From Flavobacterium flabelliforme (GTDB taxonomy: Bacteria > Bacteroidota > Bacteroidia > Flavobacteriales > Flavobacteriaceae): DNA of 64,000 bases. Positions 1 to 64,000 of the stretch are shown here, in pieces (position 1 is the stretch's first letter; each line of letters starts with the position of its first letter). Position numbers and translations under genes: made by a program. The notes beneath the pieces were generated by a model. It had not been told where the DNA came from, made no database searches, and was given only the letters and a program-made list of their open reading frames with translations. The stretch lies in the NCBI RefSeq assembly GCF_017948675.1, contig NZ_JAGFBU010000005.1, positions 62,001 to 126,000 on the forward strand. Direction: 5' to 3'.

Positions 1-32
1 AAATAGCCCTTTTATAAAGTATAAATTAATTC

Positions 33-62
33 AAAAGGATACCTTCAACAGTGTCCTTTTTC
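33..62 (+). terminator. Rho-independent terminator
   Basis: A stem of about 10 bp, with AAAAGGATAC pairing to GTGTCCTTTT through one G-U pair, is followed by a T-rich run. It probably ends a plus-strand gene lying left of the window. Confidence 0.55.
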
Positions 63-837
63 CTTTTTAGATTAATCTTATATTAACCTTTACATTGATT
101 AGTAAAAGATAATTTCCGACTGCTATTAATTCTAAGAGCTCCACAAAAACCTTCCTTAAAACAGTCAGAATTTTATGGATTTGAAAGACATTATTGTATT
201 GAAAAAGTACACTTCTTTTATAATGTTTTCCATTTAATTTTTTGTTGTAGTGTATCCCTTCAAAGAAACTTAAATAAGGACAAAAAGACAATAAGCAAAC
301 CAAGGTATTGTACATAGGCAAAAGAAGTACGCATATTGACAAGTTTCGTTCCTCAACATGTCACCATTCGGAACTTATAGCATTTTCATTGCAGATGTAC
401 AATTTAAGAATGCGTTCTTTTTCCTTTTTCTTTTTTTAAGATATTTATGGCTGTAGGTAATTAACTTATCCGTTTTTCAAGTTGTAACATTATGATCATA
501 GACATAATATGTCCATGATTGCTTATAATTGCTTTTAGATCCAATTTAGTTTTTGACTTTTAAAAAATTCCAAGATCACAACGTTCCTGTGAACGGTAAG
601 ACGCCCGTTTGTTTCACAAACGATATCTGGTTCCTTTTCACTTGGAACTTGTAAGCAAAGAACATTTAAAGGAAAGCTAATACATAAACAAAGACACCAT
701 AAAAAATGCGGTAAACCGTAATTGTAAAATAAAACTAAACTTTATTTTTGTTAACAAAGCGAATCAATGTAAAACAAATCTAGGTTAACAATAATGAAAA
801 TTATAGTTTTACATTTTTATAATAAATTTCAATATAA
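63..837. other. Gene-poor region upstream of the restriction operon
   Basis: I see no convincing gene here. Reading frames on either strand are short and have no protein-like composition. Visible structure is limited to a near-palindrome at 496-518 (TCATAGACATA / TATGTCCATGA type) and three short hairpins close together at 582-595, 606-622 and 630-648. The final 120 bases before hsdM are extremely AT-rich and should contain the operon promoter, but I see no perfect TAnnTTTG box. Confidence 0.5.
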
Positions 838-1323
838 ATGAATCAATCCGTACACAATAAATTAGTTTCTTTCATTTGGTCAATTGCAGACGACTGCCTT
901 CGTGATGTTTACGTTCGTGGAAAATACCGCGATGTTATTTTACCAATGGTCGTTTTACGCCGACTAGATGCTTTGCTAGAACCTACTAAAGACGCTGTTA
1001 TGGAAGAACTCTCTTTTCAACGTGATGAAGCAGGTTTTACAGAATGGGACGAAAACGGATTACGGGCCGCTTCTGGTTACGTGTTTTACAATACTAGTGA
1101 GTGGACTTTACAACGCCTACACAATACCGCTACGAATAGTCAACAATTGCTACAAGCTAATTTCGAGGATTATCTAAATGGTTTTAGTGCCAATGTGAAA
1201 GAGATTATCGAGAAGTTTAAACTAAGAAGTCAAACACATGGCTGCAAAAGATGTGTTGCTAGATGTTTTGGAAAAATTTACTTCGCCCGACATAAACCTG
1301 ACTCCTTTCGAAAAATTAGATAG
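838..1323 (+). pseudogene. hsdM: Type I restriction enzyme methylase subunit, N-terminal fragment (frameshifted hsdM)
   Basis: This frame encodes the N-terminal helical domain of HsdM, including a DVYVRGKYRDVILPM stretch that is typical of the family and helps it bind HsdS and DNA. Family similarity stops at about residue 133 (EKFKLRSQT). The rest of the frame up to the stop at 1321-1323 is out-of-frame sequence. The natural continuation lies one frame over, starting at 1238. The shift fits a net +1 or -5 change near 1232-1240. I infer a small deletion in a CAAA-rich stretch, because relatives as I remember them carry a few extra residues between the RSQ and MAAKDVLLD motifs. No slippery heptamer is visible. 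Confidence 0.8.
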
Positions 1324-3181
1324 CAATGGTAGAAAATTACCAGCTCTTTCTAATCTCGGAATGGGTTATGTATTCGAAGAATTAATTCGAAAGTTCAACG
1401 AGGAAAATAATGAAGAAGCAGGAGAACACTTTACACCTCGTGAAGTAATTGATCTGATGACGCACATTATTTTTGATCCAATCAAAAACAATTTACCTCC
1501 TGTAATGACCATTTACGATCCCGCTTGTGGTAGTGGTGGAATGCTTACTGAAGCGCAAAATTTCATCAAAGACGAAGAGGGAGAAATTCGTGCAGTCAAT
1601 TCGGATGTGTATTTGTATGGAAAAGAAATCAACGACGAAACCTATGCCATCTGTAAATCAGATATGATGATTAAGGGAAATAATCCCGAAAATATCCGTG
1701 TGGGTTCTACACTTTCTACCGATGAATTTGCAGGAACCACTTTCGACTTTATGTTGTCCAATCCTCCTTATGGTAAATCCTGGGCAAGTGAGCAAAAATA
1801 TATCAAAGACGGAAAAGACGTGATTGACAGTCGTTTCCAAATCCAATTAAAAAACTATTGGGGAATAGAAGAAGCTGCCGATGCCATTCCGCGTTCATCT
1901 GACGGACAATTGTTGTTTCTAATGGAAATGGTCAGCAAAATGAAACCACTTTCGCAAAGTCCAAGAGGAACTCGTATTGCTTCGGTACATAATGGTAGTA
2001 GCTTGTTTACAGGCGATGCTGGCGGTGGCGAAAGCAACATTCGTCGGTACATTATCGAAAACGACTGCTTGGAAGCCATTGTACAATTACCCAACAACTT
2101 ATTTTACAATACTGGAATTACCACTTACATTTGGATTTTAAGCAACAACAAAGCCCCCAAACGCAAAGGAAAAGTACAACTCATTGATGCCGGACAATTG
2201 TTCCGAAAACTGCGAAAGAATTTAGGAAACAAAAACTGTGAGTTCGCACCTGAGCATATTACCAAAATTGTAAAAACCTACACTGATTTACAAGCAATAG
2301 AAAGAACCGAAAGCGAAGGTATTGCTTCCAAAGTATTTGACAATTCTGATTTTGGCTACCACAAAGTAACCATCGAAAGACCAAAACGCTTAAAAGCACA
2401 ATTCACAGCCGAGCGCATTGCCGAACTGCGTTTTGATAAAACGCTACGTGAAGCGATGGAACATTGCTATAAAACCTATGGCGAAGCTGTATATACCGAT
2501 ATAAAAACACACGAAAAAGCAATTACCGATTGGTGTGAAAAGCAAGAACTCAACCTCAACGCCAAACAATTAAAAGCGTTGACCACCGAGGCACTTTGGA
2601 AAAAACAATTGGATCTAATGACCTTGAGCCAGACTTTAATGAAGGCTATAGGAACCCAGGAATACAGTGATTTTAATAATTTTAAAGACAAAGTAGCGGC
2701 GGCGGTTAAAACCAATAAACTAAAAGTAAGTGCTTCTGAATTGAATGCTGTTTACAACGTTATTTCCTGCTACGATGCCGAAGCGGAAAAAGTAACGAAA
2801 AGTATCGTGAAACTAGCAGGCGACAAATTAAACCAACTTTTAGAAAAATTAGACTGTACCGAAAAAGAGTTGCCGAATTATGGCTTTTTTCCAACGGCCA
2901 AAAAAGGCGAATTCCTTACTTATGAAACCGAAAGCGATTTGCGTGATACCGAAAATGTACCATTAAAAGAACCGATTTACGACTACTTCCTACGTGAAGT
3001 ACAGCCGCACGTTTCCGAAGCTTGGATAAACCTTGATGCAACCAAAATTGGCTACGAAATAAGCTTTAATAAATATTTCTACCAACACAAACCCTTGCGT
3101 AGCATCTCAGAAGTAACCAAAGATATTTTGGACTTAGAGAAACAAAGTGACGGACTGATTGCAGAAATATTGGCTTTATAA
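1238..3181 (+). CDS. hsdM: Type I restriction-modification methylase subunit HsdM, catalytic part
   Basis: This is the N6-adenine methyltransferase core of the type I enzyme, which methylates the site chosen by HsdS and is needed for restriction as well. Motif I (DPACGSGG, about residues 94-101) binds S-adenosylmethionine, and motif IV is NPPY (about 175-178). The AGEHFTPREV segment before motif I is typical of HsdM. A long C-terminal region, about residues 380-647, is helical. ATG 1238 is only the first Met after the frameshift, so the intact gene would run from 838. If translation can start here, the product would lack the N-terminal helical domain, and its activity cannot be assumed. It opens an operon with yhcG, hsdS, two cargo genes and hsdR. 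Confidence 0.88.
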   Translation: MAAKDVLLDVLEKFTSPDINLTPFEKLDSNGRKLPALSNLGMGYVFEELIRKFNEENNEEAGEHFTPREVIDLMTHIIFDPIKNNLPPVMTIYDPACGSGGMLTEAQNFIKDEEGEIRAVNSDVYLYGKEINDETYAICKSDMMIKGNNPENIRVGSTLSTDEFAGTTFDFMLSNPPYGKSWASEQKYIKDGKDVIDSRFQIQLKNYWGIEEAADAIPRSSDGQLLFLMEMVSKMKPLSQSPRGTRIASVHNGSSLFTGDAGGGESNIRRYIIENDCLEAIVQLPNNLFYNTGITTYIWILSNNKAPKRKGKVQLIDAGQLFRKLRKNLGNKNCEFAPEHITKIVKTYTDLQAIERTESEGIASKVFDNSDFGYHKVTIERPKRLKAQFTAERIAELRFDKTLREAMEHCYKTYGEAVYTDIKTHEKAITDWCEKQELNLNAKQLKALTTEALWKKQLDLMTLSQTLMKAIGTQEYSDFNNFKDKVAAAVKTNKLKVSASELNAVYNVISCYDAEAEKVTKSIVKLAGDKLNQLLEKLDCTEKELPNYGFFPTAKKGEFLTYETESDLRDTENVPLKEPIYDYFLREVQPHVSEAWINLDATKIGYEISFNKYFYQHKPLRSISEVTKDILDLEKQSDGLIAEILAL

Positions 3182-3194
3182 ATAAAATTTCAGG

Positions 3195-4337
3195 ATGCAA
3201 ATACTAGATACCGAATACAAAGAATGGCTTTTTGAATTAAAATCAAAAATCCGTTCGTCTCAAATAAAAGCAGCAGTAGCGGTGAATGCCGCTTTGATTA
3301 ATTTCTATTGGGAATTAGGAAAAATGATTGCCGAAAAGCAAGAAACAGCCACTTGGGGGAATAAATTGATAGAGCAACTATCCTTAGATTTAAAAGAAGA
3401 ATTCCCAACAATGACGGGTTTTTCGAGTCGAAACCTCAAATATTGCCGTAGTTTCTATAATTTTTATAAAGATACAATTGTGCAACAAGCTGTTGCACAA
3501 TTGAAAAACACGAACGATCCATTTGGGCAACAAGCTGTTGCCCAATTACAAAACATACCAATTGTAAAAAGTCAACAAGCTGTTGACCAATTGAACGCCG
3601 AACTATTGACTCAAATTCCGTGGGGACATCACATCTACATTTTCACCAAATCAGAAAATGTAGAACAAGCCCAATTTTACATCCAACAAACCATAGAAAA
3701 CGCCTGGAGTCGCGATACTTTGGCCTTGCAAATCAAATCACAATTGTTTGCACGACAAGGGAAATCGATAACCAATTTCAAATATACCCTGCCAGAACCC
3801 TTGTCCGATTTGGCACAACAAACACTAAAAGACCCTTATGTTTTTGATTTTGTGGCGATGACTCCAAAAATGAAAGAACGCGATTTAGAAAAACAGTTGG
3901 TCACACAAATCTCAAAATTTTTATTGGAGCTCGGTAAAGGTTTTGCCTTTGTAGGGCAACAATACCCACTCGAAATTGGCGAAAAAGAATACTTTTTAGA
4001 TTTACTATTCTACCACATCAAACTCAAATGTTACGTGGTAATCGAATTAAAAAACACTGCCTTTATTCCTGAATACACAGGGAAAATGAATTTTTACCTC
4101 TCGGCAGTCGATACGCTTTTAAAACAAGAAGATGACAAACCCACCATAGGAATACTATTGTGCCGAGACAAAAACAACATCGAAGCCGAGTTTGCCTTGC
4201 GAGACATTAACAAACCCATAGGAATTAGTGAATTTTCGTTTACTGAAATACTACCCGAAGAACTAAAAAGTAGTTTACCTACTATCGAAGAAATTGAAAA
4301 AGAGTTACAAAACCGAATTGATACCACCGATGAATAA
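3195..4337 (+). CDS. yhcG: YhcG/DUF1016 family PD-(D/E)XK nuclease-like protein
   Basis: The N-terminal half (about residues 1-190) matches the DUF1016_N domain: INFYWELGKMI, then GFSSRNLKYCRSFY, then the PWGHHIYIF motif. The C-terminal half, about 220-360, is a PD-(D/E)XK nuclease fold with EKEYFLDLLFYH and VVIELKN supplying the Asp and the ExK. YhcG proteins often sit beside or inside type I restriction loci, and their exact job is not settled. The region just before PWGHH, about residues 94-137, carries three in-frame 15-residue repeats starting QQAV, encoded by palindromic DNA (separate entry). The gene lies 13 bp after hsdM and overlaps hsdS by 8 bp, so it is co-transcribed. Confidence 0.88.
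   Translation: MQILDTEYKEWLFELKSKIRSSQIKAAVAVNAALINFYWELGKMIAEKQETATWGNKLIEQLSLDLKEEFPTMTGFSSRNLKYCRSFYNFYKDTIVQQAVAQLKNTNDPFGQQAVAQLQNIPIVKSQQAVDQLNAELLTQIPWGHHIYIFTKSENVEQAQFYIQQTIENAWSRDTLALQIKSQLFARQGKSITNFKYTLPEPLSDLAQQTLKDPYVFDFVAMTPKMKERDLEKQLVTQISKFLLELGKGFAFVGQQYPLEIGEKEYFLDLLFYHIKLKCYVVIELKNTAFIPEYTGKMNFYLSAVDTLLKQEDDKPTIGILLCRDKNNIEAEFALRDINKPIGISEFSFTEILPEELKSSLPTIEEIEKELQNRIDTTDE
3475..3587 (+). repeat. Three in-frame 45-bp repeats with palindromic cores inside yhcG
   Basis: The core CAACAAGCTGTTG occurs three times with centres at 3489, 3534 and 3579, exactly 45 bp apart. Each is a perfect inverted repeat around an AGC loop. The arms are 13 bp (3475-3503), 10 bp (3523-3545) and 7 bp (3571-3587). 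The bases flanking the core change between copies but stay complementary: TG with CA, GG with CC, GT with AC. The encoded peptide is QQAVxQL each time. Confidence 0.9.
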
Positions 4338-5616
4338 TACCATTACAAAATTACAAGCTTATACATCTTACAAACCTTCTGGTGTGGAATGGCTGGGGGA
4401 TATTCCAGAGCATTGGGAAGTGAAGAAAGTATTTCACAATTTTAAAGCTGAAAAAGGTAAAAAAGCAGCCATTTTGACAAAAGAATTCTGTGGGAATATA
4501 AAAGGCAACTATCCAGTCTATAGTGGCCAAACCGAGAATAATGGTATAATGAGTTCAATTAACGAATTTGAATTTGATTTTAGTGAACAAGGATGTCTAT
4601 TTTCAACTACTGTTGGAGCTAAAGCAATGACTGTTAGCTATCTTCAAGGTAAATTTAGTTTGTCGCAGAATTGTATGATAATTATAAAAAGAAATCATAA
4701 TATTTTAAACAAATTCTTTTTTTATCATTTTCAGCCTTTGTTCTCATACTACAGAAGTTTAATTCCAGATCATATGCAAGCTTCATTTAGAATTGAAGAT
4801 TTATATCAATATAAATTCTTGCAACCACCATTTGAAGAACAAACCGCAATTGCTAAATTTCTAGACGATAAAACTGCCAAGATTGACCAAGCCATCGCCA
4901 TCAAGCAACAGCAAATAGACTTACTCAAAGAACGCAGGCAAATACTCATTCATAAAGCGGTTACTCAAGGGATTAATCCTGATATAAAACTAAAAGACAG
5001 CGGTGTAGAATGGATTGGAGAGATTCCTGAGCATTGGGAGGTGAAAAAATGCAAATATTTATTTGATGAGATAAATGATCGTTCTCAAACAGGAAAAGAA
5101 GAATTATTATCTGTTTCTCATATGACTGGAGTAACTCCTCGTTCAGAAAAAAATGTTTCCATGTTTCAATCTGAAGATTACACAGGTTCAAAATTATGCC
5201 AAAAAGATGATCTTGTTTATAACATAATGTGGGCTTGGATGGGAGCATTAGGTGTTTCTAAGCAAACTGGAATTGTTAGTCCTTCATACGCCGTTTATAG
5301 ACAGAAAACACAAAATTCCTTTAATGTTATTTTTTTAGAAAATCTTTTAGCTGGTATTAACTATGTAGAACATTATAATAAAGTGTCAACAGGTTTACAT
5401 TCGTCAAGACTAAGATTCTACTCCACAATGTTTTTTGAAATGCCAATTGCTTATCCATCAAAATATGAGCAGGATGACATTGTGGTATTTATAAAATCTT
5501 TGTCTACCAAAATCACTACAGCCATTTCATTAAAAGAGCAAGAGATTGAGAAGTTGAAGGAATATAAGAGTAGTTTGATAGATGGGGTGGTAACGGGGAA
5601 AGTTAGAGTATGTTAA
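4330..5616 (+). CDS. hsdS: Type I restriction-modification specificity subunit HsdS
   Basis: HsdS recognises the two halves of the target site and joins the methylase and nuclease subunits. The protein has the expected two-fold layout. A SGVEWLGDIPEHWEVKK segment at about residue 17 is repeated almost exactly as SGVEWIGEIPEHWEVKK at about 224. Each is followed by a variable target-recognition domain and a helical spacer (KIDQAIAIKQQQIDLLKERR and TAISLKEQEIEKLKEYK). The start at 4330 is preferred to an in-frame ATG at 4294, because it gives an 8-bp overlap with yhcG and begins just before the conserved region. Both recognition domains are more AT-rich than the conserved parts, as expected for exchanged modules. 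Confidence 0.93.
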   Translation: MNNTITKLQAYTSYKPSGVEWLGDIPEHWEVKKVFHNFKAEKGKKAAILTKEFCGNIKGNYPVYSGQTENNGIMSSINEFEFDFSEQGCLFSTTVGAKAMTVSYLQGKFSLSQNCMIIIKRNHNILNKFFFYHFQPLFSYYRSLIPDHMQASFRIEDLYQYKFLQPPFEEQTAIAKFLDDKTAKIDQAIAIKQQQIDLLKERRQILIHKAVTQGINPDIKLKDSGVEWIGEIPEHWEVKKCKYLFDEINDRSQTGKEELLSVSHMTGVTPRSEKNVSMFQSEDYTGSKLCQKDDLVYNIMWAWMGALGVSKQTGIVSPSYAVYRQKTQNSFNVIFLENLLAGINYVEHYNKVSTGLHSSRLRFYSTMFFEMPIAYPSKYEQDDIVVFIKSLSTKITTAISLKEQEIEKLKEYKSSLIDGVVTGKVRVC

Positions 5617-5633
5617 TTAACTAAAAAGAAAAA

Positions 5634-7379
5634 ATGAAGTTTATAGATATAGATAGTCTAAACATAACAACTGAACTAGACGTTCTGAAACGTGATACTC
5701 AGCGTAACAGTTTTTTCCTTTATCAGCATAAAGGTGTATTTTTTGCTGACAATACTCGTATTGGGAATAAGAACCAAAACGAAGCAAAAGAAAAGTTTAT
5801 CAGCGTCTTAAAAAAGGCAAAGGAAGAGCATATAGCACTAGTGTTATCTCCTGAATATTCTTGTCCAAAGTCTGTTATTGAAGAGATTATAGCTAATGAA
5901 GATTTGCAACCTTCACAGAATAAACTTTGGGCGTTAGGGGGCGAATCACTCAACAAAGTAGAATTAGATTCTTTAAGAGCAATAAACTATGAAAAATTGT
6001 ACATACATTTTGAAGATTGCTATACAACATCTGATAAAAATTATGTAGATCCTTTATATTATATTTTCAAAGGAAAACATGATGGTTTAGAAAAACTTAT
6101 TATTCTAATTCAGTTTAAAACTAGACATATGGGCGGTTTATGGTCTAGCCAAATAGAACCAGATAACTTAATAAAAGGTAGTACTGTCTATATTATCAAA
6201 AATAATAATCATTCTGTAAGACTAATGTCATTTATTTGTTCCGAAGCTATGAATTTTAATGCTCAATTTGAACAAGAACTAACAGATAATCATAGTTGGA
6301 TTGATTCCCCATACTTGATTTTGAGCCTGCAGTTTAATCCAAATCCATCTCACAATAACTTTATAGCATTTAAACAATTTTCATTAGCTAGAGAAAAAAG
6401 AGAACTATTAACTTTAAATTGGGGGATTGACACTACTTTTTTAAATGGAAAGTATTTGTATGAAGATAATAATGCTCCTAGAAGTGCTATATATTTTAAA
6501 ACAGTTGATACTGAGTTAGACTATAAACCTAAAAAAATTATTGATAATCATAATAAAGGTTTGTATTTCTTGCAAATTAAACGAAATAAACGCGTTTATT
6601 TTCTAAATAGAAATATTGAACTGTTTAAAATTCATAATAAATCAGTGCATATTATTGAAGGTGTTGATGAGCAACAAAGACGTGAAGGTCCTACGGTAAC
6701 TAATATCTATCATTTTGTTAATTCTATTGATTTAGAAGAAATTTCTATAGTTTCCGATAATCATATTGATTTTTTAAATGACAGAGGAGTTACTAATGCT
6801 TATTTATTAGATCCATTTAAATCATTCCTGGATAAAGAAAGATTGATTAATATATCTACAGGAAAAGTTAAAGGGAAAGAGGAAAGTAAATGGTCCGACG
6901 TCATACATTTGAATAGCTTTACATTAAATGAATCAGATGAATGTAATAACAGATTAACATACATAGAAGATACATTTAGTACTAGTGAAGCTGTAAGAAA
7001 TAGTAATTGTTCAAGTGTTGCAGAGTTAGACTGTAATATTTTACCAAACAACACTTTATATCCTCATAGTATAAAACATTTGGGGTATAAGGATTTACAA
7101 CTAGCATTTTCTGATAACGCTTGTGATTTTAATTATAGGTACAATGTTGTTAATCAAACAGGAGAAATTCAAAAAGCAACAATTTGTTACATTGGAAATG
7201 CTTCAGATAGGGAGGTAAAATCTACTTATGATGAATTACAAAAACTATTTGAAACAGGTACTCAAGGTAAAGATACAATTGTTGTTTATTACAAAAGAGG
7301 TTTAAATCTAGAGCAAAAATCTAATCCCCATGCTGGTTCATATACAGAAGTTCCAACAGATAACAATTCAATCTTTTAA
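5634..7379 (+). CDS. Nitrilase-fold (carbon-nitrogen hydrolase-like) protein in restriction operon, unknown function
   Basis: Residues about 25-290 look like a nitrilase/amidase fold. The catalytic triad can be placed at Glu74 (LVLSPEYS), Lys162 (IQFKTRH) and Cys202 (MSFICSEAM). The later NPNPSHNNF...AREKRELLTLNWG block matches the usual region after the cysteine. Residues about 300-581 match nothing I know. There is no signal peptide or membrane segment. The gene starts 17 bp after hsdS and ends 6 bp before a large ATPase gene, so it forms a unit with that gene inside the restriction operon. It is visibly more AT-rich than hsdM and hsdR, consistent with cargo acquired separately. Nitrilase domains occur in at least one anti-phage system (reverse transcriptase-nitrilase, DRT type 1). 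A defence role here is inference. Confidence 0.7.
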   Translation: MKFIDIDSLNITTELDVLKRDTQRNSFFLYQHKGVFFADNTRIGNKNQNEAKEKFISVLKKAKEEHIALVLSPEYSCPKSVIEEIIANEDLQPSQNKLWALGGESLNKVELDSLRAINYEKLYIHFEDCYTTSDKNYVDPLYYIFKGKHDGLEKLIILIQFKTRHMGGLWSSQIEPDNLIKGSTVYIIKNNNHSVRLMSFICSEAMNFNAQFEQELTDNHSWIDSPYLILSLQFNPNPSHNNFIAFKQFSLAREKRELLTLNWGIDTTFLNGKYLYEDNNAPRSAIYFKTVDTELDYKPKKIIDNHNKGLYFLQIKRNKRVYFLNRNIELFKIHNKSVHIIEGVDEQQRREGPTVTNIYHFVNSIDLEEISIVSDNHIDFLNDRGVTNAYLLDPFKSFLDKERLINISTGKVKGKEESKWSDVIHLNSFTLNESDECNNRLTYIEDTFSTSEAVRNSNCSSVAELDCNILPNNTLYPHSIKHLGYKDLQLAFSDNACDFNYRYNVVNQTGEIQKATICYIGNASDREVKSTYDELQKLFETGTQGKDTIVVYYKRGLNLEQKSNPHAGSYTEVPTDNNSIF

Positions 7380-7385
7380 ATTATT

Positions 7386-10300
7386 ATGAATACTCAACAA
7401 TTAATAGAACAATCACAAAAATTATTTACGCATTTTAAACCAGTAAATAAAGATCTATATAAAGGACAGCTAAATATTAATGATAAAGTTGCAGGTATTT
7501 ACTATTTAAATTTTGAACAGCAAATTTCAGAAGAGGACTTTGAAGAATTACAATATAAATATTTGGCAAATGAATTTTACAATCAAGAAGAAACACTACA
7601 ATGGAATATTTATTTGTTGTTTATAAATAGTAATATTTCTGAAGCTTTAAAAATAAAAATTCTAAGGGACGATAAATATGCAAGAAAATTGATATTTACC
7701 GGAGATGAATATTTAGATTATTTTGAATTAGAAACATCGAAAGCTAGTGAGCTACCAGATATTACTTCAGTTTGGAAAAGAGAATTAAACAAAGTTGGAT
7801 TACAAGAACTGTACAGTTCAGCTTCAAATGAGGGTATTGTTAAAAATTTTCTGAATGATAAATCACCAGAAATTGTTCAAGGACTAGAAAGAAGTTTAGA
7901 TCATATTCCTGTAGTAGAAAAGATAAATTCGATAAACTTAAATCAAGGATATAGACCATTTCCTAAAAAACGAGATTTCAATTTTGGAGATGTGAATTTA
8001 TTTACAGGGTCAAATGGTGTGGGTAAAACCAGTTTATTAGAATCTATAGAGTTAATTTTGACAGGAAAAACTCAGCGTAATGATCGTAAAGATGAAGCTC
8101 CTAATTCTATCACAGCAATTCTAAATGAAGATTTAAAAGACACTTATTCTCCTAATAATAGAATCTACAAAGAAAGAGGATCTAAATGGTACAATAGACG
8201 TCTTTCTGAACAAGGAAATAGAACTTTCGAATCATTTAATCAGTTTAACTTTTTTAATACGGATGCTGCCCATCAGTTTTCAAATGCCGAAGATGCTGGT
8301 GTAATTAATGAATCTTTAAAGCAAATTATTTTAGGAGAGGAATTCACAATTTTAAAAGATAAGATTGAAAAAATTAGACCAAGACTTCGAACGGAATTAA
8401 ATAAAGCTTCCAAAGAAATTAGTCAAAAATTGGATAATCTTAAAAAAAATAAAGATCGCATCAGTGAATTAAAAAACGATGAAAATTTTAGTGAACTAAA
8501 AGGAAACATTAAAGGGAACATGCTTAGCCTTGGATATAAAGCTATTTATGACGAATCCAATTATTCGGTTTCTGGTTTATTTGTCAACGAAATTAAAAAT
8601 GAATTAGATTTTATATTATCTAAGAAGGTAACAAATTTTAGTAAGTTTAAAGAAGTTAGTGGTATTGTTGAAACACGTAAAAATTTAGTTTCCGAAAACA
8701 AGGAAGCCTTTAATTTGAATATTGTAAAGTCAAATGAAAGTATTCTTGATAGACAAAAAAATAAAGATTTTCTTTCAAAAATTAATACCTTTTATAAATA
8801 TATTGAAATTGATAATTGTTCCAAAATTGAAGATTTAGCAATTAATTATAAAAAAATTGAGACGCAACTTTTAATAATAAAAACTTTAAAAGATTTAAAC
8901 AATTTACAGCTAGATATAGTGAAATTATCAGAAGAACGTAAATCACTTGCCGACTTAATATCATCTAAAAAATCTGTACTCGTAGATAAAACTATATCAC
9001 AAGGTGATTTAAAAGGTGAAATATCTCTTTTACAAAAAGGTTTTTCGGTAAATGAAGGGCTTATTATTGAACTAAAAACTATTGGAAGAAAAATTCTAAA
9101 CGATAAGTTTCATTCGAATCAATGCTGTCCGTTGTGTGATCAGGAAATTTCAAAAACAGAACTTTTATTAAGGCTAGATAATGATTTAATAAATGATGAT
9201 TTTAAAAATCTTATTAAAAGTAAGAATGATTTATTAGAAGTATTTAATAAGGAAATTGACCAACTAGAATTAGAAATAAAACACTTAAGGAGATATGAAA
9301 TGGTAGTCTCTGAATATTTAAAAGATTACGAAGATTTAGATCTTTCTCAAATAAATAATGCCATTAAAGAAAGGATTGCCAAGGAAAATGAAATTTTATC
9401 TGAAAAAGAATTGTATGATAAAATATTTTTCCAATTAAATAATATTGAGGGATCGATATCTGAGTTTTCTATTTTGAAATTGGCGTTACAAATGATATAC
9501 CCAAATGTTGATATTTTAAAAAAAGAAGTGTTAACTGAGATTATTGATAATCTTAAAATGCAAATAAATAAAAGTAGTACTGAAGTCGATAATTTTAAAG
9601 TAAGTAATGATAAAATAATAAATGATTTAAATGTTGCACTAAAATTATCGTCCTATGCTGATAGTTTTGATAAAATCGAGGAAATTATTAAATCAAATGA
9701 TAATTTAATCGATTCATTAAATTTCAGCTTTCAGAATTTAAATCGTTATTTAGATATTCCAACAGATAAAAGTATTATTGATTTATCAAAAGATTTAGCG
9801 CTTTTAAATAAAAATTTGAACACATTCAGACTAATTGAAAATAGTCAGAACGAAATAAAAAAACTTTTGACTTCAAATGAAGAAATTGAAAAGTCTTTTC
9901 CTGATCTAAAAACTTTAAATAGTAGACTAAATAAAGCTGTTGAAGTACTAGATAGGCTAAGCAATAATAGTGAAGACATAATATTAAAGGATTTCTTCAA
10001 AGATAATTTGATTGAAATAAAAGATATTTTTACGACAATACATTCTCCCAAAGAGTTTGAAAATATTGAATATTTATCTAACAAATTAGTTTTAATAAAA
10101 GGTGGTAAATCTTTTGAAATCTCACAAATCAGTACGGGGCAAAGAGCAGCTTTAGTTTTATCAATTTTTATAAGTTTAAATAGAAAATTAGAAAACGGTC
10201 CTAATATTTTGATTTTTGATGATCCAGTCACTTTCATAGACGATTTCAATGCCTTGTCATTTTTAGATTTTTTAAGATATTTTATTGTAAAAGAAAAAAA

Positions 10301-10403
10301 GCAAATATTTTTTGCTACCGCAAATAAAAAATTTTCATCATTATTTAAAAAGAAGTTTGAATTTTTAGGAGATGAATTTAAAGAATTTCAATTAGAAAGA
10401 TAA
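7386..10403 (+). CDS. Large SMC/RecF/SbcC-like ATPase with CxxC hook, restriction-operon cargo
   Basis: A 1005-residue P-loop ATPase of the SMC/Rad50 type. Walker A is GSNGVGKT at 208-215, the ABC signature is STGQRAA at about 916, and Walker B is NILIFDDPV at about 940. Between them lies a long stretch rich in Lys, Glu, Leu and Asn, predicted coiled coil, interrupted by CCPLCDQ (Cys581 and Cys584), which resembles a Rad50 zinc hook. The first ~190 residues precede Walker A and match no domain I can name. The N-terminal extension makes it unlike plain SbcC or RecN. RloC is another hook-bearing ATPase linked to type I systems, but I see no PrrC-like anticodon nuclease domain here. It lies 6 bp after the nitrilase gene and 4 bp before hsdR. 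Confidence 0.8.
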   Translation: MNTQQLIEQSQKLFTHFKPVNKDLYKGQLNINDKVAGIYYLNFEQQISEEDFEELQYKYLANEFYNQEETLQWNIYLLFINSNISEALKIKILRDDKYARKLIFTGDEYLDYFELETSKASELPDITSVWKRELNKVGLQELYSSASNEGIVKNFLNDKSPEIVQGLERSLDHIPVVEKINSINLNQGYRPFPKKRDFNFGDVNLFTGSNGVGKTSLLESIELILTGKTQRNDRKDEAPNSITAILNEDLKDTYSPNNRIYKERGSKWYNRRLSEQGNRTFESFNQFNFFNTDAAHQFSNAEDAGVINESLKQIILGEEFTILKDKIEKIRPRLRTELNKASKEISQKLDNLKKNKDRISELKNDENFSELKGNIKGNMLSLGYKAIYDESNYSVSGLFVNEIKNELDFILSKKVTNFSKFKEVSGIVETRKNLVSENKEAFNLNIVKSNESILDRQKNKDFLSKINTFYKYIEIDNCSKIEDLAINYKKIETQLLIIKTLKDLNNLQLDIVKLSEERKSLADLISSKKSVLVDKTISQGDLKGEISLLQKGFSVNEGLIIELKTIGRKILNDKFHSNQCCPLCDQEISKTELLLRLDNDLINDDFKNLIKSKNDLLEVFNKEIDQLELEIKHLRRYEMVVSEYLKDYEDLDLSQINNAIKERIAKENEILSEKELYDKIFFQLNNIEGSISEFSILKLALQMIYPNVDILKKEVLTEIIDNLKMQINKSSTEVDNFKVSNDKIINDLNVALKLSSYADSFDKIEEIIKSNDNLIDSLNFSFQNLNRYLDIPTDKSIIDLSKDLALLNKNLNTFRLIENSQNEIKKLLTSNEEIEKSFPDLKTLNSRLNKAVEVLDRLSNNSEDIILKDFFKDNLIEIKDIFTTIHSPKEFENIEYLSNKLVLIKGGKSFEISQISTGQRAALVLSIFISLNRKLENGPNILIFDDPVTFIDDFNALSFLDFLRYFIVKEKKQIFFATANKKFSSLFKKKFEFLGDEFKEFQLER

Positions 10404-10407
10404 AAAT

Positions 10408-13400
10408 ATGCCATCACAAACCAACGAACAAGCCTTAGAATCAGCAATAGAAAAAAAACTTACAGGCAGTTGCCTCGAAGAATTGAAAGCAGCTGGAACG
10501 ACAGTCGATAGCGTGAATGAGCGTTCCGAATTGTATCGTTCGGGCAATGGCTATTATATTGGTTCTACTAGTGATTTCAATGCTAAATATGCTATTGATG
10601 AGGTTCGTTTTTGGCATTTTTTAGAAACAACCCAAGCGGAGGAATTGGCAAAAATCCAAAAACAGAACGATTGGAAACTCAAAATCTTGGAGCGTTTGGA
10701 TCGTTTGGTTAAAAAATATGGCATCTTGCGTTTGCTTCGCAAAGGTTTGGAAGTTGATGATGCGCACTTTACTTTATTATATGTTTTGCCTTTAGCAAGT
10801 AGTAGTGCGGCTGCCAAAGCTAATTTTGAAAACAATGAATTTAGCGTTTCACGCCAAATCAGGTATTCTATAACCAATCCAGGAGAAGAAATTGATATGG
10901 TCATTTTTGTCAATGGGTTGGCTATTGCAACAATGGAACTCAAAAACCATTGGACAGGGCAAAATGCTAAAGTTCACGGACAGAATCAGTATAAATTTAA
11001 AAGAGATATTAGCCAACCCTTATTAAACTTTGGGCGTTGTATCGTGCATTTTGCAGTCGATACTGATGAGGTATATATGACAACAAAATTAGATGGCGCG
11101 GGAACATTTTTCCTCCCGTTTAATCTTGGACATAATTATGGCAAAGGGAATCCGCCGAATCCTTTCGGACATAAAACAGCGTATTTATGGGATGAAGTTT
11201 TAACCCGAGAAAGTCTGGCAAACATCATCCAGCATTTTGTGCGTTTTGATGGTAAAGAAAAAGATACCTTAAACAAAAAAACCTTGTTTTTTCCACGGTA
11301 TCACCAAATGAATGTGGTTCGAAAACTAATAGCCGATGCCAGTAAAAACGGTGTGGGACAAACCTATTTAATTCAACATTCTGCAGGTTCCGGAAAATCA
11401 AATTCAATCACTTGGGCAGCCTATCAATTAATAGAAACTTATCCTGAAACTGAAACGACTCCCGGAAGCCGTGGAATTACAAATCCATTGTTTGATTCGG
11501 TTATTGTGGTTACAGACAGACGATTACTAGACAAGCAATTAAGAGAGAATATCAAAGAATTTTCGGAAGTTAAAAATATTGTAGCTCCGGCTTATTCTTC
11601 CAAAGAATTAAAAGAAAGTTTAGAAAGTGGTAAACGAATAATTATTACAACAATTCAGAAATTCCCTTTCATAGTAGATGGAATAGCCGATTTAAGTGAT
11701 AAGCGTTTTGCCGTAATCATAGATGAAGCACATAGCAGTCAAAGTGGTTCAGCTGCCGATAATATGAACCGTGCAATGGGAAGCAATACTGTTGAGGAAG
11801 AAGAAGATCCCCAAGACAAAATTCTTGAAATCATGCGTTCTCGTAAAATGAGTAAGAATGCCTCTTATCTCGCTTTTACCGCTACTCCAAAATCAAATAC
11901 CTTAGAAAAGTTTGGTGAATTGCAAGAGGACGGAAAATTCAAACCGTTTCATTTGTATTCGATGAAACAAGCCATTGAAGAAGGTTTTATTTTGGATGTA
12001 TTAGCCAATTATACAACCTACAAAAGCTATTATGAAATAGAAAAATCGATAGAAGACAATCCCTTGTTTGACACCAACAAAGCGCAGAAAAAATTAAGAG
12101 CCTTTGTGGAACAGCACAAACAAACTATTGCCATAAAAGCTGATATTGCACTAGATCATTTTATTACTAAAATTGTTAATACCAAAAAGCTAAAAGGCAA
12201 GGCCAAAGCGATGGTTGCAACTCAAAGTATCGAATCGGCAATTCGTTATTTCTTTGCCATACAAAACATTCTAAAAGAAAAAGGGCAACCTTTTAAAGCG
12301 GCGATTGCTTTTTCGGGAAAGAAAACGGTCGATGGAATTGAATACAGTGAAGACAGCATTAATGGTTTTGCAGAAAAAGATACCCGAGATCAATTTGACA
12401 GTGAGGACTATAAAATATTAGTGGTGGCAAACAAATACCTAACAGGATTTGACCAGCCCAAACTAACAGCAATGTATGTGGATAAAAAACTGCAAGGTGT
12501 TTTAGCTGTTCAAGCATTATCAAGATTAAACCGCGCCGCTAATAAATTAGGAAAAAAGACAGAAGATTTATTTGTGCTGGATTTCTTCAATTCTACAGAC
12601 GAAATGAAAGAGGCATTCGACCCCTTTTATACAGCAACCTCATTAAACAAAGCTACTGACGTCAATGTACTGCACGAAATAAAGGCAACTTTAGACGATA
12701 TAGGCGTTTATGAATGGTCAGAAGTAGAAGATTTTGTAGATAAATATTTCAAAAAAGTAGATGCACAACTCCTAAGTCCAATTATTGATTTGGCCGCCGA
12801 CCGATTTAATTTTCAATTGGAATTAGAAGATAGCGACAAAGCCGATTTCAAAATCAAGGCCAAGCAGTTTGTCAAAATATACGGGCAGATGGCCTCAATC
12901 TTGCCTTATGAAGTGGTCAATTGGGAAAAATTATTCTGGTTTTTGAAATTTTTAATTCCAAAACTGATTATTGTTGATTCAAGTAGTGATGCCTTGGATG
13001 AATTATTAAATTCAGTCGATTTATCAACTTATGGTTTGGAAAGAGTGAAACTGAATGTCGGTATTGGTTTAGACGATTCGGAAACAGAATTAGACCCACA
13101 AAACCCAAATCCAAGAGGGGCACACGGAACAGAAAAAGACGAAAATCCTTTAGATTTAATTATCAACAGTTTCAATGAACGTTGGTTTCAAGGTTGGGAA
13201 GCTACACCAGAAGAGCAAAGGGTAAAATTTGTGAGTCTTGCCAAAAGCATACAAGCTCATCCGGATTATGTAGAAAAATATTCTGGAAATGCCGATGCAC
13301 AAAACAGAGAGATTGCATTTAAGAAAATATTTGAAGAGGTTATGGCGCAACAACGTAAAATAGAACTTGATTTATACAAAAAAGTGACCCAAGATGATGC

Positions 13401-13449
13401 TTTCAGAATCGCTATGCAAGATACTTTGAAAAGAATATTGAGTGTTTAA
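10408..13449 (+). CDS. hsdR: Type I restriction enzyme endonuclease/translocase subunit HsdR
   Basis: HsdR cuts unmodified DNA after ATP-driven translocation by the HsdRMS complex. An N-terminal PD-(D/E)XK nuclease is visible: GEEIDMVIFVNG, then ATMELKNHW, about residues 158-180, with Asp and ExK residues. The SF2 helicase motor follows, with HSAGSGKS (Walker A, about 324) and DEAHSSQSG (about 438), then AFTATPKS and, near the end of the motor, VLAVQALSRLNRA. At 1013 residues the length is normal. It follows the ATPase gene by 4 bp and ends the operon. The subunit looks intact, so the frameshift in hsdM decides whether the system works. Confidence 0.95.
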   Translation: MPSQTNEQALESAIEKKLTGSCLEELKAAGTTVDSVNERSELYRSGNGYYIGSTSDFNAKYAIDEVRFWHFLETTQAEELAKIQKQNDWKLKILERLDRLVKKYGILRLLRKGLEVDDAHFTLLYVLPLASSSAAAKANFENNEFSVSRQIRYSITNPGEEIDMVIFVNGLAIATMELKNHWTGQNAKVHGQNQYKFKRDISQPLLNFGRCIVHFAVDTDEVYMTTKLDGAGTFFLPFNLGHNYGKGNPPNPFGHKTAYLWDEVLTRESLANIIQHFVRFDGKEKDTLNKKTLFFPRYHQMNVVRKLIADASKNGVGQTYLIQHSAGSGKSNSITWAAYQLIETYPETETTPGSRGITNPLFDSVIVVTDRRLLDKQLRENIKEFSEVKNIVAPAYSSKELKESLESGKRIIITTIQKFPFIVDGIADLSDKRFAVIIDEAHSSQSGSAADNMNRAMGSNTVEEEEDPQDKILEIMRSRKMSKNASYLAFTATPKSNTLEKFGELQEDGKFKPFHLYSMKQAIEEGFILDVLANYTTYKSYYEIEKSIEDNPLFDTNKAQKKLRAFVEQHKQTIAIKADIALDHFITKIVNTKKLKGKAKAMVATQSIESAIRYFFAIQNILKEKGQPFKAAIAFSGKKTVDGIEYSEDSINGFAEKDTRDQFDSEDYKILVVANKYLTGFDQPKLTAMYVDKKLQGVLAVQALSRLNRAANKLGKKTEDLFVLDFFNSTDEMKEAFDPFYTATSLNKATDVNVLHEIKATLDDIGVYEWSEVEDFVDKYFKKVDAQLLSPIIDLAADRFNFQLELEDSDKADFKIKAKQFVKIYGQMASILPYEVVNWEKLFWFLKFLIPKLIIVDSSSDALDELLNSVDLSTYGLERVKLNVGIGLDDSETELDPQNPNPRGAHGTEKDENPLDLIINSFNERWFQGWEATPEEQRVKFVSLAKSIQAHPDYVEKYSGNADAQNREIAFKKIFEEVMAQQRKIELDLYKKVTQDDAFRIAMQDTLKRILSV

Positions 13450-13573
13450 AACATTAACAAGATAGAAGTCATCTTAAATAAAAAATATAACTGCGCTAAA
13501 TTAGCTCTTAATTACATCTCGGACTAGATCATCCATAAATGGCTGGAAAATTAACTTGTCAAGGTTATAAATC

Positions 13574-13604
13574 AAAAGCTTCATAGTAATTTGGAGCTTT
13601 TTTC
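13574..13604 (+). terminator. Terminator of the restriction operon
   Basis: AAAAGCTTC pairs with GGAGCTTTT (one G-T pair) around an 11-base loop and is followed by a T run. It lies 125 bp after the hsdR stop. Confidence 0.55.
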
Positions 13605-13965
13605 GTAATATATTTACTTTAAAAAACAAAAACCACTTCTTAAATGAATTTCTTTTTTGTTTATTTGATTTATATTGCTGGTGCGAAGTCAGGAGACATT
13701 CCCGTAATGTTTCATAACAACACATCGGAGAGCTGATGTATTAGAAAAGATACTACAAAACTTTCAAGGGAATCGGAAAGTTATCTGTACATCTAATAGA
13801 AGGCAATCATACACTTCGTTTCCTGAACATCCTTTCTTATTCAAGTGCATAATTATCAAAAAGCTAAAAATTAGCTTAAAGTAAATAGGCATTTATTAGA
13901 AGTGGCTTTTTAAAACGTATAAAATAATTTTAAAATAAAAATAGAATCTAACCCCCAATAATTAA
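13605..13965. other. Intergenic region between hsdR and the AbiC-like gene
   Basis: I see no gene here. A short AAGCTAA-AAA-TTAGCTT hairpin lies near 13860-13877. The remainder shows no recognisable element. Confidence 0.4.
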
Positions 13966-15207
13966 ATGAAGTTATTTACTTTACTTTTTTCATTTCTTGC
14001 AATTATATCTTTCGGATTTGCTATTTACTATTTTTTTGAAAGGAATAATAATTCAGTTAAAAACACTCAAAAGAAAAGTTCAATTATAATTGTCTCCCTA
14101 GTGCTATTAGCTTTCAGCTCTTACCTATTGGCAATTTCTTTAGATTTAACTAATGAATTTATTATTAACACCAATCTTTTTACAGCAGATTATGCGAAAA
14201 TTGGTCCATACGGTGATTTGATCGGAGGTATAATGAATCCAATAGTCGCTTTTATTGGAATCATAGCTGCATCCTTAGCTTTTTATGTGCAATATGTTGC
14301 TAATAAGCAAGTGCAGAATGAATTCAAAATTCAGCAGTTTGAAAGCCAATTTTACGAAATGCTAAAACTCATTAAAGAAGAAATCAGTACAATTTATTTG
14401 CCATTAAATAACGGTGATACATTATTGGGCAGAAAGGTATTTTATGAACTTGATAAAGAAATTAAATTAATATATTTCATAGTTGACAATATACTTGCCA
14501 CTAATATTATAAAAATAAAAATTGAAATAGCATACTATATCTTTTATAGGGGTAGGTTGAAATACTATAATAGAATTAATTATTTTAAGGACAAATATAA
14601 TTTAGACCTAAATGAATTATTAGAAATTGAATTATTTTTGTCTTCTATTTACGAATTTTTAAAAAGCAATACTGATCATACAATTGATATTCCAACTGAA
14701 GTCATATTAGATAATGTTTTAGATGGTTTAAACGGAGGAGGTAGATTAAATGATTTACTAGATTTAGATGCAAACTACCATTTCGCATATCTCTTATTGA
14801 AAAACAATGAAAATCTTAATTTAAATCACCTTCCTTTTAAAGGGATGGAAACTAAACTATCATTGATATTGAGGCAGTTGTTTTCATTAGTAAAATTTGT
14901 AGCTAACGTAAATACAATTAACTATTTAGAAAAACGTAATTATTTAAGGGTATTGCGTTCGATATTATCAAATTACGAACAACTCCATATTTTCTATAAT
15001 TGGTATTCTGGTACAGGCTCACAATGGGAGGACAATAAAAATAAATTTTTAACTGATTATAGAATGATCCATAATTTACCTCCTGATTTTTTAATTGAAG
15101 GATTAGACTTAGAAACTATTTTCACTAATAGAAATTTTGAATATGAAGAAAATAGGAAATTAGACGATTCATTATTTGAACAAATTGAAATATTTAGTGT
15201 CAAATAA
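13966..15207 (+). CDS. Putative phage abortive-infection protein, AbiC-like, membrane-anchored
   Basis: The N-terminus has three hydrophobic segments at about residues 3-23, 39-59 and 91-110. Between the second and third is a YAKIGPYGDLIGGIMNPIVAF motif, followed by FYVQY...EFKIQQFESQFYEMLKLIKEEI. This arrangement is the hallmark of the putative AbiC family (putAbiC, PF16872 from memory). The rest, to residue 413, is a helix-rich cytoplasmic domain. Members are thought to act in phage exclusion, but the mechanism is not known. It stands alone, 516 bp after hsdR, between the restriction operon and the TcmP pair, which strengthens a defence assignment. It is AT-rich. Confidence 0.72.
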   Translation: MKLFTLLFSFLAIISFGFAIYYFFERNNNSVKNTQKKSSIIIVSLVLLAFSSYLLAISLDLTNEFIINTNLFTADYAKIGPYGDLIGGIMNPIVAFIGIIAASLAFYVQYVANKQVQNEFKIQQFESQFYEMLKLIKEEISTIYLPLNNGDTLLGRKVFYELDKEIKLIYFIVDNILATNIIKIKIEIAYYIFYRGRLKYYNRINYFKDKYNLDLNELLEIELFLSSIYEFLKSNTDHTIDIPTEVILDNVLDGLNGGGRLNDLLDLDANYHFAYLLLKNNENLNLNHLPFKGMETKLSLILRQLFSLVKFVANVNTINYLEKRNYLRVLRSILSNYEQLHIFYNWYSGTGSQWEDNKNKFLTDYRMIHNLPPDFLIEGLDLETIFTNRNFEYEENRKLDDSLFEQIEIFSVK

Positions 15208-15428
15208 TATTTGCAATATAAACATTGAATATTTAGTAAGATTCGAGTATTCTTTTAAATTACAAGAATAAGATTTATAATTAGTAAAACTCCTAGAACT
15301 CTTTTTGATGGCATAAAAATTAATATTATATTTTCCCATTTACATAATGAAAAAAAACAAAAAGGATAAGCTGAATTTTTTTAAAAATAGAATTAACTAT
15401 ATTTATTAAAAAATTAATTTTAATAAAT

Positions 15429-16556
15429 ATGAAAGATTCTCAAATAAACCCTTACGAGCACTCTGATATTAAAGTAAAGCTTTTAAAACTTTATTTAGAA
15501 AAGTATATAAATATACTGGCTTTAGCAAAAGGTGTTACTACCGTTGAAGTATATGATTTGTTTTGTGGAGAAGGTATTTATAGTAACGGTAAAGAAGGGA
15601 GTCCAGTCATCATTTTAAGATTGATTAAGGATATTTATTATAAGGCTAAGAAAAACTCTAACGTTAAGTTTAATTGTAATTTTAATGATTTCAATAGCGA
15701 AAAAACAGTTAAGCTTTCCAATTATATTTCTGAAAAAAAAATGCACTATTCAGAGATGGGTACTTTAAATTATTACAATGAAGACTATCAAATATTAAAA
15801 GATAAAATTGTAAAAGCCCATAAAGTAAAAGGGGCTAAAAGATTTATTTTCATAGATCCATATGGCTATAAAAACATTAGTGTTGGTGACATAGAAGGAT
15901 TACTTTCAGATAAAAATACAGAGGTATTGTTGTTTCTTCCGACACAGTTTATGTATAGATTTGAAAAAAAATCTACACCAGAAAGTTTATATAATTTTTT
16001 GGCTGAAGTAATGCCTGAAGAAGAGCAAGGTATGAGCAGTTCAGGTGTTGATTTTATTCATAAATTAAGAGATGGTTTTGGAAATAAGTTGAAAGGAAAG
16101 CATTATGTAGATTCCTTTATTATTACAAGGAATATTAATGAATTTTTCGCACTTTACTTTTTCACCAGTCATTTATATGGCTTTGAAAAATTTTTAGAAG
16201 CAAAATGGAGTATTGATGAAGAAGAAGGTCGTGGCTGGAGTCCTAAATTTGAAGAGGTTGATTTGTTTTCAACTATTGAAGTTCATGCAAAAACAAATAA
16301 ATTTGAAGAAAATTTAATAACTTTTTTGTCACAATTGCGTTCTAATATTGAAATACATCATTTTACTATTGAAAATAGACATCTTACAACTCATACAGTT
16401 CAAATTTTAAAAAAAATACAAAATTCAAATAATTTGATTGTAAATAATACAGATAGAAGTAAACCAAGAAAAGGAGCTTTCTATATTGGTTGGAATGAAG
16501 TGAAAACAAAAACGGTTAAATGTTTTATTAAATACGAAAATAATGGCACAATCTAG
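15429..16556 (+). CDS. tcmP: Three-Cys-motif partner protein TcmP
   Basis: The protein begins with a KVKLLKLYLEKYINIL helix and a VEVYDLFCGEGIYSNGKEGSPVIIL block, then later RFIFIDPYGYKN. These are typical of TcmP, the protein that travels with Gp37/Gp68 (three-Cys-motif) proteins. The DLFCGEG and FIDPYG motifs suggest a methyltransferase-like Rossmann fold. No activity has been established for the family as far as I know. Its last 14 bases overlap the three-Cys-motif gene, indicating coupled translation and joint function. It lies in the defence island and is AT-rich. Confidence 0.85.
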   Translation: MKDSQINPYEHSDIKVKLLKLYLEKYINILALAKGVTTVEVYDLFCGEGIYSNGKEGSPVIILRLIKDIYYKAKKNSNVKFNCNFNDFNSEKTVKLSNYISEKKMHYSEMGTLNYYNEDYQILKDKIVKAHKVKGAKRFIFIDPYGYKNISVGDIEGLLSDKNTEVLLFLPTQFMYRFEKKSTPESLYNFLAEVMPEEEQGMSSSGVDFIHKLRDGFGNKLKGKHYVDSFIITRNINEFFALYFFTSHLYGFEKFLEAKWSIDEEEGRGWSPKFEEVDLFSTIEVHAKTNKFEENLITFLSQLRSNIEIHHFTIENRHLTTHTVQILKKIQNSNNLIVNNTDRSKPRKGAFYIGWNEVKTKTVKCFIKYENNGTI

Positions 16557-17274
16557 TATAGAATGGACAGAAATGACTTGGAATCCAACAACTGGATGTA
16601 CCAAAATATCTGCTGGTTGTAAGTTTTGTTATGCCGAGGTAATGTCGAAACGACTTAAAGCAATGGGTGTTGAAAAATATAAGGACAATTTCAAAGTGAG
16701 AATTCACGAACCTTCATTAAAAATACCTTATACTTGGAAATCTCCTAAAGTTGTTTTTGTAAATTCAATGAGCGATTTATTCCACGAAGAAATACCATTA
16801 GAATACATTCAAAAAGTATTCAAAGTAATGAACGATAATCCACAACACGTTTTTCAAGTTTTAACCAAAAGAGCTGAAAGACTTTTTGAAGTGCACAAAA
16901 AACTTAATTGGACACATAATATTTGGATGGGAGTTTCTGTAGAAGATGAAAGAGTAACTGATCGTATAGATTATTTGAGAAAAACTAAAGCTCATACTAA
17001 ATTTTTATCTTTAGAGCCGTTAATAGGTGCTTTACCTAATCTTGATTTAAAAAAAATGAATTGGGTTATCGTTGGTGGAGAAAGTGGACCAAAAGCTAGA
17101 CCAATGGATGAAGATTGGGTTTTAGATATTTATGAGCAGTGTAAAAAAGCCAAAGTTTCATTTTTCTTCAAACAATGGGGTGGTAAAAATAAAAAGGCAT
17201 CAGGACGATTACTTAATGGTAGAACCTATGATGAAATGCCAAGAATTATGGAAATTGAAAGTGGTGCAAAATAA
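16543..17274 (+). CDS. Three-Cys-motif protein, phage Gp37/Gp68 (DUF5131) family
   Basis: The N-terminal signature IEWTEMTWNPTTGC is followed by Cys19-X6-Cys26-X2-Cys29 (KFCYAE), which gives the family its three-Cys name. The spacing recalls, but does not equal, the CX3CX2C of radical-SAM enzymes. Other family blocks are present: FVNSMSDLFHEEIP, VFQVLTKRAERL, WMGVSVED, FLSLEPLIG, WVIVGGESGPKARPM and FFFKQWGG. At 243 residues the length is normal. Its start overlaps tcmP by 14 bp. The family occurs in phages and in bacterial mobile regions; function is unknown, and an iron-sulfur or metal-dependent activity is inference. Confidence 0.88.
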   Translation: MAQSSIEWTEMTWNPTTGCTKISAGCKFCYAEVMSKRLKAMGVEKYKDNFKVRIHEPSLKIPYTWKSPKVVFVNSMSDLFHEEIPLEYIQKVFKVMNDNPQHVFQVLTKRAERLFEVHKKLNWTHNIWMGVSVEDERVTDRIDYLRKTKAHTKFLSLEPLIGALPNLDLKKMNWVIVGGESGPKARPMDEDWVLDIYEQCKKAKVSFFFKQWGGKNKKASGRLLNGRTYDEMPRIMEIESGAK

Positions 17275-17426
17275 ATAAAAATTCATGATCTCATTCATCT
17301 GCACAAAAATTGCTCCTAGCCCATGTATTCCTAGCATCAATTCTTTCTTTGCTTCATTTCACTAATTTTCCTTTTTTAATTGATATAAAGTATCTTTAAA
17401 TATAATTTTTTAAAGAAGTTTATCAT

Positions 17427-18560
17427 ATGGAAACTATAGAATTATCAAGAAAACAGTTATACGTTTTAGTTTGGTCAACACCTCTTTCAAAACTGATATT
17501 GCAATATGCGATTTCAAATGAAGGTTTTAAGAAAATTTGTAAACAATTCGCGATTGCAATGCCTGTCAATGGTTATTGGGTAAAACTGAAGTTCAATAAA
17601 GAAATTAAAAAAACAGAATTCAATCCAATTTTTGACGAAGAAGATAAAATCATAATAACAATAAGAGAAGAAGGAAATCTAGTTAATATAGACCAATCTC
17701 CTCTTATTATTAAAACAAAAGAAATCTTAACTGATTCTAAATCTCCCTTAATTGTTCCTGAAAGGTTAAGTAACCCTGATATTTTAGTTCAAAATACTAA
17801 AACCCTTCATGATAAAAGAAAGAATAATCGCTATTACTGGGATGATAAAATTGATACTATATCCATTTATGTAGCAGAGCTTAATTATAGTAGAGCTCTA
17901 AGAATAATGGATACTTTTATAAAACTGCTGAGATATCGAGGCCATTCTTTTAGAAGAGATATAAATAAAAGAGGCCCACGAATTGTTGTAAGCGATGTCG
18001 AATTTCATTTTTCTATTCGTGAAAAAAATAAAAGAATACCTTCCGATAAATTATACGAATCATCGACTTACATTCCAACAGGAATTTTAATACTAAAAAC
18101 TGGAGAAAGTTTTCACGCTAAAGAATGGCATGATGGTGCAGTTAAATTAGAAAATCAGTTAGCTAAAATAGTTGCAAAGATTGAATTAGATGCACTTAAA
18201 GAACTAGAATGGCGTGAAGAATGCAGGTTGCACCATATCAAAATGGAAGAGGAGGAAAAAATAAAAAAGGAATTCCAGAAGAAAAGAGAGGTTGAACTTC
18301 AAAAAACAAAAGAATTATTTAGTGATGCACTATATCACAATAAAGCAAAAATAGTTAGGGAATATTTAAACGAGTTAGAAACAAAAGCATCACTAAAAAA
18401 TCAACTCACAAGTGAATTATAAGATTGGTTAAAATGGGCTAAAGACAAAACAGATTGGTTTGATCCAATAATAAGAAAAGAGGATCTATTGCTAAATGAA
18501 TCCGACAAAGATGATCTCATTTCAAGTAAAAAAAAGGAAAATAACTTTTATAGATATTAA
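17427..18560 (+). pseudogene. Conserved hypothetical protein interrupted by an in-frame stop
   Basis: The first frame (17427-18422, 331 aa) opens with IELSRKQLYVLVWSTPLSKL and NGYWVKLKFNKE, and contains RALRIMDTFIKLLRYRGHSF and a helical KLENQLAKIVAKIELDALKELEWREECRLHH region. I remember similar proteins of unknown function in Bacteroidota. The stop TAA at 18420-18422 is followed in the same frame by 45 more codons (DWLKWAKDKTDWFDP...) ending at 18558-18560. This looks like the family's normal C-terminus, and a single base change would restore the frame. It is either a recent nonsense mutation or a truncated but usable protein. Confidence 0.65.
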
Positions 18561-18599
18561 TTCTCTAAATTAACCATTCACAACTAATTTATTTATAGA

Positions 18600-18725
18600 A
18601 TGCAATCAATTACAAAATGTAAAAAGATTTTAAATAGGAAAGGAATTTCATATACAGATGAAGAAATAAGTATGATAAGAAATGTGCTCTATAAATTAGC
18701 AGAAGTAGTACATGAATTACAGTAG
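18600..18725 (+). CDS. Small protein of 41 residues, unknown
   Basis: A short reading frame starts at ATG 18600 with MQSITKCKKILNRKGISYT and ends VVHELQ. It has a compact helical composition (DEEISMIRNVLYKLAEVV) and balanced charge. Small proteins of this kind (CKxILNxxGxxYTxEEI) are scattered through Bacteroidota accessory regions in my recollection, with no known role. It lies 39 bp after the end of the preceding broken gene. No promoter was recognised. Confidence 0.45.
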   Translation: MQSITKCKKILNRKGISYTDEEISMIRNVLYKLAEVVHELQ

Positions 18726-18960
18726 AATCATCTTTCAAATAATTCAATTAAGAATCTAGACACATCCGTGGAGCAATAGTTAAAATTGATATAATAGAAT
18801 TATATGTCTAGTATTTTAAATCTTTTAATAAAAGGTTCAAAATATTGTACCATGAAGGCACTTAAGTTATTTATATGTAATAGTCTTAAAATTTAGATCA
18901 TTTTATACTTTCAAAAAGAAAAAACAACTACAAGGTATTTATTTACAAATACTTAAAGTC

Positions 18961-19208
18961 CACAAAAAGACAAACAACGCCAATGGAAGACTTTGGCGTT
19001 GTTTTTTTGTGATTTATATTATTTTAGACTTTCAAAAAGAGTCAAAATAGGTATGAAGTGTTCGATTGTAGCCCCTGACAGCCCACACAAAGACAAACAA
19101 CGCCAATAGAAGACATTGGCGCTATTTTTTTATAATTTATACTATTTTAGGCTTTCAAAAAAAATCATAATAGGGATAAGGTCTTCGATCTTAGCCCTTG
19201 ATAGCCCA
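18961..19208 (+). repeat. Array of two 123-bp intergenic repeats (copies 1 and 2)
   Basis: Each unit runs from CACAAAGACAAACAACGCC to CCTGACAGCCCA. It begins with a hairpin (AACGCCAATG / CATTGGCGTT type, loop GAAGA) and a T run, then about 90 conserved bases. Corresponding positions in the two copies are exactly 123 bp apart (18978 and 19101). Further copies occur at 25054-25302 and 27780-27904, all in the same direction. A degraded partial copy may lie just before, from about 18905. Confidence 0.85.
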
Positions 19209-19212
19209 CAAT

Positions 19213-19254
19213 AAGAGATAAGTCAGAAATATCCTGATTTGTCTCTTTTTTGTT
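19213..19254 (+). terminator. Terminator closing repeat array 1
   Basis: A 14-bp stem, AAGAGATAAGTCAG against CTGATTTGTCTCTT with two G-U pairs, is followed by a T run. It starts about five bases after the end of the last repeat. Confidence 0.65.
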
Positions 19255-19389
19255 TACTTCTAATTATTTGTTAATTAGATACATTACCTGTACCGCTTCA
19301 TTGATTCTTATGGTTCAAAATCCAATTCCATCATATGCTAGATTTTTAAGATATATTGAACCAATCAAATCCCTACAAGCAACAAACTC

Positions 19390-19925
19390 CTAGTTTTCAT
19401 ATATAGAATGAATCCTAAATAAATTCTCAATTCCTTGATTAAGTAAATTTTCAATATCATCTTGGTCAGTATTTAAACCTGAGTATCTTGCTTGCATCCT
19501 TGCCAATTTATCTACGTAGTCCGATTTTATATCTTTGTAATCTGAAGAATCAAACTTATTTGTCATTAGTAATTGTCTAGCTTTACTTAGTCTATTTTCA
19601 TAGTCTTTAATTTGATTTAATAATTGTCCCTTTTCATTTTGTTTTTCTATAATCTGTTCTTTGTAAGCTTCCAAAATTATTATACTATATACCTTTTTAT
19701 ATTCTTGCTTTGGTGCATATTTTACAAGCTCTTTAAGAAATTTTTCATTCGCATTTTCCGCACTAAAACGGCGCTAACAACCTCTAAAACAATGATAATA
19801 AGTGTAATATTTATTACGCCCTTTTGATTTACTGCCTGATAAAATTTTATCACAAATTAGACAAATTAAAACCCTCTCAGCGGAATTTGCCTTGTAAAGT
19901 GTAATGTTAATATTGCTATAATTTG
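19390..19925 (-). pseudogene. Serine site-specific recombinase remnant (C-terminal part)
   Basis: Read leftwards from about 19925, one frame gives NITLYKANSAERVLICLICD, then KILSG...YYTYYHCFRGC, a stop codon, then RRFSAENANEKFLKELVKYAP, and runs into a 94-residue helical tail (19390-19674). The paired cysteines (CLIC and CFRGC) match the zinc-ribbon of large serine recombinases, and the tail matches their coiled-coil region. The catalytic N-terminal domain is absent, because the LytTR gene begins to the right at 19943. It marks former mobile-element activity at the edge of the defence island. Confidence 0.72.
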
Positions 19926-19942
19926 TTTGAAAATATTATTAT

Positions 19943-20638
19943 TTAAATCATTCGATGCCGTATTTCTTTATATTTTGAACGGCCGACTGGCAATAATTCA
20001 CCATTTTTAAGTAATATATTGTATTTTCCACCTGTTTCGACAACGAATTTATCGGCTTCATGCCAGCAAAGAATATAAGATTTATGAATTCTTTGAAATG
20101 ATGATGGAAGCAATTTTTCTAGTGATTCTAAAGTTTTATCATGCAGTTCAATATGTCCGTCTGATAAATACAGTTCTGTATAAATTCCTGCGCCTTTAAT
20201 GTATCTTATATCCTTAACCGAAATGAGTTTGATTGTTTTTGCTTTTTTTACAGCTAAAAACTGCATGTCTCCATTGGCTTGTTTTTCTGGAGATGTGAAA
20301 CGCGAAAAAGCTTGAGAAAGCCTGTTTTCATCAAATGGTTTTGGCACAAAATCTAATACTCCATAATTAAAAGCTGTTATGGCTTTATCGGTATATGCAG
20401 AGATAATAATGGTTTGAAAAGATCTCGCAACAACAGTTTTAAGAATGTCAAATCCGTCTTCCCCATTTAAGTTTAGATCAAGCAACACCAAATCAATCGA
20501 ATGCTCTTCGATTGTGGCTAAACCATTTTCAACTGAATCGCAAAGCAGAATGTGTACTTCTTTATCGAAAAAATCCCGAGTCATTCTTTCAATTCGTTTG
20601 GCAATTCTAGCCTCGTCTTCAATAATTAGAATCTTCAT
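19943..20638 (-). CDS. LytTR-family response regulator
   Basis: An N-terminal receiver domain (about residues 1-115) has the acidic pocket IEDE, the phospho-acceptor Asp in LVLLDLNLNGEDG and the conserved Lys in VPKPFDE. A LytTR DNA-binding domain follows (about 130-231): IRYIKGAGIYTELYL, LEKLLPSSFQRIHKSYI, and GELLPVGRSKYKEI. It overlaps the kinase gene by 4 bp, so the pair forms one two-component system. Divergence from the TonB receptor gene suggests that gene as a target, which is inference. Confidence 0.92.
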   Translation of the reverse strand: MKILIIEDEARIAKRIERMTRDFFDKEVHILLCDSVENGLATIEEHSIDLVLLDLNLNGEDGFDILKTVVARSFQTIIISAYTDKAITAFNYGVLDFVPKPFDENRLSQAFSRFTSPEKQANGDMQFLAVKKAKTIKLISVKDIRYIKGAGIYTELYLSDGHIELHDKTLESLEKLLPSSFQRIHKSYILCWHEADKFVVETGGKYNILLKNGELLPVGRSKYKEIRHRMI

Positions 20639-22281
20639 TTTTTATCAAAAATTTTAATTGTTGTCAGCCAGCCTTCTTCCACAGCAAAAGAATTAAATTG
20701 CCAGTTATCGTCGTAGCTTTCATTCAATCTGGCTTTGATATATTTAAAACCAGTACCGCTGCTTTTGTCTTTTCTTGTTGTTCGGTTTTTGGCTTTGGTT
20801 AACAGCGTATATTCTTTATAGTTTTTTTCTTTGGTAAAACTCAAACGGAAAACGATACAGGCTTGTTTTGGAGGTTGACTGTGTGTAATTCCGTTTTCGA
20901 CAATAGTATGAATAATTGCTGGAGGAATTTCTTCATTTTCATCGATATCTTTTTCCTCCCAATCATAACAAATTTCTTTCCGAAAGGACATTACTTGCAA
21001 ATGCTTTTGGCATAATGCAATCTCTTCTCTTATGGGAATAAGTGTTTCTTCGGCAATAGAATTCATAATATCAAATTCGTCTGCCAGCGCGCGAATGAAC
21101 ACAACGCCCTGCTGTGGAGATTCTTCGACCCAATCGATTAATGAAGTTAATGTATTTCGAAGAAAATGTGGCTGAATATTTTTCTTAATCAGTTCTAACT
21201 GCAATCTTGAAGAAAGCAATAGTGATGCATTATGTTCTTCTTCGATCGCTTTGGCCCTAATAGTATGAAGATAAAGCATAGACAATACGATGATCGTGAA
21301 AGCGATAAACAATCCAAAATCATAAAATATAAAATAATTTACCACCACGCTCACGAGTAAACCAAAGACAACAATTAAACCGCCCTTTATTTTTCGGACT
21401 GCTGCATCGGTAGCAATAGTAAGGGAAACAAGACACATAGCATAACTATAATAGATTGCGGTTATATCATAATGACCGTAATAAATAATATAGATAGCAA
21501 TAAGACTGAAAAACAAAAGAAATAAAAACAATCGCTTTTTTTTGAAGTCAAATTGCAACATGAAATACCACGGAACCAGCATCGATATAAAAAAAGTAAG
21601 ACAGCCAATGATTTTTAAACGGGTATAATATTGAGTATACGGTATGTCTATATAAAATTTGACATATTCTATTATTAATAAGCAGAAGAAAAGCAAACAA
21701 ATTATTCCGAAAAGCAAAACTGTGGCTTCTTTACGAGTACTGTTTATATATAGAAAAAAATAATAAATAGCAGCAATAAGAAAAGCGCCAGCCATAAGAT
21801 TCATGAAAGACATCACAATAAGCGGTGAGCGATGCAATCTTAAATAGCTTTCAAGTTCAACATTAATTCCGCGATGCGCCTCCCGACATTGCGATTGTGT
21901 TCCGATTACCTTTACAATGTGTTTGCCAATAGAAGCTAAATTTTCAGGAACTTGATAATAAGTCATTTCTGTTCCCGGTACTTCGGCCTGGCCTGATTGG
22001 GCCATTTTGCCATTACTTCCCACTAAAACGCCATCCCAATAAACATCAAAAGCACCAAAACTGTTAACCTTTAAACCTAATATTCCAGCATTTTTTTCGC
22101 GCTTAATCAGCTCTACAGGTATCTGAACTTTAAATATTGAATCTTCATGTTTTCCCAAATAATCTAGCACATAATCATCATCAGTATTGTACGTTACATC
22201 CGATTTCACGTAATCAGTATACTGTTCACAGGACGTGAACAAAAGCAGTAAAAAAGCGATAAAAAAGGTAAAACGATACAT
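20635..22281 (-). CDS. LytS/YehU-type sensor histidine kinase with lipoprotein-like N-terminus
   Basis: The kinase core has IQPHFLRNTLTSLIDWVEE with the phospho-accepting His, characteristic of the His_kinase (LytS) family, and an ATP-binding N-box IHTIVENGITHSQPP. Ahead of it are about seven hydrophobic segments between residues 165 and 365, and a periplasmic domain at about 20-155. I prefer the ATG at 22281 to the upstream one at 22320, because it begins a clean signal sequence ending in LLLLFTSC, a lipobox. The domain order resembles 7TMR-DISM kinases. It is co-transcribed with the LytTR regulator. Confidence 0.88.
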   Translation of the reverse strand: MYRFTFFIAFLLLLFTSCEQYTDYVKSDVTYNTDDDYVLDYLGKHEDSIFKVQIPVELIKREKNAGILGLKVNSFGAFDVYWDGVLVGSNGKMAQSGQAEVPGTEMTYYQVPENLASIGKHIVKVIGTQSQCREAHRGINVELESYLRLHRSPLIVMSFMNLMAGAFLIAAIYYFFLYINSTRKEATVLLFGIICLLFFCLLIIEYVKFYIDIPYTQYYTRLKIIGCLTFFISMLVPWYFMLQFDFKKKRLFLFLLFFSLIAIYIIYYGHYDITAIYYSYAMCLVSLTIATDAAVRKIKGGLIVVFGLLVSVVVNYFIFYDFGLFIAFTIIVLSMLYLHTIRAKAIEEEHNASLLLSSRLQLELIKKNIQPHFLRNTLTSLIDWVEESPQQGVVFIRALADEFDIMNSIAEETLIPIREEIALCQKHLQVMSFRKEICYDWEEKDIDENEEIPPAIIHTIVENGITHSQPPKQACIVFRLSFTKEKNYKEYTLLTKAKNRTTRKDKSSGTGFKYIKARLNESYDDNWQFNSFAVEEGWLTTIKIFDKK

Positions 22282-22406
22282 GAGATAAAGATATAATAAA
22301 TATCGAATAGATAAATGCATTTCAAAAGCTCATGGAGCCGTTGACATGTTTTAGAAGGCGGCATTTTATTTTATAAGCTAATCTTGCATTGTAAAAAACA
22401 GCACAC

Positions 22407-24782
22407 ATGAAAACCATAATAACTAGTATTTTAATTTTAATTTTTCATCTTTTTGGGCATGCACAGCAAACTACCATTTCCGGAAAAGTAGTAGACAAGT
22501 CAACTCAAGAAACGCTCCCATACGTAACGGTTTCAGTAAAAGATAACAACTTAAAAACAGTAATAATTGGTGTTACTGACGATCAGGGCGTTTTTACTTT
22601 GGAAGGATTACCAGTTGGGAAAATGACTATCTCTTTTAGCTTTATGGGATATCAAAATTACGCGCAGTCATTAGAAATTATTTCTGTTAAATCGAAAATA
22701 GAATTGGGAATTATTGGTTTATCTACAGATGCTGTACAATTAAACGCTGTAGAAATTAGCGGACAAAAACCAAACATCAGCTTAAAGCTGGATAAAAAAG
22801 TTTTTGAAGTTGGCAAAGATGTGCTTTCGCAAAATGGTTCTGCAAATGATGTCTTAAATGGAGTTCCGTCTGTTGCGGTCAGTCCAACGGGATCGGTAAG
22901 TCTTCGTGGTAATAGCAGTGTATTGGTATTGATTAACGGTCGTCAATCGGGTTTAACCCAAAATAATGCTCTTGATCAAATCGCAGCTGACCAAATTGAA
23001 AGAATTGAAGTAATTGCCAACCCTTCATCGAGATATGATGCTTCGGGTTCGGCAGGAATTATCAATATTATCTTGAAAAAAAACAAAAAAAGCGGTTTTA
23101 GCGGTCAGGTACGACTGGTTGCCGGTTCCCCAAATGACAGCCGCCTTAATCCGAGCATCAATTATAAATCCGATAAGATCAATATATTTTCTAATTTCAG
23201 CATCCGATCTTCTGATTATGTTGGATTGTATACTACCAATCAAGCTACTGTGAATAACGGCACAACAAGCTATTTAAACCATATACAAAACGAAGATCGC
23301 CACGACGATGGTAAATTAATTTACATTGGCGCCGATTATTTTATTGATGACCATCGCACCATTACAGCCGCTTTTCTAAAAAATGCCACAAAAGACAATG
23401 ACAAAACTCATTTATTGTATGATTACAGTAATGCCGCTGCTGCAAAAGACAGCATTTTGACAAGAGAAGGAAAATCATTAGAAAAAAGAGATTACAATCA
23501 ATTCGAATTTAATTATACGCAAACGTTTAAACAGCCAGTCAAAAAATGGACGATCGATGTTCAGTACGACTGGTGGAACAGCGATAAAGACTGGAACCTT
23601 GTAACACAGCGTTTGTATCCTACTGGATTTACTTATCCCAGCATTAGAACGAGCTCAATTGGCAGCAGTGAAGATTTGCTGGTTCAAAGTGATTTTACAC
23701 AGCCTATTGATAGTATTTCAGCATTTGAATTTGGCGTTAAAACAGAAATTCGTAAAGTTTCCAGTAATTTTCTAGCTGAACAGCAAGAAGGAAATGATTG
23801 GAATATTTATCAAAATATTGATAACGACATGAATTACAATGAAACCATTGCTAGCGCTTACGCGCAATACAGCAATAAGAATGGAAGATTTAATTATATG
23901 CTGGGTTTGCGTAATGAGTTTACCAAAATTGATATTACAGATATAAAAAACACTTATAATAATGACAAAAAATACAATAGACTGTTTCCTACTGTGAATT
24001 TAAGTTATAAGTTTAAAACATCGACTTTACAGTTAAATTACAGCAAGCGTATAAATCGTCCGCCTTTGTATGCCTTATATCCTTTTAACGAACTGACCGA
24101 TATAAATTCTCAATATATTGGGAATCCAGATCTTAATCCATCGTTTACAGATGTGTTTGAACTGGCTTTTCTTAAAACATGGAAAACTTTTACACTGAAT
24201 CCTTCTGTTTATTACCAATGGGAAAGGGGCTATATTCAGGATTTTACTTATCGTGAAAATGATATATTTTATACAACGCCTATTAATATTCAGCATGAAA
24301 TACGAAGTGGAATAGAACTCTCCACATTATATAATCCGCTAAAATGGCTGCAGGTAAATATGGAAATGAATTTTTATCATTTTAATCAAAAGGGAAGTTA
24401 TCAGCAGGAAGACCTTGACTACGAAGGCCAAACTTTTACAGGACGTTTGAGTACACAGATTAAATTTCCTGCAAAATTAAGTTTTCAGGGCCGTTATAAC
24501 TTTCGCGGTAAACAACAAAATGCGCAAACAAAAAACGATGCATTGCAGTCTCTTGATTTTGGTTTAAGTAAAACGTTATTAAAAGAAAAAGCTACTCTAG
24601 TGTTTGATGTCACCAATGCTTTTAACTTACGCCAAAATAAAAGCACTACAACCGGAACAGATTATTATGTTACTGAAAACAGTATTCCTAATGCAGCTCG
24701 TTATCGTCTTAGTTTTGTTTACCGCTTTAACTTAACGGATCCAAAAACAATTAGACAAGCGAATAATGCTAATCGGAATTAA
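22407..24782 (+). CDS. TonB-dependent outer-membrane receptor (CarboxypepD_reg-like, OMP_b-brl_3 type)
   Basis: A signal peptide (first ~19 residues, ending GHAQ) is followed by a CarboxypepD-regulatory-like domain (TISGKVVDKSTQETLPYVTVSV, about 22-105). Next is a plug domain, about 120-230, with VLNGVPSVAVSPTGSVSLRG and VLINGRQSG, then a large beta-barrel rich in Tyr and Asn. At 791 residues it fits the outer-membrane beta-barrel family common in Bacteroidota. The substrate cannot be read from sequence, and no SusD partner is present. It diverges from the LytTR/LytS system across a gap of about 125 bp. Confidence 0.9.
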   Translation: MKTIITSILILIFHLFGHAQQTTISGKVVDKSTQETLPYVTVSVKDNNLKTVIIGVTDDQGVFTLEGLPVGKMTISFSFMGYQNYAQSLEIISVKSKIELGIIGLSTDAVQLNAVEISGQKPNISLKLDKKVFEVGKDVLSQNGSANDVLNGVPSVAVSPTGSVSLRGNSSVLVLINGRQSGLTQNNALDQIAADQIERIEVIANPSSRYDASGSAGIINIILKKNKKSGFSGQVRLVAGSPNDSRLNPSINYKSDKINIFSNFSIRSSDYVGLYTTNQATVNNGTTSYLNHIQNEDRHDDGKLIYIGADYFIDDHRTITAAFLKNATKDNDKTHLLYDYSNAAAAKDSILTREGKSLEKRDYNQFEFNYTQTFKQPVKKWTIDVQYDWWNSDKDWNLVTQRLYPTGFTYPSIRTSSIGSSEDLLVQSDFTQPIDSISAFEFGVKTEIRKVSSNFLAEQQEGNDWNIYQNIDNDMNYNETIASAYAQYSNKNGRFNYMLGLRNEFTKIDITDIKNTYNNDKKYNRLFPTVNLSYKFKTSTLQLNYSKRINRPPLYALYPFNELTDINSQYIGNPDLNPSFTDVFELAFLKTWKTFTLNPSVYYQWERGYIQDFTYRENDIFYTTPINIQHEIRSGIELSTLYNPLKWLQVNMEMNFYHFNQKGSYQQEDLDYEGQTFTGRLSTQIKFPAKLSFQGRYNFRGKQQNAQTKNDALQSLDFGLSKTLLKEKATLVFDVTNAFNLRQNKSTTTGTDYYVTENSIPNAARYRLSFVYRFNLTDPKTIRQANNANRN

Positions 24783-25053
24783 TATAGTTTTCGACTTTTA
24801 TATTCCCTTAATTAATAAAAAGTGAATTTGAAGATACTAAATGAGATTTACATACAATATTTTTTTGAATTCTTAAGCGAGAACGAGACTCTAACCAATT
24901 TTATTATAATCAATAAAGTCAGCAGAAAGACAAATAAAGCTAATCATAAACATGCTTTACTATAATTTGGATTTGAATAATCAACTGTCTTACTTTAAGG
25001 CATCAAAAAATATCAAAATAGGTATAAGTTGTTAGATTGTAATCCCTGCGATC
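24783..25053. other. Intergenic region with a degraded repeat copy
   Basis: No gene is visible. From about 24918 to 25053 the sequence resembles the 123-bp repeat at reduced similarity (AGAAAGACAAATAAAGC, later ATATCAAAATAGGTATAAG and AATCCCTGCGATCC). It seems to be an older, decayed unit. Confidence 0.5.
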
Positions 25054-25302
25054 CACACAAAGACAAACAACACTAATGGAAGACATTGGTGTTGTTTTTT
25101 TATAATTTATACTATTTTAGGTTTTCAAAAAAAATCAAAATTGGTATCAAGTGTTCGACTATAGTCCCAGACAGTCAACACAAAGACAAACAACGCCATT
25201 GGAAGACAATGGCGTTGTTTTTTTATAATTTATACTATTTTAGGTTTTCAAAAAATGTCAAAATAGGGAGAAGGTTTTCAATTGTAGCCCCTGACAGCCG
25301 AC
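25054..25302 (+). repeat. Array of two 123-bp intergenic repeats (copies 3 and 4)
   Basis: Two units in tandem, again with a 123-bp period (hairpins at 25071 and 25194). The stems differ from the other copies but still pair: copy 3 has AACACTAATG with CATTGGTGTT, and copy 4 has AACGCCATTG with CAATGGCGTT. Paired substitutions show that the hairpin itself is conserved. Confidence 0.88.
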
Positions 25303-25312
25303 CATAATTCAG

Positions 25313-25349
25313 AAACCTCCAAAGTTATTTGATTTTGGAGGTTTTTTTT
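25313..25349 (+). terminator. Terminator closing repeat array 2
   Basis: AAACCTCCAAA pairs with TTTGGAGGTTT around a 10-base loop and is followed by a run of T. It starts about 10 bases after the last repeat. It can serve the TonB receptor transcript, and the A/T-rich flanks may allow function in both directions. Confidence 0.7.
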
Positions 25350-25447
25350 GATTCGTACAATTTTTGAAATTTTTCCTAATAACTGTTAGCACCTGAATCC
25401 AGAGAGATTAAAGATTCGAAGAACGCAAGGTCTCAAACTGAAAGCTT

Positions 25448-26263
25448 TCAATTAAACCAAACCTCTTTGTTTTTAAAATCAATAGTAAAAACATATCTAC
25501 TAATTGCTTCAAAATTGAGGACTCCATCATATATAATGTCTCTAACGAAAGGTTTTATCTTAAGATTTTTTTTACCCATAATAAATTCCGATTCTTGGTT
25601 ATTTCCATCATTATCATTTTGAACTTTCCAAATCTCTGCACTTTCCTTTGAAAGAAGTAATGGACCGCTGTTTCCAGAATCAAAAAGAAACCAATAAATA
25701 TTATTAGCCTTTGGTATTCCAATAAATATATTCAATTCTGATCCTTCCAAACCATTGGCAAATCTAGTTAACAAAGGTGATTTTCCATTTAGTCTCTTTT
25801 TAGCGGAAGCTTTATTCTCGATTATTATCATATTTTTAGAGAGATCAATCGTAAGAATAGATTCTTTAAAAGATTTAAGAGATATAATACCATCAATTCT
25901 TGCAAAATCTTTAGGTAGAATGCTCATTAAATCCCAGACGCTTACCGTTTGATGTAATATGTTTGTTTTACCAATTGTAAGCGAAATATTATTTGCTTTT
26001 TGAGCCTTAATTATTTCTCCACTCATCCTGAATCCAGTTATGCTACCGTATATGTCTTTATGAAGGGATTTTGCAATTTCTGGTGAAATAAACGTATCAG
26101 CACCACCTGTATCAAAGAGGAAATTATATTTTTTCCCTTCAATGAAAACATCTACTGTTTTCATATTTTCAATATAAGGCTTCAATTGGATTGTGTCTTG
26201 TGCAAAACAACAAAGGTTAAAAGTTAACAATACCAGAATGAACATTGTTTTTTTTGTTTTCAT
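25448..26263 (-). CDS. Secreted aspartyl protease-like protein
   Basis: A signal peptide (MKTKKTMFILVLLTFNLCCFAQ) leads into a retropepsin/pepsin-like fold. The first active-site loop is NFLFDTGGADTFIS (about residue 50), and a second, WFLFDSGNSGPLLLS (about 190), looks like the partner loop. One chain therefore may carry both lobes, at only 271 residues. The substrate is unknown. It stands alone between the repeat array and an AraC-type regulator gene. The protein could instead be a non-catalytic relative, but both Asp-Thr/Ser-Gly motifs are intact. Confidence 0.75.
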   Translation of the reverse strand: MKTKKTMFILVLLTFNLCCFAQDTIQLKPYIENMKTVDVFIEGKKYNFLFDTGGADTFISPEIAKSLHKDIYGSITGFRMSGEIIKAQKANNISLTIGKTNILHQTVSVWDLMSILPKDFARIDGIISLKSFKESILTIDLSKNMIIIENKASAKKRLNGKSPLLTRFANGLEGSELNIFIGIPKANNIYWFLFDSGNSGPLLLSKESAEIWKVQNDNDGNNQESEFIMGKKNLKIKPFVRDIIYDGVLNFEAISRYVFTIDFKNKEVWFN

Positions 26264-26427
26264 AATTCTTTTTGCTTACTCTAAAATTGGTTTTCAGCAT
26301 GTCCCCTTTAGACAAAATCGTCTTTGTTTTAATTGGGAACAAAATTGAATTATTATCTTTCCAAAAACGACCGATTTTATAAAGTCGAACTAAATAATCA
26401 GTGATTGAAAAGAGTTAATGTTTTTTT

Positions 26428-27591
26428 TTAATTTGTTTTAGAAAATTTATTTCTATATTCTGTAGGGGTTAAAGCTGTATATTTTTTAAAAGCAGTGTTA
26501 AATGATGATTTTGAATTAAAGCCTACTTTGTATAAAATTTCCAAGGCAGTAAAATCACTTTTAGAATAATTTCGCAATAATTCCATTGCATTTTCTATAC
26601 GATATTGATTTACAAAATCAAAAAAACGCATATTCATATTTGAATTAATCAAAATCGACAATTCACGAGCAGGCATATTCATTTGTGAAGCGAGATTTTG
26701 CAATGTTAGAGATGTATCTAAATAAGGTTTTTTTTCTATCATATATCTTTTTAGAATTTCGATTTGAAAAGTTAAAGTATTATTTTTCTTTTTTTCTTCT
26801 TTTAATATGGTTTCGGGTATGTGTTTTATTGTAAAATCTTTTACCAATTGTAATTCAGTTCTGATTCCTCTAAAAAGTTCTGAATATTTGAGCGCTTTTA
26901 TAACAAACCAACTTATTGCTACCAATGCAATGATTTCTAAAAAGCTATTAATAAATATCAAAAGTTGATGATAATCTGTATATCTTAAAATATTTTTGAA
27001 CGTTGCAAAATAATGAACACCCACGAAAACTATGGTAATTTGAAACAGCCATTTGTAAACAAAATCGTTAGAATAAGAATAATTTTCAAGATAGATTTGT
27101 CTATACTTTTTCAATACAACAAAAATCATAATAATGTATATCATATATTGTATCTCTATCATATACTGAAAAATTATCATTTCAGCAGTTTCGAAATGAT
27201 GTGTAAAAAAATATTTCTTTTCAAGATCATTTGCCCAATAAATTCTAAAAACTAAAATTAAATTTAGAATAAAAAAAGGTGTAATGTGTAGTAAATGTTT
27301 TCTTTTTAGTTGAAAATCAGTATAGCAAAGAGATAACACATACAAATAGAATAGAGGTATATTTAACAAAATAATTGTCCATCTAAATATTTCTAAATTT
27401 GGTTGAATATTAATAATTGTGTCAGAAATAAAAAATCCACTTGTGTCAACAGCTGTAAGAAAAAGATAGAATGCAAAAAGTTGATTTGGAAGTTTTTTTT
27501 TGGTTTTAACCGTGAGTAAAAATAAAATAAGAAGTAATAATATAAAAACAGAAATTATAGCAGTGGTTTTTAGAAAATTAAAACTATCCAT
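26428..27591 (-). CDS. Membrane-bound AraC-type transcription regulator
   Basis: About seven hydrophobic segments fill residues 8-235. A C-terminal AraC/XylS DNA-binding domain (about 285-387) follows: LQNLASQMNMPARELSILINSNMNMRFFDFVNQYRI, then ILYKVGFNSKSSFNTAFKKYTALTPTEYRN. This layout, a multi-pass membrane sensor fused to AraC, is common in Bacteroidota. The ligand is unknown. A perfect TAnnTTTG box lies about 85 bp upstream on the same strand. Confidence 0.87.
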   Translation of the reverse strand: MDSFNFLKTTAIISVFILLLLILFLLTVKTKKKLPNQLFAFYLFLTAVDTSGFFISDTIINIQPNLEIFRWTIILLNIPLFYLYVLSLCYTDFQLKRKHLLHITPFFILNLILVFRIYWANDLEKKYFFTHHFETAEMIIFQYMIEIQYMIYIIMIFVVLKKYRQIYLENYSYSNDFVYKWLFQITIVFVGVHYFATFKNILRYTDYHQLLIFINSFLEIIALVAISWFVIKALKYSELFRGIRTELQLVKDFTIKHIPETILKEEKKKNNTLTFQIEILKRYMIEKKPYLDTSLTLQNLASQMNMPARELSILINSNMNMRFFDFVNQYRIENAMELLRNYSKSDFTALEILYKVGFNSKSSFNTAFKKYTALTPTEYRNKFSKTN

Positions 27592-27676
27592 TTATGTAGT
27601 ACTTGTTTTATTTTTAAATTTTTTATTTCAATCAATAAAAAAATCGGCTCTAATTTAGCTAGGCATTCTTATTAGG

Positions 27677-27684
27677 CAAATATA
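27677..27684 (-). promoter_or_regulatory. Bacteroidota -7 box of the AraC-type regulator gene
   Basis: On the minus strand the sequence reads TATATTTG, a match to TAnnTTTG, 85 bp before the start codon. No good -33 TTG was found at the usual distance. Confidence 0.4.
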
Positions 27685-27779
27685 TGAAATAACAATACAG
27701 ATGAAATTAATCAAAATTATTTGACTGATAATTTCTTTAAATCCTGCAAAAAATGGTTCGTAAACAGGTTCGTAAGGAC

Positions 27780-27904
27780 CACACAAAGACAAACAACGCC
27801 ATTGGAAGACAATGGCGTTTCTGTTTTCACATTTATACTATTTTAGGTTTTCGAAAAACGTCAAAATTGGTATCAAGTGTTCGACTGTAGTCCCTGACAG
27901 CCCA
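27780..27904 (+). repeat. Single 123-bp intergenic repeat (copy 5)
   Basis: One full unit, from CCACACAAAGACAAACAACG to CCTGACAGCCCA, with stem AACGCCATTG / CAATGGCGTT. It lies between two minus-strand genes, so it does not end any plus-strand gene. This argues against a purely terminator role. Confidence 0.85.
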
Positions 27905-27909
27905 CCAAG

Positions 27910-27939
27910 AAACTCCTTAAGAAATTAAGGAGTTTTTTT
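27910..27939 (+). terminator. Terminator-like hairpin closing copy 5
   Basis: AAACTCCTTAA pairs with TTAAGGAGTTT around a 4-base loop, followed by a T run. It begins about 5 bases after the repeat, as in the other arrays. Confidence 0.65.
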
Positions 27940-27994
27940 ATTTTATGAGTTTTATAAAAGATCGAATTATTGTAAAATTTCGTTTTAAATCAAA

Positions 27995-28022
27995 AAAAAG
28001 CCACTTTCAAAAGTGGCTTTTT
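27995..28022 (-). terminator. Bidirectional terminator after the glycosyltransferase gene
   Basis: AAAAGCCACTTT pairs with AAAGTGGCTTTT, with A and T runs on either side. It lies about 18 bp beyond the stop of the minus-strand glycosyltransferase gene. Confidence 0.75.
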
Positions 28023-28039
28023 AAATTACAATATAAAAT

Positions 28040-29449
28040 TTATTTTTGAGAAAGCTCTCTAGTTAACCAACCACTACGACCTGCTGTTGCAATGGCATAA
28101 GGTGGAATCCAGAATAAACCAAAAGTATATAAAACACTATAAGCATAGGCCCACAATGATTCTGCTGCGCTGTATCTTTTAGCATAAAAAAGAACAGGAA
28201 AACTAGACACAATAAGTATTCCTAAAAGTGTAGAACTTATAAAAAGTAATGGATGAACCACTATAAAAAACAACATAAAAATTAAAAAAGGGTAGGTCAT
28301 TACTAATGTTAAAAACTGATTGATGAATAACAATCTAGTTCCCGCTTTAGATTCCTTTTTAAAGTCGGTAAATACATATTTGGCCATGGCCAGATTTTCA
28401 CGAACATTACTTCTTCCCCAACGAATGAACATTTTATACAATCCTTGGTATTTTTCTGGAACGTCTGTTAAAACTAGTGCATTTCTTTGAAAAAGTACTT
28501 TTTTCCCTTGTTTTAAAATCATATTCGTCATTGCTCTGTCTTCACCAATATCCGATGCGCTTCCCATAAAAGTTTGATTAATCCACTCTGGAAGGCATTC
28601 AAAAACAGCGGAACTTCTATAAGCAGCCAAGGCTCCAGGAGTACATAGAACACTTCCTAATTGACTTTCAACAGATCGTACAAATTCAAAACTCATTACA
28701 AAACTCACATTCAGCATTTTAGGTAAAATAGCAGTTTTATTGTTTAGTACACGAACATTTCCAGCTACAGCACCACAATTGGCATCTTTTACAAATGGAC
28801 TAACTAAGTTTCTTAAAGTATCAGTTTTAATAATTGAATCACTATCAATAGTAACAAATATTTCACCAGTTCCTAAATTAAATCCACGGTAAAGTGCATG
28901 TCTTTTTCCTTTGTTTTCCGGTTGCTGAAAAACAACTATTTGATCTCCTAACTGTTCTTTTGCTTTATTCATCCAATACCAAGTATCGTCTTTACTACCA
29001 TCATCGATTGCTAGAATTTGTAATTTATGTTTTGGGAAATCACTATTAGCAATACTTAATAATGTTTGAAAAACTAAATTTCCTTCGTTATAAGCGGGTA
29101 CAATTACGGTACAAGTAGGCAATAATTCGTCACTGACAGAGGCAATAGGCTTATATTGTAAGTACAAGTAAGCATTATATAGTAAAAATAAAACCTTAAA
29201 TACAAGTAAACCCGTTGTTATGATAAGAAATGTTAATCCGATAGGAGAGTTGATTCTGCTTTGATTAAAATTATAAAAATGCGGTTGCAAATAATATACT
29301 AATGCAGCACCACCAATCAATAATAGCATTGTAGCTAATAAAACAATTCGATTGGCAATAGCACTTTTTGAAGTGGTAGTTTTAGGTGTAGATACTATTT
29401 CCTTATTAGCAAATAAAATTTCAGCGGGTGTTATGGTTTGTGTTCTCAT
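28040..29449 (-). CDS. Membrane glycosyltransferase family 2, processive type
   Basis: Two hydrophobic segments near the N-terminus (about 33-50 and 72-95) precede a GT2 catalytic domain, with VIVPAYNEG, LAIDDGSKDDT, TIDSDS (the DxD) and GEDRAMT. A FIRWGRSN motif corresponds to the QxxRW of processive synthases. Three or four further membrane segments lie at about 365-455. This arrangement is shared by PgaC, NodC and related beta-glycan synthases, so a polysaccharide product is likely, but the sugar cannot be assigned. No deacetylase or export partner is next to it. Confidence 0.85.
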   Translation of the reverse strand: MRTQTITPAEILFANKEIVSTPKTTTSKSAIANRIVLLATMLLLIGGAALVYYLQPHFYNFNQSRINSPIGLTFLIITTGLLVFKVLFLLYNAYLYLQYKPIASVSDELLPTCTVIVPAYNEGNLVFQTLLSIANSDFPKHKLQILAIDDGSKDDTWYWMNKAKEQLGDQIVVFQQPENKGKRHALYRGFNLGTGEIFVTIDSDSIIKTDTLRNLVSPFVKDANCGAVAGNVRVLNNKTAILPKMLNVSFVMSFEFVRSVESQLGSVLCTPGALAAYRSSAVFECLPEWINQTFMGSASDIGEDRAMTNMILKQGKKVLFQRNALVLTDVPEKYQGLYKMFIRWGRSNVRENLAMAKYVFTDFKKESKAGTRLLFINQFLTLVMTYPFLIFMLFFIVVHPLLFISSTLLGILIVSSFPVLFYAKRYSAAESLWAYAYSVLYTFGLFWIPPYAIATAGRSGWLTRELSQK

Positions 29450-29696
29450 GGTAAAGGACTAAAATGATGTGTAATTATTTTTTAAATATTTAGCAATTTT
29501 TGTTCCTAATCGATTTCTAATTGTAAATCAAACACTTGCAAATACTATTACTATTTATCACTGTGTAAAAATTACCCACTTTGAGACAATTACTCATTAT
29601 TTGTGGTGTGTAAATGATAAAAAATGACTTAAAAAAAATCTAATACTAAAATCTTATTTTGAATAATATCATATAAATTATGAATGGATTATTACA
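29450..29696. other. Intergenic region before the glycosyltransferase gene
   Basis: No gene or repeat is seen. It should contain the minus-strand promoter of the glycosyltransferase gene, but no perfect -7 box was found. Confidence 0.4.
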
Positions 29697-29732
29697 AAAA
29701 AAAACCTCCAAAGGTTGCTCTTTGGAGGTTTT
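29697..29732 (-). terminator. Terminator of the two-component operon
   Basis: AAAACCTCCAAAG pairs with CTTTGGAGGTTTT around a 6-base loop, with A/T runs on both sides. It is about 20 bp beyond the histidine-kinase stop. Confidence 0.75.
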
Positions 29733-29753
29733 ATAGAATTATTTGATAAACTG

Positions 29754-31085
29754 TTAATCAACCAAACAAATAACAAAAGTAGTTTTGTTATTCTCTTTTC
29801 GGTAAGCCAAATAGCCACCATGCGATTCGATTATGTTTTTAGACAAGGTCAAACCAATTCCGGCACCTTCCTTACGAGTTGTAAAAAACGGCAAGAATAT
29901 TTTATTTTCAATCTCTTTTTCAACACCATTTCCATTATCTGAAATGTATATAAAAACTCTGTTTTCTTTAGCTTCAGCCGATAGATAGATTTGCTTTTTT
30001 GACACTTCTTTTAAAGCATACTTGCAATTGGTAAACAGATTGATCAAAACTTGTTCTATTTGTTGAAAATCAATATTTAAGTTATGGTTTAAAGCAATAG
30101 TGTTAATTACCTCAATTTGTTCTTGTTTAAAAAGTGGCGCCATCAATTGTAGGCTATTGTGAATGAGGTCGTGCAACTTAATTTTTTCTTTTTTGGGAGA
30201 AGGCAACATCGCTAATTTTCGGTAACTTTCTACAAACTGCTGCAAATGATCGCTGCGTCTAAGCATTGCCGCGACACTATTTTTCATGTCGTCTAAATCT
30301 TCTGTAGAAATGGTTTCTTGTTGTACTAAATCTTGTAAATTTTGTGAAAGCGATCGAATAGGAGTGATCGAATTTAAAAGTTCATGAGAAATGACTTTCA
30401 TCAAATTAATCCATGCTTCTTTTTCTTTTTTCTCAATTACATTTTGGATAGAATCTAATAAAACAATAAAATAATCTTGATTGTAGATTTCACTTCTTGA
30501 GGTTTGTAACGCAAAAGTTTGATTGTCTTGCTGATTGACACGTATTTCTAAGGAGGTTTTAAGTTCCTGAAATTGATGATCTTCAATGATCTGGCACAAA
30601 GACGGCAATTGATTTTTAAGATATTTCCACTTGGAAACCTTAGGAACCTGAAAATGTTTAGAGAAATAATCATTCATCAAAAAGATACTCCAATCGTTTG
30701 CTTCTTTCTGCAAAATAATTATACCGCTTTCTATATTATTTAAAATCGAACGATACACAATGTCTTTTGAAGTTTCTTCTTTTTGTTTGTGTTTTAAACT
30801 TTCATATAAATGAAATAACTCTACATAGTTTTTATAGCCGCTATAAGTTGAATAATCAGCAGTAAAATCATTTTTTAAGATAGAAGTAATGGTTCTGTCG
30901 TAAATAGAAAATACATTTTTAACATGAAAATAAAGTTCTATAACAAGCAATACTACGATGAAAACTACAAAAGTAGAAGTAAAAATAAGTTCTTTTTCAA
31001 ATAGAAAAATAGACATTGCACTCATTAAAAGAATCAGAATCAATCGTACAAAAAGCAGATTGTAAATTTTAAAAGATTTAAACAT
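29754..31085 (-). CDS. Sensor histidine kinase, NtrB/NtrY-like, partner of the efflux regulator
   Basis: Two N-terminal membrane segments (about residues 10-28 and 32-52) are followed by a PAS-like region (about 110-215). The kinase core has the H-box VISHELLNSITPIRSLS (His about 235), the N-box LINLFTNCKYALKE, and ATP lid motifs ISDNGNGV and GAGIGLTLSKNII. It ends the operon that starts with the sigma-54 activator, 1 bp after that gene. The short extracytoplasmic part suggests sensing in or near the membrane. Its natural target is the divergent efflux operon, which is inference from position. Confidence 0.9.
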   Translation of the reverse strand: MFKSFKIYNLLFVRLILILLMSAMSIFLFEKELIFTSTFVVFIVVLLVIELYFHVKNVFSIYDRTITSILKNDFTADYSTYSGYKNYVELFHLYESLKHKQKEETSKDIVYRSILNNIESGIIILQKEANDWSIFLMNDYFSKHFQVPKVSKWKYLKNQLPSLCQIIEDHQFQELKTSLEIRVNQQDNQTFALQTSRSEIYNQDYFIVLLDSIQNVIEKKEKEAWINLMKVISHELLNSITPIRSLSQNLQDLVQQETISTEDLDDMKNSVAAMLRRSDHLQQFVESYRKLAMLPSPKKEKIKLHDLIHNSLQLMAPLFKQEQIEVINTIALNHNLNIDFQQIEQVLINLFTNCKYALKEVSKKQIYLSAEAKENRVFIYISDNGNGVEKEIENKIFLPFFTTRKEGAGIGLTLSKNIIESHGGYLAYRKENNKTTFVICLVD

Positions 31086-31086
31086 A

Positions 31087-32436
31087 TTAATTAGTGCTAA
31101 TGTTATGTTTTTCTAAACGGCGGTACAAGGCACCTCTTGATAATCCTAAGTCTTCTGCTGTTTTACTGATATTATTGTTGTTTTTTAGGAGCGCTTTTTC
31201 AACGGTATTTTTTTCAATTGACCAAAGTTGGTGATCGTTTGTATTTTCTTCGTAGGCGGTTAGCTGGTCTAAATCTAAGTCAGAAACAGTAATTGTATTG
31301 TTCTCACATAAAATTACTGCGCGTTCTATTCTGTTTTCCATTTCCCGAATGTTACCATTCCAAGCGTGTTTTTCGATTGCATCGATTACTTTTTCGTCAA
31401 AAGTAATGGCTTCTCGCTGGTATTTAGAACTCATTTTTTGCAATAGATAGTCTGCCAACGGTATTTTATCAGCGTCTCTTTCTCGCAAAGGTGGTAAGAT
31501 AATTTCCATCGTGTTAATGCGGTAATACAAATCTTCTCTGAAATTTTTGTGAGCTACTTCTTCCTTCAAATTCAAATTTGTCGCAGTAATAATCCTTACG
31601 TTCAAAGGTCTAGCTTTCGATTCACCTAATCTAGTTACTGTTTTGGTTTGAATAACTTGCAGTAGTTTTGATTGTAAATGAAGCGGCACATTTCCTATTT
31701 CGTCTAGAAAAATCGTTCCATTTTGAGCCATTTCAAAACGTCCAGGTGTATCTACTTTAGCATCCGTAAAAGCACCTTTGGCATAACCAAAGAGTTCACT
31801 TTCAAAAATATTGGTGTTTAAAGAACCTAAATCAACATGAATAAATGGGTTTTCCTTTCGTTCGGATTGACTAAAGATATAATGTGATAAAACAAATTTT
31901 CCGGTTCCATTTTCACCTAAAATCAGCACATTTGCATCGGTTTTGGCTACTTTATCCGCCACAGCGTAAACTTTTTTTATTACTTCTGAAGTTCCTGTAA
32001 AAAACTCAATATCGGAGTAATTAGAATCGCATTTCTTTTGGTCTTTACGGGATTTGTGTACGGCTTGTTTGACTACTTCGAGCAATTTTTCATTTTCCCA
32101 AGGTTTCAAAATATAATCAAAAGCGCCCGATTTTAATCCTTCGACAGCGGTTTCTACTTTACCAAAAGCCGTCATTAAAATGACTACAGTTCGTGGCGAA
32201 AGTGTTTTTATCTCTTTCAATAAATACAAACCTTCTTTGCCATCTTCAAAACCGATGCGGTAATTCATGTCTAATAAAACGACGTCAATCGTATTTTGAG
32301 CTAATAAATCGACTACATTTTTTGGATTGCTAAGGGTGAAAATAGTTTCAAAATGTTTTTTCAAGAACATTTTTGAAGCAAAAAGAATGTCTTCTTGATC
32401 GTCGATTATTAAAATGGAGGCATTTGTTTTTTTCAT
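31087..32436 (-). CDS. Sigma-54-dependent response regulator, NtrC family
   Basis: A receiver domain (about residues 1-120; IIDDQEDI, phospho-Asp in VVLLDMNYRIG, Lys in ILKPWEN) is followed by an AAA+ domain with Walker A GENGTGK and Walker B GTIFLDEIGN. The sigma-54 contact loop reads GAFTDA, where GAFTGA is usual. A Fis-type helix-turn-helix ends the protein (NISKTAEDLGLSRGALYRRL). It activates transcription by sigma-54 polymerase from upstream sites. Tandem dyads lie in the gap between it and the efflux operon. Confidence 0.93.
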   Translation of the reverse strand: MKKTNASILIIDDQEDILFASKMFLKKHFETIFTLSNPKNVVDLLAQNTIDVVLLDMNYRIGFEDGKEGLYLLKEIKTLSPRTVVILMTAFGKVETAVEGLKSGAFDYILKPWENEKLLEVVKQAVHKSRKDQKKCDSNYSDIEFFTGTSEVIKKVYAVADKVAKTDANVLILGENGTGKFVLSHYIFSQSERKENPFIHVDLGSLNTNIFESELFGYAKGAFTDAKVDTPGRFEMAQNGTIFLDEIGNVPLHLQSKLLQVIQTKTVTRLGESKARPLNVRIITATNLNLKEEVAHKNFREDLYYRINTMEIILPPLRERDADKIPLADYLLQKMSSKYQREAITFDEKVIDAIEKHAWNGNIREMENRIERAVILCENNTITVSDLDLDQLTAYEENTNDHQLWSIEKNTVEKALLKNNNNISKTAEDLGLSRGALYRRLEKHNISTN

Positions 32437-32474
32437 TTATGGCGTATATTTTATTTTTTAAGCTTCTATTAAAA

Positions 32475-32529
32475 TAGTGTCAATTATAATAGTGTTCGTT
32501 TACGGACAAATAGTGTTCAATAATGGACA
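32475..32529. promoter_or_regulatory. Tandem dyads, likely upstream activator sites
   Basis: Two 16-bp dyads, TGTTCGTTTACGGACA (32493-32508) and TGTTCAATAATGGACA (32514-32529), lie 21 bp apart, two helical turns. A third TAGTGT half-site starts at 32475. They sit 60-120 bp before the possible -24 element of the efflux operon and just upstream of the activator gene, so they could serve both. Confidence 0.55.
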
Positions 32530-32590
32530 TGTAAAATAATTTTTTAAATGCAAATAACTGAAAATTAAATTGTTATGATTTATAAATCAG

Positions 32591-32606
32591 TGGCATGAAA
32601 TTCCCT
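32591..32606 (+). promoter_or_regulatory. Possible sigma-54 promoter of the efflux operon
   Basis: TGGCAT at 32591 matches the -24 element (TGGCAC) well. The expected -12 element (TTGC) reads TCCC, a partial match. It lies 24-39 bp before the start codon of the adaptor gene. The weak -12 box keeps confidence low. Confidence 0.3.
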
Positions 32607-32629
32607 TTACACTTATCAAATTAGCAACA

Positions 32630-33868
32630 ATGGATACCATTATTAAAAGTAAAAGTAACAAAAAAAAGTACGTATTAATCGCATTACCAATTATCTTGAT
32701 TGTGGGATATGTTGTTTTTACATCGGCAACAAAAAAGAGAAGTCTTACAATTAAAAAAAATGAAATTTCAATAAAATCAGTCGAAGATAATTATTTTGAA
32801 GATTTTATGTCTTTTCAAGCAAAGGCAGTTCCGCTAAACTCGATGTTGATTAATATCATTGAAGGTGGATCTGTTCAAGAAATTTTTGTCGAAAATGGGG
32901 ACGAAGTAAGCAAAGGACAACCGTTGGCAAAATTGTACAATCCTAATTCAGAATTGGCGTATATGCAACAAGAAACCGCTATTATTGAGCAAATTAATAA
33001 TCTGAATAAAGCGAAACTCGATTTAAGAAACCAAGAATTAAATCTCAGTAAAGATTTGATTGCAATAGAACACGATTATTTAGATGCCAAAAATTTATAT
33101 GATTTGAATAAAAATTTATTTGAACAGGAAATTTTAGCTAAAAGCGAGTGGAACAAAACCAAAGAAAATTTTCGTTTTCAACAAGAGCGAATGGGAATTA
33201 TAAAACAAAGTGTAAGTAAAGAAAAGCAAGCCAATTTAGTGCAAATCGGACAATTCAATCAATCAATTGGAGTGATGAATAAAAGTCTTGAAATTTTAAG
33301 AACTAACAAAAAGAACTTTCTGGTTACGGCGCCACTTTCCGGAAGATTGTCTTCATTTGAACCTATTCTTGGAAAAAATTATCCTCAGAATTCTACCATT
33401 GGAATTATAGATGATCGAAAAGGGTATAAATTAGTCGCTGATGTGGATGAGTTTTATCTGGACCGTATTTCAGAGAAGCAAAAAGGAACGGTTATTTTTG
33501 ACAATAAAAACATAGAAGTTCAAATAACTAAAGTAATTCCAGAAATTAAAAATGGAAGATTTTTAGTCGAACTGGATTTTATATCAAAAGAAAAATTGGA
33601 TTTAAAGCAAGGATTAAGTTTTGGTGTAAAACTAAATTTATCTGAAAAAACGAAAACAATTGTCGTTTCTAAAGGAAGTTTTAACGAAGAAACCAATGGA
33701 AAATGGATTTTTGTAGTCAAAGGAAACCAAGCAGAAAGAAGAGCCATTAAATTAGGAAGAGAAAATCCGTTGTATTATGAAGTTTTGGAAGGATTAAAAC
33801 CGGGAGAAAAAGTCATTACTTCCTCTTACAAAGATTACAAGCAAGTAGAAGTTTTAAATTTAGAATAA
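32630..33868 (+). CDS. HlyD/MacA-like periplasmic adaptor of an efflux system
   Basis: An N-terminal anchor (about residues 14-32) is followed by a membrane-fusion protein. A split lipoyl domain is visible in EGGSVQEIFVENGDEVSKGQPLAKL (about 80-104) and VTAPLSGRLSSF (about 232). Between them is a coiled-coil hairpin, and a beta-barrel and C-terminal domain follow, with LKPGEKVITSSYKDYK near the end. It would link the inner-membrane permeases to the TolC-like outer-membrane channel encoded downstream. It is the first gene of the operon, divergent from the NtrC/NtrB pair. Confidence 0.9.
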   Translation: MDTIIKSKSNKKKYVLIALPIILIVGYVVFTSATKKRSLTIKKNEISIKSVEDNYFEDFMSFQAKAVPLNSMLINIIEGGSVQEIFVENGDEVSKGQPLAKLYNPNSELAYMQQETAIIEQINNLNKAKLDLRNQELNLSKDLIAIEHDYLDAKNLYDLNKNLFEQEILAKSEWNKTKENFRFQQERMGIIKQSVSKEKQANLVQIGQFNQSIGVMNKSLEILRTNKKNFLVTAPLSGRLSSFEPILGKNYPQNSTIGIIDDRKGYKLVADVDEFYLDRISEKQKGTVIFDNKNIEVQITKVIPEIKNGRFLVELDFISKEKLDLKQGLSFGVKLNLSEKTKTIVVSKGSFNEETNGKWIFVVKGNQAERRAIKLGRENPLYYEVLEGLKPGEKVITSSYKDYKQVEVLNLE

Positions 33869-33947
33869 ACAGAATTGAATTGCACGTAGTAATTAGTTCT
33901 TAGTAAATAGTTAGTAAATAAATAACATCAATCAAAAAACGAATAGT

Positions 33948-34652
33948 ATGATCAAAATCAAAAACCTTTCAAAAGTATTTAGAACCGAAGAAATTGAAAC
34001 CAAAGCTTTAAGTGACGTATCATTAACCATTAATCAAGGTGATTTTATTTCGATAATGGGAGCATCAGGAAGCGGAAAGTCGACTTTACTGAATATTGTG
34101 GGATTATTAGACAGCGCTTCTAGCGGAAGTTACCAATTACTCGATCAGGAAATGGTGGGTTTAAAAGAAAAGCAAAAATCGAAGGTGAGAAAAGAAAATA
34201 TTGGATTTATTTTTCAAAACTTCAATTTGATCGATGAATTATCGGTGTATGACAATATTGAATTACCGTTGATTTACAACAAAATTCCTGCAGCAGAAAG
34301 AAAACAAAAAGTAGAAGCAATTGCTGAAAAACTGAATATTTCACACCGATTGAAACATTATCCGCAACAACTTTCTGGAGGACAACAGCAGCGCGTTGCA
34401 GTAGCAAGAGCATTAATTAATGATCCAAAAATTATTCTTGCCGATGAACCTACAGGAAATTTAGATAGTAAAAACGGAAATGAAGTAATGGAATTATTGA
34501 CGGATTTACATGCCAATGGCGCTACCATTTTGATGGTTACACACTCTGATTACGATGCTTCTTTTTCGCAAAAAACAATATTGATGAAGGACGGAATAGT
34601 ACTTTCTGAAAAAACGAATAGTCGTAATGTTGATGTACTAATCACTTCATAA
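33948..34652 (+). CDS. ABC transporter ATPase, LolD/MacB-like
   Basis: A complete nucleotide-binding domain of 234 residues: Walker A GASGSGKS (about 38-45), Q-loop FIFQNFNLID, signature LSGGQQQRVAVARAL, Walker B IILADEPTGNLDS and the switch His in MVTHS. The family powers MacB/FtsX-type permeases that push substrates outward without moving them through the membrane themselves. One ATPase apparently serves the three permease genes that follow, 11 bp downstream. Confidence 0.95.
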   Translation: MIKIKNLSKVFRTEEIETKALSDVSLTINQGDFISIMGASGSGKSTLLNIVGLLDSASSGSYQLLDQEMVGLKEKQKSKVRKENIGFIFQNFNLIDELSVYDNIELPLIYNKIPAAERKQKVEAIAEKLNISHRLKHYPQQLSGGQQQRVAVARALINDPKIILADEPTGNLDSKNGNEVMELLTDLHANGATILMVTHSDYDASFSQKTILMKDGIVLSEKTNSRNVDVLITS

Positions 34653-34663
34653 ATTTTTGAATC

Positions 34664-37093
34664 ATGCTAAAAAATTGGATAAATATATTTTTCTATCACA
34701 TCAAAAACAATAAGCTTTTTACAGTTTTAAATGTTTTGGGTTTAGCGATAGGAATAGCAGGATTAATTTTTGCCACGCTCTATTGGAACGACGAGCAAAG
34801 TTACAATGAATGGAATCCTAATAAAGATACTGTTTTTCAAGTCTTAGTAGATATGGAAGACGGCAAAGTATGGAACAATATTCCAGTTACCATGGCACCA
34901 TTTGTAAAAGATGATTCCAACATCGAAGAAATGATGTACTCTGAAAACTGGTACCAATCAATACTATACAAATACAATGGTAAGAAAATAATTGTTGAAA
35001 AAGTATTTAATGCGGAAAATAATTTTTTTAATTTTTTCCCTTTTGAGTTTATTAAAGGAAATCAAAAAACGGCTTTACAAAACGAGAATAGTATTGCCTT
35101 CTCTCAAAAAACAGCTGTCCTTTTTTTTGGAACTGAAAACCCAATTGGCAAACAAATTCAGTATGAAGATCAAATTCTTACGGTAACAGGAATTTACAAA
35201 GTTAATGGCAATTCAGCAATTGCTCCAGATGCGGTGGTCAATAGAATGAAAGCTAAAATAAATGCAGATAAAGAGGAATGGGGAAATTTTAATAATGGTT
35301 GGTATATCAAATTAAAAGATCCTTCAAAAGCTCATGAACTTGAAGCAAAAATCAAATCGATTTTTTATAAAAATAAAATAGCAAAAGAAGCAAAAGAAGA
35401 AGGGATTACCATAAAACAGTATGAAGCACAATTTGGAGCTTTTAATTTTTATCTAGAACCGCTCGCAATATCTCGTATGGATACCAAAGGACCAGGATGT
35501 CCAGAGGGAAAAGGCAACTATCAATTTTTATTGATCATGATTGGCCTTTCAGTATTAATTTTGATTTTATCCATTGTTAATTACGTAAATCTAGCTACAG
35601 CAAATGCATTACGTAGAGCGAAAGAAGTGGGTGTTAGAAAAATTGTGGGTGCATCACAATCTAATATTATAAAGCAGTTTTTATTTGAAACTATAATTAC
35701 AGTGATTGTTGCCATTTCGCTAGCCTTAGTTATAGTCGAACTTTCATTGCCGTATTATAATGAATTTTTAGGAAAAGAATTAATTATTTATGGAAGTCAA
35801 TTTTTCCTGGAAATCATAATAATTTTTGTGGTGACCGTGATTTTTGCAGGTATATTCCCGGCTTTTTATGTGTCTAATTTTGAGACTTTAAAAGTGTTAA
35901 AAGGAAATTTTGGAAGAAACAAAAGCGGCGTTTGGCTGCGAAATGCAATGCTAATTTTGCAGTTTGCAATTGCTTCTTTCTTTATTATTGGTTCTTATAT
36001 CGTTTTTCAGCAAGTACAGTATTTAGGAAATAAAGATCTTGGATTTTCCGGTGAGCAAATTTTAGAAATTTTTTACTTTAAACCAGATGCGATTCGGAAT
36101 GATAAAAATTCAGAACAACTCATATTTGATCGGTACACAACGACTAAAAATGAAGTTTCAAAAATAAAAGGCGTAGAGCAAGTAGCTACAGCAGCATTGC
36201 GATTTGGTGGCGGTAACGACTCCTCTTCCAGTTTTGCATATAAGGGCACCAACATTCAAGGGCAGAATATTGCTGTTGATTTTGGTTTTCTAGAGATGAT
36301 GAAAATAGAGATGATTCAAGGACGTTATTTGGATCCTAAAATTGCATCAGACACCATAAATTCTATGATGGTTAATGAAACCGCTTTGAAAATGATGAAG
36401 GAGAAAGATCCAATTGGTAAAACTGTAGATTGGAACGGAAATAAACTTAAAATTGTAGGTGTAGTAAAGGATTTCAGCCTTTTTAGCCCACAAGGAAAAG
36501 TGCCTCCAATGGTTTTCTTTCACTTTAAAACCATAGACTGGATGATTGGTAATTTAAATTATCTATATGTAAAAGTAAATGCCGAAAACACAGCGCAAAC
36601 CATTGCAGATATTGAAAAATTTTGGGTAAAAAATGTCGATTCCGATTATCCTTTTCAATATGATTTTCTAGATAAAAGTTACAAGAGAACCTATCAAACG
36701 TATGTGAAACAAAAAAATCTCTTCTATTTATTAAACGTAGTTGTTATTGTCATTGCGCTGTTTGGTTTATTTGCTTTGGCTTCCTACTCGATAGAAAGAC
36801 GCATGAAAGAGATTGCCATCAGAAAAACGCTTGGTGCCGAAACTAATGTTTTACTATTAGAACTATCGAAACAGTACATTCTTTTTTGCATTATTGGTTT
36901 TTTAATTGCCTTGTTTCCGGTATATTATTTATTGAATAAATGGCTGGAGAATTTTGCTAACCGAATCGAAATATCTATTTATCCCTTTATAATAGGATTT
37001 GTTGCTTTGCTATTTTTAACGCTAGTTGTAGTACTATCAAGGGCATATCAAGCCACAAGAGTCGATGTACTAAAATATTTAAAATACGAATAA
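34664..37093 (+). CDS. MacB/FtsX-like ABC permease, paralogue 1
   Basis: An 809-residue permease with an N-terminal membrane segment (about 20-40), a large periplasmic MacB-type domain and a first FtsX block with about three segments (about 285-430; NYVNLATANALRRAKEVGVRKIVGAS). A further segment and a second periplasmic domain follow, then a second FtsX block (about 685-800; RRMKEIAIRKTLGAE). It is the first of three tandem paralogues, 2 bp before the next. It shares long near-identical stretches with them at both ends and differs most in the periplasmic domains. Confidence 0.92.
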   Translation: MLKNWINIFFYHIKNNKLFTVLNVLGLAIGIAGLIFATLYWNDEQSYNEWNPNKDTVFQVLVDMEDGKVWNNIPVTMAPFVKDDSNIEEMMYSENWYQSILYKYNGKKIIVEKVFNAENNFFNFFPFEFIKGNQKTALQNENSIAFSQKTAVLFFGTENPIGKQIQYEDQILTVTGIYKVNGNSAIAPDAVVNRMKAKINADKEEWGNFNNGWYIKLKDPSKAHELEAKIKSIFYKNKIAKEAKEEGITIKQYEAQFGAFNFYLEPLAISRMDTKGPGCPEGKGNYQFLLIMIGLSVLILILSIVNYVNLATANALRRAKEVGVRKIVGASQSNIIKQFLFETIITVIVAISLALVIVELSLPYYNEFLGKELIIYGSQFFLEIIIIFVVTVIFAGIFPAFYVSNFETLKVLKGNFGRNKSGVWLRNAMLILQFAIASFFIIGSYIVFQQVQYLGNKDLGFSGEQILEIFYFKPDAIRNDKNSEQLIFDRYTTTKNEVSKIKGVEQVATAALRFGGGNDSSSSFAYKGTNIQGQNIAVDFGFLEMMKIEMIQGRYLDPKIASDTINSMMVNETALKMMKEKDPIGKTVDWNGNKLKIVGVVKDFSLFSPQGKVPPMVFFHFKTIDWMIGNLNYLYVKVNAENTAQTIADIEKFWVKNVDSDYPFQYDFLDKSYKRTYQTYVKQKNLFYLLNVVVIVIALFGLFALASYSIERRMKEIAIRKTLGAETNVLLLELSKQYILFCIIGFLIALFPVYYLLNKWLENFANRIEISIYPFIIGFVALLFLTLVVVLSRAYQATRVDVLKYLKYE

Positions 37094-37095
37094 AA

Positions 37096-39525
37096 ATGGT
37101 GAAAAATTGGATAAGAATATTTATATATAACCTAAAGCAAAACAAACTTTTTTCATTTTTGAATGCTTTAGGATTAGCCATAGGAATTGCGGGATTAATT
37201 TTTGCTTTACTGTATTGGAATGACGAACAGAGTTATGATGCATGGAATCCTGAGAAAGACAATGTTTTTCAGGTTTTGATAGAGAGAGGAGATGATATTA
37301 CTTGGACGTACGCTCCTGTCACATTCGAACCGTTCTTAAGAAATGACTCTGATATTGAAAAGATGATGTACTGTAAATATTGGTACGAATCTCCTCTTTA
37401 TAAATACAATGGTAAAAAAATAATCATTCAGAAATTATTTAATGCTCAAAAAACCTTTTTTGAATTTTTCCCTTTTGAGTTTATTCAGGGAAATATAAAA
37501 ACTGCGTTGCAAAATGAAAATAGCATTGCAATGAGCCAAAAGACAGCAACCCTTTTTTTTGGAGATGAAAACCCAATAGGCAAACAAATTCAATACGAAA
37601 ATGAAATTTTGACTGTTACCGCTGTTTATAAAATCCCGGGAAATTCATCGATTGCTCCAGATGCTGTTGTCAACAACATGAAAGCGAGACTAGATGCTGA
37701 TAAAGAGCAATGGGGAAATTTAAATAATGGTTGGTTTATAAAATTAAAAGATCCATCGAAAACGACTGAACTTACTGCAAAACTAAACGCTATTTACTAT
37801 GAAAATAACACCGTTAAAGAAGCAAAAAAAGAAGGAATTACCGCAAAAGATTATGAATCAAAATATGGCCATATTAATTTCATATTAGAACCTCTTTCTA
37901 TTTCTAGGTTACATTCTAAAGGCCAAGGATCACCGGAAGGAAAAGGGAATTATCAATTTCTACTAATAATGCTAGGATTATCAGTTTTGATATTAATTTT
38001 GTCTATTTTCAATTATGTAAATCTCGCCACAGCAAATGCTATTCGTCGCGCAAAAGAAGTGGGGGTTCGTAAAATTGTAGGAGCTTCAAAAAGGGATATT
38101 GTTAAACAATTTTTATTTGAAACAATAATAATTGTTCTAATTTCTATATTCTTAGCATTGGTTATTGTCGAGTTGTCAATGCCTTATTATAATGAATTTC
38201 TTGATAAAGAATTGGTTATTTATGGAAGTCAATTTTATGGTCAAATCATACTCATTTTTATAATTACAATAATTTCCGCAGGTATTCTCCCGGCAATCTA
38301 CGTTTCTAATTTTGAAACATTAAAAGTTTTAAAAGGAAATTTCGGGAGAAATAAAAGCGGTGTTTGGCTCCGAAACGCAATGCTAATTCTCCAATTTGCT
38401 ATTGCCTCTTTCTTTATCATTGGTTCTTATATTGTTTTGGAACAAGTCCGTTATTTAGGCAACAAAAAGTTAGGATTTTCAGGCAAACAGGTTGTAGATA
38501 TTGCTTACAATATATCTCAAAATGATCGAACTGGCCATGAATATGAACAAAAAATATTTAATCGTTACATAACTATCAAAAATGAAATTTTAAAAATAAA
38601 TGGGGTTGAACAAGTGGCAACTGGAGCATTTCGTTTTGGTGGTGGTAATGATTCTTCTTCGAGTTTTGCTTATAAAGGAATCAATATTCAAGCTAATGAT
38701 ATGGCGGTTGATTTTGGCATGCTCGAAATGATGAAAATAGAAATGACTCAAGGTCGCTATTTAAATCCAAAAATAGCTTCGGATACCATTAATTCGATGA
38801 TGGTAAATGAAACGGCTTTAAAGATGATGAAGGAGAAAAATCCGATTGGAAAAATTGTTGACTGGGGTGAAAATAAATATAAAATTGTAGGGGTTGTAAA
38901 AGACTTTAGCCTCTACAGTCCACAAAGGAAAGTACCGCCAATGGTCTTCTTCCATTTCAAAACCGTTAGCTCGATGATTGAAAATATAAGTGACATTTTT
39001 GTAAAATTAGAAACTAAAAACACGGAGCAAACTATTGCTGATATCCAAAAATTTTGGATTAAAAATGTCGATTCAGATTATCCTTTTCAATATGATTTTA
39101 TTGATAAAAGCTACAAACGAACTTATAAAGAGTATGTAAAACAAAAAAATCTATTCTCCTTACTGAATGGAATTGTAATTGCCATTGCCCTTTTTGGATT
39201 ACTTGCTTTGGCTTCTTATTCTATCGAAAGACGCATGAAAGAAATTGCTATTCGAAAAACACTTGGTGCTGAAACTAATGTTTTACTAATAGAACTTTCC
39301 AAACAATATGTTTTGTATTGTATAATAGGGTTTTTAATCGCTTTATATCCAGTCTACTATTTATTGAATAAATGGTTAGAAAATTTTGCCTATAGAATCG
39401 AAATTTCTATTTATCCATTTATAATAGGATTTGTTGCTTTGCTATTTTTAACGCTAGTTGTAGTGTTATCAAGAGCTTATCAAGCCACAAGAGTCGATGT
39501 ATTAAAATATTTAAAATACGAATAA
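37096..39525 (+). CDS. MacB/FtsX-like ABC permease, paralogue 2
   Basis: Same length (809 aa) and domain order as paralogue 1, and similar to it throughout, including the second periplasmic domain (GGGNDSSSSFAYKG). Its first 120 bp are nearly identical to the start of paralogue 3, and its last 250 bp are nearly identical to those of both neighbours. It starts 2 bp after paralogue 1. Whether it pairs with paralogue 1 or 3, or forms a homodimer, cannot be told from sequence. Confidence 0.92.
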   Translation: MVKNWIRIFIYNLKQNKLFSFLNALGLAIGIAGLIFALLYWNDEQSYDAWNPEKDNVFQVLIERGDDITWTYAPVTFEPFLRNDSDIEKMMYCKYWYESPLYKYNGKKIIIQKLFNAQKTFFEFFPFEFIQGNIKTALQNENSIAMSQKTATLFFGDENPIGKQIQYENEILTVTAVYKIPGNSSIAPDAVVNNMKARLDADKEQWGNLNNGWFIKLKDPSKTTELTAKLNAIYYENNTVKEAKKEGITAKDYESKYGHINFILEPLSISRLHSKGQGSPEGKGNYQFLLIMLGLSVLILILSIFNYVNLATANAIRRAKEVGVRKIVGASKRDIVKQFLFETIIIVLISIFLALVIVELSMPYYNEFLDKELVIYGSQFYGQIILIFIITIISAGILPAIYVSNFETLKVLKGNFGRNKSGVWLRNAMLILQFAIASFFIIGSYIVLEQVRYLGNKKLGFSGKQVVDIAYNISQNDRTGHEYEQKIFNRYITIKNEILKINGVEQVATGAFRFGGGNDSSSSFAYKGINIQANDMAVDFGMLEMMKIEMTQGRYLNPKIASDTINSMMVNETALKMMKEKNPIGKIVDWGENKYKIVGVVKDFSLYSPQRKVPPMVFFHFKTVSSMIENISDIFVKLETKNTEQTIADIQKFWIKNVDSDYPFQYDFIDKSYKRTYKEYVKQKNLFSLLNGIVIAIALFGLLALASYSIERRMKEIAIRKTLGAETNVLLIELSKQYVLYCIIGFLIALYPVYYLLNKWLENFAYRIEISIYPFIIGFVALLFLTLVVVLSRAYQATRVDVLKYLKYE

Positions 39526-39527
39526 AA

Positions 39528-41948
39528 ATGCTAAAAAATTGGATAAGAATATTTATATATAACCTAAAGCAAAACAAACTGTTTTCATTTTTGAATGCTT
39601 TAGGATTAGCTATAGGAATTGCGGGATTAATCTTTGCTTTACTGTATTGGAATGACGAACAAAGTTACAATGAATGGAATCCTGAAAAAGAAAAAGTTTT
39701 TCAGGTATTGGTACAACTTACCGATATGCCAATTTTAGCAGAAAATTCTATAAAGTTAAAAACATATCTTCAAAAAGATATTAATGTAGAAAAGCTTGTT
39801 TTTGCTGATAGTTGGTATCAAAATGATAAAATAATTTATAATGGTAAGAAAGTAGAAGTAGATAAAATTATGAATGTAGAAAGTGATTTCTTTTCTCTAT
39901 TTCCGTTCAAAATAATAAAAGGAAATGGTTATTCATCATTAAAGGACGATACGAGTATTGCAATTTCTGAAGCACTCTCTAAAAAAATTTTTGTAAACGA
40001 AAATCCAATTGGTAAACAGATAAATTGCTTAGGCACAATGCATGTTGTTCGTGCAGTTTATCAAATTTCTGGTAAATCGTCTGTCGCTCCAAATGTTATT
40101 GTCAATAAAATGAAGGATTTAGTAGATCCTGAAAAACAACACGGACTCTTTACATTAAAACTTTTACTAAAACTGAAAGACCCTTCAAAAGTAGAAGCTA
40201 CCCGATTATTGCTAGAAAAAGCTTATTACGAAGAAGTGATAGTTTTAAATGCAAAACAAGCAGGTTTTACATTGGAGGAAATGGAGAAAAAAATTGGACA
40301 TTTTACCGTTTTTATGGAACCGCTTTCAAAATCGCGATTACACTCAATTACAGATGGTTATCCCGAAGGACGAGGCAATTATCAGTTTATGTTGATTATG
40401 ATAGGATTATCTATTATGATTCTTATTCTTTCGATTGTAAATTATATCAATTTGGCAACTGCCAATGCTATAAGAAGAGCAAAAGAAGTAGGTGTTCGAA
40501 AAGTAGTCGGAGCATCAAAAAGCGATATTATAAAGCAATTTATTTTCGAAACTATTTTGATAAGCTTGTTTTCTCTTTTATTTGGATTAGTACTTGTAGA
40601 ACTGACTTTACCTTACTACAATCAGTTTTTAAATAAAAACTTAACCATAATTGGAAGCCAGTTCTACATTCAATTGCTACTTATTTTTATCATTACTATT
40701 TTTGTTTCAGGAATATTTCCAGCGATTTATGTCTCTAATTTTGAAACTTTAAAAGTTTTGAAAGGGAATTATGCAAGAAGTAAAAGTGGAATTTGGGTCC
40801 GCAACGGAATGTTGATTTTTCAATTTGCGATTGCTACTTTTTTTATTATAGGCTCTACAATTGTATATAAGCAGATAAATTATTTAAATCACAAAGATTT
40901 AGGATTTAAAGGAGATCAGGTCATTTCGGTGAATTTAAATTTTCCAGAATCAGCTTATAAAGTAGAAAATGTTAGTCAAAATATTTACAATAAATACGCT
41001 ACATTAAAACAAGAACTTTTAAAAATAAAAGGTGTTGAATCTGTTTCTACTGGAGCGATTTCTTTTACCGGAACTTCTGGAGATTTATCACCAATTTTAT
41101 ATAATGATGTTTTATTCAAAGAAAATAACGTTGCTATTGATTTTGGGATGCTTGAATTGATGAACATAAAGATTACAAAAGGCAGGGGATTTACTGAAAA
41201 ATTTGCTTCGGATACGCTCAATTCTATTTTGATTAATGAAACTGCTCAAAAATTAATGAATATTAACAATCCAATTGGTAAAGAAGTTTTATTAAGAAAT
41301 CAAAAGTTAAAAATTGTAGGTGTTGTTAAAGATTTTAATGTATTAAGTCCAGAAATTAATGTTCTTCCTATGACTTTTTATCACATAAAAACTTTCGAAA
41401 GTGCTGGCGGTATTGATAAAATTTACATAAAATTAAAATCGGTAGGTATTGAAAATACATTAGCTGATATTGAAAAGTTATGGTCAAAAGTAGATACAGA
41501 ATATCCTTTTAAATATGATTTTGTAGACAAGCAATATGCGAGAACGTACGAATCTTATGTAAAGCAAAACAACCTCTTTTCATTACTAAATATCATTGTA
41601 ATTGGTATTGCCCTTTTTGGATTATTTGCTTTGGCTTCCTATTCTATACAAAGTAGAATGAAAGAAATTGCTATTCGAAAAGCGATTGGCGCCGAAACTA
41701 ATGTTTTACTAATAGAACTTTCCAAACAATATATTTTGTATTGTATAATAGGGTTTTTAATTGCTTTATATCCAGTATACTATTTATTGAATAAATGGTT
41801 AGAAAATTTTGCCTATAGAATCGAAATATCTATTTATCCCTTTATAATAGGATTTGTTGCTTTGCTATTTTTAACGCTAGTTGTAGTGTTATCAAGAGCC
41901 TATCAAGCCACAAGAGTTGATGTATTAAAATATTTAAAATATGAATAA
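39528..41948 (+). CDS. MacB/FtsX-like ABC permease, paralogue 3
   Basis: This copy, 806 aa, keeps both FtsX blocks (NYINLATANAIRRAKEVGVRKVVGAS and SRMKEIAIRKAIGAE). Its two periplasmic domains are the most divergent of the three: the GGGNDSSSS segment is replaced by FTGTSGDLSP. It starts 2 bp after paralogue 2 and overlaps the TolC-like gene by 8 bp. The pattern of identical ends and a diverged middle suggests conversion between copies with selection for different periplasmic contacts. Confidence 0.92.
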   Translation: MLKNWIRIFIYNLKQNKLFSFLNALGLAIGIAGLIFALLYWNDEQSYNEWNPEKEKVFQVLVQLTDMPILAENSIKLKTYLQKDINVEKLVFADSWYQNDKIIYNGKKVEVDKIMNVESDFFSLFPFKIIKGNGYSSLKDDTSIAISEALSKKIFVNENPIGKQINCLGTMHVVRAVYQISGKSSVAPNVIVNKMKDLVDPEKQHGLFTLKLLLKLKDPSKVEATRLLLEKAYYEEVIVLNAKQAGFTLEEMEKKIGHFTVFMEPLSKSRLHSITDGYPEGRGNYQFMLIMIGLSIMILILSIVNYINLATANAIRRAKEVGVRKVVGASKSDIIKQFIFETILISLFSLLFGLVLVELTLPYYNQFLNKNLTIIGSQFYIQLLLIFIITIFVSGIFPAIYVSNFETLKVLKGNYARSKSGIWVRNGMLIFQFAIATFFIIGSTIVYKQINYLNHKDLGFKGDQVISVNLNFPESAYKVENVSQNIYNKYATLKQELLKIKGVESVSTGAISFTGTSGDLSPILYNDVLFKENNVAIDFGMLELMNIKITKGRGFTEKFASDTLNSILINETAQKLMNINNPIGKEVLLRNQKLKIVGVVKDFNVLSPEINVLPMTFYHIKTFESAGGIDKIYIKLKSVGIENTLADIEKLWSKVDTEYPFKYDFVDKQYARTYESYVKQNNLFSLLNIIVIGIALFGLFALASYSIQSRMKEIAIRKAIGAETNVLLIELSKQYILYCIIGFLIALYPVYYLLNKWLENFAYRIEISIYPFIIGFVALLFLTLVVVLSRAYQATRVDVLKYLKYE

Positions 41949-43236
41949 TAAAGTCATTTCAGCCATCATTTTTTTCGTATTTACTACGCTAGTAAGTGCT
42001 CAAGAAAATTCTTGGTCGGTTAACAAATGTATTTCGGTAGGTTTACAAAACAACATCGAAATTAAAATAAGACAATTAGAAATAAAACGCACTGAAAAAT
42101 TGCAACATTCTGTTTTAAACCGAATGTTGCCCGCTGTTACTTTATATGGAGATCAAAGTTATAATTTTGGTTCTACGATCGATCCTTCTACTAACGGAAG
42201 AGTGAGTTCTAACATTCAGAATGATAATTTTTATTTGAATGCAAAAATGAATCTAATTGATTTTAGTGCTTTTGCAAATGCTCAAAAAGATAAAATAAAT
42301 ATGGAGTTGGCTAAAGCAGATGCAGCAGTGATCGAAAATGAGTATAAACTTCAGATTTTAGAAAGCTATTACCAAGCGCTCTACACGCAAGAATTACTAA
42401 AAATTCAGAAAGAGCAATTCAAACAAAGTGAATTCAACTTAGAAAGAATAAACAAGGAAGTAAATATTGGTAGTAAACCTCAAAGCGACTTATATGACAT
42501 GCAATTGAGTTTTTCTGAAGATGAAAGTAGGAACATGCAAACCGAACAATTGTATGAAATTCAGAAGATGCAGTTGTTCCAGTTACTGAATTTTACTGCC
42601 GTTGCAATAGGTCAAATTGAATTGCAACGAGAAGCTCTCTATGAGAAAGAACAAATAACGAGCAATAATCCTAAAATAAAACGTGCAGCACTTCAATTTG
42701 AAAATATCTTAAAAACGATAAGCATTGAAAGAGCGAATAATTTACCAATATTGTCTGCCTATTATGGATATTCGACTTTTTATTATAAAAACCTAAAAAT
42801 GACTGATCCAAATGCTGTCGCTTTTTTCAGTCAGCTGCAAGACAATAAAAGTCAGCAAGTAGGAGTACAGTTGGCAGTTCCCATTTTTAATGGTTTTCGT
42901 AACAATAAAAAAATTAGTGCTTCTAAAATAGAAAGTGAAAAAACAAAACAATTGATGGAGCAAGAAAAGCAAGAGTTAGATAAAAAAATTGCTTTAGAAG
43001 AAATGAATGAGCAAAATTATATAAAATTAAAGCAAAAATTAGTTGAAAAGCAAAGCTATGCCAAAGCATCATTAGCTACAACACAAGCCAAATTTACAAA
43101 CGGAAAAATAGAAGCTATTTTATATACAACCGTAAAAAATCAATTGCTTGCTGCTGAATATGAAGTATTAAAAAATGAACTACAAATACAATATTCTAGT
43201 TTGAGAGTTAGTTTGTTAAAGTACAATAGTTTATAG
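41941..43236 (+). CDS. TolC-family outer-membrane efflux protein
   Basis: A signal peptide (ending LVSAQ) is followed by the duplicated outer-membrane efflux protein fold. The first half contains CISVGLQNNIEIKIRQLEI and a LESYYQALYTQELL helix. The second has GVQLAVPIFNGFRNNKKISASKIE and ends in long amphipathic helices. At 431 residues it is a usual length. It overlaps permease 3 by 8 bp and completes a tripartite export system with the adaptor, ATPase and permeases. The substrate is unknown. Confidence 0.9.
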   Translation: MNNKVISAIIFFVFTTLVSAQENSWSVNKCISVGLQNNIEIKIRQLEIKRTEKLQHSVLNRMLPAVTLYGDQSYNFGSTIDPSTNGRVSSNIQNDNFYLNAKMNLIDFSAFANAQKDKINMELAKADAAVIENEYKLQILESYYQALYTQELLKIQKEQFKQSEFNLERINKEVNIGSKPQSDLYDMQLSFSEDESRNMQTEQLYEIQKMQLFQLLNFTAVAIGQIELQREALYEKEQITSNNPKIKRAALQFENILKTISIERANNLPILSAYYGYSTFYYKNLKMTDPNAVAFFSQLQDNKSQQVGVQLAVPIFNGFRNNKKISASKIESEKTKQLMEQEKQELDKKIALEEMNEQNYIKLKQKLVEKQSYAKASLATTQAKFTNGKIEAILYTTVKNQLLAAEYEVLKNELQIQYSSLRVSLLKYNSL

Positions 43237-43308
43237 TTTTACCCACAATACAATTCGTTTGAACTCCATTTTATAGAATTAATTTAAAAAATAATTTAAA
43301 TTGAATAC

Positions 43309-43340
43309 AAAAAAAACTCCTCTAAAATAAGGAGTTTTTT
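43309..43340. terminator. Bidirectional terminator between efflux operon and acyl-CoA oxidase gene
   Basis: AAAAAACTCCT pairs with AGGAGTTTTTT around an 8-base loop, flanked by A and T runs. It separates two convergent genes. Confidence 0.8.
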
Positions 43341-43361
43341 GTTATTTGAAAATTTTTATTC

Positions 43362-45620
43362 TTAAAAGGCAATTGGTGCAGCAAGACAAGAGTCTGGAAT
43401 ATCAAAAGCTTTAACCAACGCAACCGCATCAGGTCTAATATCCCAACACAACTGATTGACCATCTTACGAATTGCTTTTGTTTTTACCGCTTCCATATAG
43501 CCATCTTCTAAATACCAACCTTTATTTTTCTCTATCTGGGCAAGTGCATATAGTTGACATAATTTAATCATTGCAGCCTTGCTATCGTTATCTTCAATAG
43601 TTTTAATAGCCTCTTGAAACTGCTCTAAAACTATTCTTTCTAGATAAGCTTGCGCGACATCAATCATTTGATGTTGCACTACATTAAAGGCATCATAAGG
43701 ATCAAGACCACTTTCAATCAATTTTTTTAAACGTTTTGCCGCAGAAGCTAAAGTAGTTTTTTCACGATGTATAAACGCATTCAAATGAAACTCTTGATCA
43801 ATCAAATGAGTTTCATCTGTTTTTCGAGTTGCAATCGGATTTTTTTCAGCGAAAGCTGTTTTTGCATTATCATACACATATTGAATGATACCCATGGCAT
43901 CCATTTGTCCAAATGATTTTCGAAATTCGGATAAACGGTTTTTAGCCACTAATTGCATTAATACGGTGTTATCTCCTTCAAAAGTGGTATATACTTCAGT
44001 ATCATTTTTTAAAGCATCAATTCGATTTTCAGACAAATATCCTTTACCGCCACAAGCTTCTCGACATTCTTGTAAAATAGCAGTTGTACTCCAAGTAGAG
44101 TAGGCTTTCATACCTGCCGCCAATGCTTCAATTTCTGGCATTTCGGCTTCGGTTCTCTGCATAAACCGTTTGGTAACATATTGCAGTGCAAAGTGATTGG
44201 CGTAGGTTTTAGCTACTAGCGGAAGCAAACGTCTTTGATGAATTCGATAATTTAATATCGGAACTTCAGAGCCACCTTCTGGTCCAAATTGTCGGCGTTT
44301 ATCGCTATATTGTATTGCAATGGTTAGCCCAGATTTGGCTGCAGACAAAGCAGATCTAGGAATACCAATTCGACCACCAACCAAAGTTCCTAACATGGTG
44401 AAAAATCGTCTATTATCACTTGGAATTGGACTTTCGAATTCACCTTTATCATTAACGGAAGCAAAACGATCGAGCATGTTTTCTTTTGGAATAACCACCT
44501 GATCAAAACTGATCGTTCCGTTATCTACTCCGTTAAGCCCCATTTTTAGCCCACAATCATTTATAGTAATGCCTTTTAAAACCACACTATTAGTATCGCG
44601 AATGGGCACTATAAATGCGTTGACTCCATAATCTGTGTTATCAATTATTAACTTAGCAAAAACGGTTGCCATTTGTCCGTGAACGGCTGCATTACCAATA
44701 TATTCTTTCTGTGCTTTTTGATGTGGCGTATGAATGGTAAATGTCTGATCATCGTGATTGTAAGTGGCTGTGGTTTCCATCCCTTTCACATTCGATCCAT
44801 GATTGGTTTCTGTCATGGCAAAACAACCGGGTATTTTAAGTGAGCCAATATCTTTTAAGTATTTAGCATAGTGTTTTTCTGTACCTAAAGAGTGAACACT
44901 CATTCCCCAAAGTCCAAATTGAACACCAAATTTAATAACTAAACTTAGATCGTGGTAACTCAAGGTCTCCATTATAGCAAAATAATCGGCTATATTATCT
45001 CCGCCACCGTATTCTTTAGGATAAGCCATGTTACCTAAATTTTCTTTGGCAAGTATTTTGCACCAATCATAGACTTTTTCTCTATAAATAGCCGTGTCAG
45101 TAGAAGTTTCGTAAGCAAATTCAGGCTGACTGATTATCAGTTTTACTTTTTTTATTATTGCTGCTTGCTCGCCATCCAAAATTCTTGTGAGCTTTTCAAT
45201 TTCAAAACTTGTAGTCGTTTGAAGATTTGAAGTTAAACTATTCGATTTGTTTTTGAAATCTGTAATTATTTCTTCGCCAGAAATTCCTAAATCATTTTCG
45301 AGTTGTATAAATACGGCACGCAAATCTTTACTACTATTTTCATTATCAGAAAGTAATGTTGCTATTTCAAAAGTAGATTTTAAAGTAGGATTTTCGTTGA
45401 GAACGGTTTCTATTTCTGATTTCCAACTGTTTATTGTGGTTCGTGTTGGTGGTGTTTTGCTATCTAAATTAGAGAGTAGTATTTCCTGCTCTTTTGTATT
45501 TAACCAATCTTGTGAAAGGATGAAATTCTGTAAAGTCACGAATTCTTTTTGAGTCAAAAGATCGTCTGACCAAACGAGGTAAAAAAGAGGTATAAAAGCT
45601 TTTAGTTTGGAATCTTTCAT
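43362..45620 (-). CDS. Acyl-CoA oxidase/dehydrogenase-like flavoenzyme
   Basis: The protein belongs to the acyl-CoA oxidase branch of the acyl-CoA dehydrogenase superfamily: FAMTETNHGSNVKGMETTATY (FAD and substrate region, about residue 265), GRIGIPRSALSAAKSGLTIAIQYSDKRRQFG, and YTTFEGDNTVLMQLVAKNRL. The Glu in the last motif is at the position of the catalytic base. At 752 residues it is longer than ordinary dehydrogenases (about 380) and close to the oxidase size, with about 165 N-terminal and 200 C-terminal extra residues. It would take part in fatty-acid beta-oxidation. It is a single gene. Confidence 0.88.
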   Translation of the reverse strand: MKDSKLKAFIPLFYLVWSDDLLTQKEFVTLQNFILSQDWLNTKEQEILLSNLDSKTPPTRTTINSWKSEIETVLNENPTLKSTFEIATLLSDNENSSKDLRAVFIQLENDLGISGEEIITDFKNKSNSLTSNLQTTTSFEIEKLTRILDGEQAAIIKKVKLIISQPEFAYETSTDTAIYREKVYDWCKILAKENLGNMAYPKEYGGGDNIADYFAIMETLSYHDLSLVIKFGVQFGLWGMSVHSLGTEKHYAKYLKDIGSLKIPGCFAMTETNHGSNVKGMETTATYNHDDQTFTIHTPHQKAQKEYIGNAAVHGQMATVFAKLIIDNTDYGVNAFIVPIRDTNSVVLKGITINDCGLKMGLNGVDNGTISFDQVVIPKENMLDRFASVNDKGEFESPIPSDNRRFFTMLGTLVGGRIGIPRSALSAAKSGLTIAIQYSDKRRQFGPEGGSEVPILNYRIHQRRLLPLVAKTYANHFALQYVTKRFMQRTEAEMPEIEALAAGMKAYSTWSTTAILQECREACGGKGYLSENRIDALKNDTEVYTTFEGDNTVLMQLVAKNRLSEFRKSFGQMDAMGIIQYVYDNAKTAFAEKNPIATRKTDETHLIDQEFHLNAFIHREKTTLASAAKRLKKLIESGLDPYDAFNVVQHQMIDVAQAYLERIVLEQFQEAIKTIEDNDSKAAMIKLCQLYALAQIEKNKGWYLEDGYMEAVKTKAIRKMVNQLCWDIRPDAVALVKAFDIPDSCLAAPIAF

Positions 45621-45765
45621 AGTAAATTAAATTTTTATAAAATCTTAAGTTGTGTCAAGATAATAAAATATAATTCCTTAAAAGATAAATTAACACGACT
45701 TTCACGTTCTGATATCTTCTAATTAAAGTGATTTTAAAACTAATTCAGAGAAATAATACTAGTAC

Positions 45766-46698
45766 TTAATCTAAGGTCAAAGCACCTAAAATTTCCTCTG
45801 ATAAAAAAGGACCGCCAGGATATCGAGCGGTATAATCTAAATTCATCCAGATTTGTCCGCGTTCATCTACGTGATAAAAAAGCTTTTTATCGCGACTTTC
45901 GTTTGGAAATAATATGTTTTTAATCAAAAAGTTTACTTTTTCTAAATCAGCATGAGATCCAATGAGTATTTCTGGGTAAATATGTCCTTTGGTGTGTATC
46001 AATCGAGGTGTTCCACCAATGGCTCTTACACAAGCCGCCATCAAAATGGAGTGATCATCACAATCACCAGAAAAATAGAGTAACGATTCTGTAGCAGTAG
46101 CAATATAATCTCCTGCTTTAGGATCACTTACATAATTCCACCTACTATTAATTTCTTTAAAAACGGCAAAACATTGAATTATGGTTCGGTACTCAGCATA
46201 TCCTTTTACATCCTTAAAATATTTTGAAGTAGCCATTACAGCAAAATTCCTAACTTTTGGATTTTGATATTCAATTGCATTAATAATTTTGGATTTATTA
46301 GGAAACGGAAGTAATTTGGCAATGATAATATCTTGAGGATATGGATTGTAGGACATGCTATACATCATCGTGTTGTAGTCCTCATACACACTATTAAACC
46401 CATAATTCCCAATAGTTGAACCGTAAACTAATACTATTAAATAAAGAATAATACAAAAAATAATTATTGTTCGTAACATTCTTAAAATAAGTTGAATGAC
46501 AACGATCATTACAATGAAAAGTATAACACGATCAATATTTAAAAACCAGTTTGGATTGATTAAATTTTGATGTAAAATTATAAAAAGCGGAATAGCAATC
46601 AAAATATTAAGTACAAAAATAATAACATCATCCCAAGGTTTTTTGACCTGAAGTTTTTGTTTTATATCTTGAAAAGTAATGTTTTTGAATTTTATCAT
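45766..46698 (-). CDS. Transglutaminase-like membrane protein
   Basis: Three hydrophobic segments in the first ~110 residues are followed by a transglutaminase-like domain. The catalytic Cys lies in YFSGDCDDHSILMAACVRAIGG (about residue 213), His in RLIHTKGHIYPEI, and the third residue is probably Asp in MNLDYTARYPGG. Such proteins may cut or modify proteins or peptidoglycan, and no substrate can be inferred. It lies 22 bp after the binding-protein gene and is likely co-transcribed with it and the GNAT. Confidence 0.75.
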   Translation of the reverse strand: MIKFKNITFQDIKQKLQVKKPWDDVIIFVLNILIAIPLFIILHQNLINPNWFLNIDRVILFIVMIVVIQLILRMLRTIIIFCIILYLIVLVYGSTIGNYGFNSVYEDYNTMMYSMSYNPYPQDIIIAKLLPFPNKSKIINAIEYQNPKVRNFAVMATSKYFKDVKGYAEYRTIIQCFAVFKEINSRWNYVSDPKAGDYIATATESLLYFSGDCDDHSILMAACVRAIGGTPRLIHTKGHIYPEILIGSHADLEKVNFLIKNILFPNESRDKKLFYHVDERGQIWMNLDYTARYPGGPFLSEEILGALTLD

Positions 46699-46720
46699 AC
46701 TTGAAACTACAAACAGTAAT

Positions 46721-47572
46721 CTAAACCGTCTTTACAATACCCTCAAAAGTACCTTTTTTATCTATAATTTTAAGTTGAAAAAGCTGATTTTGAACTTTGT
46801 TTAACATTTCATTGGTTATTTGTTTTTGAGACCATGTTGTTAATGCTAACCAATCTTGAATATCTTCTATTTTTTGATCGTAATTGGATGCCAAAGTTTT
46901 ATCAATACTTGGGATATCTTTGAATTCCTCTGTAGTTTGATTGATGATTGCAAGAATTTTTGAGATAATCTTCCGATCATTTTTTAAAATTTCTTCGCGA
47001 ACAGCAATTACAAAACACGGCCAAGGAGTAGGGCAATCTGCAATTCTTCTAAAAATACCTTTATCTACTAGTGGTTTCGTCATAAAGCGTTCCCACATAA
47101 AATAATCAGCAGTTTGATTGGTCAATGCTTCAACCGCTCCGTCGATGGTGTTAATGATTTCAAATTGCAAATCATCTGTTGCCCAGTTTTGATTATTAGC
47201 ATTTACGTATGCCATTAATTGGGAACCCGAACCTAGACGAGAAATAGCTACTTTTTTATTTTCTAAATCCGCAAGAGTTTTATAATCTGATTTTGCAGCC
47301 ACGTGAATTCCCCAAATTAATGGACTTTCAACATAAACCTGAACAATTTTGCTTGGATTTCCAGCAACAATATCTTTTACAATTCCTTCGGTTAAGATAA
47401 CTGCAATATCAATGTCACCATCTCGAAGCATTTGACACATTTTCCCAGTTCCTTCGGGAACATCTGTCCATTGTAAATCGATATTCTGTTTTTCGAAATC
47501 TCCGTTTTCTATGGCTAAATGCCAAGGTAAATTGAAATGTTCTGGAACTCCAGCTATTTTTATTGTTTTCAT
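46721..47572 (-). CDS. NMT1/THI5-like substrate-binding protein without a signal peptide
   Basis: The sequence starts directly with the mature fold of a periplasmic binding protein (KTIKIAGVPEHFNLPWHLAIENGDFEKQNIDLQW) and continues with DIDIAVILTEGIVKDIVAG and KVAISRLGSGSQLMAYV. The family usually binds sulfonates, pyrimidine precursors or similar small molecules for ABC import. Here there is no signal peptide and no permease or ATPase gene nearby, so it may act in the cytoplasm. It overlaps the GNAT gene by 4 bp. Confidence 0.75.
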   Translation of the reverse strand: MKTIKIAGVPEHFNLPWHLAIENGDFEKQNIDLQWTDVPEGTGKMCQMLRDGDIDIAVILTEGIVKDIVAGNPSKIVQVYVESPLIWGIHVAAKSDYKTLADLENKKVAISRLGSGSQLMAYVNANNQNWATDDLQFEIINTIDGAVEALTNQTADYFMWERFMTKPLVDKGIFRRIADCPTPWPCFVIAVREEILKNDRKIISKILAIINQTTEEFKDIPSIDKTLASNYDQKIEDIQDWLALTTWSQKQITNEMLNKVQNQLFQLKIIDKKGTFEGIVKTV

Positions 47573-48099
47573 ACTATTTTATTATTTTTTAATTCATACC
47601 AATTCCAAGGAATTGCATCTTCGATATAGTTTTTAGTGAATTTTAGTCCAATTTTCTGCAAGATTCGATTTGAAGCAATATTATCAACATGTGCCGAAGC
47701 ATGTAATGATTCAATTTTCATAACATCAAATCCGTAATTCAGCCAAGCAAAAGCAGCTTCAGAAGCATATCCTTTACCCCAAGAAGTTTCATTAAATCGA
47801 TATCCTATATCATAGAAATTGATTTTATTATGAACTGTTTCTGTATTATATTTTAATCCTGCCCAACCAATTATTGAATTACTTTCTTTTTCTAGTACTA
47901 CAAATCGTCCAATATTATTTTCTAAATATTGATTGCGTACTTTTTCTATATTTTGATAAATTTCATCGATACTATTTACAGGTTTGTTCCATAAGTATTG
48001 GTGTACTTTTGGGTTACAATCCATTTGGTATAACGCTTCTGCATCGTCTATTTTCATTTCCCTTAGCAAAAGATTTTTAGTTTCTAGTAATAAATCCAT
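47569..48099 (-). CDS. GNAT-family N-acetyltransferase, RimJ/RimL-like
   Basis: A complete GNAT fold of 176 residues: the N-terminal LLLREMKIDDAEALYQMDCNP, the central IGWAGLKY and GYRFNETSWGKGYASEAAFAWLNYGF (acetyl-CoA binding loop), and HVDNIASNRILQKIGLKF. RimJ/RimL relatives acetylate protein N-termini, but many act on small molecules. The 4-bp overlap with the binding-protein gene implies joint expression. Confidence 0.85.
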   Translation of the reverse strand: MDLLLETKNLLLREMKIDDAEALYQMDCNPKVHQYLWNKPVNSIDEIYQNIEKVRNQYLENNIGRFVVLEKESNSIIGWAGLKYNTETVHNKINFYDIGYRFNETSWGKGYASEAAFAWLNYGFDVMKIESLHASAHVDNIASNRILQKIGLKFTKNYIEDAIPWNWYELKNNKIV

Positions 48100-48127
48100 T
48101 TATTAAAATTGGTTAGAAATTCTGTTT

Positions 48128-48212
48128 AGCCCTGATCGCAACGGCATCCTTTTTTACTCCTGCGAAGGAGTGAAAAAGATACAGTGAAGAGCAGGAAATA
48201 GCTCCGAATAAC
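48128..48212 (-). repeat. Stem-loop intergenic repeat, Flavobacterium type
   Basis: A long imperfect hairpin is centred on ACTCCT-GCGA-AGGAGT, with CTTTTTT opposite GAAAAAG. Read on the minus strand, it begins GAGCTATTTCCTGCTC and ends AAGGATGCCGTTGCGATCAGG. I remember similar sequence as a common dispersed element in Flavobacterium intergenic regions. Its role is unknown. Confidence 0.5.
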
Positions 48213-48225
48213 AAAATTAATTATT

Positions 48226-49095
48226 TTAAGATTGCGCTATTTTGTCTAATGTGTATGCGATTAGTTCATCTACAGCTTTGTATGGATCTTCACTAAAAGT
48301 TCCTGAAGCGCGGTTAGCAATTATAGCATTTAAGGATAATGCATTGTGTCCTAAAAGTGCTGAAAGGCCATAAATAGCAGCCGTTTCCATTTCTAGATTG
48401 GTGATTTGGTTTCCTTCAAACTGGAAATTATCCATTTTAGAATTTAGATTTTCATCTTGAATGTTCAAACGTAAAACACGTCCTTGTGGACCATAAAACC
48501 CACCTGCAGTTGCTGTAATTCCTTTGTGCATTTTGTCACTTTCTATCATTTTTTCGAGCTTCTCAGAACAAGCAATCACGTAAGGTTTTCCTTTTTTAGG
48601 ATCCCAATTAGTGTGTGCTACAAAAGCATCTTCCATTTTAATATTAGAAACGGCATCGATCAAGTAGGAGCGAAGCATGTTGTCTAATCCCAATCCGAAT
48701 TTTGACATTACAAAACTATCCACAGGAATATCCGCTTGCAAAGAACCTGAAGTTCCCACTCTAATGATATTTAGTGTTGTTAATTTTTCTTTTGGCATTT
48801 TTGTTTTTAAATCGATATTTACCAGTGCATCTAATTCATTGATTACAATATCAATATTGTCTGGACCAATTCCGGTTGATAATACGGTTATTCTTTTGCC
48901 TTTGAAGATTCCCGTTTGGGTTTTAAATTCTCTTTTTTGAGTAGAAAATTCTATACTATCAAAAAACTGTGTTATTTTTTCGACACGATTTTGATCTCCA
49001 ACGAAGATGATATCGTGTGCAATGTTTTCGGGTTTTAAATTCAAATGGTAAACACTACCGTCTGGATTTAATATTAATTCTGATGATTTTATCAT
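48226..49095 (-). CDS. Nucleoside phosphorylase (uridine phosphorylase-like)
   Basis: The protein matches the PNP/UDP phosphorylase family. DIIFVGDQNRVEKI is the phosphate-binding start (about residues 29-42), TVLSTGIGPDNIDIVINEL and IRVGTSGSLQADIPVDSFV follow, and QITNLEMETAAIYGLSALLGH (about 230-250) holds the Met-Glu residues that bind the ribose. The expected reaction is phosphate-dependent cleavage of a nucleoside in salvage. The exact base is not certain. It is a single gene. Confidence 0.85.
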   Translation of the reverse strand: MIKSSELILNPDGSVYHLNLKPENIAHDIIFVGDQNRVEKITQFFDSIEFSTQKREFKTQTGIFKGKRITVLSTGIGPDNIDIVINELDALVNIDLKTKMPKEKLTTLNIIRVGTSGSLQADIPVDSFVMSKFGLGLDNMLRSYLIDAVSNIKMEDAFVAHTNWDPKKGKPYVIACSEKLEKMIESDKMHKGITATAGGFYGPQGRVLRLNIQDENLNSKMDNFQFEGNQITNLEMETAAIYGLSALLGHNALSLNAIIANRASGTFSEDPYKAVDELIAYTLDKIAQS

Positions 49096-49212
49096 TGTAT
49101 ATTTTTATTTGTCACAAAGACGCGAACGCGCAAAGTGAACGTTAAATTTAATAATAGGAACTTATTTGAACGCTTTAAAATGAATACCTAAAACTGATCA
49201 CGAAACATTTTT

Positions 49213-49542
49213 TTAACCACCAACCCGTTTTACTTTAAAGCCTTTATCTTTTAAAATGGTCATGATTTTATCCCGATAATCGCCTTGAATGATTATAGAA
49301 TCGTCTTTGAAGGTGCCGCCAACACTAAGTTTAGTTTTAATTTCTTTAGCTAGAATTTTAAAATCCTCGTCTGTTCCTTCGTAACCTTCTATTATTGTTG
49401 TTGCTTTTCCCTTTCTCTTTTCAAATTTGCAAATCATAGGTTCTTTTTGAACGTATAATTCATGAGGAACTTCTTCAATCACTTCTTCTGGACCTGGTTC
49501 GTGATTTGGAAAAAGGTTTTTTAATTGGTCTTGTAAGTCCAT
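49213..49542 (-). CDS. SUI1/eIF1-like translation factor YciH
   Basis: A 109-residue protein of the SUI1 family: CKFEKRKGKATTIIEGYEG, then ILAKEIKTKLSVGGTFKDDSIIIQGDYRDKI (the LGxGG-like central motif appears as SVGG). The bacterial homologue YciH affects start-site choice and translation under stress. The N-terminal 30 residues are acidic and probably flexible. Position next to nucleoside phosphorylase gives no extra clue. Confidence 0.88.
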   Translation of the reverse strand: MDLQDQLKNLFPNHEPGPEEVIEEVPHELYVQKEPMICKFEKRKGKATTIIEGYEGTDEDFKILAKEIKTKLSVGGTFKDDSIIIQGDYRDKIMTILKDKGFKVKRVGG

Positions 49543-49568
49543 TTTTTTTAATTAAAAATTTAAAAAAT

Positions 49569-49632
49569 AAATTCCAAATTCCAATATTTTTGACTTTATA
49601 TTTAGTCTCTTTTTTCTTGGAATTTGGAATTT
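49569..49632. repeat. 16-bp perfect inverted repeat with long loop
   Basis: AAATTCCAAATTCCAA at 49569-49584 is exactly complementary to 49617-49632, with a 32-base loop. It lies between two minus-strand genes. Together with a CCCGCAAAACGGG hairpin (minus strand) at 49646-49658 it may stop transcription from the oxygenase gene. Confidence 0.7.
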
Positions 49633-49669
49633 TTGTATAATTATTCCCGTTTTGCGGGTTTGGGGGATT

Positions 49670-50620
49670 TTATTTTTTAATCAACCCTAAATCTACTAAA
49701 CGTTCATATAAGTAAGCGCCTGCAGTAATGTCTTCAAATTTCTTTGGGTTTTCTTCATCAATACAATTTTCCAAACAATCCAATTTCATATCACTTACGG
49801 GGTGCATAAAAAACGGGATAGAATAGCGAGAAGTTCCCCATAATTCTCTTGGCGGGTTGACCACTTGATGAATGGTAGATTTTAATTTGTTGTTCGTATG
49901 ACGAGACAACATATCACCCACATTAATCACCAATTCATCCGGTTCTGCAATTGCGTCAATCCATTCGCCTTCATGCGTTTGTACTTGCAAACCTTTTCCT
50001 TGAGCACCCATTAATAATGTTATCAAGTTGATATCTCCATGAGCTGCTGCGCGAATGGCATTTGCAGGCTCTGATGTGATAGGCGGATAGTGAATTGGTC
50101 TTAGAATTGAATTTCCATCTTTGGCAAAATTGTCAAAATAGAATTCATCTAAGCCTAAATGCAATGCCAAAGCTCTTAATACATAAACACCTGTTTTTTC
50201 AAGCATTTGGTAGGCTTCTTTTCCTACTACATTAAAACGAGTTAATTCTTTCACTTCAACATTTTCTGGATATTCTGAAGCATATTTAGAATCCTCAGAT
50301 ACATATTGTCCAAAATGCCAAAACTCTTTTAAATCACCTTCTTTTCGGCCTTTAGCATGTTCAGTCCCAAAGGAAACATACCCTCTTTGGCCTCCAATTC
50401 CAGGAATTTCATAACTGTGCTTTGTTTCTAATGGTAAAGAGAAAAAATTCCTAATTTCACCATACAATTCATCAACCAGTTGGTCGTTTAAAAAATGCCC
50501 TTTGAGTGCTACGAATCCAATGTCTTCAAAAGCACTTCCGATTTCATTTACAAATTTTTGTTTACGTTTCGGTTCATCCGAAAGGAAATCACGCAAGTCA
50601 ACACTAGGAATGTTTTGCAT
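49670..50620 (-). CDS. 2-oxoglutarate/Fe(II)-type oxygenase, isopenicillin N synthase-like
   Basis: A 316-residue oxygenase with the N-terminal DIOX_N block (IPSVDLRDFL, about 4-13; GFVALKGH) and the Fe(II)-binding facial triad: His and Asp in AAHGDINLITLL (about 198), and the distal His in LKSTIHQVVNPP (about 257). The cosubstrate Arg-Ser pair is in RYSIPFFMHP. The real substrate is unknown, and antibiotic synthesis should not be assumed. It is transcribed divergently from the E1 gene. Confidence 0.87.
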   Translation of the reverse strand: MQNIPSVDLRDFLSDEPKRKQKFVNEIGSAFEDIGFVALKGHFLNDQLVDELYGEIRNFFSLPLETKHSYEIPGIGGQRGYVSFGTEHAKGRKEGDLKEFWHFGQYVSEDSKYASEYPENVEVKELTRFNVVGKEAYQMLEKTGVYVLRALALHLGLDEFYFDNFAKDGNSILRPIHYPPITSEPANAIRAAAHGDINLITLLMGAQGKGLQVQTHEGEWIDAIAEPDELVINVGDMLSRHTNNKLKSTIHQVVNPPRELWGTSRYSIPFFMHPVSDMKLDCLENCIDEENPKKFEDITAGAYLYERLVDLGLIKK

Positions 50621-50664
50621 ATTTATTTTATTTAATAAATTACAAGAGCTAAATCTTGTAACTA

Positions 50665-50672
50665 CAAAGATA
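50665..50672 (-). promoter_or_regulatory. Bacteroidota -7 box of the oxygenase gene
   Basis: On the minus strand the sequence is TATCTTTG, a perfect TAnnTTTG, 45 bp before the oxygenase start codon. It is matched by an identical box for the divergent gene. Confidence 0.55.
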
Positions 50673-50756
50673 AAGAATAATTTTAATTCCTAATTTTAAA
50701 ACGTATTATTAAAATAAAAATTTATAACAAATTATATCAAAACTGTTATATTTTTT

Positions 50757-50764
50757 TATCTTTG
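50757..50764 (+). promoter_or_regulatory. Bacteroidota -7 box of the E1 gene
   Basis: TATCTTTG, a perfect TAnnTTTG, lies 25 bp before ATG 50789. Transcription should start near 50771, so the in-frame TTG at 50762 cannot be the translation start. Confidence 0.55.
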
Positions 50765-50788
50765 AGCCATACCAAAAAAAGCGAAAAA

Positions 50789-52765
50789 ATGACCTTTGAT
50801 AAAAAAAATCTTACTGATAACCAATTATTAGATTTATATAAAAGACTACTAAAGCCAAGGCTTATAGAAGAAAAAATGTTGATTTTAATCCGTCAAGGAA
50901 AAGTGTCTAAATGGTTTTCGGGAATTGGTCAAGAAGCAATTTCTGTAGGTGTAACAGCCGTTTTAGACAACGATGAATATATTTTGCCAATGCACAGGAA
51001 TTTAGGTGTATTTACCGGAAGAGATATTCCTTTATACCGACTTTTTTCGCAATGGCAAGGAAAAGCAAATGGATTTACCAAAGGTCGCGATCGTAGTTTT
51101 CACTTTGGCACCCAACAATATAAGATTATTGGTATGATTTCGCATTTAGGACCTCAATTAGGAGTTGCTGACGGAATTGCATTGGCTAATAAATTAAAGA
51201 AAAATGGCAAAATAACGGCCGTTTTTACTGGTGAAGGAGCAACAAGTGAAGGAGATTTTCATGAAGCTTTAAATATTGCTTCGGTTTGGGAATTACCAGT
51301 AATGTTCGTTATAGAAAATAATGGTTACGGATTATCGACACCAACCAATGAGCAATACCGTTGTGAAAATTTGGCTGACAAAGGAATTGGTTACGGAATG
51401 GAAAGTCACATTGTTGATGGTAATAATATTTTGGAAGTATTTAATTTATTATCCGAATTAAAAGCTTCTATGATCGAAAGACCTCGTCCGGTTTTGTTAG
51501 AGTTTAAAACTTTTAGAATGCGTGGTCATGAAGAGGCGAGTGGTACTAAATATGTTCCTCAAGAATTAATGGATTTATGGGCGATTAAAGATCCTGTAGA
51601 TAATTACAGAAAATTTTTAGTAGAAAATGGTATTCTTTCAGAAGAATTTGATTCCGCTTTAAAAACTGAAATTAAAAAAGAAATTGACGAAGCTTTAGCA
51701 ATTGCTAATGCCGAACCAGAGATTGAAGCTACTTATAGTGGAGAATTAGATGATGTCTATAAACCTTATCAACATGAGGCATTTGAGCCTTCAGAAGAGA
51801 AAGAAAATATCCGCTTTATAGATGCTATATCTGCTAGTTTGCGTGAATCTATGGAACGTCATCCAGAATCCGTAATTATGGGTCAAGATATAGCTGATTA
51901 CGGTGGCGCCTTTAAAATTACAGATGGTTTTATGGCACAATTTGGCAAGGAAAGAGTGCGTAATACCCCAATTTGCGAAAGTGCAATTGTCTCTGCCGGA
52001 ATGGGATTATCTATTAATGGATACAAAGCAATTGTAGAAATGCAGTTTGCTGATTTTGTTTCAACGGGTTTTAATCCAATCGTAAATTTATTAGCAAAAT
52101 CACATTACCGTTGGTTAGAGAAAGCAGATGTTGTAGTTCGTATGCCTTGCGGAGGCGGAACTCAAGCAGGACCTTTTCATTCCCAAACCAATGAAGCTTG
52201 GTTTACAAAAACGCCTGGTCTAAAAGTAGTATATCCTGCATTTCCTTATGATGCGAAAGGATTATTGAATACCTCTATTAACGATCCTAATCCTATATTG
52301 TTTTTTGAACACAAACAATTATACAGAAGCATACACCAAGAGGTACCAAAAGAGTATTATACCATTCCTCTAGGAAAAGCTGCTTTGTTGAAAGAAGGAA
52401 ATGAAGTAACTATTATTTCGTTTGGTGCTGCAGTGCATTGGGCATTGGATACTTTATCTAAAAACACAACTATTTCTGCTGATTTGCTAGATTTAAGAAC
52501 GTTGCAACCCATAGACACCGAAGCAATTTACGCATCAGTAAAAAAGACAGGAAGAGTAATCATTTATCAGGAAGACAGTATGTTTGGAGGATTAGCTAGT
52601 GATATATCAGCTTTGATAATGGAAAACTGCTTCAAATATTTGGACGCTCCTGTAAAACGTGTGGCAAGTTTAGATAGTCCGATCCCTTTTACAAAGGCAT
52701 TAGAAGATCAATATTTACCAAAAGGAAGATTTGAAAAAGAATTGATGGAATTATTAGCTTATTAA
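50789..52765 (+). CDS. 2-oxoacid dehydrogenase E1 component, fused alpha and beta subunits
   Basis: The first ~330 residues are the E1 alpha part, with the thiamine diphosphate motif TGEGATSEGDFHEALN...VIENNGYGLSTP and MRGHEEASGT. Residues ~345-658 are the E1 beta part: IMGQDIADYGGAFKIT, PICESAIVSAGMGLSINGYKAIVEMQFADF, MPCGGGTQAGPFHSQTNEAWF. The enzyme decarboxylates a branched-chain or related 2-oxoacid and passes the acyl group to lipoyl-E2. The fused form is common in Bacteroidota. The first base pair of the diphosphate motif reads GEG instead of GDG. The start at 50789 fits the promoter. No E2 or E3 gene is adjacent. Confidence 0.9.
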   Translation: MTFDKKNLTDNQLLDLYKRLLKPRLIEEKMLILIRQGKVSKWFSGIGQEAISVGVTAVLDNDEYILPMHRNLGVFTGRDIPLYRLFSQWQGKANGFTKGRDRSFHFGTQQYKIIGMISHLGPQLGVADGIALANKLKKNGKITAVFTGEGATSEGDFHEALNIASVWELPVMFVIENNGYGLSTPTNEQYRCENLADKGIGYGMESHIVDGNNILEVFNLLSELKASMIERPRPVLLEFKTFRMRGHEEASGTKYVPQELMDLWAIKDPVDNYRKFLVENGILSEEFDSALKTEIKKEIDEALAIANAEPEIEATYSGELDDVYKPYQHEAFEPSEEKENIRFIDAISASLRESMERHPESVIMGQDIADYGGAFKITDGFMAQFGKERVRNTPICESAIVSAGMGLSINGYKAIVEMQFADFVSTGFNPIVNLLAKSHYRWLEKADVVVRMPCGGGTQAGPFHSQTNEAWFTKTPGLKVVYPAFPYDAKGLLNTSINDPNPILFFEHKQLYRSIHQEVPKEYYTIPLGKAALLKEGNEVTIISFGAAVHWALDTLSKNTTISADLLDLRTLQPIDTEAIYASVKKTGRVIIYQEDSMFGGLASDISALIMENCFKYLDAPVKRVASLDSPIPFTKALEDQYLPKGRFEKELMELLAY

Positions 52766-52862
52766 ATAATTGATTTTTAAACAAATTAGTAAAGACATTA
52801 ATATTTTCTAAAGCAGATGCAATAGTTTTAGTGAACTCTTAATATTAAAATAATTAAATAAA

Positions 52863-52898
52863 AAAAGAGCGTAGATTTAATATCATACGCTCTTTTTA
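52863..52898. terminator. Bidirectional terminator after the E1 gene
   Basis: AAAGAGCGTA pairs exactly with TACGCTCTTT around a 12-base loop, with A and T runs outside. It separates the E1 gene from a convergent small gene. Confidence 0.8.
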
Positions 52899-52932
52899 TA
52901 ATTATAATTGATTTATTTTTAGTTTTTTAATT

Positions 52933-53049
52933 CTAAAAATACCCCAAGATCCAGTAAATAATTATAAATAATATAATTGTTCCAAAGCATCCACCACCAA
53001 GTTTTTTGGCACCGTAACCAGCTAATATCGTTTTAAAAAATCCGTTCAT
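52933..53049 (-). CDS. Small Gly-rich membrane protein of 38 residues
   Basis: The frame starts at ATG (53049-53047) with MNGFFKTILAGYGAKKLGGG and continues with a single hydrophobic segment, CFGTIILFIIIYWILGYF, then stops. A Lys-rich glycine loop before one membrane helix and a nearby terminator make a real small protein plausible. I have the impression that similar small proteins occur in Flavobacteria; function is unknown. Confidence 0.6.
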   Translation of the reverse strand: MNGFFKTILAGYGAKKLGGGCFGTIILFIIIYWILGYF

Positions 53050-53171
53050 AATTTTAAATTTTAGAGTAATTAATAAAGTAATTTATGATTCATATCAGTG
53101 TTATTTTAACGTTTTTATAATTTATAAAAAAAAAATAATTTTTGATTTGATTATAAAAATAGAATAATAAT

Positions 53172-53202
53172 TTGGCAACTTTATGATGATACTTTAATTT
53201 TG
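53172..53202 (+). promoter_or_regulatory. Bacteroidota promoter of a small gene
   Basis: TTG at 53172-53174 and TAATTTTG at 53195-53202, 20 bp apart, match the -33 and -7 boxes. The predicted start of transcription lies a few bases before ATG 53221, so the short leader excludes the in-frame TTG at 53200. Confidence 0.6.
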
Positions 53203-53220
53203 AAACTAAATTTAAAAATT

Positions 53221-53448
53221 ATGAAACCTCTAAAAGAAAAACTACTGATTAAGGATGCAACGATTAATAAAATGCAATTTGATACCGAATGGTTTTACAA
53301 GTTAGATGACATGGCATTTTACTTAAAAGAAGATTTATCTGAGGTTGAATTTGTTTTTTTACCAATGAATATAGAGGGAGAACAAGAATATGTAAAATGT
53401 GCAGCTTTTGACGATATAATTAGAGGACGCAAAGAATTAAAAAAGTAA
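53221..53448 (+). CDS. Small conserved-looking protein, 75 residues, unknown
   Basis: Starts MKPLKEKLLIKDATINKMQF and ends DDIIRGRKELKK. The central WFYKLDDMAFYLKEDLSEVEFVFLP alternates strand-like and helical segments and may be a small DNA- or protein-binding domain; the wording of the segment faintly recalls BRO-N/DinD domains, but not enough to assign. ATG 53221 is chosen because of the promoter just upstream. It converges with the helical-repeat gene. Confidence 0.65.
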   Translation: MKPLKEKLLIKDATINKMQFDTEWFYKLDDMAFYLKEDLSEVEFVFLPMNIEGEQEYVKCAAFDDIIRGRKELKK

Positions 53449-53479
53449 AAAAGCAAAATATTTCCTCAATTACAGCAAA

Positions 53480-55024
53480 TTATCGATTGCTTAATTTTGC
53501 CTTCTCAATTATAATTGCACTTATTTTTCTATTTTCTATTTTGCTTTCCAACCAAGAAATAATATCTAGATATAAAAAAGCCCGTTTCTCATAGGTGTTT
53601 TTTTCTAATTCTATAAAACGCAACCTCATTTTTATAAACTCTTTTTTAATTTCACTCGGGTAAATTGAATTTAGGTTTTTCATAAAACGAATGATTTCCT
53701 TCTGAACCTCCTGCAAATCATTCATCTTTAGTAAAAATTTGTAAGTGTTTTTTAGTTGATTTTCTAAGTAATAATCGTTCCCTAATTCGTAATGAGCAAT
53801 CAGACTTAACAATCTCGAAAAGCACATTAAGTCTTCTCGCATGGACAAGTTTTTATTGTTTATGATTTTTTCTAAGTAAAAAATACATTCTGTATATTTT
53901 TCATTTCCAAAATAAATGGAAGCAAATTTATAATAGAAGAGCATTTCGTGATGTTCATCAAGATGATCGGAATGTATTTTTAATTTATTTAGTATTTCAG
54001 GAATTAAGTATTCACTTGCAGCAAATGTTCCTTCAAGAATATGATAATTTAATTTATTATTATATACATATAAAAAGGATAATGAAGCAATATTATCATT
54101 CACAGGAAAACGTGTATCCTTTATGGTAGCTTCTAACTGTAATAAATATTTCTTGAATTTGGATTTGTATTTTAGCATGAATAAAGACTCCAACAAATAG
54201 TGATTTCCTTTTAAGAAAAAGACTGGATTTAGATAAATCATATTTGAATTATCATAGAAAAGAGTTACCCATTTGTAGGCATATTTATAACTTCCTAAAA
54301 AGTCTTGTACTAAAAAACTACGCCAAAGATTAGCATTGTAAAACCAATATTTCTCTCTAAAACTAAATTTACTTACATCAAGTTTTGCTATATGTTTATT
54401 AAAATAGTCATCAATATATTTAAATTCAGCATCACTTTTTACATAACCTGTTTTTAGCATGATTCCGTACAACTGCAGCGACAAATTTGATAGTTTACTT
54501 GAAATTGTATTGCGATAATTCAGTTCTTTAGCTTGAATGACCAATTCATCAGCGCGTCCTTGAATACTTCGGGTGATGTATTGTGATTCAATCAGTTTTT
54601 CAAATTCTACAATTTCATATGCCATTAGCTTTTCGTCATTTTCTAAGGCAAGAATTTTTGTTTTATCAAGAATTTTTAAACTTTGCTTGTACAATCCTTT
54701 ATTATATAAAATAGTAGCAAAGTCAATTTGCTCTCGCAACTGATACCGCATGTTTTGACTAGGAATATTAAGTCTAATACTAACTAAAATTTGTTTGTAT
54801 AAATAGGATTTGAGATTTGATAACTGCACTTTTTTTATAATCCCACTTTTTAAAATAAGTTTTTCTTCATATGCTTCAGATTTGTCTAAAATGTTGAATA
54901 ATTCAATAAATTTTGTGTTCGAACTAGTCTCTAATCTACTTGCAAAAATCTTGAATTGTCTTTTCTCAGATTTAGAAAGGGATTTTATTAAAACAAATAA
55001 GAAATCTTTTTGATGGTTAGCCAT
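53480..55024 (-). CDS. Helical-repeat (TPR-like) protein, unknown function
   Basis: A 514-residue, Leu- and Tyr-rich, almost entirely helical protein. It starts with FVLIKSLSKSEKRQFKIFASR, a motif I remember from a Bacteroidota-specific family of hypothetical proteins. Repeating YNKGLYKQSLKILDKTK, YFGNEKYTECIFYLEKII and similar helix pairs resemble TPR units (about 105-450). There is no signal peptide or enzymatic motif, so a cytoplasmic scaffold is most likely. It diverges from leuA. Confidence 0.7.
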   Translation of the reverse strand: MANHQKDFLFVLIKSLSKSEKRQFKIFASRLETSSNTKFIELFNILDKSEAYEEKLILKSGIIKKVQLSNLKSYLYKQILVSIRLNIPSQNMRYQLREQIDFATILYNKGLYKQSLKILDKTKILALENDEKLMAYEIVEFEKLIESQYITRSIQGRADELVIQAKELNYRNTISSKLSNLSLQLYGIMLKTGYVKSDAEFKYIDDYFNKHIAKLDVSKFSFREKYWFYNANLWRSFLVQDFLGSYKYAYKWVTLFYDNSNMIYLNPVFFLKGNHYLLESLFMLKYKSKFKKYLLQLEATIKDTRFPVNDNIASLSFLYVYNNKLNYHILEGTFAASEYLIPEILNKLKIHSDHLDEHHEMLFYYKFASIYFGNEKYTECIFYLEKIINNKNLSMREDLMCFSRLLSLIAHYELGNDYYLENQLKNTYKFLLKMNDLQEVQKEIIRFMKNLNSIYPSEIKKEFIKMRLRFIELEKNTYEKRAFLYLDIISWLESKIENRKISAIIIEKAKLSNR

Positions 55025-55136
55025 TGTAAAATAAAGAAGATTAATACTTTGTAAATCAATAAGTTAAAACTTAATTAATTCCTTTATGAATAGTATATTT
55101 GGTTAAAATGTGTTTTATAATTAAAGTATTCAAATA

Positions 55137-55144
55137 TAACTTTG
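55137..55144 (+). promoter_or_regulatory. Bacteroidota -7 box of leuA
   Basis: TAACTTTG, a perfect TAnnTTTG, lies 36 bp before the leuA start codon. No leader peptide rich in Leu codons follows it. Confidence 0.5.
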
Positions 55145-55179
55145 TTAATGAAATGTGAAATTACATTAAATAAACGGAT

Positions 55180-56355
55180 ATGAATAGAGAGAAAGTTCAA
55201 ATTTTTGACACCACTTTAAGAGACGGAGAACAAGTCCCAGGATGTAAGCTAGATACCAATCAAAAACTACTTATAGCCAATCGACTCGACGAAATGGGTG
55301 TTGACATTATTGAAGCTGGATTTCCTGTCTCTAGTCCCGGTGATTTTTTATCTGTTAAAGAAATCAGCAAAATTGTAAAAAACGCAACGGTTTGTGGGCT
55401 AACTAGAGCCGTTAAAAATGATATTGATGTAGCAGCAGAAGCATTGAAATTTGCCAAAAAACCACGAATTCATACCGGAATTGGAACATCTGATTCACAT
55501 ATAATTCATAAACTACAAACGACAAGAGCGGATATTATTGACAGAGTAAAGTTTGCCGTTTCACATGCTAAATCTTATGTAGAAGATGTAGAATTCTATG
55601 CTGAAGATGCCGGAAGAACAGCCAATGATTTCTTAGCTCGAGTTTGCGAAGAAGCAATAAAATCGGGCGCTACCGTTTTAAATATACCAGATACAACGGG
55701 ATATTGTTTGCCAGAAGAATATGGTGCAAAAATAAAATATTTAAGAGAAAATGTAAAGGGAATAGAGAATGTCATTCTTTCCTGTCATTGCCATAATGAT
55801 TTAGGTATGGCAACGGCAAATTCAATTGCAGGAGCTGTAAATGGAGCCAGGCAAATTGAATGTACAATAAACGGAATTGGAGAAAGAGCCGGAAATACTG
55901 CACTTGAAGAGGTCGTTATGATTTTTAAACAACATCCTTATTTGAATTTATATACTGATATCGATTCAAAACAACTGAATGAAATGAGCCGTTTAGTTTC
56001 TGATAGCATGGGAATGATAGTACAACCTAACAAAGCAATAGTTGGTGCTAATGCATTTGCCCATAGTTCTGGTATTCATCAAGATGGCGTAATAAAAAAT
56101 AGGTCTACTTATGAAATTATGGATCCATTGGATGTTGGAGTCAACGAATCTTCAATAGTGCTAACTGCTAGAAGTGGAAGAGCTGCATTAGCGTATAGAG
56201 CAAAAAAAGTGGGTTATGAACTTTCAAAAGTACAGTTAGATCTTGTTTATTTTGAATTTTTAAGATTTGCTGATATCAAAAAAGAAGTTTTAGATGATGA
56301 TATTCACCAGATTATAGAAGTCTGTAACATACAAAGTGAATTAATCCGTAATTGA
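55180..56355 (+). CDS. leuA: 2-isopropylmalate synthase, short form
   Basis: LeuA joins acetyl-CoA and 2-oxoisovalerate, the first step to leucine. The catalytic TIM barrel is complete: [14 protein letters not shown] (about 8-21), [11 protein letters not shown], and the metal-binding [16 protein letters not shown] (about 201-216), followed by [31 protein letters not shown] lies in the linker region. At 391 residues it lacks the C-terminal LeuA-dimer domain that gives feedback inhibition by leucine in the usual ~510-residue enzyme. This short form is common in Bacteroidota. leuB follows 48 bp later. Confidence 0.92.
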
Positions 56356-56403
56356 TCGTAAACTAATATATAGAAGATAAAATTCCATTAAAAATAAAAT
56401 CAG

Positions 56404-57519
56404 ATGAATTTAAAAATAGCAGTATTATCAGGAGACGGAATTGGTCCAGAGGTTATTTTACAAGCCAAAAAAGCATTAAACGCTATTGCAATCATTTATG
56501 ATCATGAGTTTGTATTTGAAGATGCTTTTATAGGCGCAATTGCTATAGAAAAAACAGGGAATCCTTTGCCAGAGCAAACCTTAAATCTTTGCTTGAACAC
56601 CGATGCTGTTTTATTTGGAACGGTTGGCGATGCAATTTATGATAATAATAGTAATAGCAAGTTAAATCCAATTTATGGATTGTTAAAATTAAGACAAGCA
56701 TTGGGTTTGTATGCTAACATCCGACCAATAAAACCTTACAAAGACTTACTTGATTTATCTCCATTAAAAAGAAAAATAATTGAGGATACTGATTTTGTGA
56801 TTTTTAGAGAAATTTCTGGTGGTTCTTATTTTTGTGAAAAAAAGATCAATGACCAAGGAACTGTAGCTTCAGATTTATGCGAATATACTGAAGAAGAAAT
56901 TATCAGAATTGCTCATTTAGCCTTTAGAGCAGCACAAAAAAGAAGAAATAAAGTAACTCTTGTAGATAAAGCTAGTATTCTGGAAACCTCTAGGTTGTGG
57001 AGAAAAACAGTAACTCAAATTGCTAAAGAATATCCAGAAGTTACACTAGAATTTTTACTTGTTGATAATGCAGCGATGCAAATTATTATTAATCCAAAAC
57101 AATTTGATGTGATTTTGACAGAGAATTTGTTTGGTGATATTTTATCCGATGAAGCGAGTGTTATCACAGGAGCTTTAGGCTTATTGCCTTCTGCTTCATT
57201 AGGGAATTCTAGTGTACTTTTTGAACCTATTCATGGTTCATTTCCTGAAGCTAGAAGAAAGAATATTGCCAATCCAATTGCTTCTGTTTTAGCTTCTGCA
57301 ATGCTTTTAGAGCATTTTGGTCTTCATCAGGAATCCAAAAAAGTGTACGAAGCTGTTCATAAAGCAATTGAACTCAATGTAGTTACTGCTGATTTGAATC
57401 CTTATTCAAAATTTGGAACAAATGAAGTAGGAGACTTTATTTCGAACTACATTTTAAGTAAAGACGACTTGTATTTTAAAAGCGATAATGTATATATCGG
57501 ACAATCGACTATAGTTTAA
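56404..57519 (+). CDS. leuB: 3-isopropylmalate dehydrogenase, divergent
   Basis: LeuB oxidises 3-isopropylmalate with NAD. The active-site residues are visible: LLKLRQALGLYANIRP (two Arg), IFREISGGSYF (Arg and Tyr), TLVDKASILETSRLWR (Lys), LLVDNAAMQIIINP and LFGDILSDEAS (Asp residues). Some usually constant positions differ. GLLKLRK is preceded by LNPIY in place of RPEQ, SYFC replaces IYFG, and the adenosine loop reads PIHGSFPEARRKNIANP. It should work, but may be a specialised copy. leuC and leuD, which encode the step between LeuA and LeuB, are not in this window. Confidence 0.88.
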   Translation: MNLKIAVLSGDGIGPEVILQAKKALNAIAIIYDHEFVFEDAFIGAIAIEKTGNPLPEQTLNLCLNTDAVLFGTVGDAIYDNNSNSKLNPIYGLLKLRQALGLYANIRPIKPYKDLLDLSPLKRKIIEDTDFVIFREISGGSYFCEKKINDQGTVASDLCEYTEEEIIRIAHLAFRAAQKRRNKVTLVDKASILETSRLWRKTVTQIAKEYPEVTLEFLLVDNAAMQIIINPKQFDVILTENLFGDILSDEASVITGALGLLPSASLGNSSVLFEPIHGSFPEARRKNIANPIASVLASAMLLEHFGLHQESKKVYEAVHKAIELNVVTADLNPYSKFGTNEVGDFISNYILSKDDLYFKSDNVYIGQSTIV

Positions 57520-57602
57520 AGATAAATTGTTAAAAAAGAGTATTAATAATTGATAATATGTTAATAATTGAGATTATGTTTTTTTTATTAAACAAGTAGT
57601 TC

Positions 57603-57610
57603 TACTTTCG
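57603..57610 (+). promoter_or_regulatory. Probable -7 box of the ilv operon leader
   Basis: TACTTTCG matches TAnnTTTG at all but one position and lies 20 bp before the leader-peptide start. A clear -33 box was not found. Confidence 0.45.
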
Positions 57611-57629
57611 CAGTGTAAAAAATAAACAA

Positions 57630-57704
57630 ATGCAAAACTCAATTATTATTTCTCTTATTATTATTGTCATTGTGGTAAACACATATGCAAGGGAAATGGT
57701 ATAG
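57630..57704 (+). CDS. Branched-chain amino-acid leader peptide (attenuator)
   Basis: A 24-codon frame starts at ATG 57630. After MQNS it runs IIISLIIIVIVV, that is twelve residues of which seven are Ile, one Leu and three Val, then NTYAREMV and a stop at 57702-57704. All amino acids in that run except Ser are the products of the downstream pathway. It follows a probable promoter and is followed by a terminator, then ilvD. A ribosome waiting at these codons would report shortage of isoleucine, valine or leucine. Confidence 0.85.
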   Translation: MQNSIIISLIIIVIVVNTYAREMV

Positions 57705-57725
57705 GTATAATTGAAAAATATATTT

Positions 57726-57757
57726 AAAACCTCCCATCATTTGGGAGGTTTTTTTTT
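57726..57757 (+). terminator. Attenuator terminator upstream of ilvD
   Basis: AAAACCTCCCA pairs with TGGGAGGTTTT around a 5-base loop, followed by a long T run. It lies 21 bp after the leader-peptide stop and 31 bp before ilvD. A competing pairing is possible: ATGGTATAGGT (57696-57706) with ACCTCCCAT (57729-57737), as two 4-bp helices, which would block the terminator. Confidence 0.8.
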
Positions 57758-57788
57758 GGAAAAAAATTAAAATACAAAATCAAATATA

Positions 57789-59462
57789 ATGGAATTAAAC
57801 AAGTACAGTAAAACAATAACTCAAGACGTAACACAACCTGCTGCACAAGCAATGCTCTACGGAATTGGTTTAACAGAAGACGATTTAAAGAAAGCGCAAG
57901 TAGGAATTGTGAGTATGGGTTATGAGGGAAATACTTGTAATATGCACCTTAATGATCTTGCAAAAGATGTAAAAAAAGGAGTGTGGAATGCTGATTTGGT
58001 GGGTTTAATTTTTAACACCATTGGAGTTAGTGACGGAATTTCAAATGGCACAGATGGAATGCGTTTCTCACTAGTTTCTAGAGATGTAATTGCTGATTCT
58101 ATAGAAACTGTTATGGGCGCACAATGGTATGACAGTTTAATTGCAATTCCAGGTTGTGACAAAAATATGCCAGGAGCCATAATGGCAATGGGAAGAGTAA
58201 ATCGTCCTGCAATTATGGTGTATGGAGGCACAATTCACTCCGGAAAATGGAAAGGAGAATCCTTAAATATTGTTTCAGCTTTTGAAGCTTTGGGAAAAAA
58301 ATTTAATAATACAATCACTGACGAAGACTTTAAAGGGGTAATTCAGAATGCTTGTCCAGGAGCTGGCGCTTGCGGCGGAATGTATACTGCAAACACTATG
58401 GCCTCTGCAATTGAAGCTTTGGGAATGAGTTTACCTTATAGTTCATCAAATCCAGCATTAAGTGATGAGAAAAAACAAGAGTGCGTTGCTGCTGGTAAAG
58501 CGATACGACTTTTGTTAGAAAAAGACATTAAACCTACCGATATCATGACTCGAAAAGCTTTTGAGAATGCGATTATGATGGTAGCCGTTCTGGGTGGATC
58601 AACTAATGCCGTGATGCATATTATTGCAATGGCGCATTCTGTAGACATCGAAATTACATTAAAAGATTTTCAAGATATAAGTAATAAAACACCTGTTTTA
58701 GCTGATTTAAAGCCAAGTGGGAAATACATGATGGAAGATTTACATCAAGTTGGTGGTGTTCCCGCAGTAATGAAATATTTATTAAAAGAAGGTTTGCTTC
58801 ATGGAGATTGTTTGACCGTTACAGGGAAAACAGTTGCTGAAAATTTAGCTTCTGTTCCCAATTTAAGTGATGGTCAAGAGGTAATTCATGAAATACAAAA
58901 AGCATTAAAACCTACAGGTAACATTCAAATTTTGTATGGAAATTTAGCTGAGGAAGGTTCTGTAGCAAAGATTAGTGGTAATGAAGGAGAATTTTTTGAA
59001 GGAGAAGCTATCGTTTTCGAAAGTGAATTTGAAGTTATTCCAGGAATTCAAAGTGGTTTGGTTCATCCTGGTAATGTAGTTGTTATTAGAAATTGTGGTC
59101 CAAAAGGTGGTCCTGGAATGCCCGAAATGCTCAAGCCAACTTCTGCTATTATGGGAGCTGGACTCGGCAATTCAGTTGCACTTATTACCGATGGTAGATT
59201 CTCTGGAGGTACACATGGTTTTGTTGTAGGGCATATTACTCCTGAAGCTTTTGATGGTGGAGGAATTGCACTCGTCAATAATGGTGATACAATTACTATA
59301 GATGCCAAAAATAATACAATCAATCTCAAAATTTCTGATGATGAATTTGCTGCTCGGAAAGCTCTTTGGGTTCAACCCGAATTAAAAGCGACTAAAGGCG
59401 TTTTGCTAAAATACGCTAGAGCTGTTTCAAGTGCGTCGACAGGTTGTGTCACCGACAAGTAA
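57789..59462 (+). CDS. ilvD: Dihydroxy-acid dehydratase
   Basis: IlvD removes water from dihydroxy acids in the valine and isoleucine pathways and carries an iron-sulfur cluster. Cluster-binding cysteines can be placed in [26 protein letters not shown] and [31 protein letters not shown] and [15 protein letters not shown] are family signatures. At 557 residues it is of normal length. It is the first enzyme gene after the attenuator. Confidence 0.96.
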
Positions 59463-59518
59463 GTCAAAATAATTTTAATAAAATGAAATTTCAATAGGTT
59501 TGAAAATAAGATAAAAGG

Positions 59519-61216
59519 ATGAAAAATAATAAAATATCTGGTGCCGAAGCCGTTATACGTTGCTTGCTAGAAGAAGGTGTAGACTTGGTTTATGGATATC
59601 CCGGTGGAGCGATAATGCCAGTTTACGATGAATTATATAAATTTCAAGATCAATTGCATCATGTTTTGGTCCGACACGAACAAGGCGCAACCCACGCAGC
59701 ACAAGGCTTTGCGAGAGCAACTGGAAAAGTAGGAGTGGCAATTGCTACTTCAGGTCCAGGAGCCACTAATTTAGTAACAGGAATTGCAGATGCACAAATT
59801 GATTCTACACCAATGGTTTGTATTACGGGACAAGTTGGTAAACACTTATTGGGTTCAGATGCTTTTCAGGAAACAGATATTATTGGTATTTCGACTCCTG
59901 TGACCAAATGGAATTATCAAATAACCGAAGCTTCTGAAATTCCAGAAATAATGGCGAAAGCTTTTTTTATTGCCAAATCAGGTCGTCCAGGTCCTGTACT
60001 AATAGACATTACGAAAAATGCTCAATTTGACGAAATTGAATTTAGTTATAAAAAATGTACCAGCATTAGAAGTTATAATCCAAAGCCTACATTAGATTTC
60101 ACTAAAGTGAATGAAGCGGCTGCATTGATCAATGCTGCTAAAAAACCCTTTATAATTTTTGGGCAAGGTGTAATTCTTAGTGAAGCCGAAGCAGAGCTAA
60201 AAGAATTAGTTGAAAAATCAGGAATACCAACTGCTTGGACAATTTTAGGGCTTTCAGCATTGCCAACAGATCATCCCTTAAACGTAGGAATGGTTGGAAT
60301 GCATGGAAATTATGGTCCTAATGTTCTCACAAATGAATGTGATGTTCTTATTGCTTTGGGAATGCGTTTCGATGATCGAGTTACTGGTAATTTGGCCACT
60401 TATGCCAAGCAAGCAAAGGTTATTCATTTTGAAATTGATCCAGCTGAAGTTGATAAAAATGTTAAAACAGAAGTAGCCGTTTTAGCAGATTTGAAAGAGT
60501 CTTTGACTGCTTTGCTTCCAAAAATTAATAATAATAAGCACGAATCTTGGCACAATGAATTTAAAGAAAAATATCAAATTGAATTAGATCAGGTTATCAA
60601 TGAAGAGTTAAAGCCAACAAATGGTAAAGGAATTTCTATGGGAGAAACCATCGAAATGATTAATAAGCACTCTAATGGAGATGCCATTATGGTTTCGGAT
60701 GTGGGGCAACACCAAATGTTTGCTTGCCGTTACGCCAAATTCAATTCGACTAAAAGTAATGTAACATCAGGTGGTTTAGGAACAATGGGATTTGCTTTGC
60801 CAGCGGCAATTGGTGCTAAAATGGGAATGCCCAATCGCGAAGTGGTTGCTATAATTGGCGATGGTGGTTTTCAAATGACCATTCAGGAACTAGGAACCAT
60901 TTTTCAAACTAAAGTTCCGGTTAAAATTGTAGTGCTAAACAATGAGTTTTTAGGAATGGTTCGTCAATGGCAACAATTATTTTTTGACAAGCGATATGCC
61001 TCTACAGAGATGATAAATCCCAATTTTATAGCCATTGCTGAAGGCTATTACATTAAAGCAAAAAAAGTGACCAAACGAGAAGATCTTGATACAGCTGTCG
61101 CCGAAATGATGGCTTCAAAAGAATCCTATTTCTTAGAGGTTATGGTAGAAAAAGAAAATAACGTATTCCCAATGATCCCAACTGGAGCATCAGTTTCTGA
61201 TATCCGCTTAAGCTAA
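59519..61216 (+). CDS. ilvB: Acetolactate synthase, large subunit
   Basis: The thiamine diphosphate enzyme that makes acetolactate or acetohydroxybutyrate. YGYPGGAIMPVYDEL and VRHEQGATHAAQGFAR hold the catalytic Glu. GLGTMGFALPAAIGAKMG and IIGDGGFQMTIQELGT...VLNNEFLGMVRQWQ form the diphosphate-binding motif. At 565 residues it is complete. It follows ilvD by 56 bp and precedes ilvN by 4 bp. Confidence 0.96.
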   Translation: MKNNKISGAEAVIRCLLEEGVDLVYGYPGGAIMPVYDELYKFQDQLHHVLVRHEQGATHAAQGFARATGKVGVAIATSGPGATNLVTGIADAQIDSTPMVCITGQVGKHLLGSDAFQETDIIGISTPVTKWNYQITEASEIPEIMAKAFFIAKSGRPGPVLIDITKNAQFDEIEFSYKKCTSIRSYNPKPTLDFTKVNEAAALINAAKKPFIIFGQGVILSEAEAELKELVEKSGIPTAWTILGLSALPTDHPLNVGMVGMHGNYGPNVLTNECDVLIALGMRFDDRVTGNLATYAKQAKVIHFEIDPAEVDKNVKTEVAVLADLKESLTALLPKINNNKHESWHNEFKEKYQIELDQVINEELKPTNGKGISMGETIEMINKHSNGDAIMVSDVGQHQMFACRYAKFNSTKSNVTSGGLGTMGFALPAAIGAKMGMPNREVVAIIGDGGFQMTIQELGTIFQTKVPVKIVVLNNEFLGMVRQWQQLFFDKRYASTEMINPNFIAIAEGYYIKAKKVTKREDLDTAVAEMMASKESYFLEVMVEKENNVFPMIPTGASVSDIRLS

Positions 61217-61220
61217 TAGT

Positions 61221-61748
61221 ATGGAAAATAAAATATTCACCATTTCTGTTTATTCAGAAAACAACGTTGGCTTATTAAACAGAATATCTGGAATATTCTT
61301 GAAACGCCATATTAATATTTTGAGTTTAAATGTATCTGAATCTGAAATAGAAAATGTTTCGAGATTTATTATTGTGGTTGATACAACTGAAAAATGGGTT
61401 CAGAACATTGTGGGTCAAATTGAAAAACAAATAGAAGTCATCAAAGCATTTTATCATATTGATGAAGAAACAATTTTCTTAGAAAATGCTTTGTTTAAAA
61501 TTCAATCCAACCTTTTGTTTGACGAAAGAGAAATTCAAAATATCATTAAAGAAAGTCATTCAGAAATTGTTACCGTTGCAAGAGACTTTTTTGTGATTTC
61601 AAAATCAGGACAACGCAACGAAATAGAAGCGTTATACGATAAATTAAAGCCTTTTGGAATTATGCAATTTGTTCGTTCTGGAAGAATATCAGTTTCTAAA
61701 GAAAAAATGGAAATATCCTCTTTATTAGAAACATTAAGTAATCAATAG
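61221..61748 (+). CDS. ilvN: Acetolactate synthase, small regulatory subunit
   Basis: The N-terminal ACT domain (about residues 5-75; ISVYSENNVGLLNRISGIFLKRHINILSLNVSES) binds the inhibiting amino acid, usually valine. The C-terminal ALS_ss_C-like domain follows (FDEREIQNIIKESHSEIVTVARDFFVISKSGQRNEIEALYDKLKPFGIMQFVRSGRISV). At 175 residues the size is normal. It starts 4 bp after ilvB, so the two subunits are made together. Confidence 0.94.
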   Translation: MENKIFTISVYSENNVGLLNRISGIFLKRHINILSLNVSESEIENVSRFIIVVDTTEKWVQNIVGQIEKQIEVIKAFYHIDEETIFLENALFKIQSNLLFDEREIQNIIKESHSEIVTVARDFFVISKSGQRNEIEALYDKLKPFGIMQFVRSGRISVSKEKMEISSLLETLSNQ

Positions 61749-61750
61749 AA

Positions 61751-61779
61751 CCTTTTTATTGGAATTAAAAATAAGAAGG
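61751..61779 (+). other. Small hairpin between ilvN and ilvC
   Basis: CCTTTTTATT pairs with AATAAGAAGG with one G-U pair, around a 9-base loop. There is no T run, so it is more likely an RNA stability or processing feature than a terminator. Confidence 0.35.
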
Positions 61780-61819
61780 TATTTCAAAAATAAAACACAA
61801 AAACATTAAAATAGAAACA

Positions 61820-63289
61820 ATGGCAAATTATTTCAATTCATTACCACTTAGATTACAATTAGAACAATTAGGAGTTTGTGAATTCATGGATCAATCTGAA
61901 TTTTCAAATGGAACTAAAGCATTACAAGGAAAAAAAATTGTAATAGTGGGTTGTGGAGCTCAAGGTTTAAACCAAGGATTAAACATGAGAGATTCAGGTT
62001 TAGATATTTCGTATGCTTTGCGTGCTGATGCAATTACTGAGAAAAGAGCTTCTTTTAAAAATGCTTCTGATAATGGATTTAAAGTGGCAACTTATCAAGA
62101 ATTAATACCAACAGCTGACTTAGTTTGCAATCTTACTCCAGACAAACAACACACTTCTGTTGTGAATGCCATTATGCCATTGATGAAAAATGGTGCGACA
62201 TTAGCCTATTCACACGGTTTTAATATTGTAGAAGAAGGAATGCAAATTCGTAAGGATATCACCGTAATAATGTGCGCGCCAAAATGTCCAGGATCAGAAG
62301 TGAGAGAGGAATACAAAAGAGGTTTTGGAGTGCCAACATTAATCGCAGTTCACCCAGAAAATGATCCAAATGGTTTTGGTTTTGAACAAGCCAAAGCTTA
62401 TGCAGTAGCGACTGGCGGACATAAAGCAGGAGTTTTAAATTCTTCTTTTGTTGCTGAAGTAAAATCAGATTTAATGGGAGAACAAACCATCCTTTGCGGA
62501 ATGTTGCAAACAGGCTCAATATTATGTTTTGATAAAATGGTTGAAAAAGGAATCGAGCCTGCTTACGCTTCAAAATTAATTCAATATGGTTGGGAAACCA
62601 TTACGGAAGCCTTAAAGCATGGCGGAATTACCAATATGATGGATCGTTTGAATAACCCTTCAAAAATTGAAGCTTACCGATTAGCAGATGAATTAAAAGA
62701 TATATTGCGTCCGTTATTTCAAAAACACATGGATGACATCATATCTGGTGAATTTTCGAAAAATATGATGATCGATTGGTCTAATGATGATGTCAATTTA
62801 TTAAAATGGAGAGCTGCAACTGCAGAAACTAAATTTGAAAAAACCGCTCCAACAACAACGCCTATTTCTGAACAAGAATATTTTGATAATGGCGTTTTGA
62901 TGATTGCAATGGTTAAGGCAGGAGTAGAGTTAGCTTTTGAGACCATGACTGAAACTGGAATTATAGAGGAATCTGCTTATTATGAGTCCTTACATGAATT
63001 GCCATTGATTGCCAATACTGTGGCAAGAAAAAAATTATATGAAATGAATAGAATTATTTCGGATACAGCAGAATATGGTTGCTATTTATTTGATCATGCC
63101 TGCAAACCTTTATTAGCGGACTTTATGAAATCCATTGATACAAATGTGATTGGGAAACCTTTTTCTGACTCTAATGCAGTAGAAAACGCAGTTCTTATCG
63201 CCGTAAACAAAAGTATTCGTCAACATCCAATAGAAGAGGTTGGAGAATGGTTGAGAGAATCTATGACCGCAATGAAGAAAATAGGATAA
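61820..63289 (+). CDS. ilvC: Ketol-acid reductoisomerase, class II (long form)
   Basis: IlvC isomerises and reduces acetolactate with NADPH. The Rossmann motif [22 protein letters not shown] lies at about residues 38-60, followed by [15 protein letters not shown], whose Arg is in the cofactor loop. The two C-terminal knotted domains of the class II enzyme give 489 residues in place of the ~330 of class [15 protein letters not shown] and [22 protein letters not shown] hold metal ligands. It ends the ilv operon. Confidence 0.95.
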
Positions 63290-63753
63290 CTTTTCAAAAA
63301 TTATATTTCACAATAAAAAAAATCGGGGATTAGCATTCTATGGTTTAGTACTATGTTGAATTAGTTAAGTTATTAAATCTAAAAACAAATGGAAGGCTTG
63401 TACATCCACTTAACTTTAAATGAGGTTATAGTTAAGTGGATTAATCCCTATTCTTGAAATTATTTAGGATAAGTCTAAAGAATATTATCTTTAGTTATTA
63501 AAAATAATTAGCTGATTTAAATCTTGTTAAAGCAACTTTTGTCTTTACAATATAAGCATACAGATACAAAACGAGAAAGAATTAAACTTTCTCGTTTTTT
63601 TATGCTTTCTTATTTGTTAGCGACTAAAAATCATCTAAATAGCTATTAAAAAACCCTGTTTATTTTGCTTGTATTTAGATTTGAATCATTATATATAATG
63701 CTGATAATTTTAAGAATAGCGCGAGATTTAATACTTTTATAAAAAATTTGAAT
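63290..63753. other. Intergenic region after ilvC
   Basis: No gene is seen. The only clear element is a terminator at 63571-63602, listed separately. Confidence 0.45.
63571..63602 (+). terminator. Terminator downstream of ilvC
   Basis: ACGAGAAAG pairs exactly with CTTTCTCGT around a 7-base loop and is followed by a T run. It is 282 bp after ilvC, so either the operon transcript has a long tail or an unrecognised small RNA lies between. Confidence 0.75.
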
Positions 63754-64000
63754 ATGAGCTACTACAAAATTGATAATCTAGAACAATATTTTAAACATTA
63801 CAATAAATCAGTTCGTGAACCTAGAAAATTTTGGGGTAAAATAGCACAAGAAAATTTTACTTGGTACCAACAATGGGATAAAGTTGTTGAGTTTGATATG
63901 GCAGAAGCAGATATTAAGTGGTTTACAGAAGCAAAAGTAAATATTGTAAAAAACTGTATCGATAGACATTTAGCTAAAAGAGGAGACAAAACTGCAATTA
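63754..64000 (+). CDS. acs: Acetyl-CoA synthetase, N-terminal part (cut by window end)
   Basis: The frame opens MSYYKIDNLEQYFKHYNKSV and continues with EPRKFWGKIAQENFTWYQQWDKVVEFD and AKVNIVKNCIDRHLAKRGDKTAI. These match the N-terminal ACAS_N region of acetate-CoA ligases. About 82 codons are visible out of an expected ~635. The catalytic core lies beyond the window. Confidence 0.85.
   Translation, partial: MSYYKIDNLEQYFKHYNKSVREPRKFWGKIAQENFTWYQQWDKVVEFDMAEADIKWFTEAKVNIVKNCIDRHLAKRGDKTAI

What the first reader, a model, noticed from the sequence alone, without database searches (positions are those of the whole stretch)
5634..10403. Nitrilase-fold protein plus SMC-like ATPase embedded in a type I restriction operon: candidate undescribed defence module
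Seen: two genes 6 bp apart sit between hsdS and hsdR, with tight spacing on both sides (17 bp and 4 bp). The first has a nitrilase-like Glu74-Lys162-Cys202 triad and an unassigned 280-residue C-terminal part. The second is a 1005-aa ATPase with a CxxC hook and a 190-residue N-terminal extension. Both look more AT-rich than the surrounding hsd genes. Known: restriction operons often carry extra defence genes (PrrC and RloC are linked to type I systems), and nitrilase domains appear in DRT type 1. Inference: the ATPase senses invading or restricted DNA and switches on the nitrilase-like enzyme, perhaps against a cell metabolite, acting when restriction fails.
Basis: partly seen in the sequence, partly recalled or inferred. 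Interest (0 to 1): 0.8.

Follow-up and report, generated by a model that had tools for sequence, protein, structure and literature searches.

The report
Nitrilase-type defence pair inside restriction operon
Two neighbouring genes inside a DNA-restriction operon look like a little-known variant of a known bacterial alarm system, in which a DNA-sensing protein is predicted to switch on a nitrilase-like enzyme that harms the infected cell; related operons carry other known defence systems in the same slot.

Summary
Between hsdS and hsdR lie a 581-aa protein (NitA) and a 1005-aa ATPase. The pair is a real module: in all 13 loci found (Bacteroidota, proteobacteria, haloarchaeal plasmids, a phage-like contig) NitA is followed by the ATPase, once split across two contigs; the two proteins' distances correlate (r=0.89). 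NitA's model has a nitrilase fold, and Glu74, Lys162 and Cys202 are invariant and align with the catalytic residues of C-N hydrolases.

The ATPase's 190-residue extension matches Middle Component 1 (MC1) of ABC-three-component (ABC-3C, Lamassu-superfamily) systems. Canonical MC1 operons have the same order: effector, MC1, Rad50-like ATPase. A review already lists 'C-N hydrolase' among Lamassu effectors, so this is a new variant of a known kind.

New context: in other genera of the family the same hsdS-hsdR slot is empty or holds Menshen, TmtA or GmrSD-like genes, so it looks like a defence hotspot. Likely mechanism (inferred): the ATPase senses DNA ends or aberrant DNA and frees NitA, which oligomerises and attacks an amide-bearing metabolite. 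Substrate and anti-phage activity are untested. hsdM here reads as frameshifted.

The parts
838..3181 (+). hsdM, in two overlapping frames (frameshifted relative to L007 HsdM)
3195..4337 (+). YhcG/DUF1016 PDDEXK protein (PADLOC PDC-S02), between hsdM and hsdS
4294..5616 (+). hsdS
5634..7379 (+). NitA: putative effector with nitrilase-type domain
5688..6695 (+). nitrilase-fold domain of NitA (about residues 19-354); Glu74 codon 5853-5855, Lys162 codon 6117-6119, Glu175 codon 6156-6158, Cys202 codon 6237-6239
6696..7376 (+). C-terminal part of NitA (about residues 355-581), no known family; putative docking part (inferred)
7386..10403 (+). Rad50-like ABC ATPase with fused middle component: putative sensor
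7386..7940 (+). N-terminal extension of the ATPase; MComp1 (PF20289) match at 7551-7736
8007..8030 (+). Walker A GSNGVGKT (residues 208-215)
9126..9137 (+). CPLC hook (residues 581-584)
10131..10226 (+). signature STGQ (916-919) and Walker B ILIFDDP (941-947)
10408..13449 (+). hsdR

Best explanation
NitA plus the ATPase form a two-gene member of the ABC-3C/Lamassu superfamily. The ATPase is a Rad50-like coiled-coil sensor carrying its middle component (MC1) as an N-terminal domain. NitA is the effector: a nitrilase-superfamily (C-N hydrolase) catalytic domain and a C-terminal part that probably docks onto MC1 and the ATPase. Shown here: pairing, predicted fold, invariant catalytic residues, MC1 match, gene order, and placement in a slot that holds known defence families in related operons. 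Inferred from the Lamassu precedent: (1) the ATPase complex holds NitA inactive; (2) DNA ends or aberrant DNA structures of a phage or plasmid, possibly including ends made by restriction, engage the ATPase; (3) NitA is released and oligomerises, which nitrilases generally need for activity; (4) it hydrolyses an amide or related C-N bond in an essential metabolite, so that the infected cell stops growing or dies. The substrate is unknown.
For: Pairing: the ATPase gene directly follows NitA in 12 of 13 loci on one contig, and in the 13th across two contig ends; distance matrices of the two proteins correlate, r=0.894, permutation p=0.0001, 12 loci; the ATPase query found 4 plasmid records, all four holding NitA too. 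Effector: 36 Foldseek hits at E<=0.001, and the 39 best-ranked are nitrilase-superfamily proteins or NAD synthetase with such a domain (superfamily of some titles recalled); second look Z up to 15.8, rmsd 3.9 over 233 residues; catalytic residues invariant and aligned with those of 14 C-N hydrolases. Middle component: PF20289 in 9 of 12 extensions at E<=1, best 4.3e-7; over the curated cut-off in the window's own genome (27.7 against 27.3) and in L011 (30.1). ATPase: LmuB profile E 9.9e-24; hhalign to the ATPases of five canonical MC1 operons E 3e-24 over 89 columns. Same order effector, MC1, ATPase in those five operons. Context: Hachiman, a canonical ABC-3C trio, a phage-like contig, and the hsd slot with Menshen, TmtA and GmrSD families. 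Precedents: LmuA liberated and forming a homotetramer (PMC12409362, passage); DNA-end and hairpin sensing by Lamassu (PMC12904381, passages); nitrilase domain active through assembly in DRT1 (PMC13275509, passages).
Against: NitA's C-terminal part matches no known ABC-3C C-terminal domain. Window NitA has no match in PADLOC, Pfam, NCBIfam or PHROGs. The MC1 match is borderline: 24.7 bits on the window fragment, 22.5 in L002 and 15.9 in L004, 26.4 in L010's genome, no match in L003; hhalign of the extension with five MC1 proteins was not significant (P 0.33). The profile link of NitA to C-N hydrolases is weak (P 3e-4 local, 9e-4 global). The NitA model is of modest confidence (mean pLDDT 60.7) and the ATPase model poor (65.5, pTM 0.38). 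L006 and L010 show no recognised defence neighbour. No complex was modelled and no activity measured.
Confidence: 0.72

Rival explanations
1. Toxin-antitoxin-like module: NitA is a toxin held by the ATPase, kept mainly for its own maintenance on plasmids and islands, with no specific sensing of phage DNA.
For: Two tightly spaced genes in 13 of 13 loci; four loci on plasmids; sporadic distribution.
Against: The partner is a large Rad50-like ATPase with hook and MC1-like domain, as in ABC-3C/Lamassu sensors, not a small antitoxin; it sits in a slot with defence families.
Confidence: 0.1
2. Restriction-coupled accessory: in hsd operons the module depends on HsdR-made DNA ends as its signal and serves as back-up when restriction fails.
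For: Nesting between hsdS and hsdR in two loci; Lamassu is reported to sense DNA ends (PMC12904381, passages).
Against: 11 of 13 loci show no hsd operon in the flanks read; unrelated systems use the same slot; hsdM reads as frameshifted here.
Confidence: 0.12
3. A DNA-repair or metabolic pair: Rad50-like repair protein with a housekeeping nitrilase.
For: The ATPase head resembles Rad50; plasmid records carry a double-strand-break-repair GO term; L006 and L010 lie among chromosomal genes with no defence gene recognised by eye.
Against: Rare and scattered over two domains of life; defence and mobile contexts; no match of NitA to any housekeeping C-N hydrolase profile.
Confidence: 0.04

Closest known systems
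ABC-3C systems with Middle Component 1 (canonical operons L038, L058-L061)
   Same: Rad50-like ATPase with CxxC and, in bacterial members, DDP Walker B; MC1; order effector, MC1, ATPase
   Different: MC1 is fused to the ATPase; the effector is nitrilase-type, whereas the canonical effector scanned (L038) carries CTD1; NitA's C-terminal part is unrelated by profile
Lamassu (LmuA, LmuB, LmuC; DdmABC)
   Same: The ATPase matches LmuB profiles; effector-plus-SMC-like-sensor plan; 'C-N hydrolase' is listed among effector types (PMC10586767, section 9)
   Different: PADLOC LmuA models hardly touch NitA (1 of 11 members at E 0.029; 0 of 9 homologues); the ATPase is longer and holds an MC1 domain. Whether the listed C-N hydrolase effectors are this family could not be checked: primary papers not held
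DRT1 (reverse transcriptase-nitrilase)
   Same: A nitrilase domain in an anti-phage system (PMC13275509, passages)
   Different: DRT1 is a reverse transcriptase with a nitrilase domain; no reverse transcriptase here
PrrC and RloC
   Same: Defence proteins linked to type I restriction (recalled)
   Different: No anticodon-nuclease family appeared in the scans; the effector here is a separate nitrilase-type protein

Membership tests
ABC-3C / Lamassu superfamily | Rad50/SMC-like ABC ATPase with Walker A, signature, Walker B and often a CxxC hook | tested here: met
   hhalign E 3e-24 to ATPases of canonical MC1 operons
ABC-3C / Lamassu superfamily | middle component (MC/LmuC) | tested here: met
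   as a fused N-terminal domain, borderline scores: PF20289 in 9 of 12 extensions at E<=1; 27.7 bits against cut-off 27.3 in the window's genome but 24.7 on the fragment; 30.1 in L011
ABC-3C / Lamassu superfamily | effector gene with N-terminal enzymatic domain, first in the operon | tested here: met
   nitrilase fold N-terminal; NitA upstream of the ATPase in 13 of 13 loci, one across a contig break
ABC-3C / Lamassu superfamily | effector carries an ABC-3C C-terminal docking domain | tested here: inconclusive
   a C-terminal part of about 225 aa exists; no Pfam hit in three members, no hhalign match to CTD1-type effectors; other CTD families not compared by hhalign
ABC-3C / Lamassu superfamily | anti-phage or anti-plasmid activity requiring effector and ATP-binding sites | not testable with these tools
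   needs bench work
Nitrilase (C-N hydrolase) superfamily | nitrilase fold | tested here: met
   model good for residues 1-160, moderate to about 380
Nitrilase (C-N hydrolase) superfamily | Glu-Lys-Cys catalytic triad | tested here: met
   invariant; aligned with residues invariant in 14 of 14 C-N hydrolases
Nitrilase (C-N hydrolase) superfamily | recognised by the family's sequence profile | tested here: inconclusive
   no PF00795 hit; weak hhalign match only: at best a very divergent member
Menshen (NsnABC) | NsnA, NsnB and NsnC homologues | tested here: not met
   no Nsn model matches either protein, while the same models recognise Menshen in L079 and L081
DRT1 | reverse transcriptase domain | tested here: not met
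   no such Pfam domain in NitA or the ATPase
PrrC/RloC | anticodon nuclease domain | tested here: inconclusive
   none among the matches; I did not check that these libraries hold a model of that domain

The most novel reading that the evidence does not exclude
The hsdS-hsdR junction of these type I operons is a socket for second-line systems wired to restriction: DNA ends made by HsdR on invading DNA are the signal that the MC1-ATPase reads, so that a cell in which restriction starts but fails goes on to a nitrilase-mediated shutdown that uses a substrate not yet seen in immunity.
Probability: 0.15. Interest if true: 0.8.

Novelty: new variant of a known kind. Interest (0 to 1): 0.52.

Why it matters
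[quoted passage not shown] A second lineage with a nitrilase-type effector, under a Rad50-like sensor and spread over bacteria and haloarchaea, gives a second route to that question. The hsdS-hsdR slot, which holds interchangeable defence families in orthologous operons, is a way to find more systems and to test whether embedded modules cooperate with restriction.

Tried and rejected
Rejected readings. 'Categorically new': the ATPase and its extension match ABC-3C/Lamassu profiles and a review lists C-N hydrolase effectors. Housekeeping pair: rare, and mostly in defence or mobile contexts, although L006 and L010 lie among chromosomal genes where I recognised no defence gene by eye (their neighbours were not scanned). 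Menshen, DRT1, PrrC/RloC: see the membership rows.

What led nowhere or went against the reading. A single-sequence scan of genome contigs found nothing; the alignment scan gave 5 loci. Phage records: none. NitA profile against PDB sequences: four weak matches, best E 0.011 to a designed TPR protein, taken as chance. hhalign of the extension with five MC1 proteins (P 0.33) and of NitA's C-terminal part with CTD1 effectors (P 0.73). A first extraction of C-N hydrolase ORFs took wrong frames (redone, where 14 of the 16 loci gave usable ORFs). PF20289 in the phylum: 4 of 296 genomes at E<=0.001, 2 over the cut-off, 0 of 14 control genomes; of the four, L039 and L040 showed no ABC-3C operon by eye and look like chance hits, so matches near the cut-off need operon context. 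PF20289 in the class of G596: 1 of 274 (G596 itself, under the cut-off). The structural second look at the ATPase put Rad50 and SMC heads on top (Z up to 11.8, rmsd 7.7 over 282) and tests residues 198-1005 only; a Lamassu LmuACB entry stands at rank 45. Six of seven viral loci from the ATPase profile matched only about 30-61 residues around Walker A and were dropped. PADLOC LmuA touched 1 of 11 NitA members at E 0.029.

Limits. Slot: 15 of 149 genomes had a close HsdR; besides the window I read 7 of the other 14, four at 74-76% identity and three at 44-48%; the other seven were not read. Krishnan et al. 2020 (ABC-3C, recalled) and Haudiquet et al. 2025 are not held. Paper searches made.
Full report
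What is there. The two ORFs are as described: NitA 5634-7379, 581 aa; ATPase 7386-10403, 1005 aa; gaps to hsdS, to each other and to hsdR are 17, 6 and 4 bp, and GC is 0.29 and 0.254 against 0.33-0.39 for the hsd genes. The operon is hsdM, a YhcG/DUF1016 gene, hsdS, NitA, ATPase, hsdR. hsdM is in two overlapping frames; against the intact homologue in L007, one frame matches residues 1-133 and the next frame residues 129-782, so the gene is frameshifted in this assembly. Downstream lie a putAbiC-domain gene and a TcmP gene.

The pair recurs. Homologues of NitA were found in 12 further loci: a Polaromonas plasmid, three haloarchaeal plasmids, five species genomes, one phage-like contig, one more genome of the window's phylum and one more of the order of G595, the genome of the Janthinobacterium locus L009. 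In 12 of 13 loci, the window included, the ATPase gene follows directly. In the 13th (L009) the NitA gene ends with its contig, and the ATPase begins a second contig of that genome, whose first bases encode a NitA-like C terminus. In L010 the ATPase is truncated (872 aa, a stop inside the wider match). Distances between the two genes are -8 to +16 bp; in L086, called here by longest ORF, the genes overlap by 170 bases. Distance matrices of the two proteins over 12 loci correlate at r=0.894 (permutation p=0.0001). The ATPase query found 4 plasmid records, the same four that hold NitA. The system is rare: 1 of 246 genomes of the order (single-sequence query), 2 of 395 of the phylum and 2 of 300 of the order of G595, each count including the genome the search started from; 4 of 72,556 plasmid records; 0 of 50,697 phage records.

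NitA is a nitrilase-type protein. No library used here names window NitA. The AlphaFold model is good for about residues 1-160, moderate to about 380 and unreliable after that. Foldseek returns 36 PDB hits at E<=0.001, nitrilase-superfamily proteins or an NAD synthetase with such a domain; in the second look the 50 rows shown have Z 13.3-15.8 with 210-240 residues aligned, too close together to choose a subfamily. Glu74, Lys162, Cys202 and also Glu175 are invariant in 11 of 11 rows and 12 of 12 rows. A forced global profile alignment, weak as a whole (P 9e-4), puts the triad on the Glu, Lys and Cys that are invariant in 14 of 14 C-N hydrolases taken from four genomes.

The ATPase is an MC1-ATPase fusion of the ABC-3C type. 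Its head matches Rad50 in the PDB (E 4.7e-13) and LmuB in PADLOC (E 9.9e-24). Its N-terminal extension matches Pfam MComp1, the Middle Component 1 of ABC-three-component systems: 24.7 bits on the fragment, 27.7 in the genome search, cut-off 27.3; 9 of 12 extensions match at E<=1, best 4.3e-7. Five canonical MC1 operons (L038, L058-L061) have separate effector, MC1 (218-283 aa) and ATPase (756-809 aa) genes in that order; in four of them the record names the middle gene 'ABC-three component system middle component 1'. MC1 plus ATPase adds up to about the length of the fusion. Their ATPases align with ours at hhalign E 3e-24 over 89 columns around the signature and Walker B. The second acidic residue of Walker B is Asp in the six bacterial or phage-contig members with an intact C terminus and in all five canonical MC1 ATPases, and Glu in the three haloarchaeal members (ten members examined, L010 truncated).

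The slot. Of 149 genomes of the family, 15 have a close HsdR. Besides the window I read the operons of 7 of the other 14. Between hsdS and hsdR, L077 and L083 have nothing; L078 and L082 have two GmrSD/DUF262 genes each; L079 has Menshen nsnA, nsnB and nsnC; L080 has a TmtA gene (system name Tiamat recalled); L081 has a small gene, a RhuM-like gene, nsnA and nsnB and a further gene not scanned. L007 has NitA-ATPase plus a DUF4062/HATPase_c_4 gene. Elsewhere the pair sits near Hachiman (L002), directly before a canonical ABC-3C trio CTD7-MC3-DUF3732 (L008), on haloarchaeal plasmids near nuclease and helicase genes, and in a contig with integrase, terminase, portal and capsid genes (L011).

A mosaic. 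Window and L007 share 64-85% DNA identity over NitA and the MC1/N-lobe part of the ATPase (5634 to about 8180), then 90-99% to the end of the ATPase, and 92% protein identity in HsdR. Against L006 the pattern differs: NitA 70%, MC1 part about 57-72%, coil mostly 33-57%, C-terminal head up to 95%. NitA and MC1 thus look exchanged as a block, which fits a functional contact between them, but recombination alone would also give it.

How it probably works. The Lamassu review gives the plan: an LmuA effector with variable enzymatic N terminus and a C-terminal part that may dock, a middle component lacking in some systems, and a Rad50-like sensor; 'C-N hydrolase' is on its list of effector types (PMC10586767: passages, section 9). 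LmuA is reported to be liberated on activation and to form a homotetramer (PMC12409362, passage); hairpin and DNA-end sensing are reported for Lamassu (PMC12904381, passages). Nitrilases are described as needing homo-oligomeric assembly, and monomeric DRT1 gives no defence (PMC13275509, passages). The simplest model is therefore sensing of DNA ends or structures, release and oligomerisation of NitA, and hydrolysis of an amide-type metabolite. Everything after 'the pair is an ABC-3C/Lamassu-type module with a nitrilase-type effector' is inference.

Novelty. A new variant of a known kind: MC1 fused to the ATPase, an effector too divergent for the libraries used here, and residence in an hsdS-hsdR hotspot. 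I could not check whether the C-N hydrolase effectors listed earlier are this family.

Noticed in passing
838-3181: hsdM reads as two overlapping ORFs and is frameshifted relative to the intact homologue in L007; real, or an assembly error.
   Followed up: partly
L077-L083, between hsdS and hsdR: The hsdS-hsdR junction of type I operons in the window's family is a defence slot: empty (2 of 7 read), GmrSD-like pairs (2), Menshen (2), TmtA (1).
   Followed up: partly
3195-4337: A YhcG/DUF1016 PDDEXK gene (PADLOC PDC-S02) sits between hsdM and hsdS; in L007 the same place holds a RhuM-family gene.
   Followed up: no
13966-17274: Downstream of hsdR lie a putAbiC-domain gene and a TcmP gene (PADLOC PDC-M30A) overlapping a further ORF at 16543-17274: probably more of the same defence island.
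   Followed up: no
5634-10403: Sharp step in identity to L007 at about 8180, inside the ATPase gene: NitA, MC1 and N-lobe divergent, coil and C-lobe nearly identical.
   Followed up: partly
L008:1295-5887 and L008:15152-18917: In Paraburkholderia ginsengiterrae the pair has an E2/ThiF/JAB fusion and a patatin gene upstream and a canonical ABC-3C trio downstream.
   Followed up: partly
L007:14825-16369: A protein with DUF4062, HATPase_c_4 and Fic-like C-terminal domains sits between the NitA-ATPase pair and hsdR.
   Followed up: no
L010:11698-14316: The Pseudomonas ATPase lacks its C-terminal head (872 aa, no signature or Walker B), so that copy is probably inactive.
   Followed up: no
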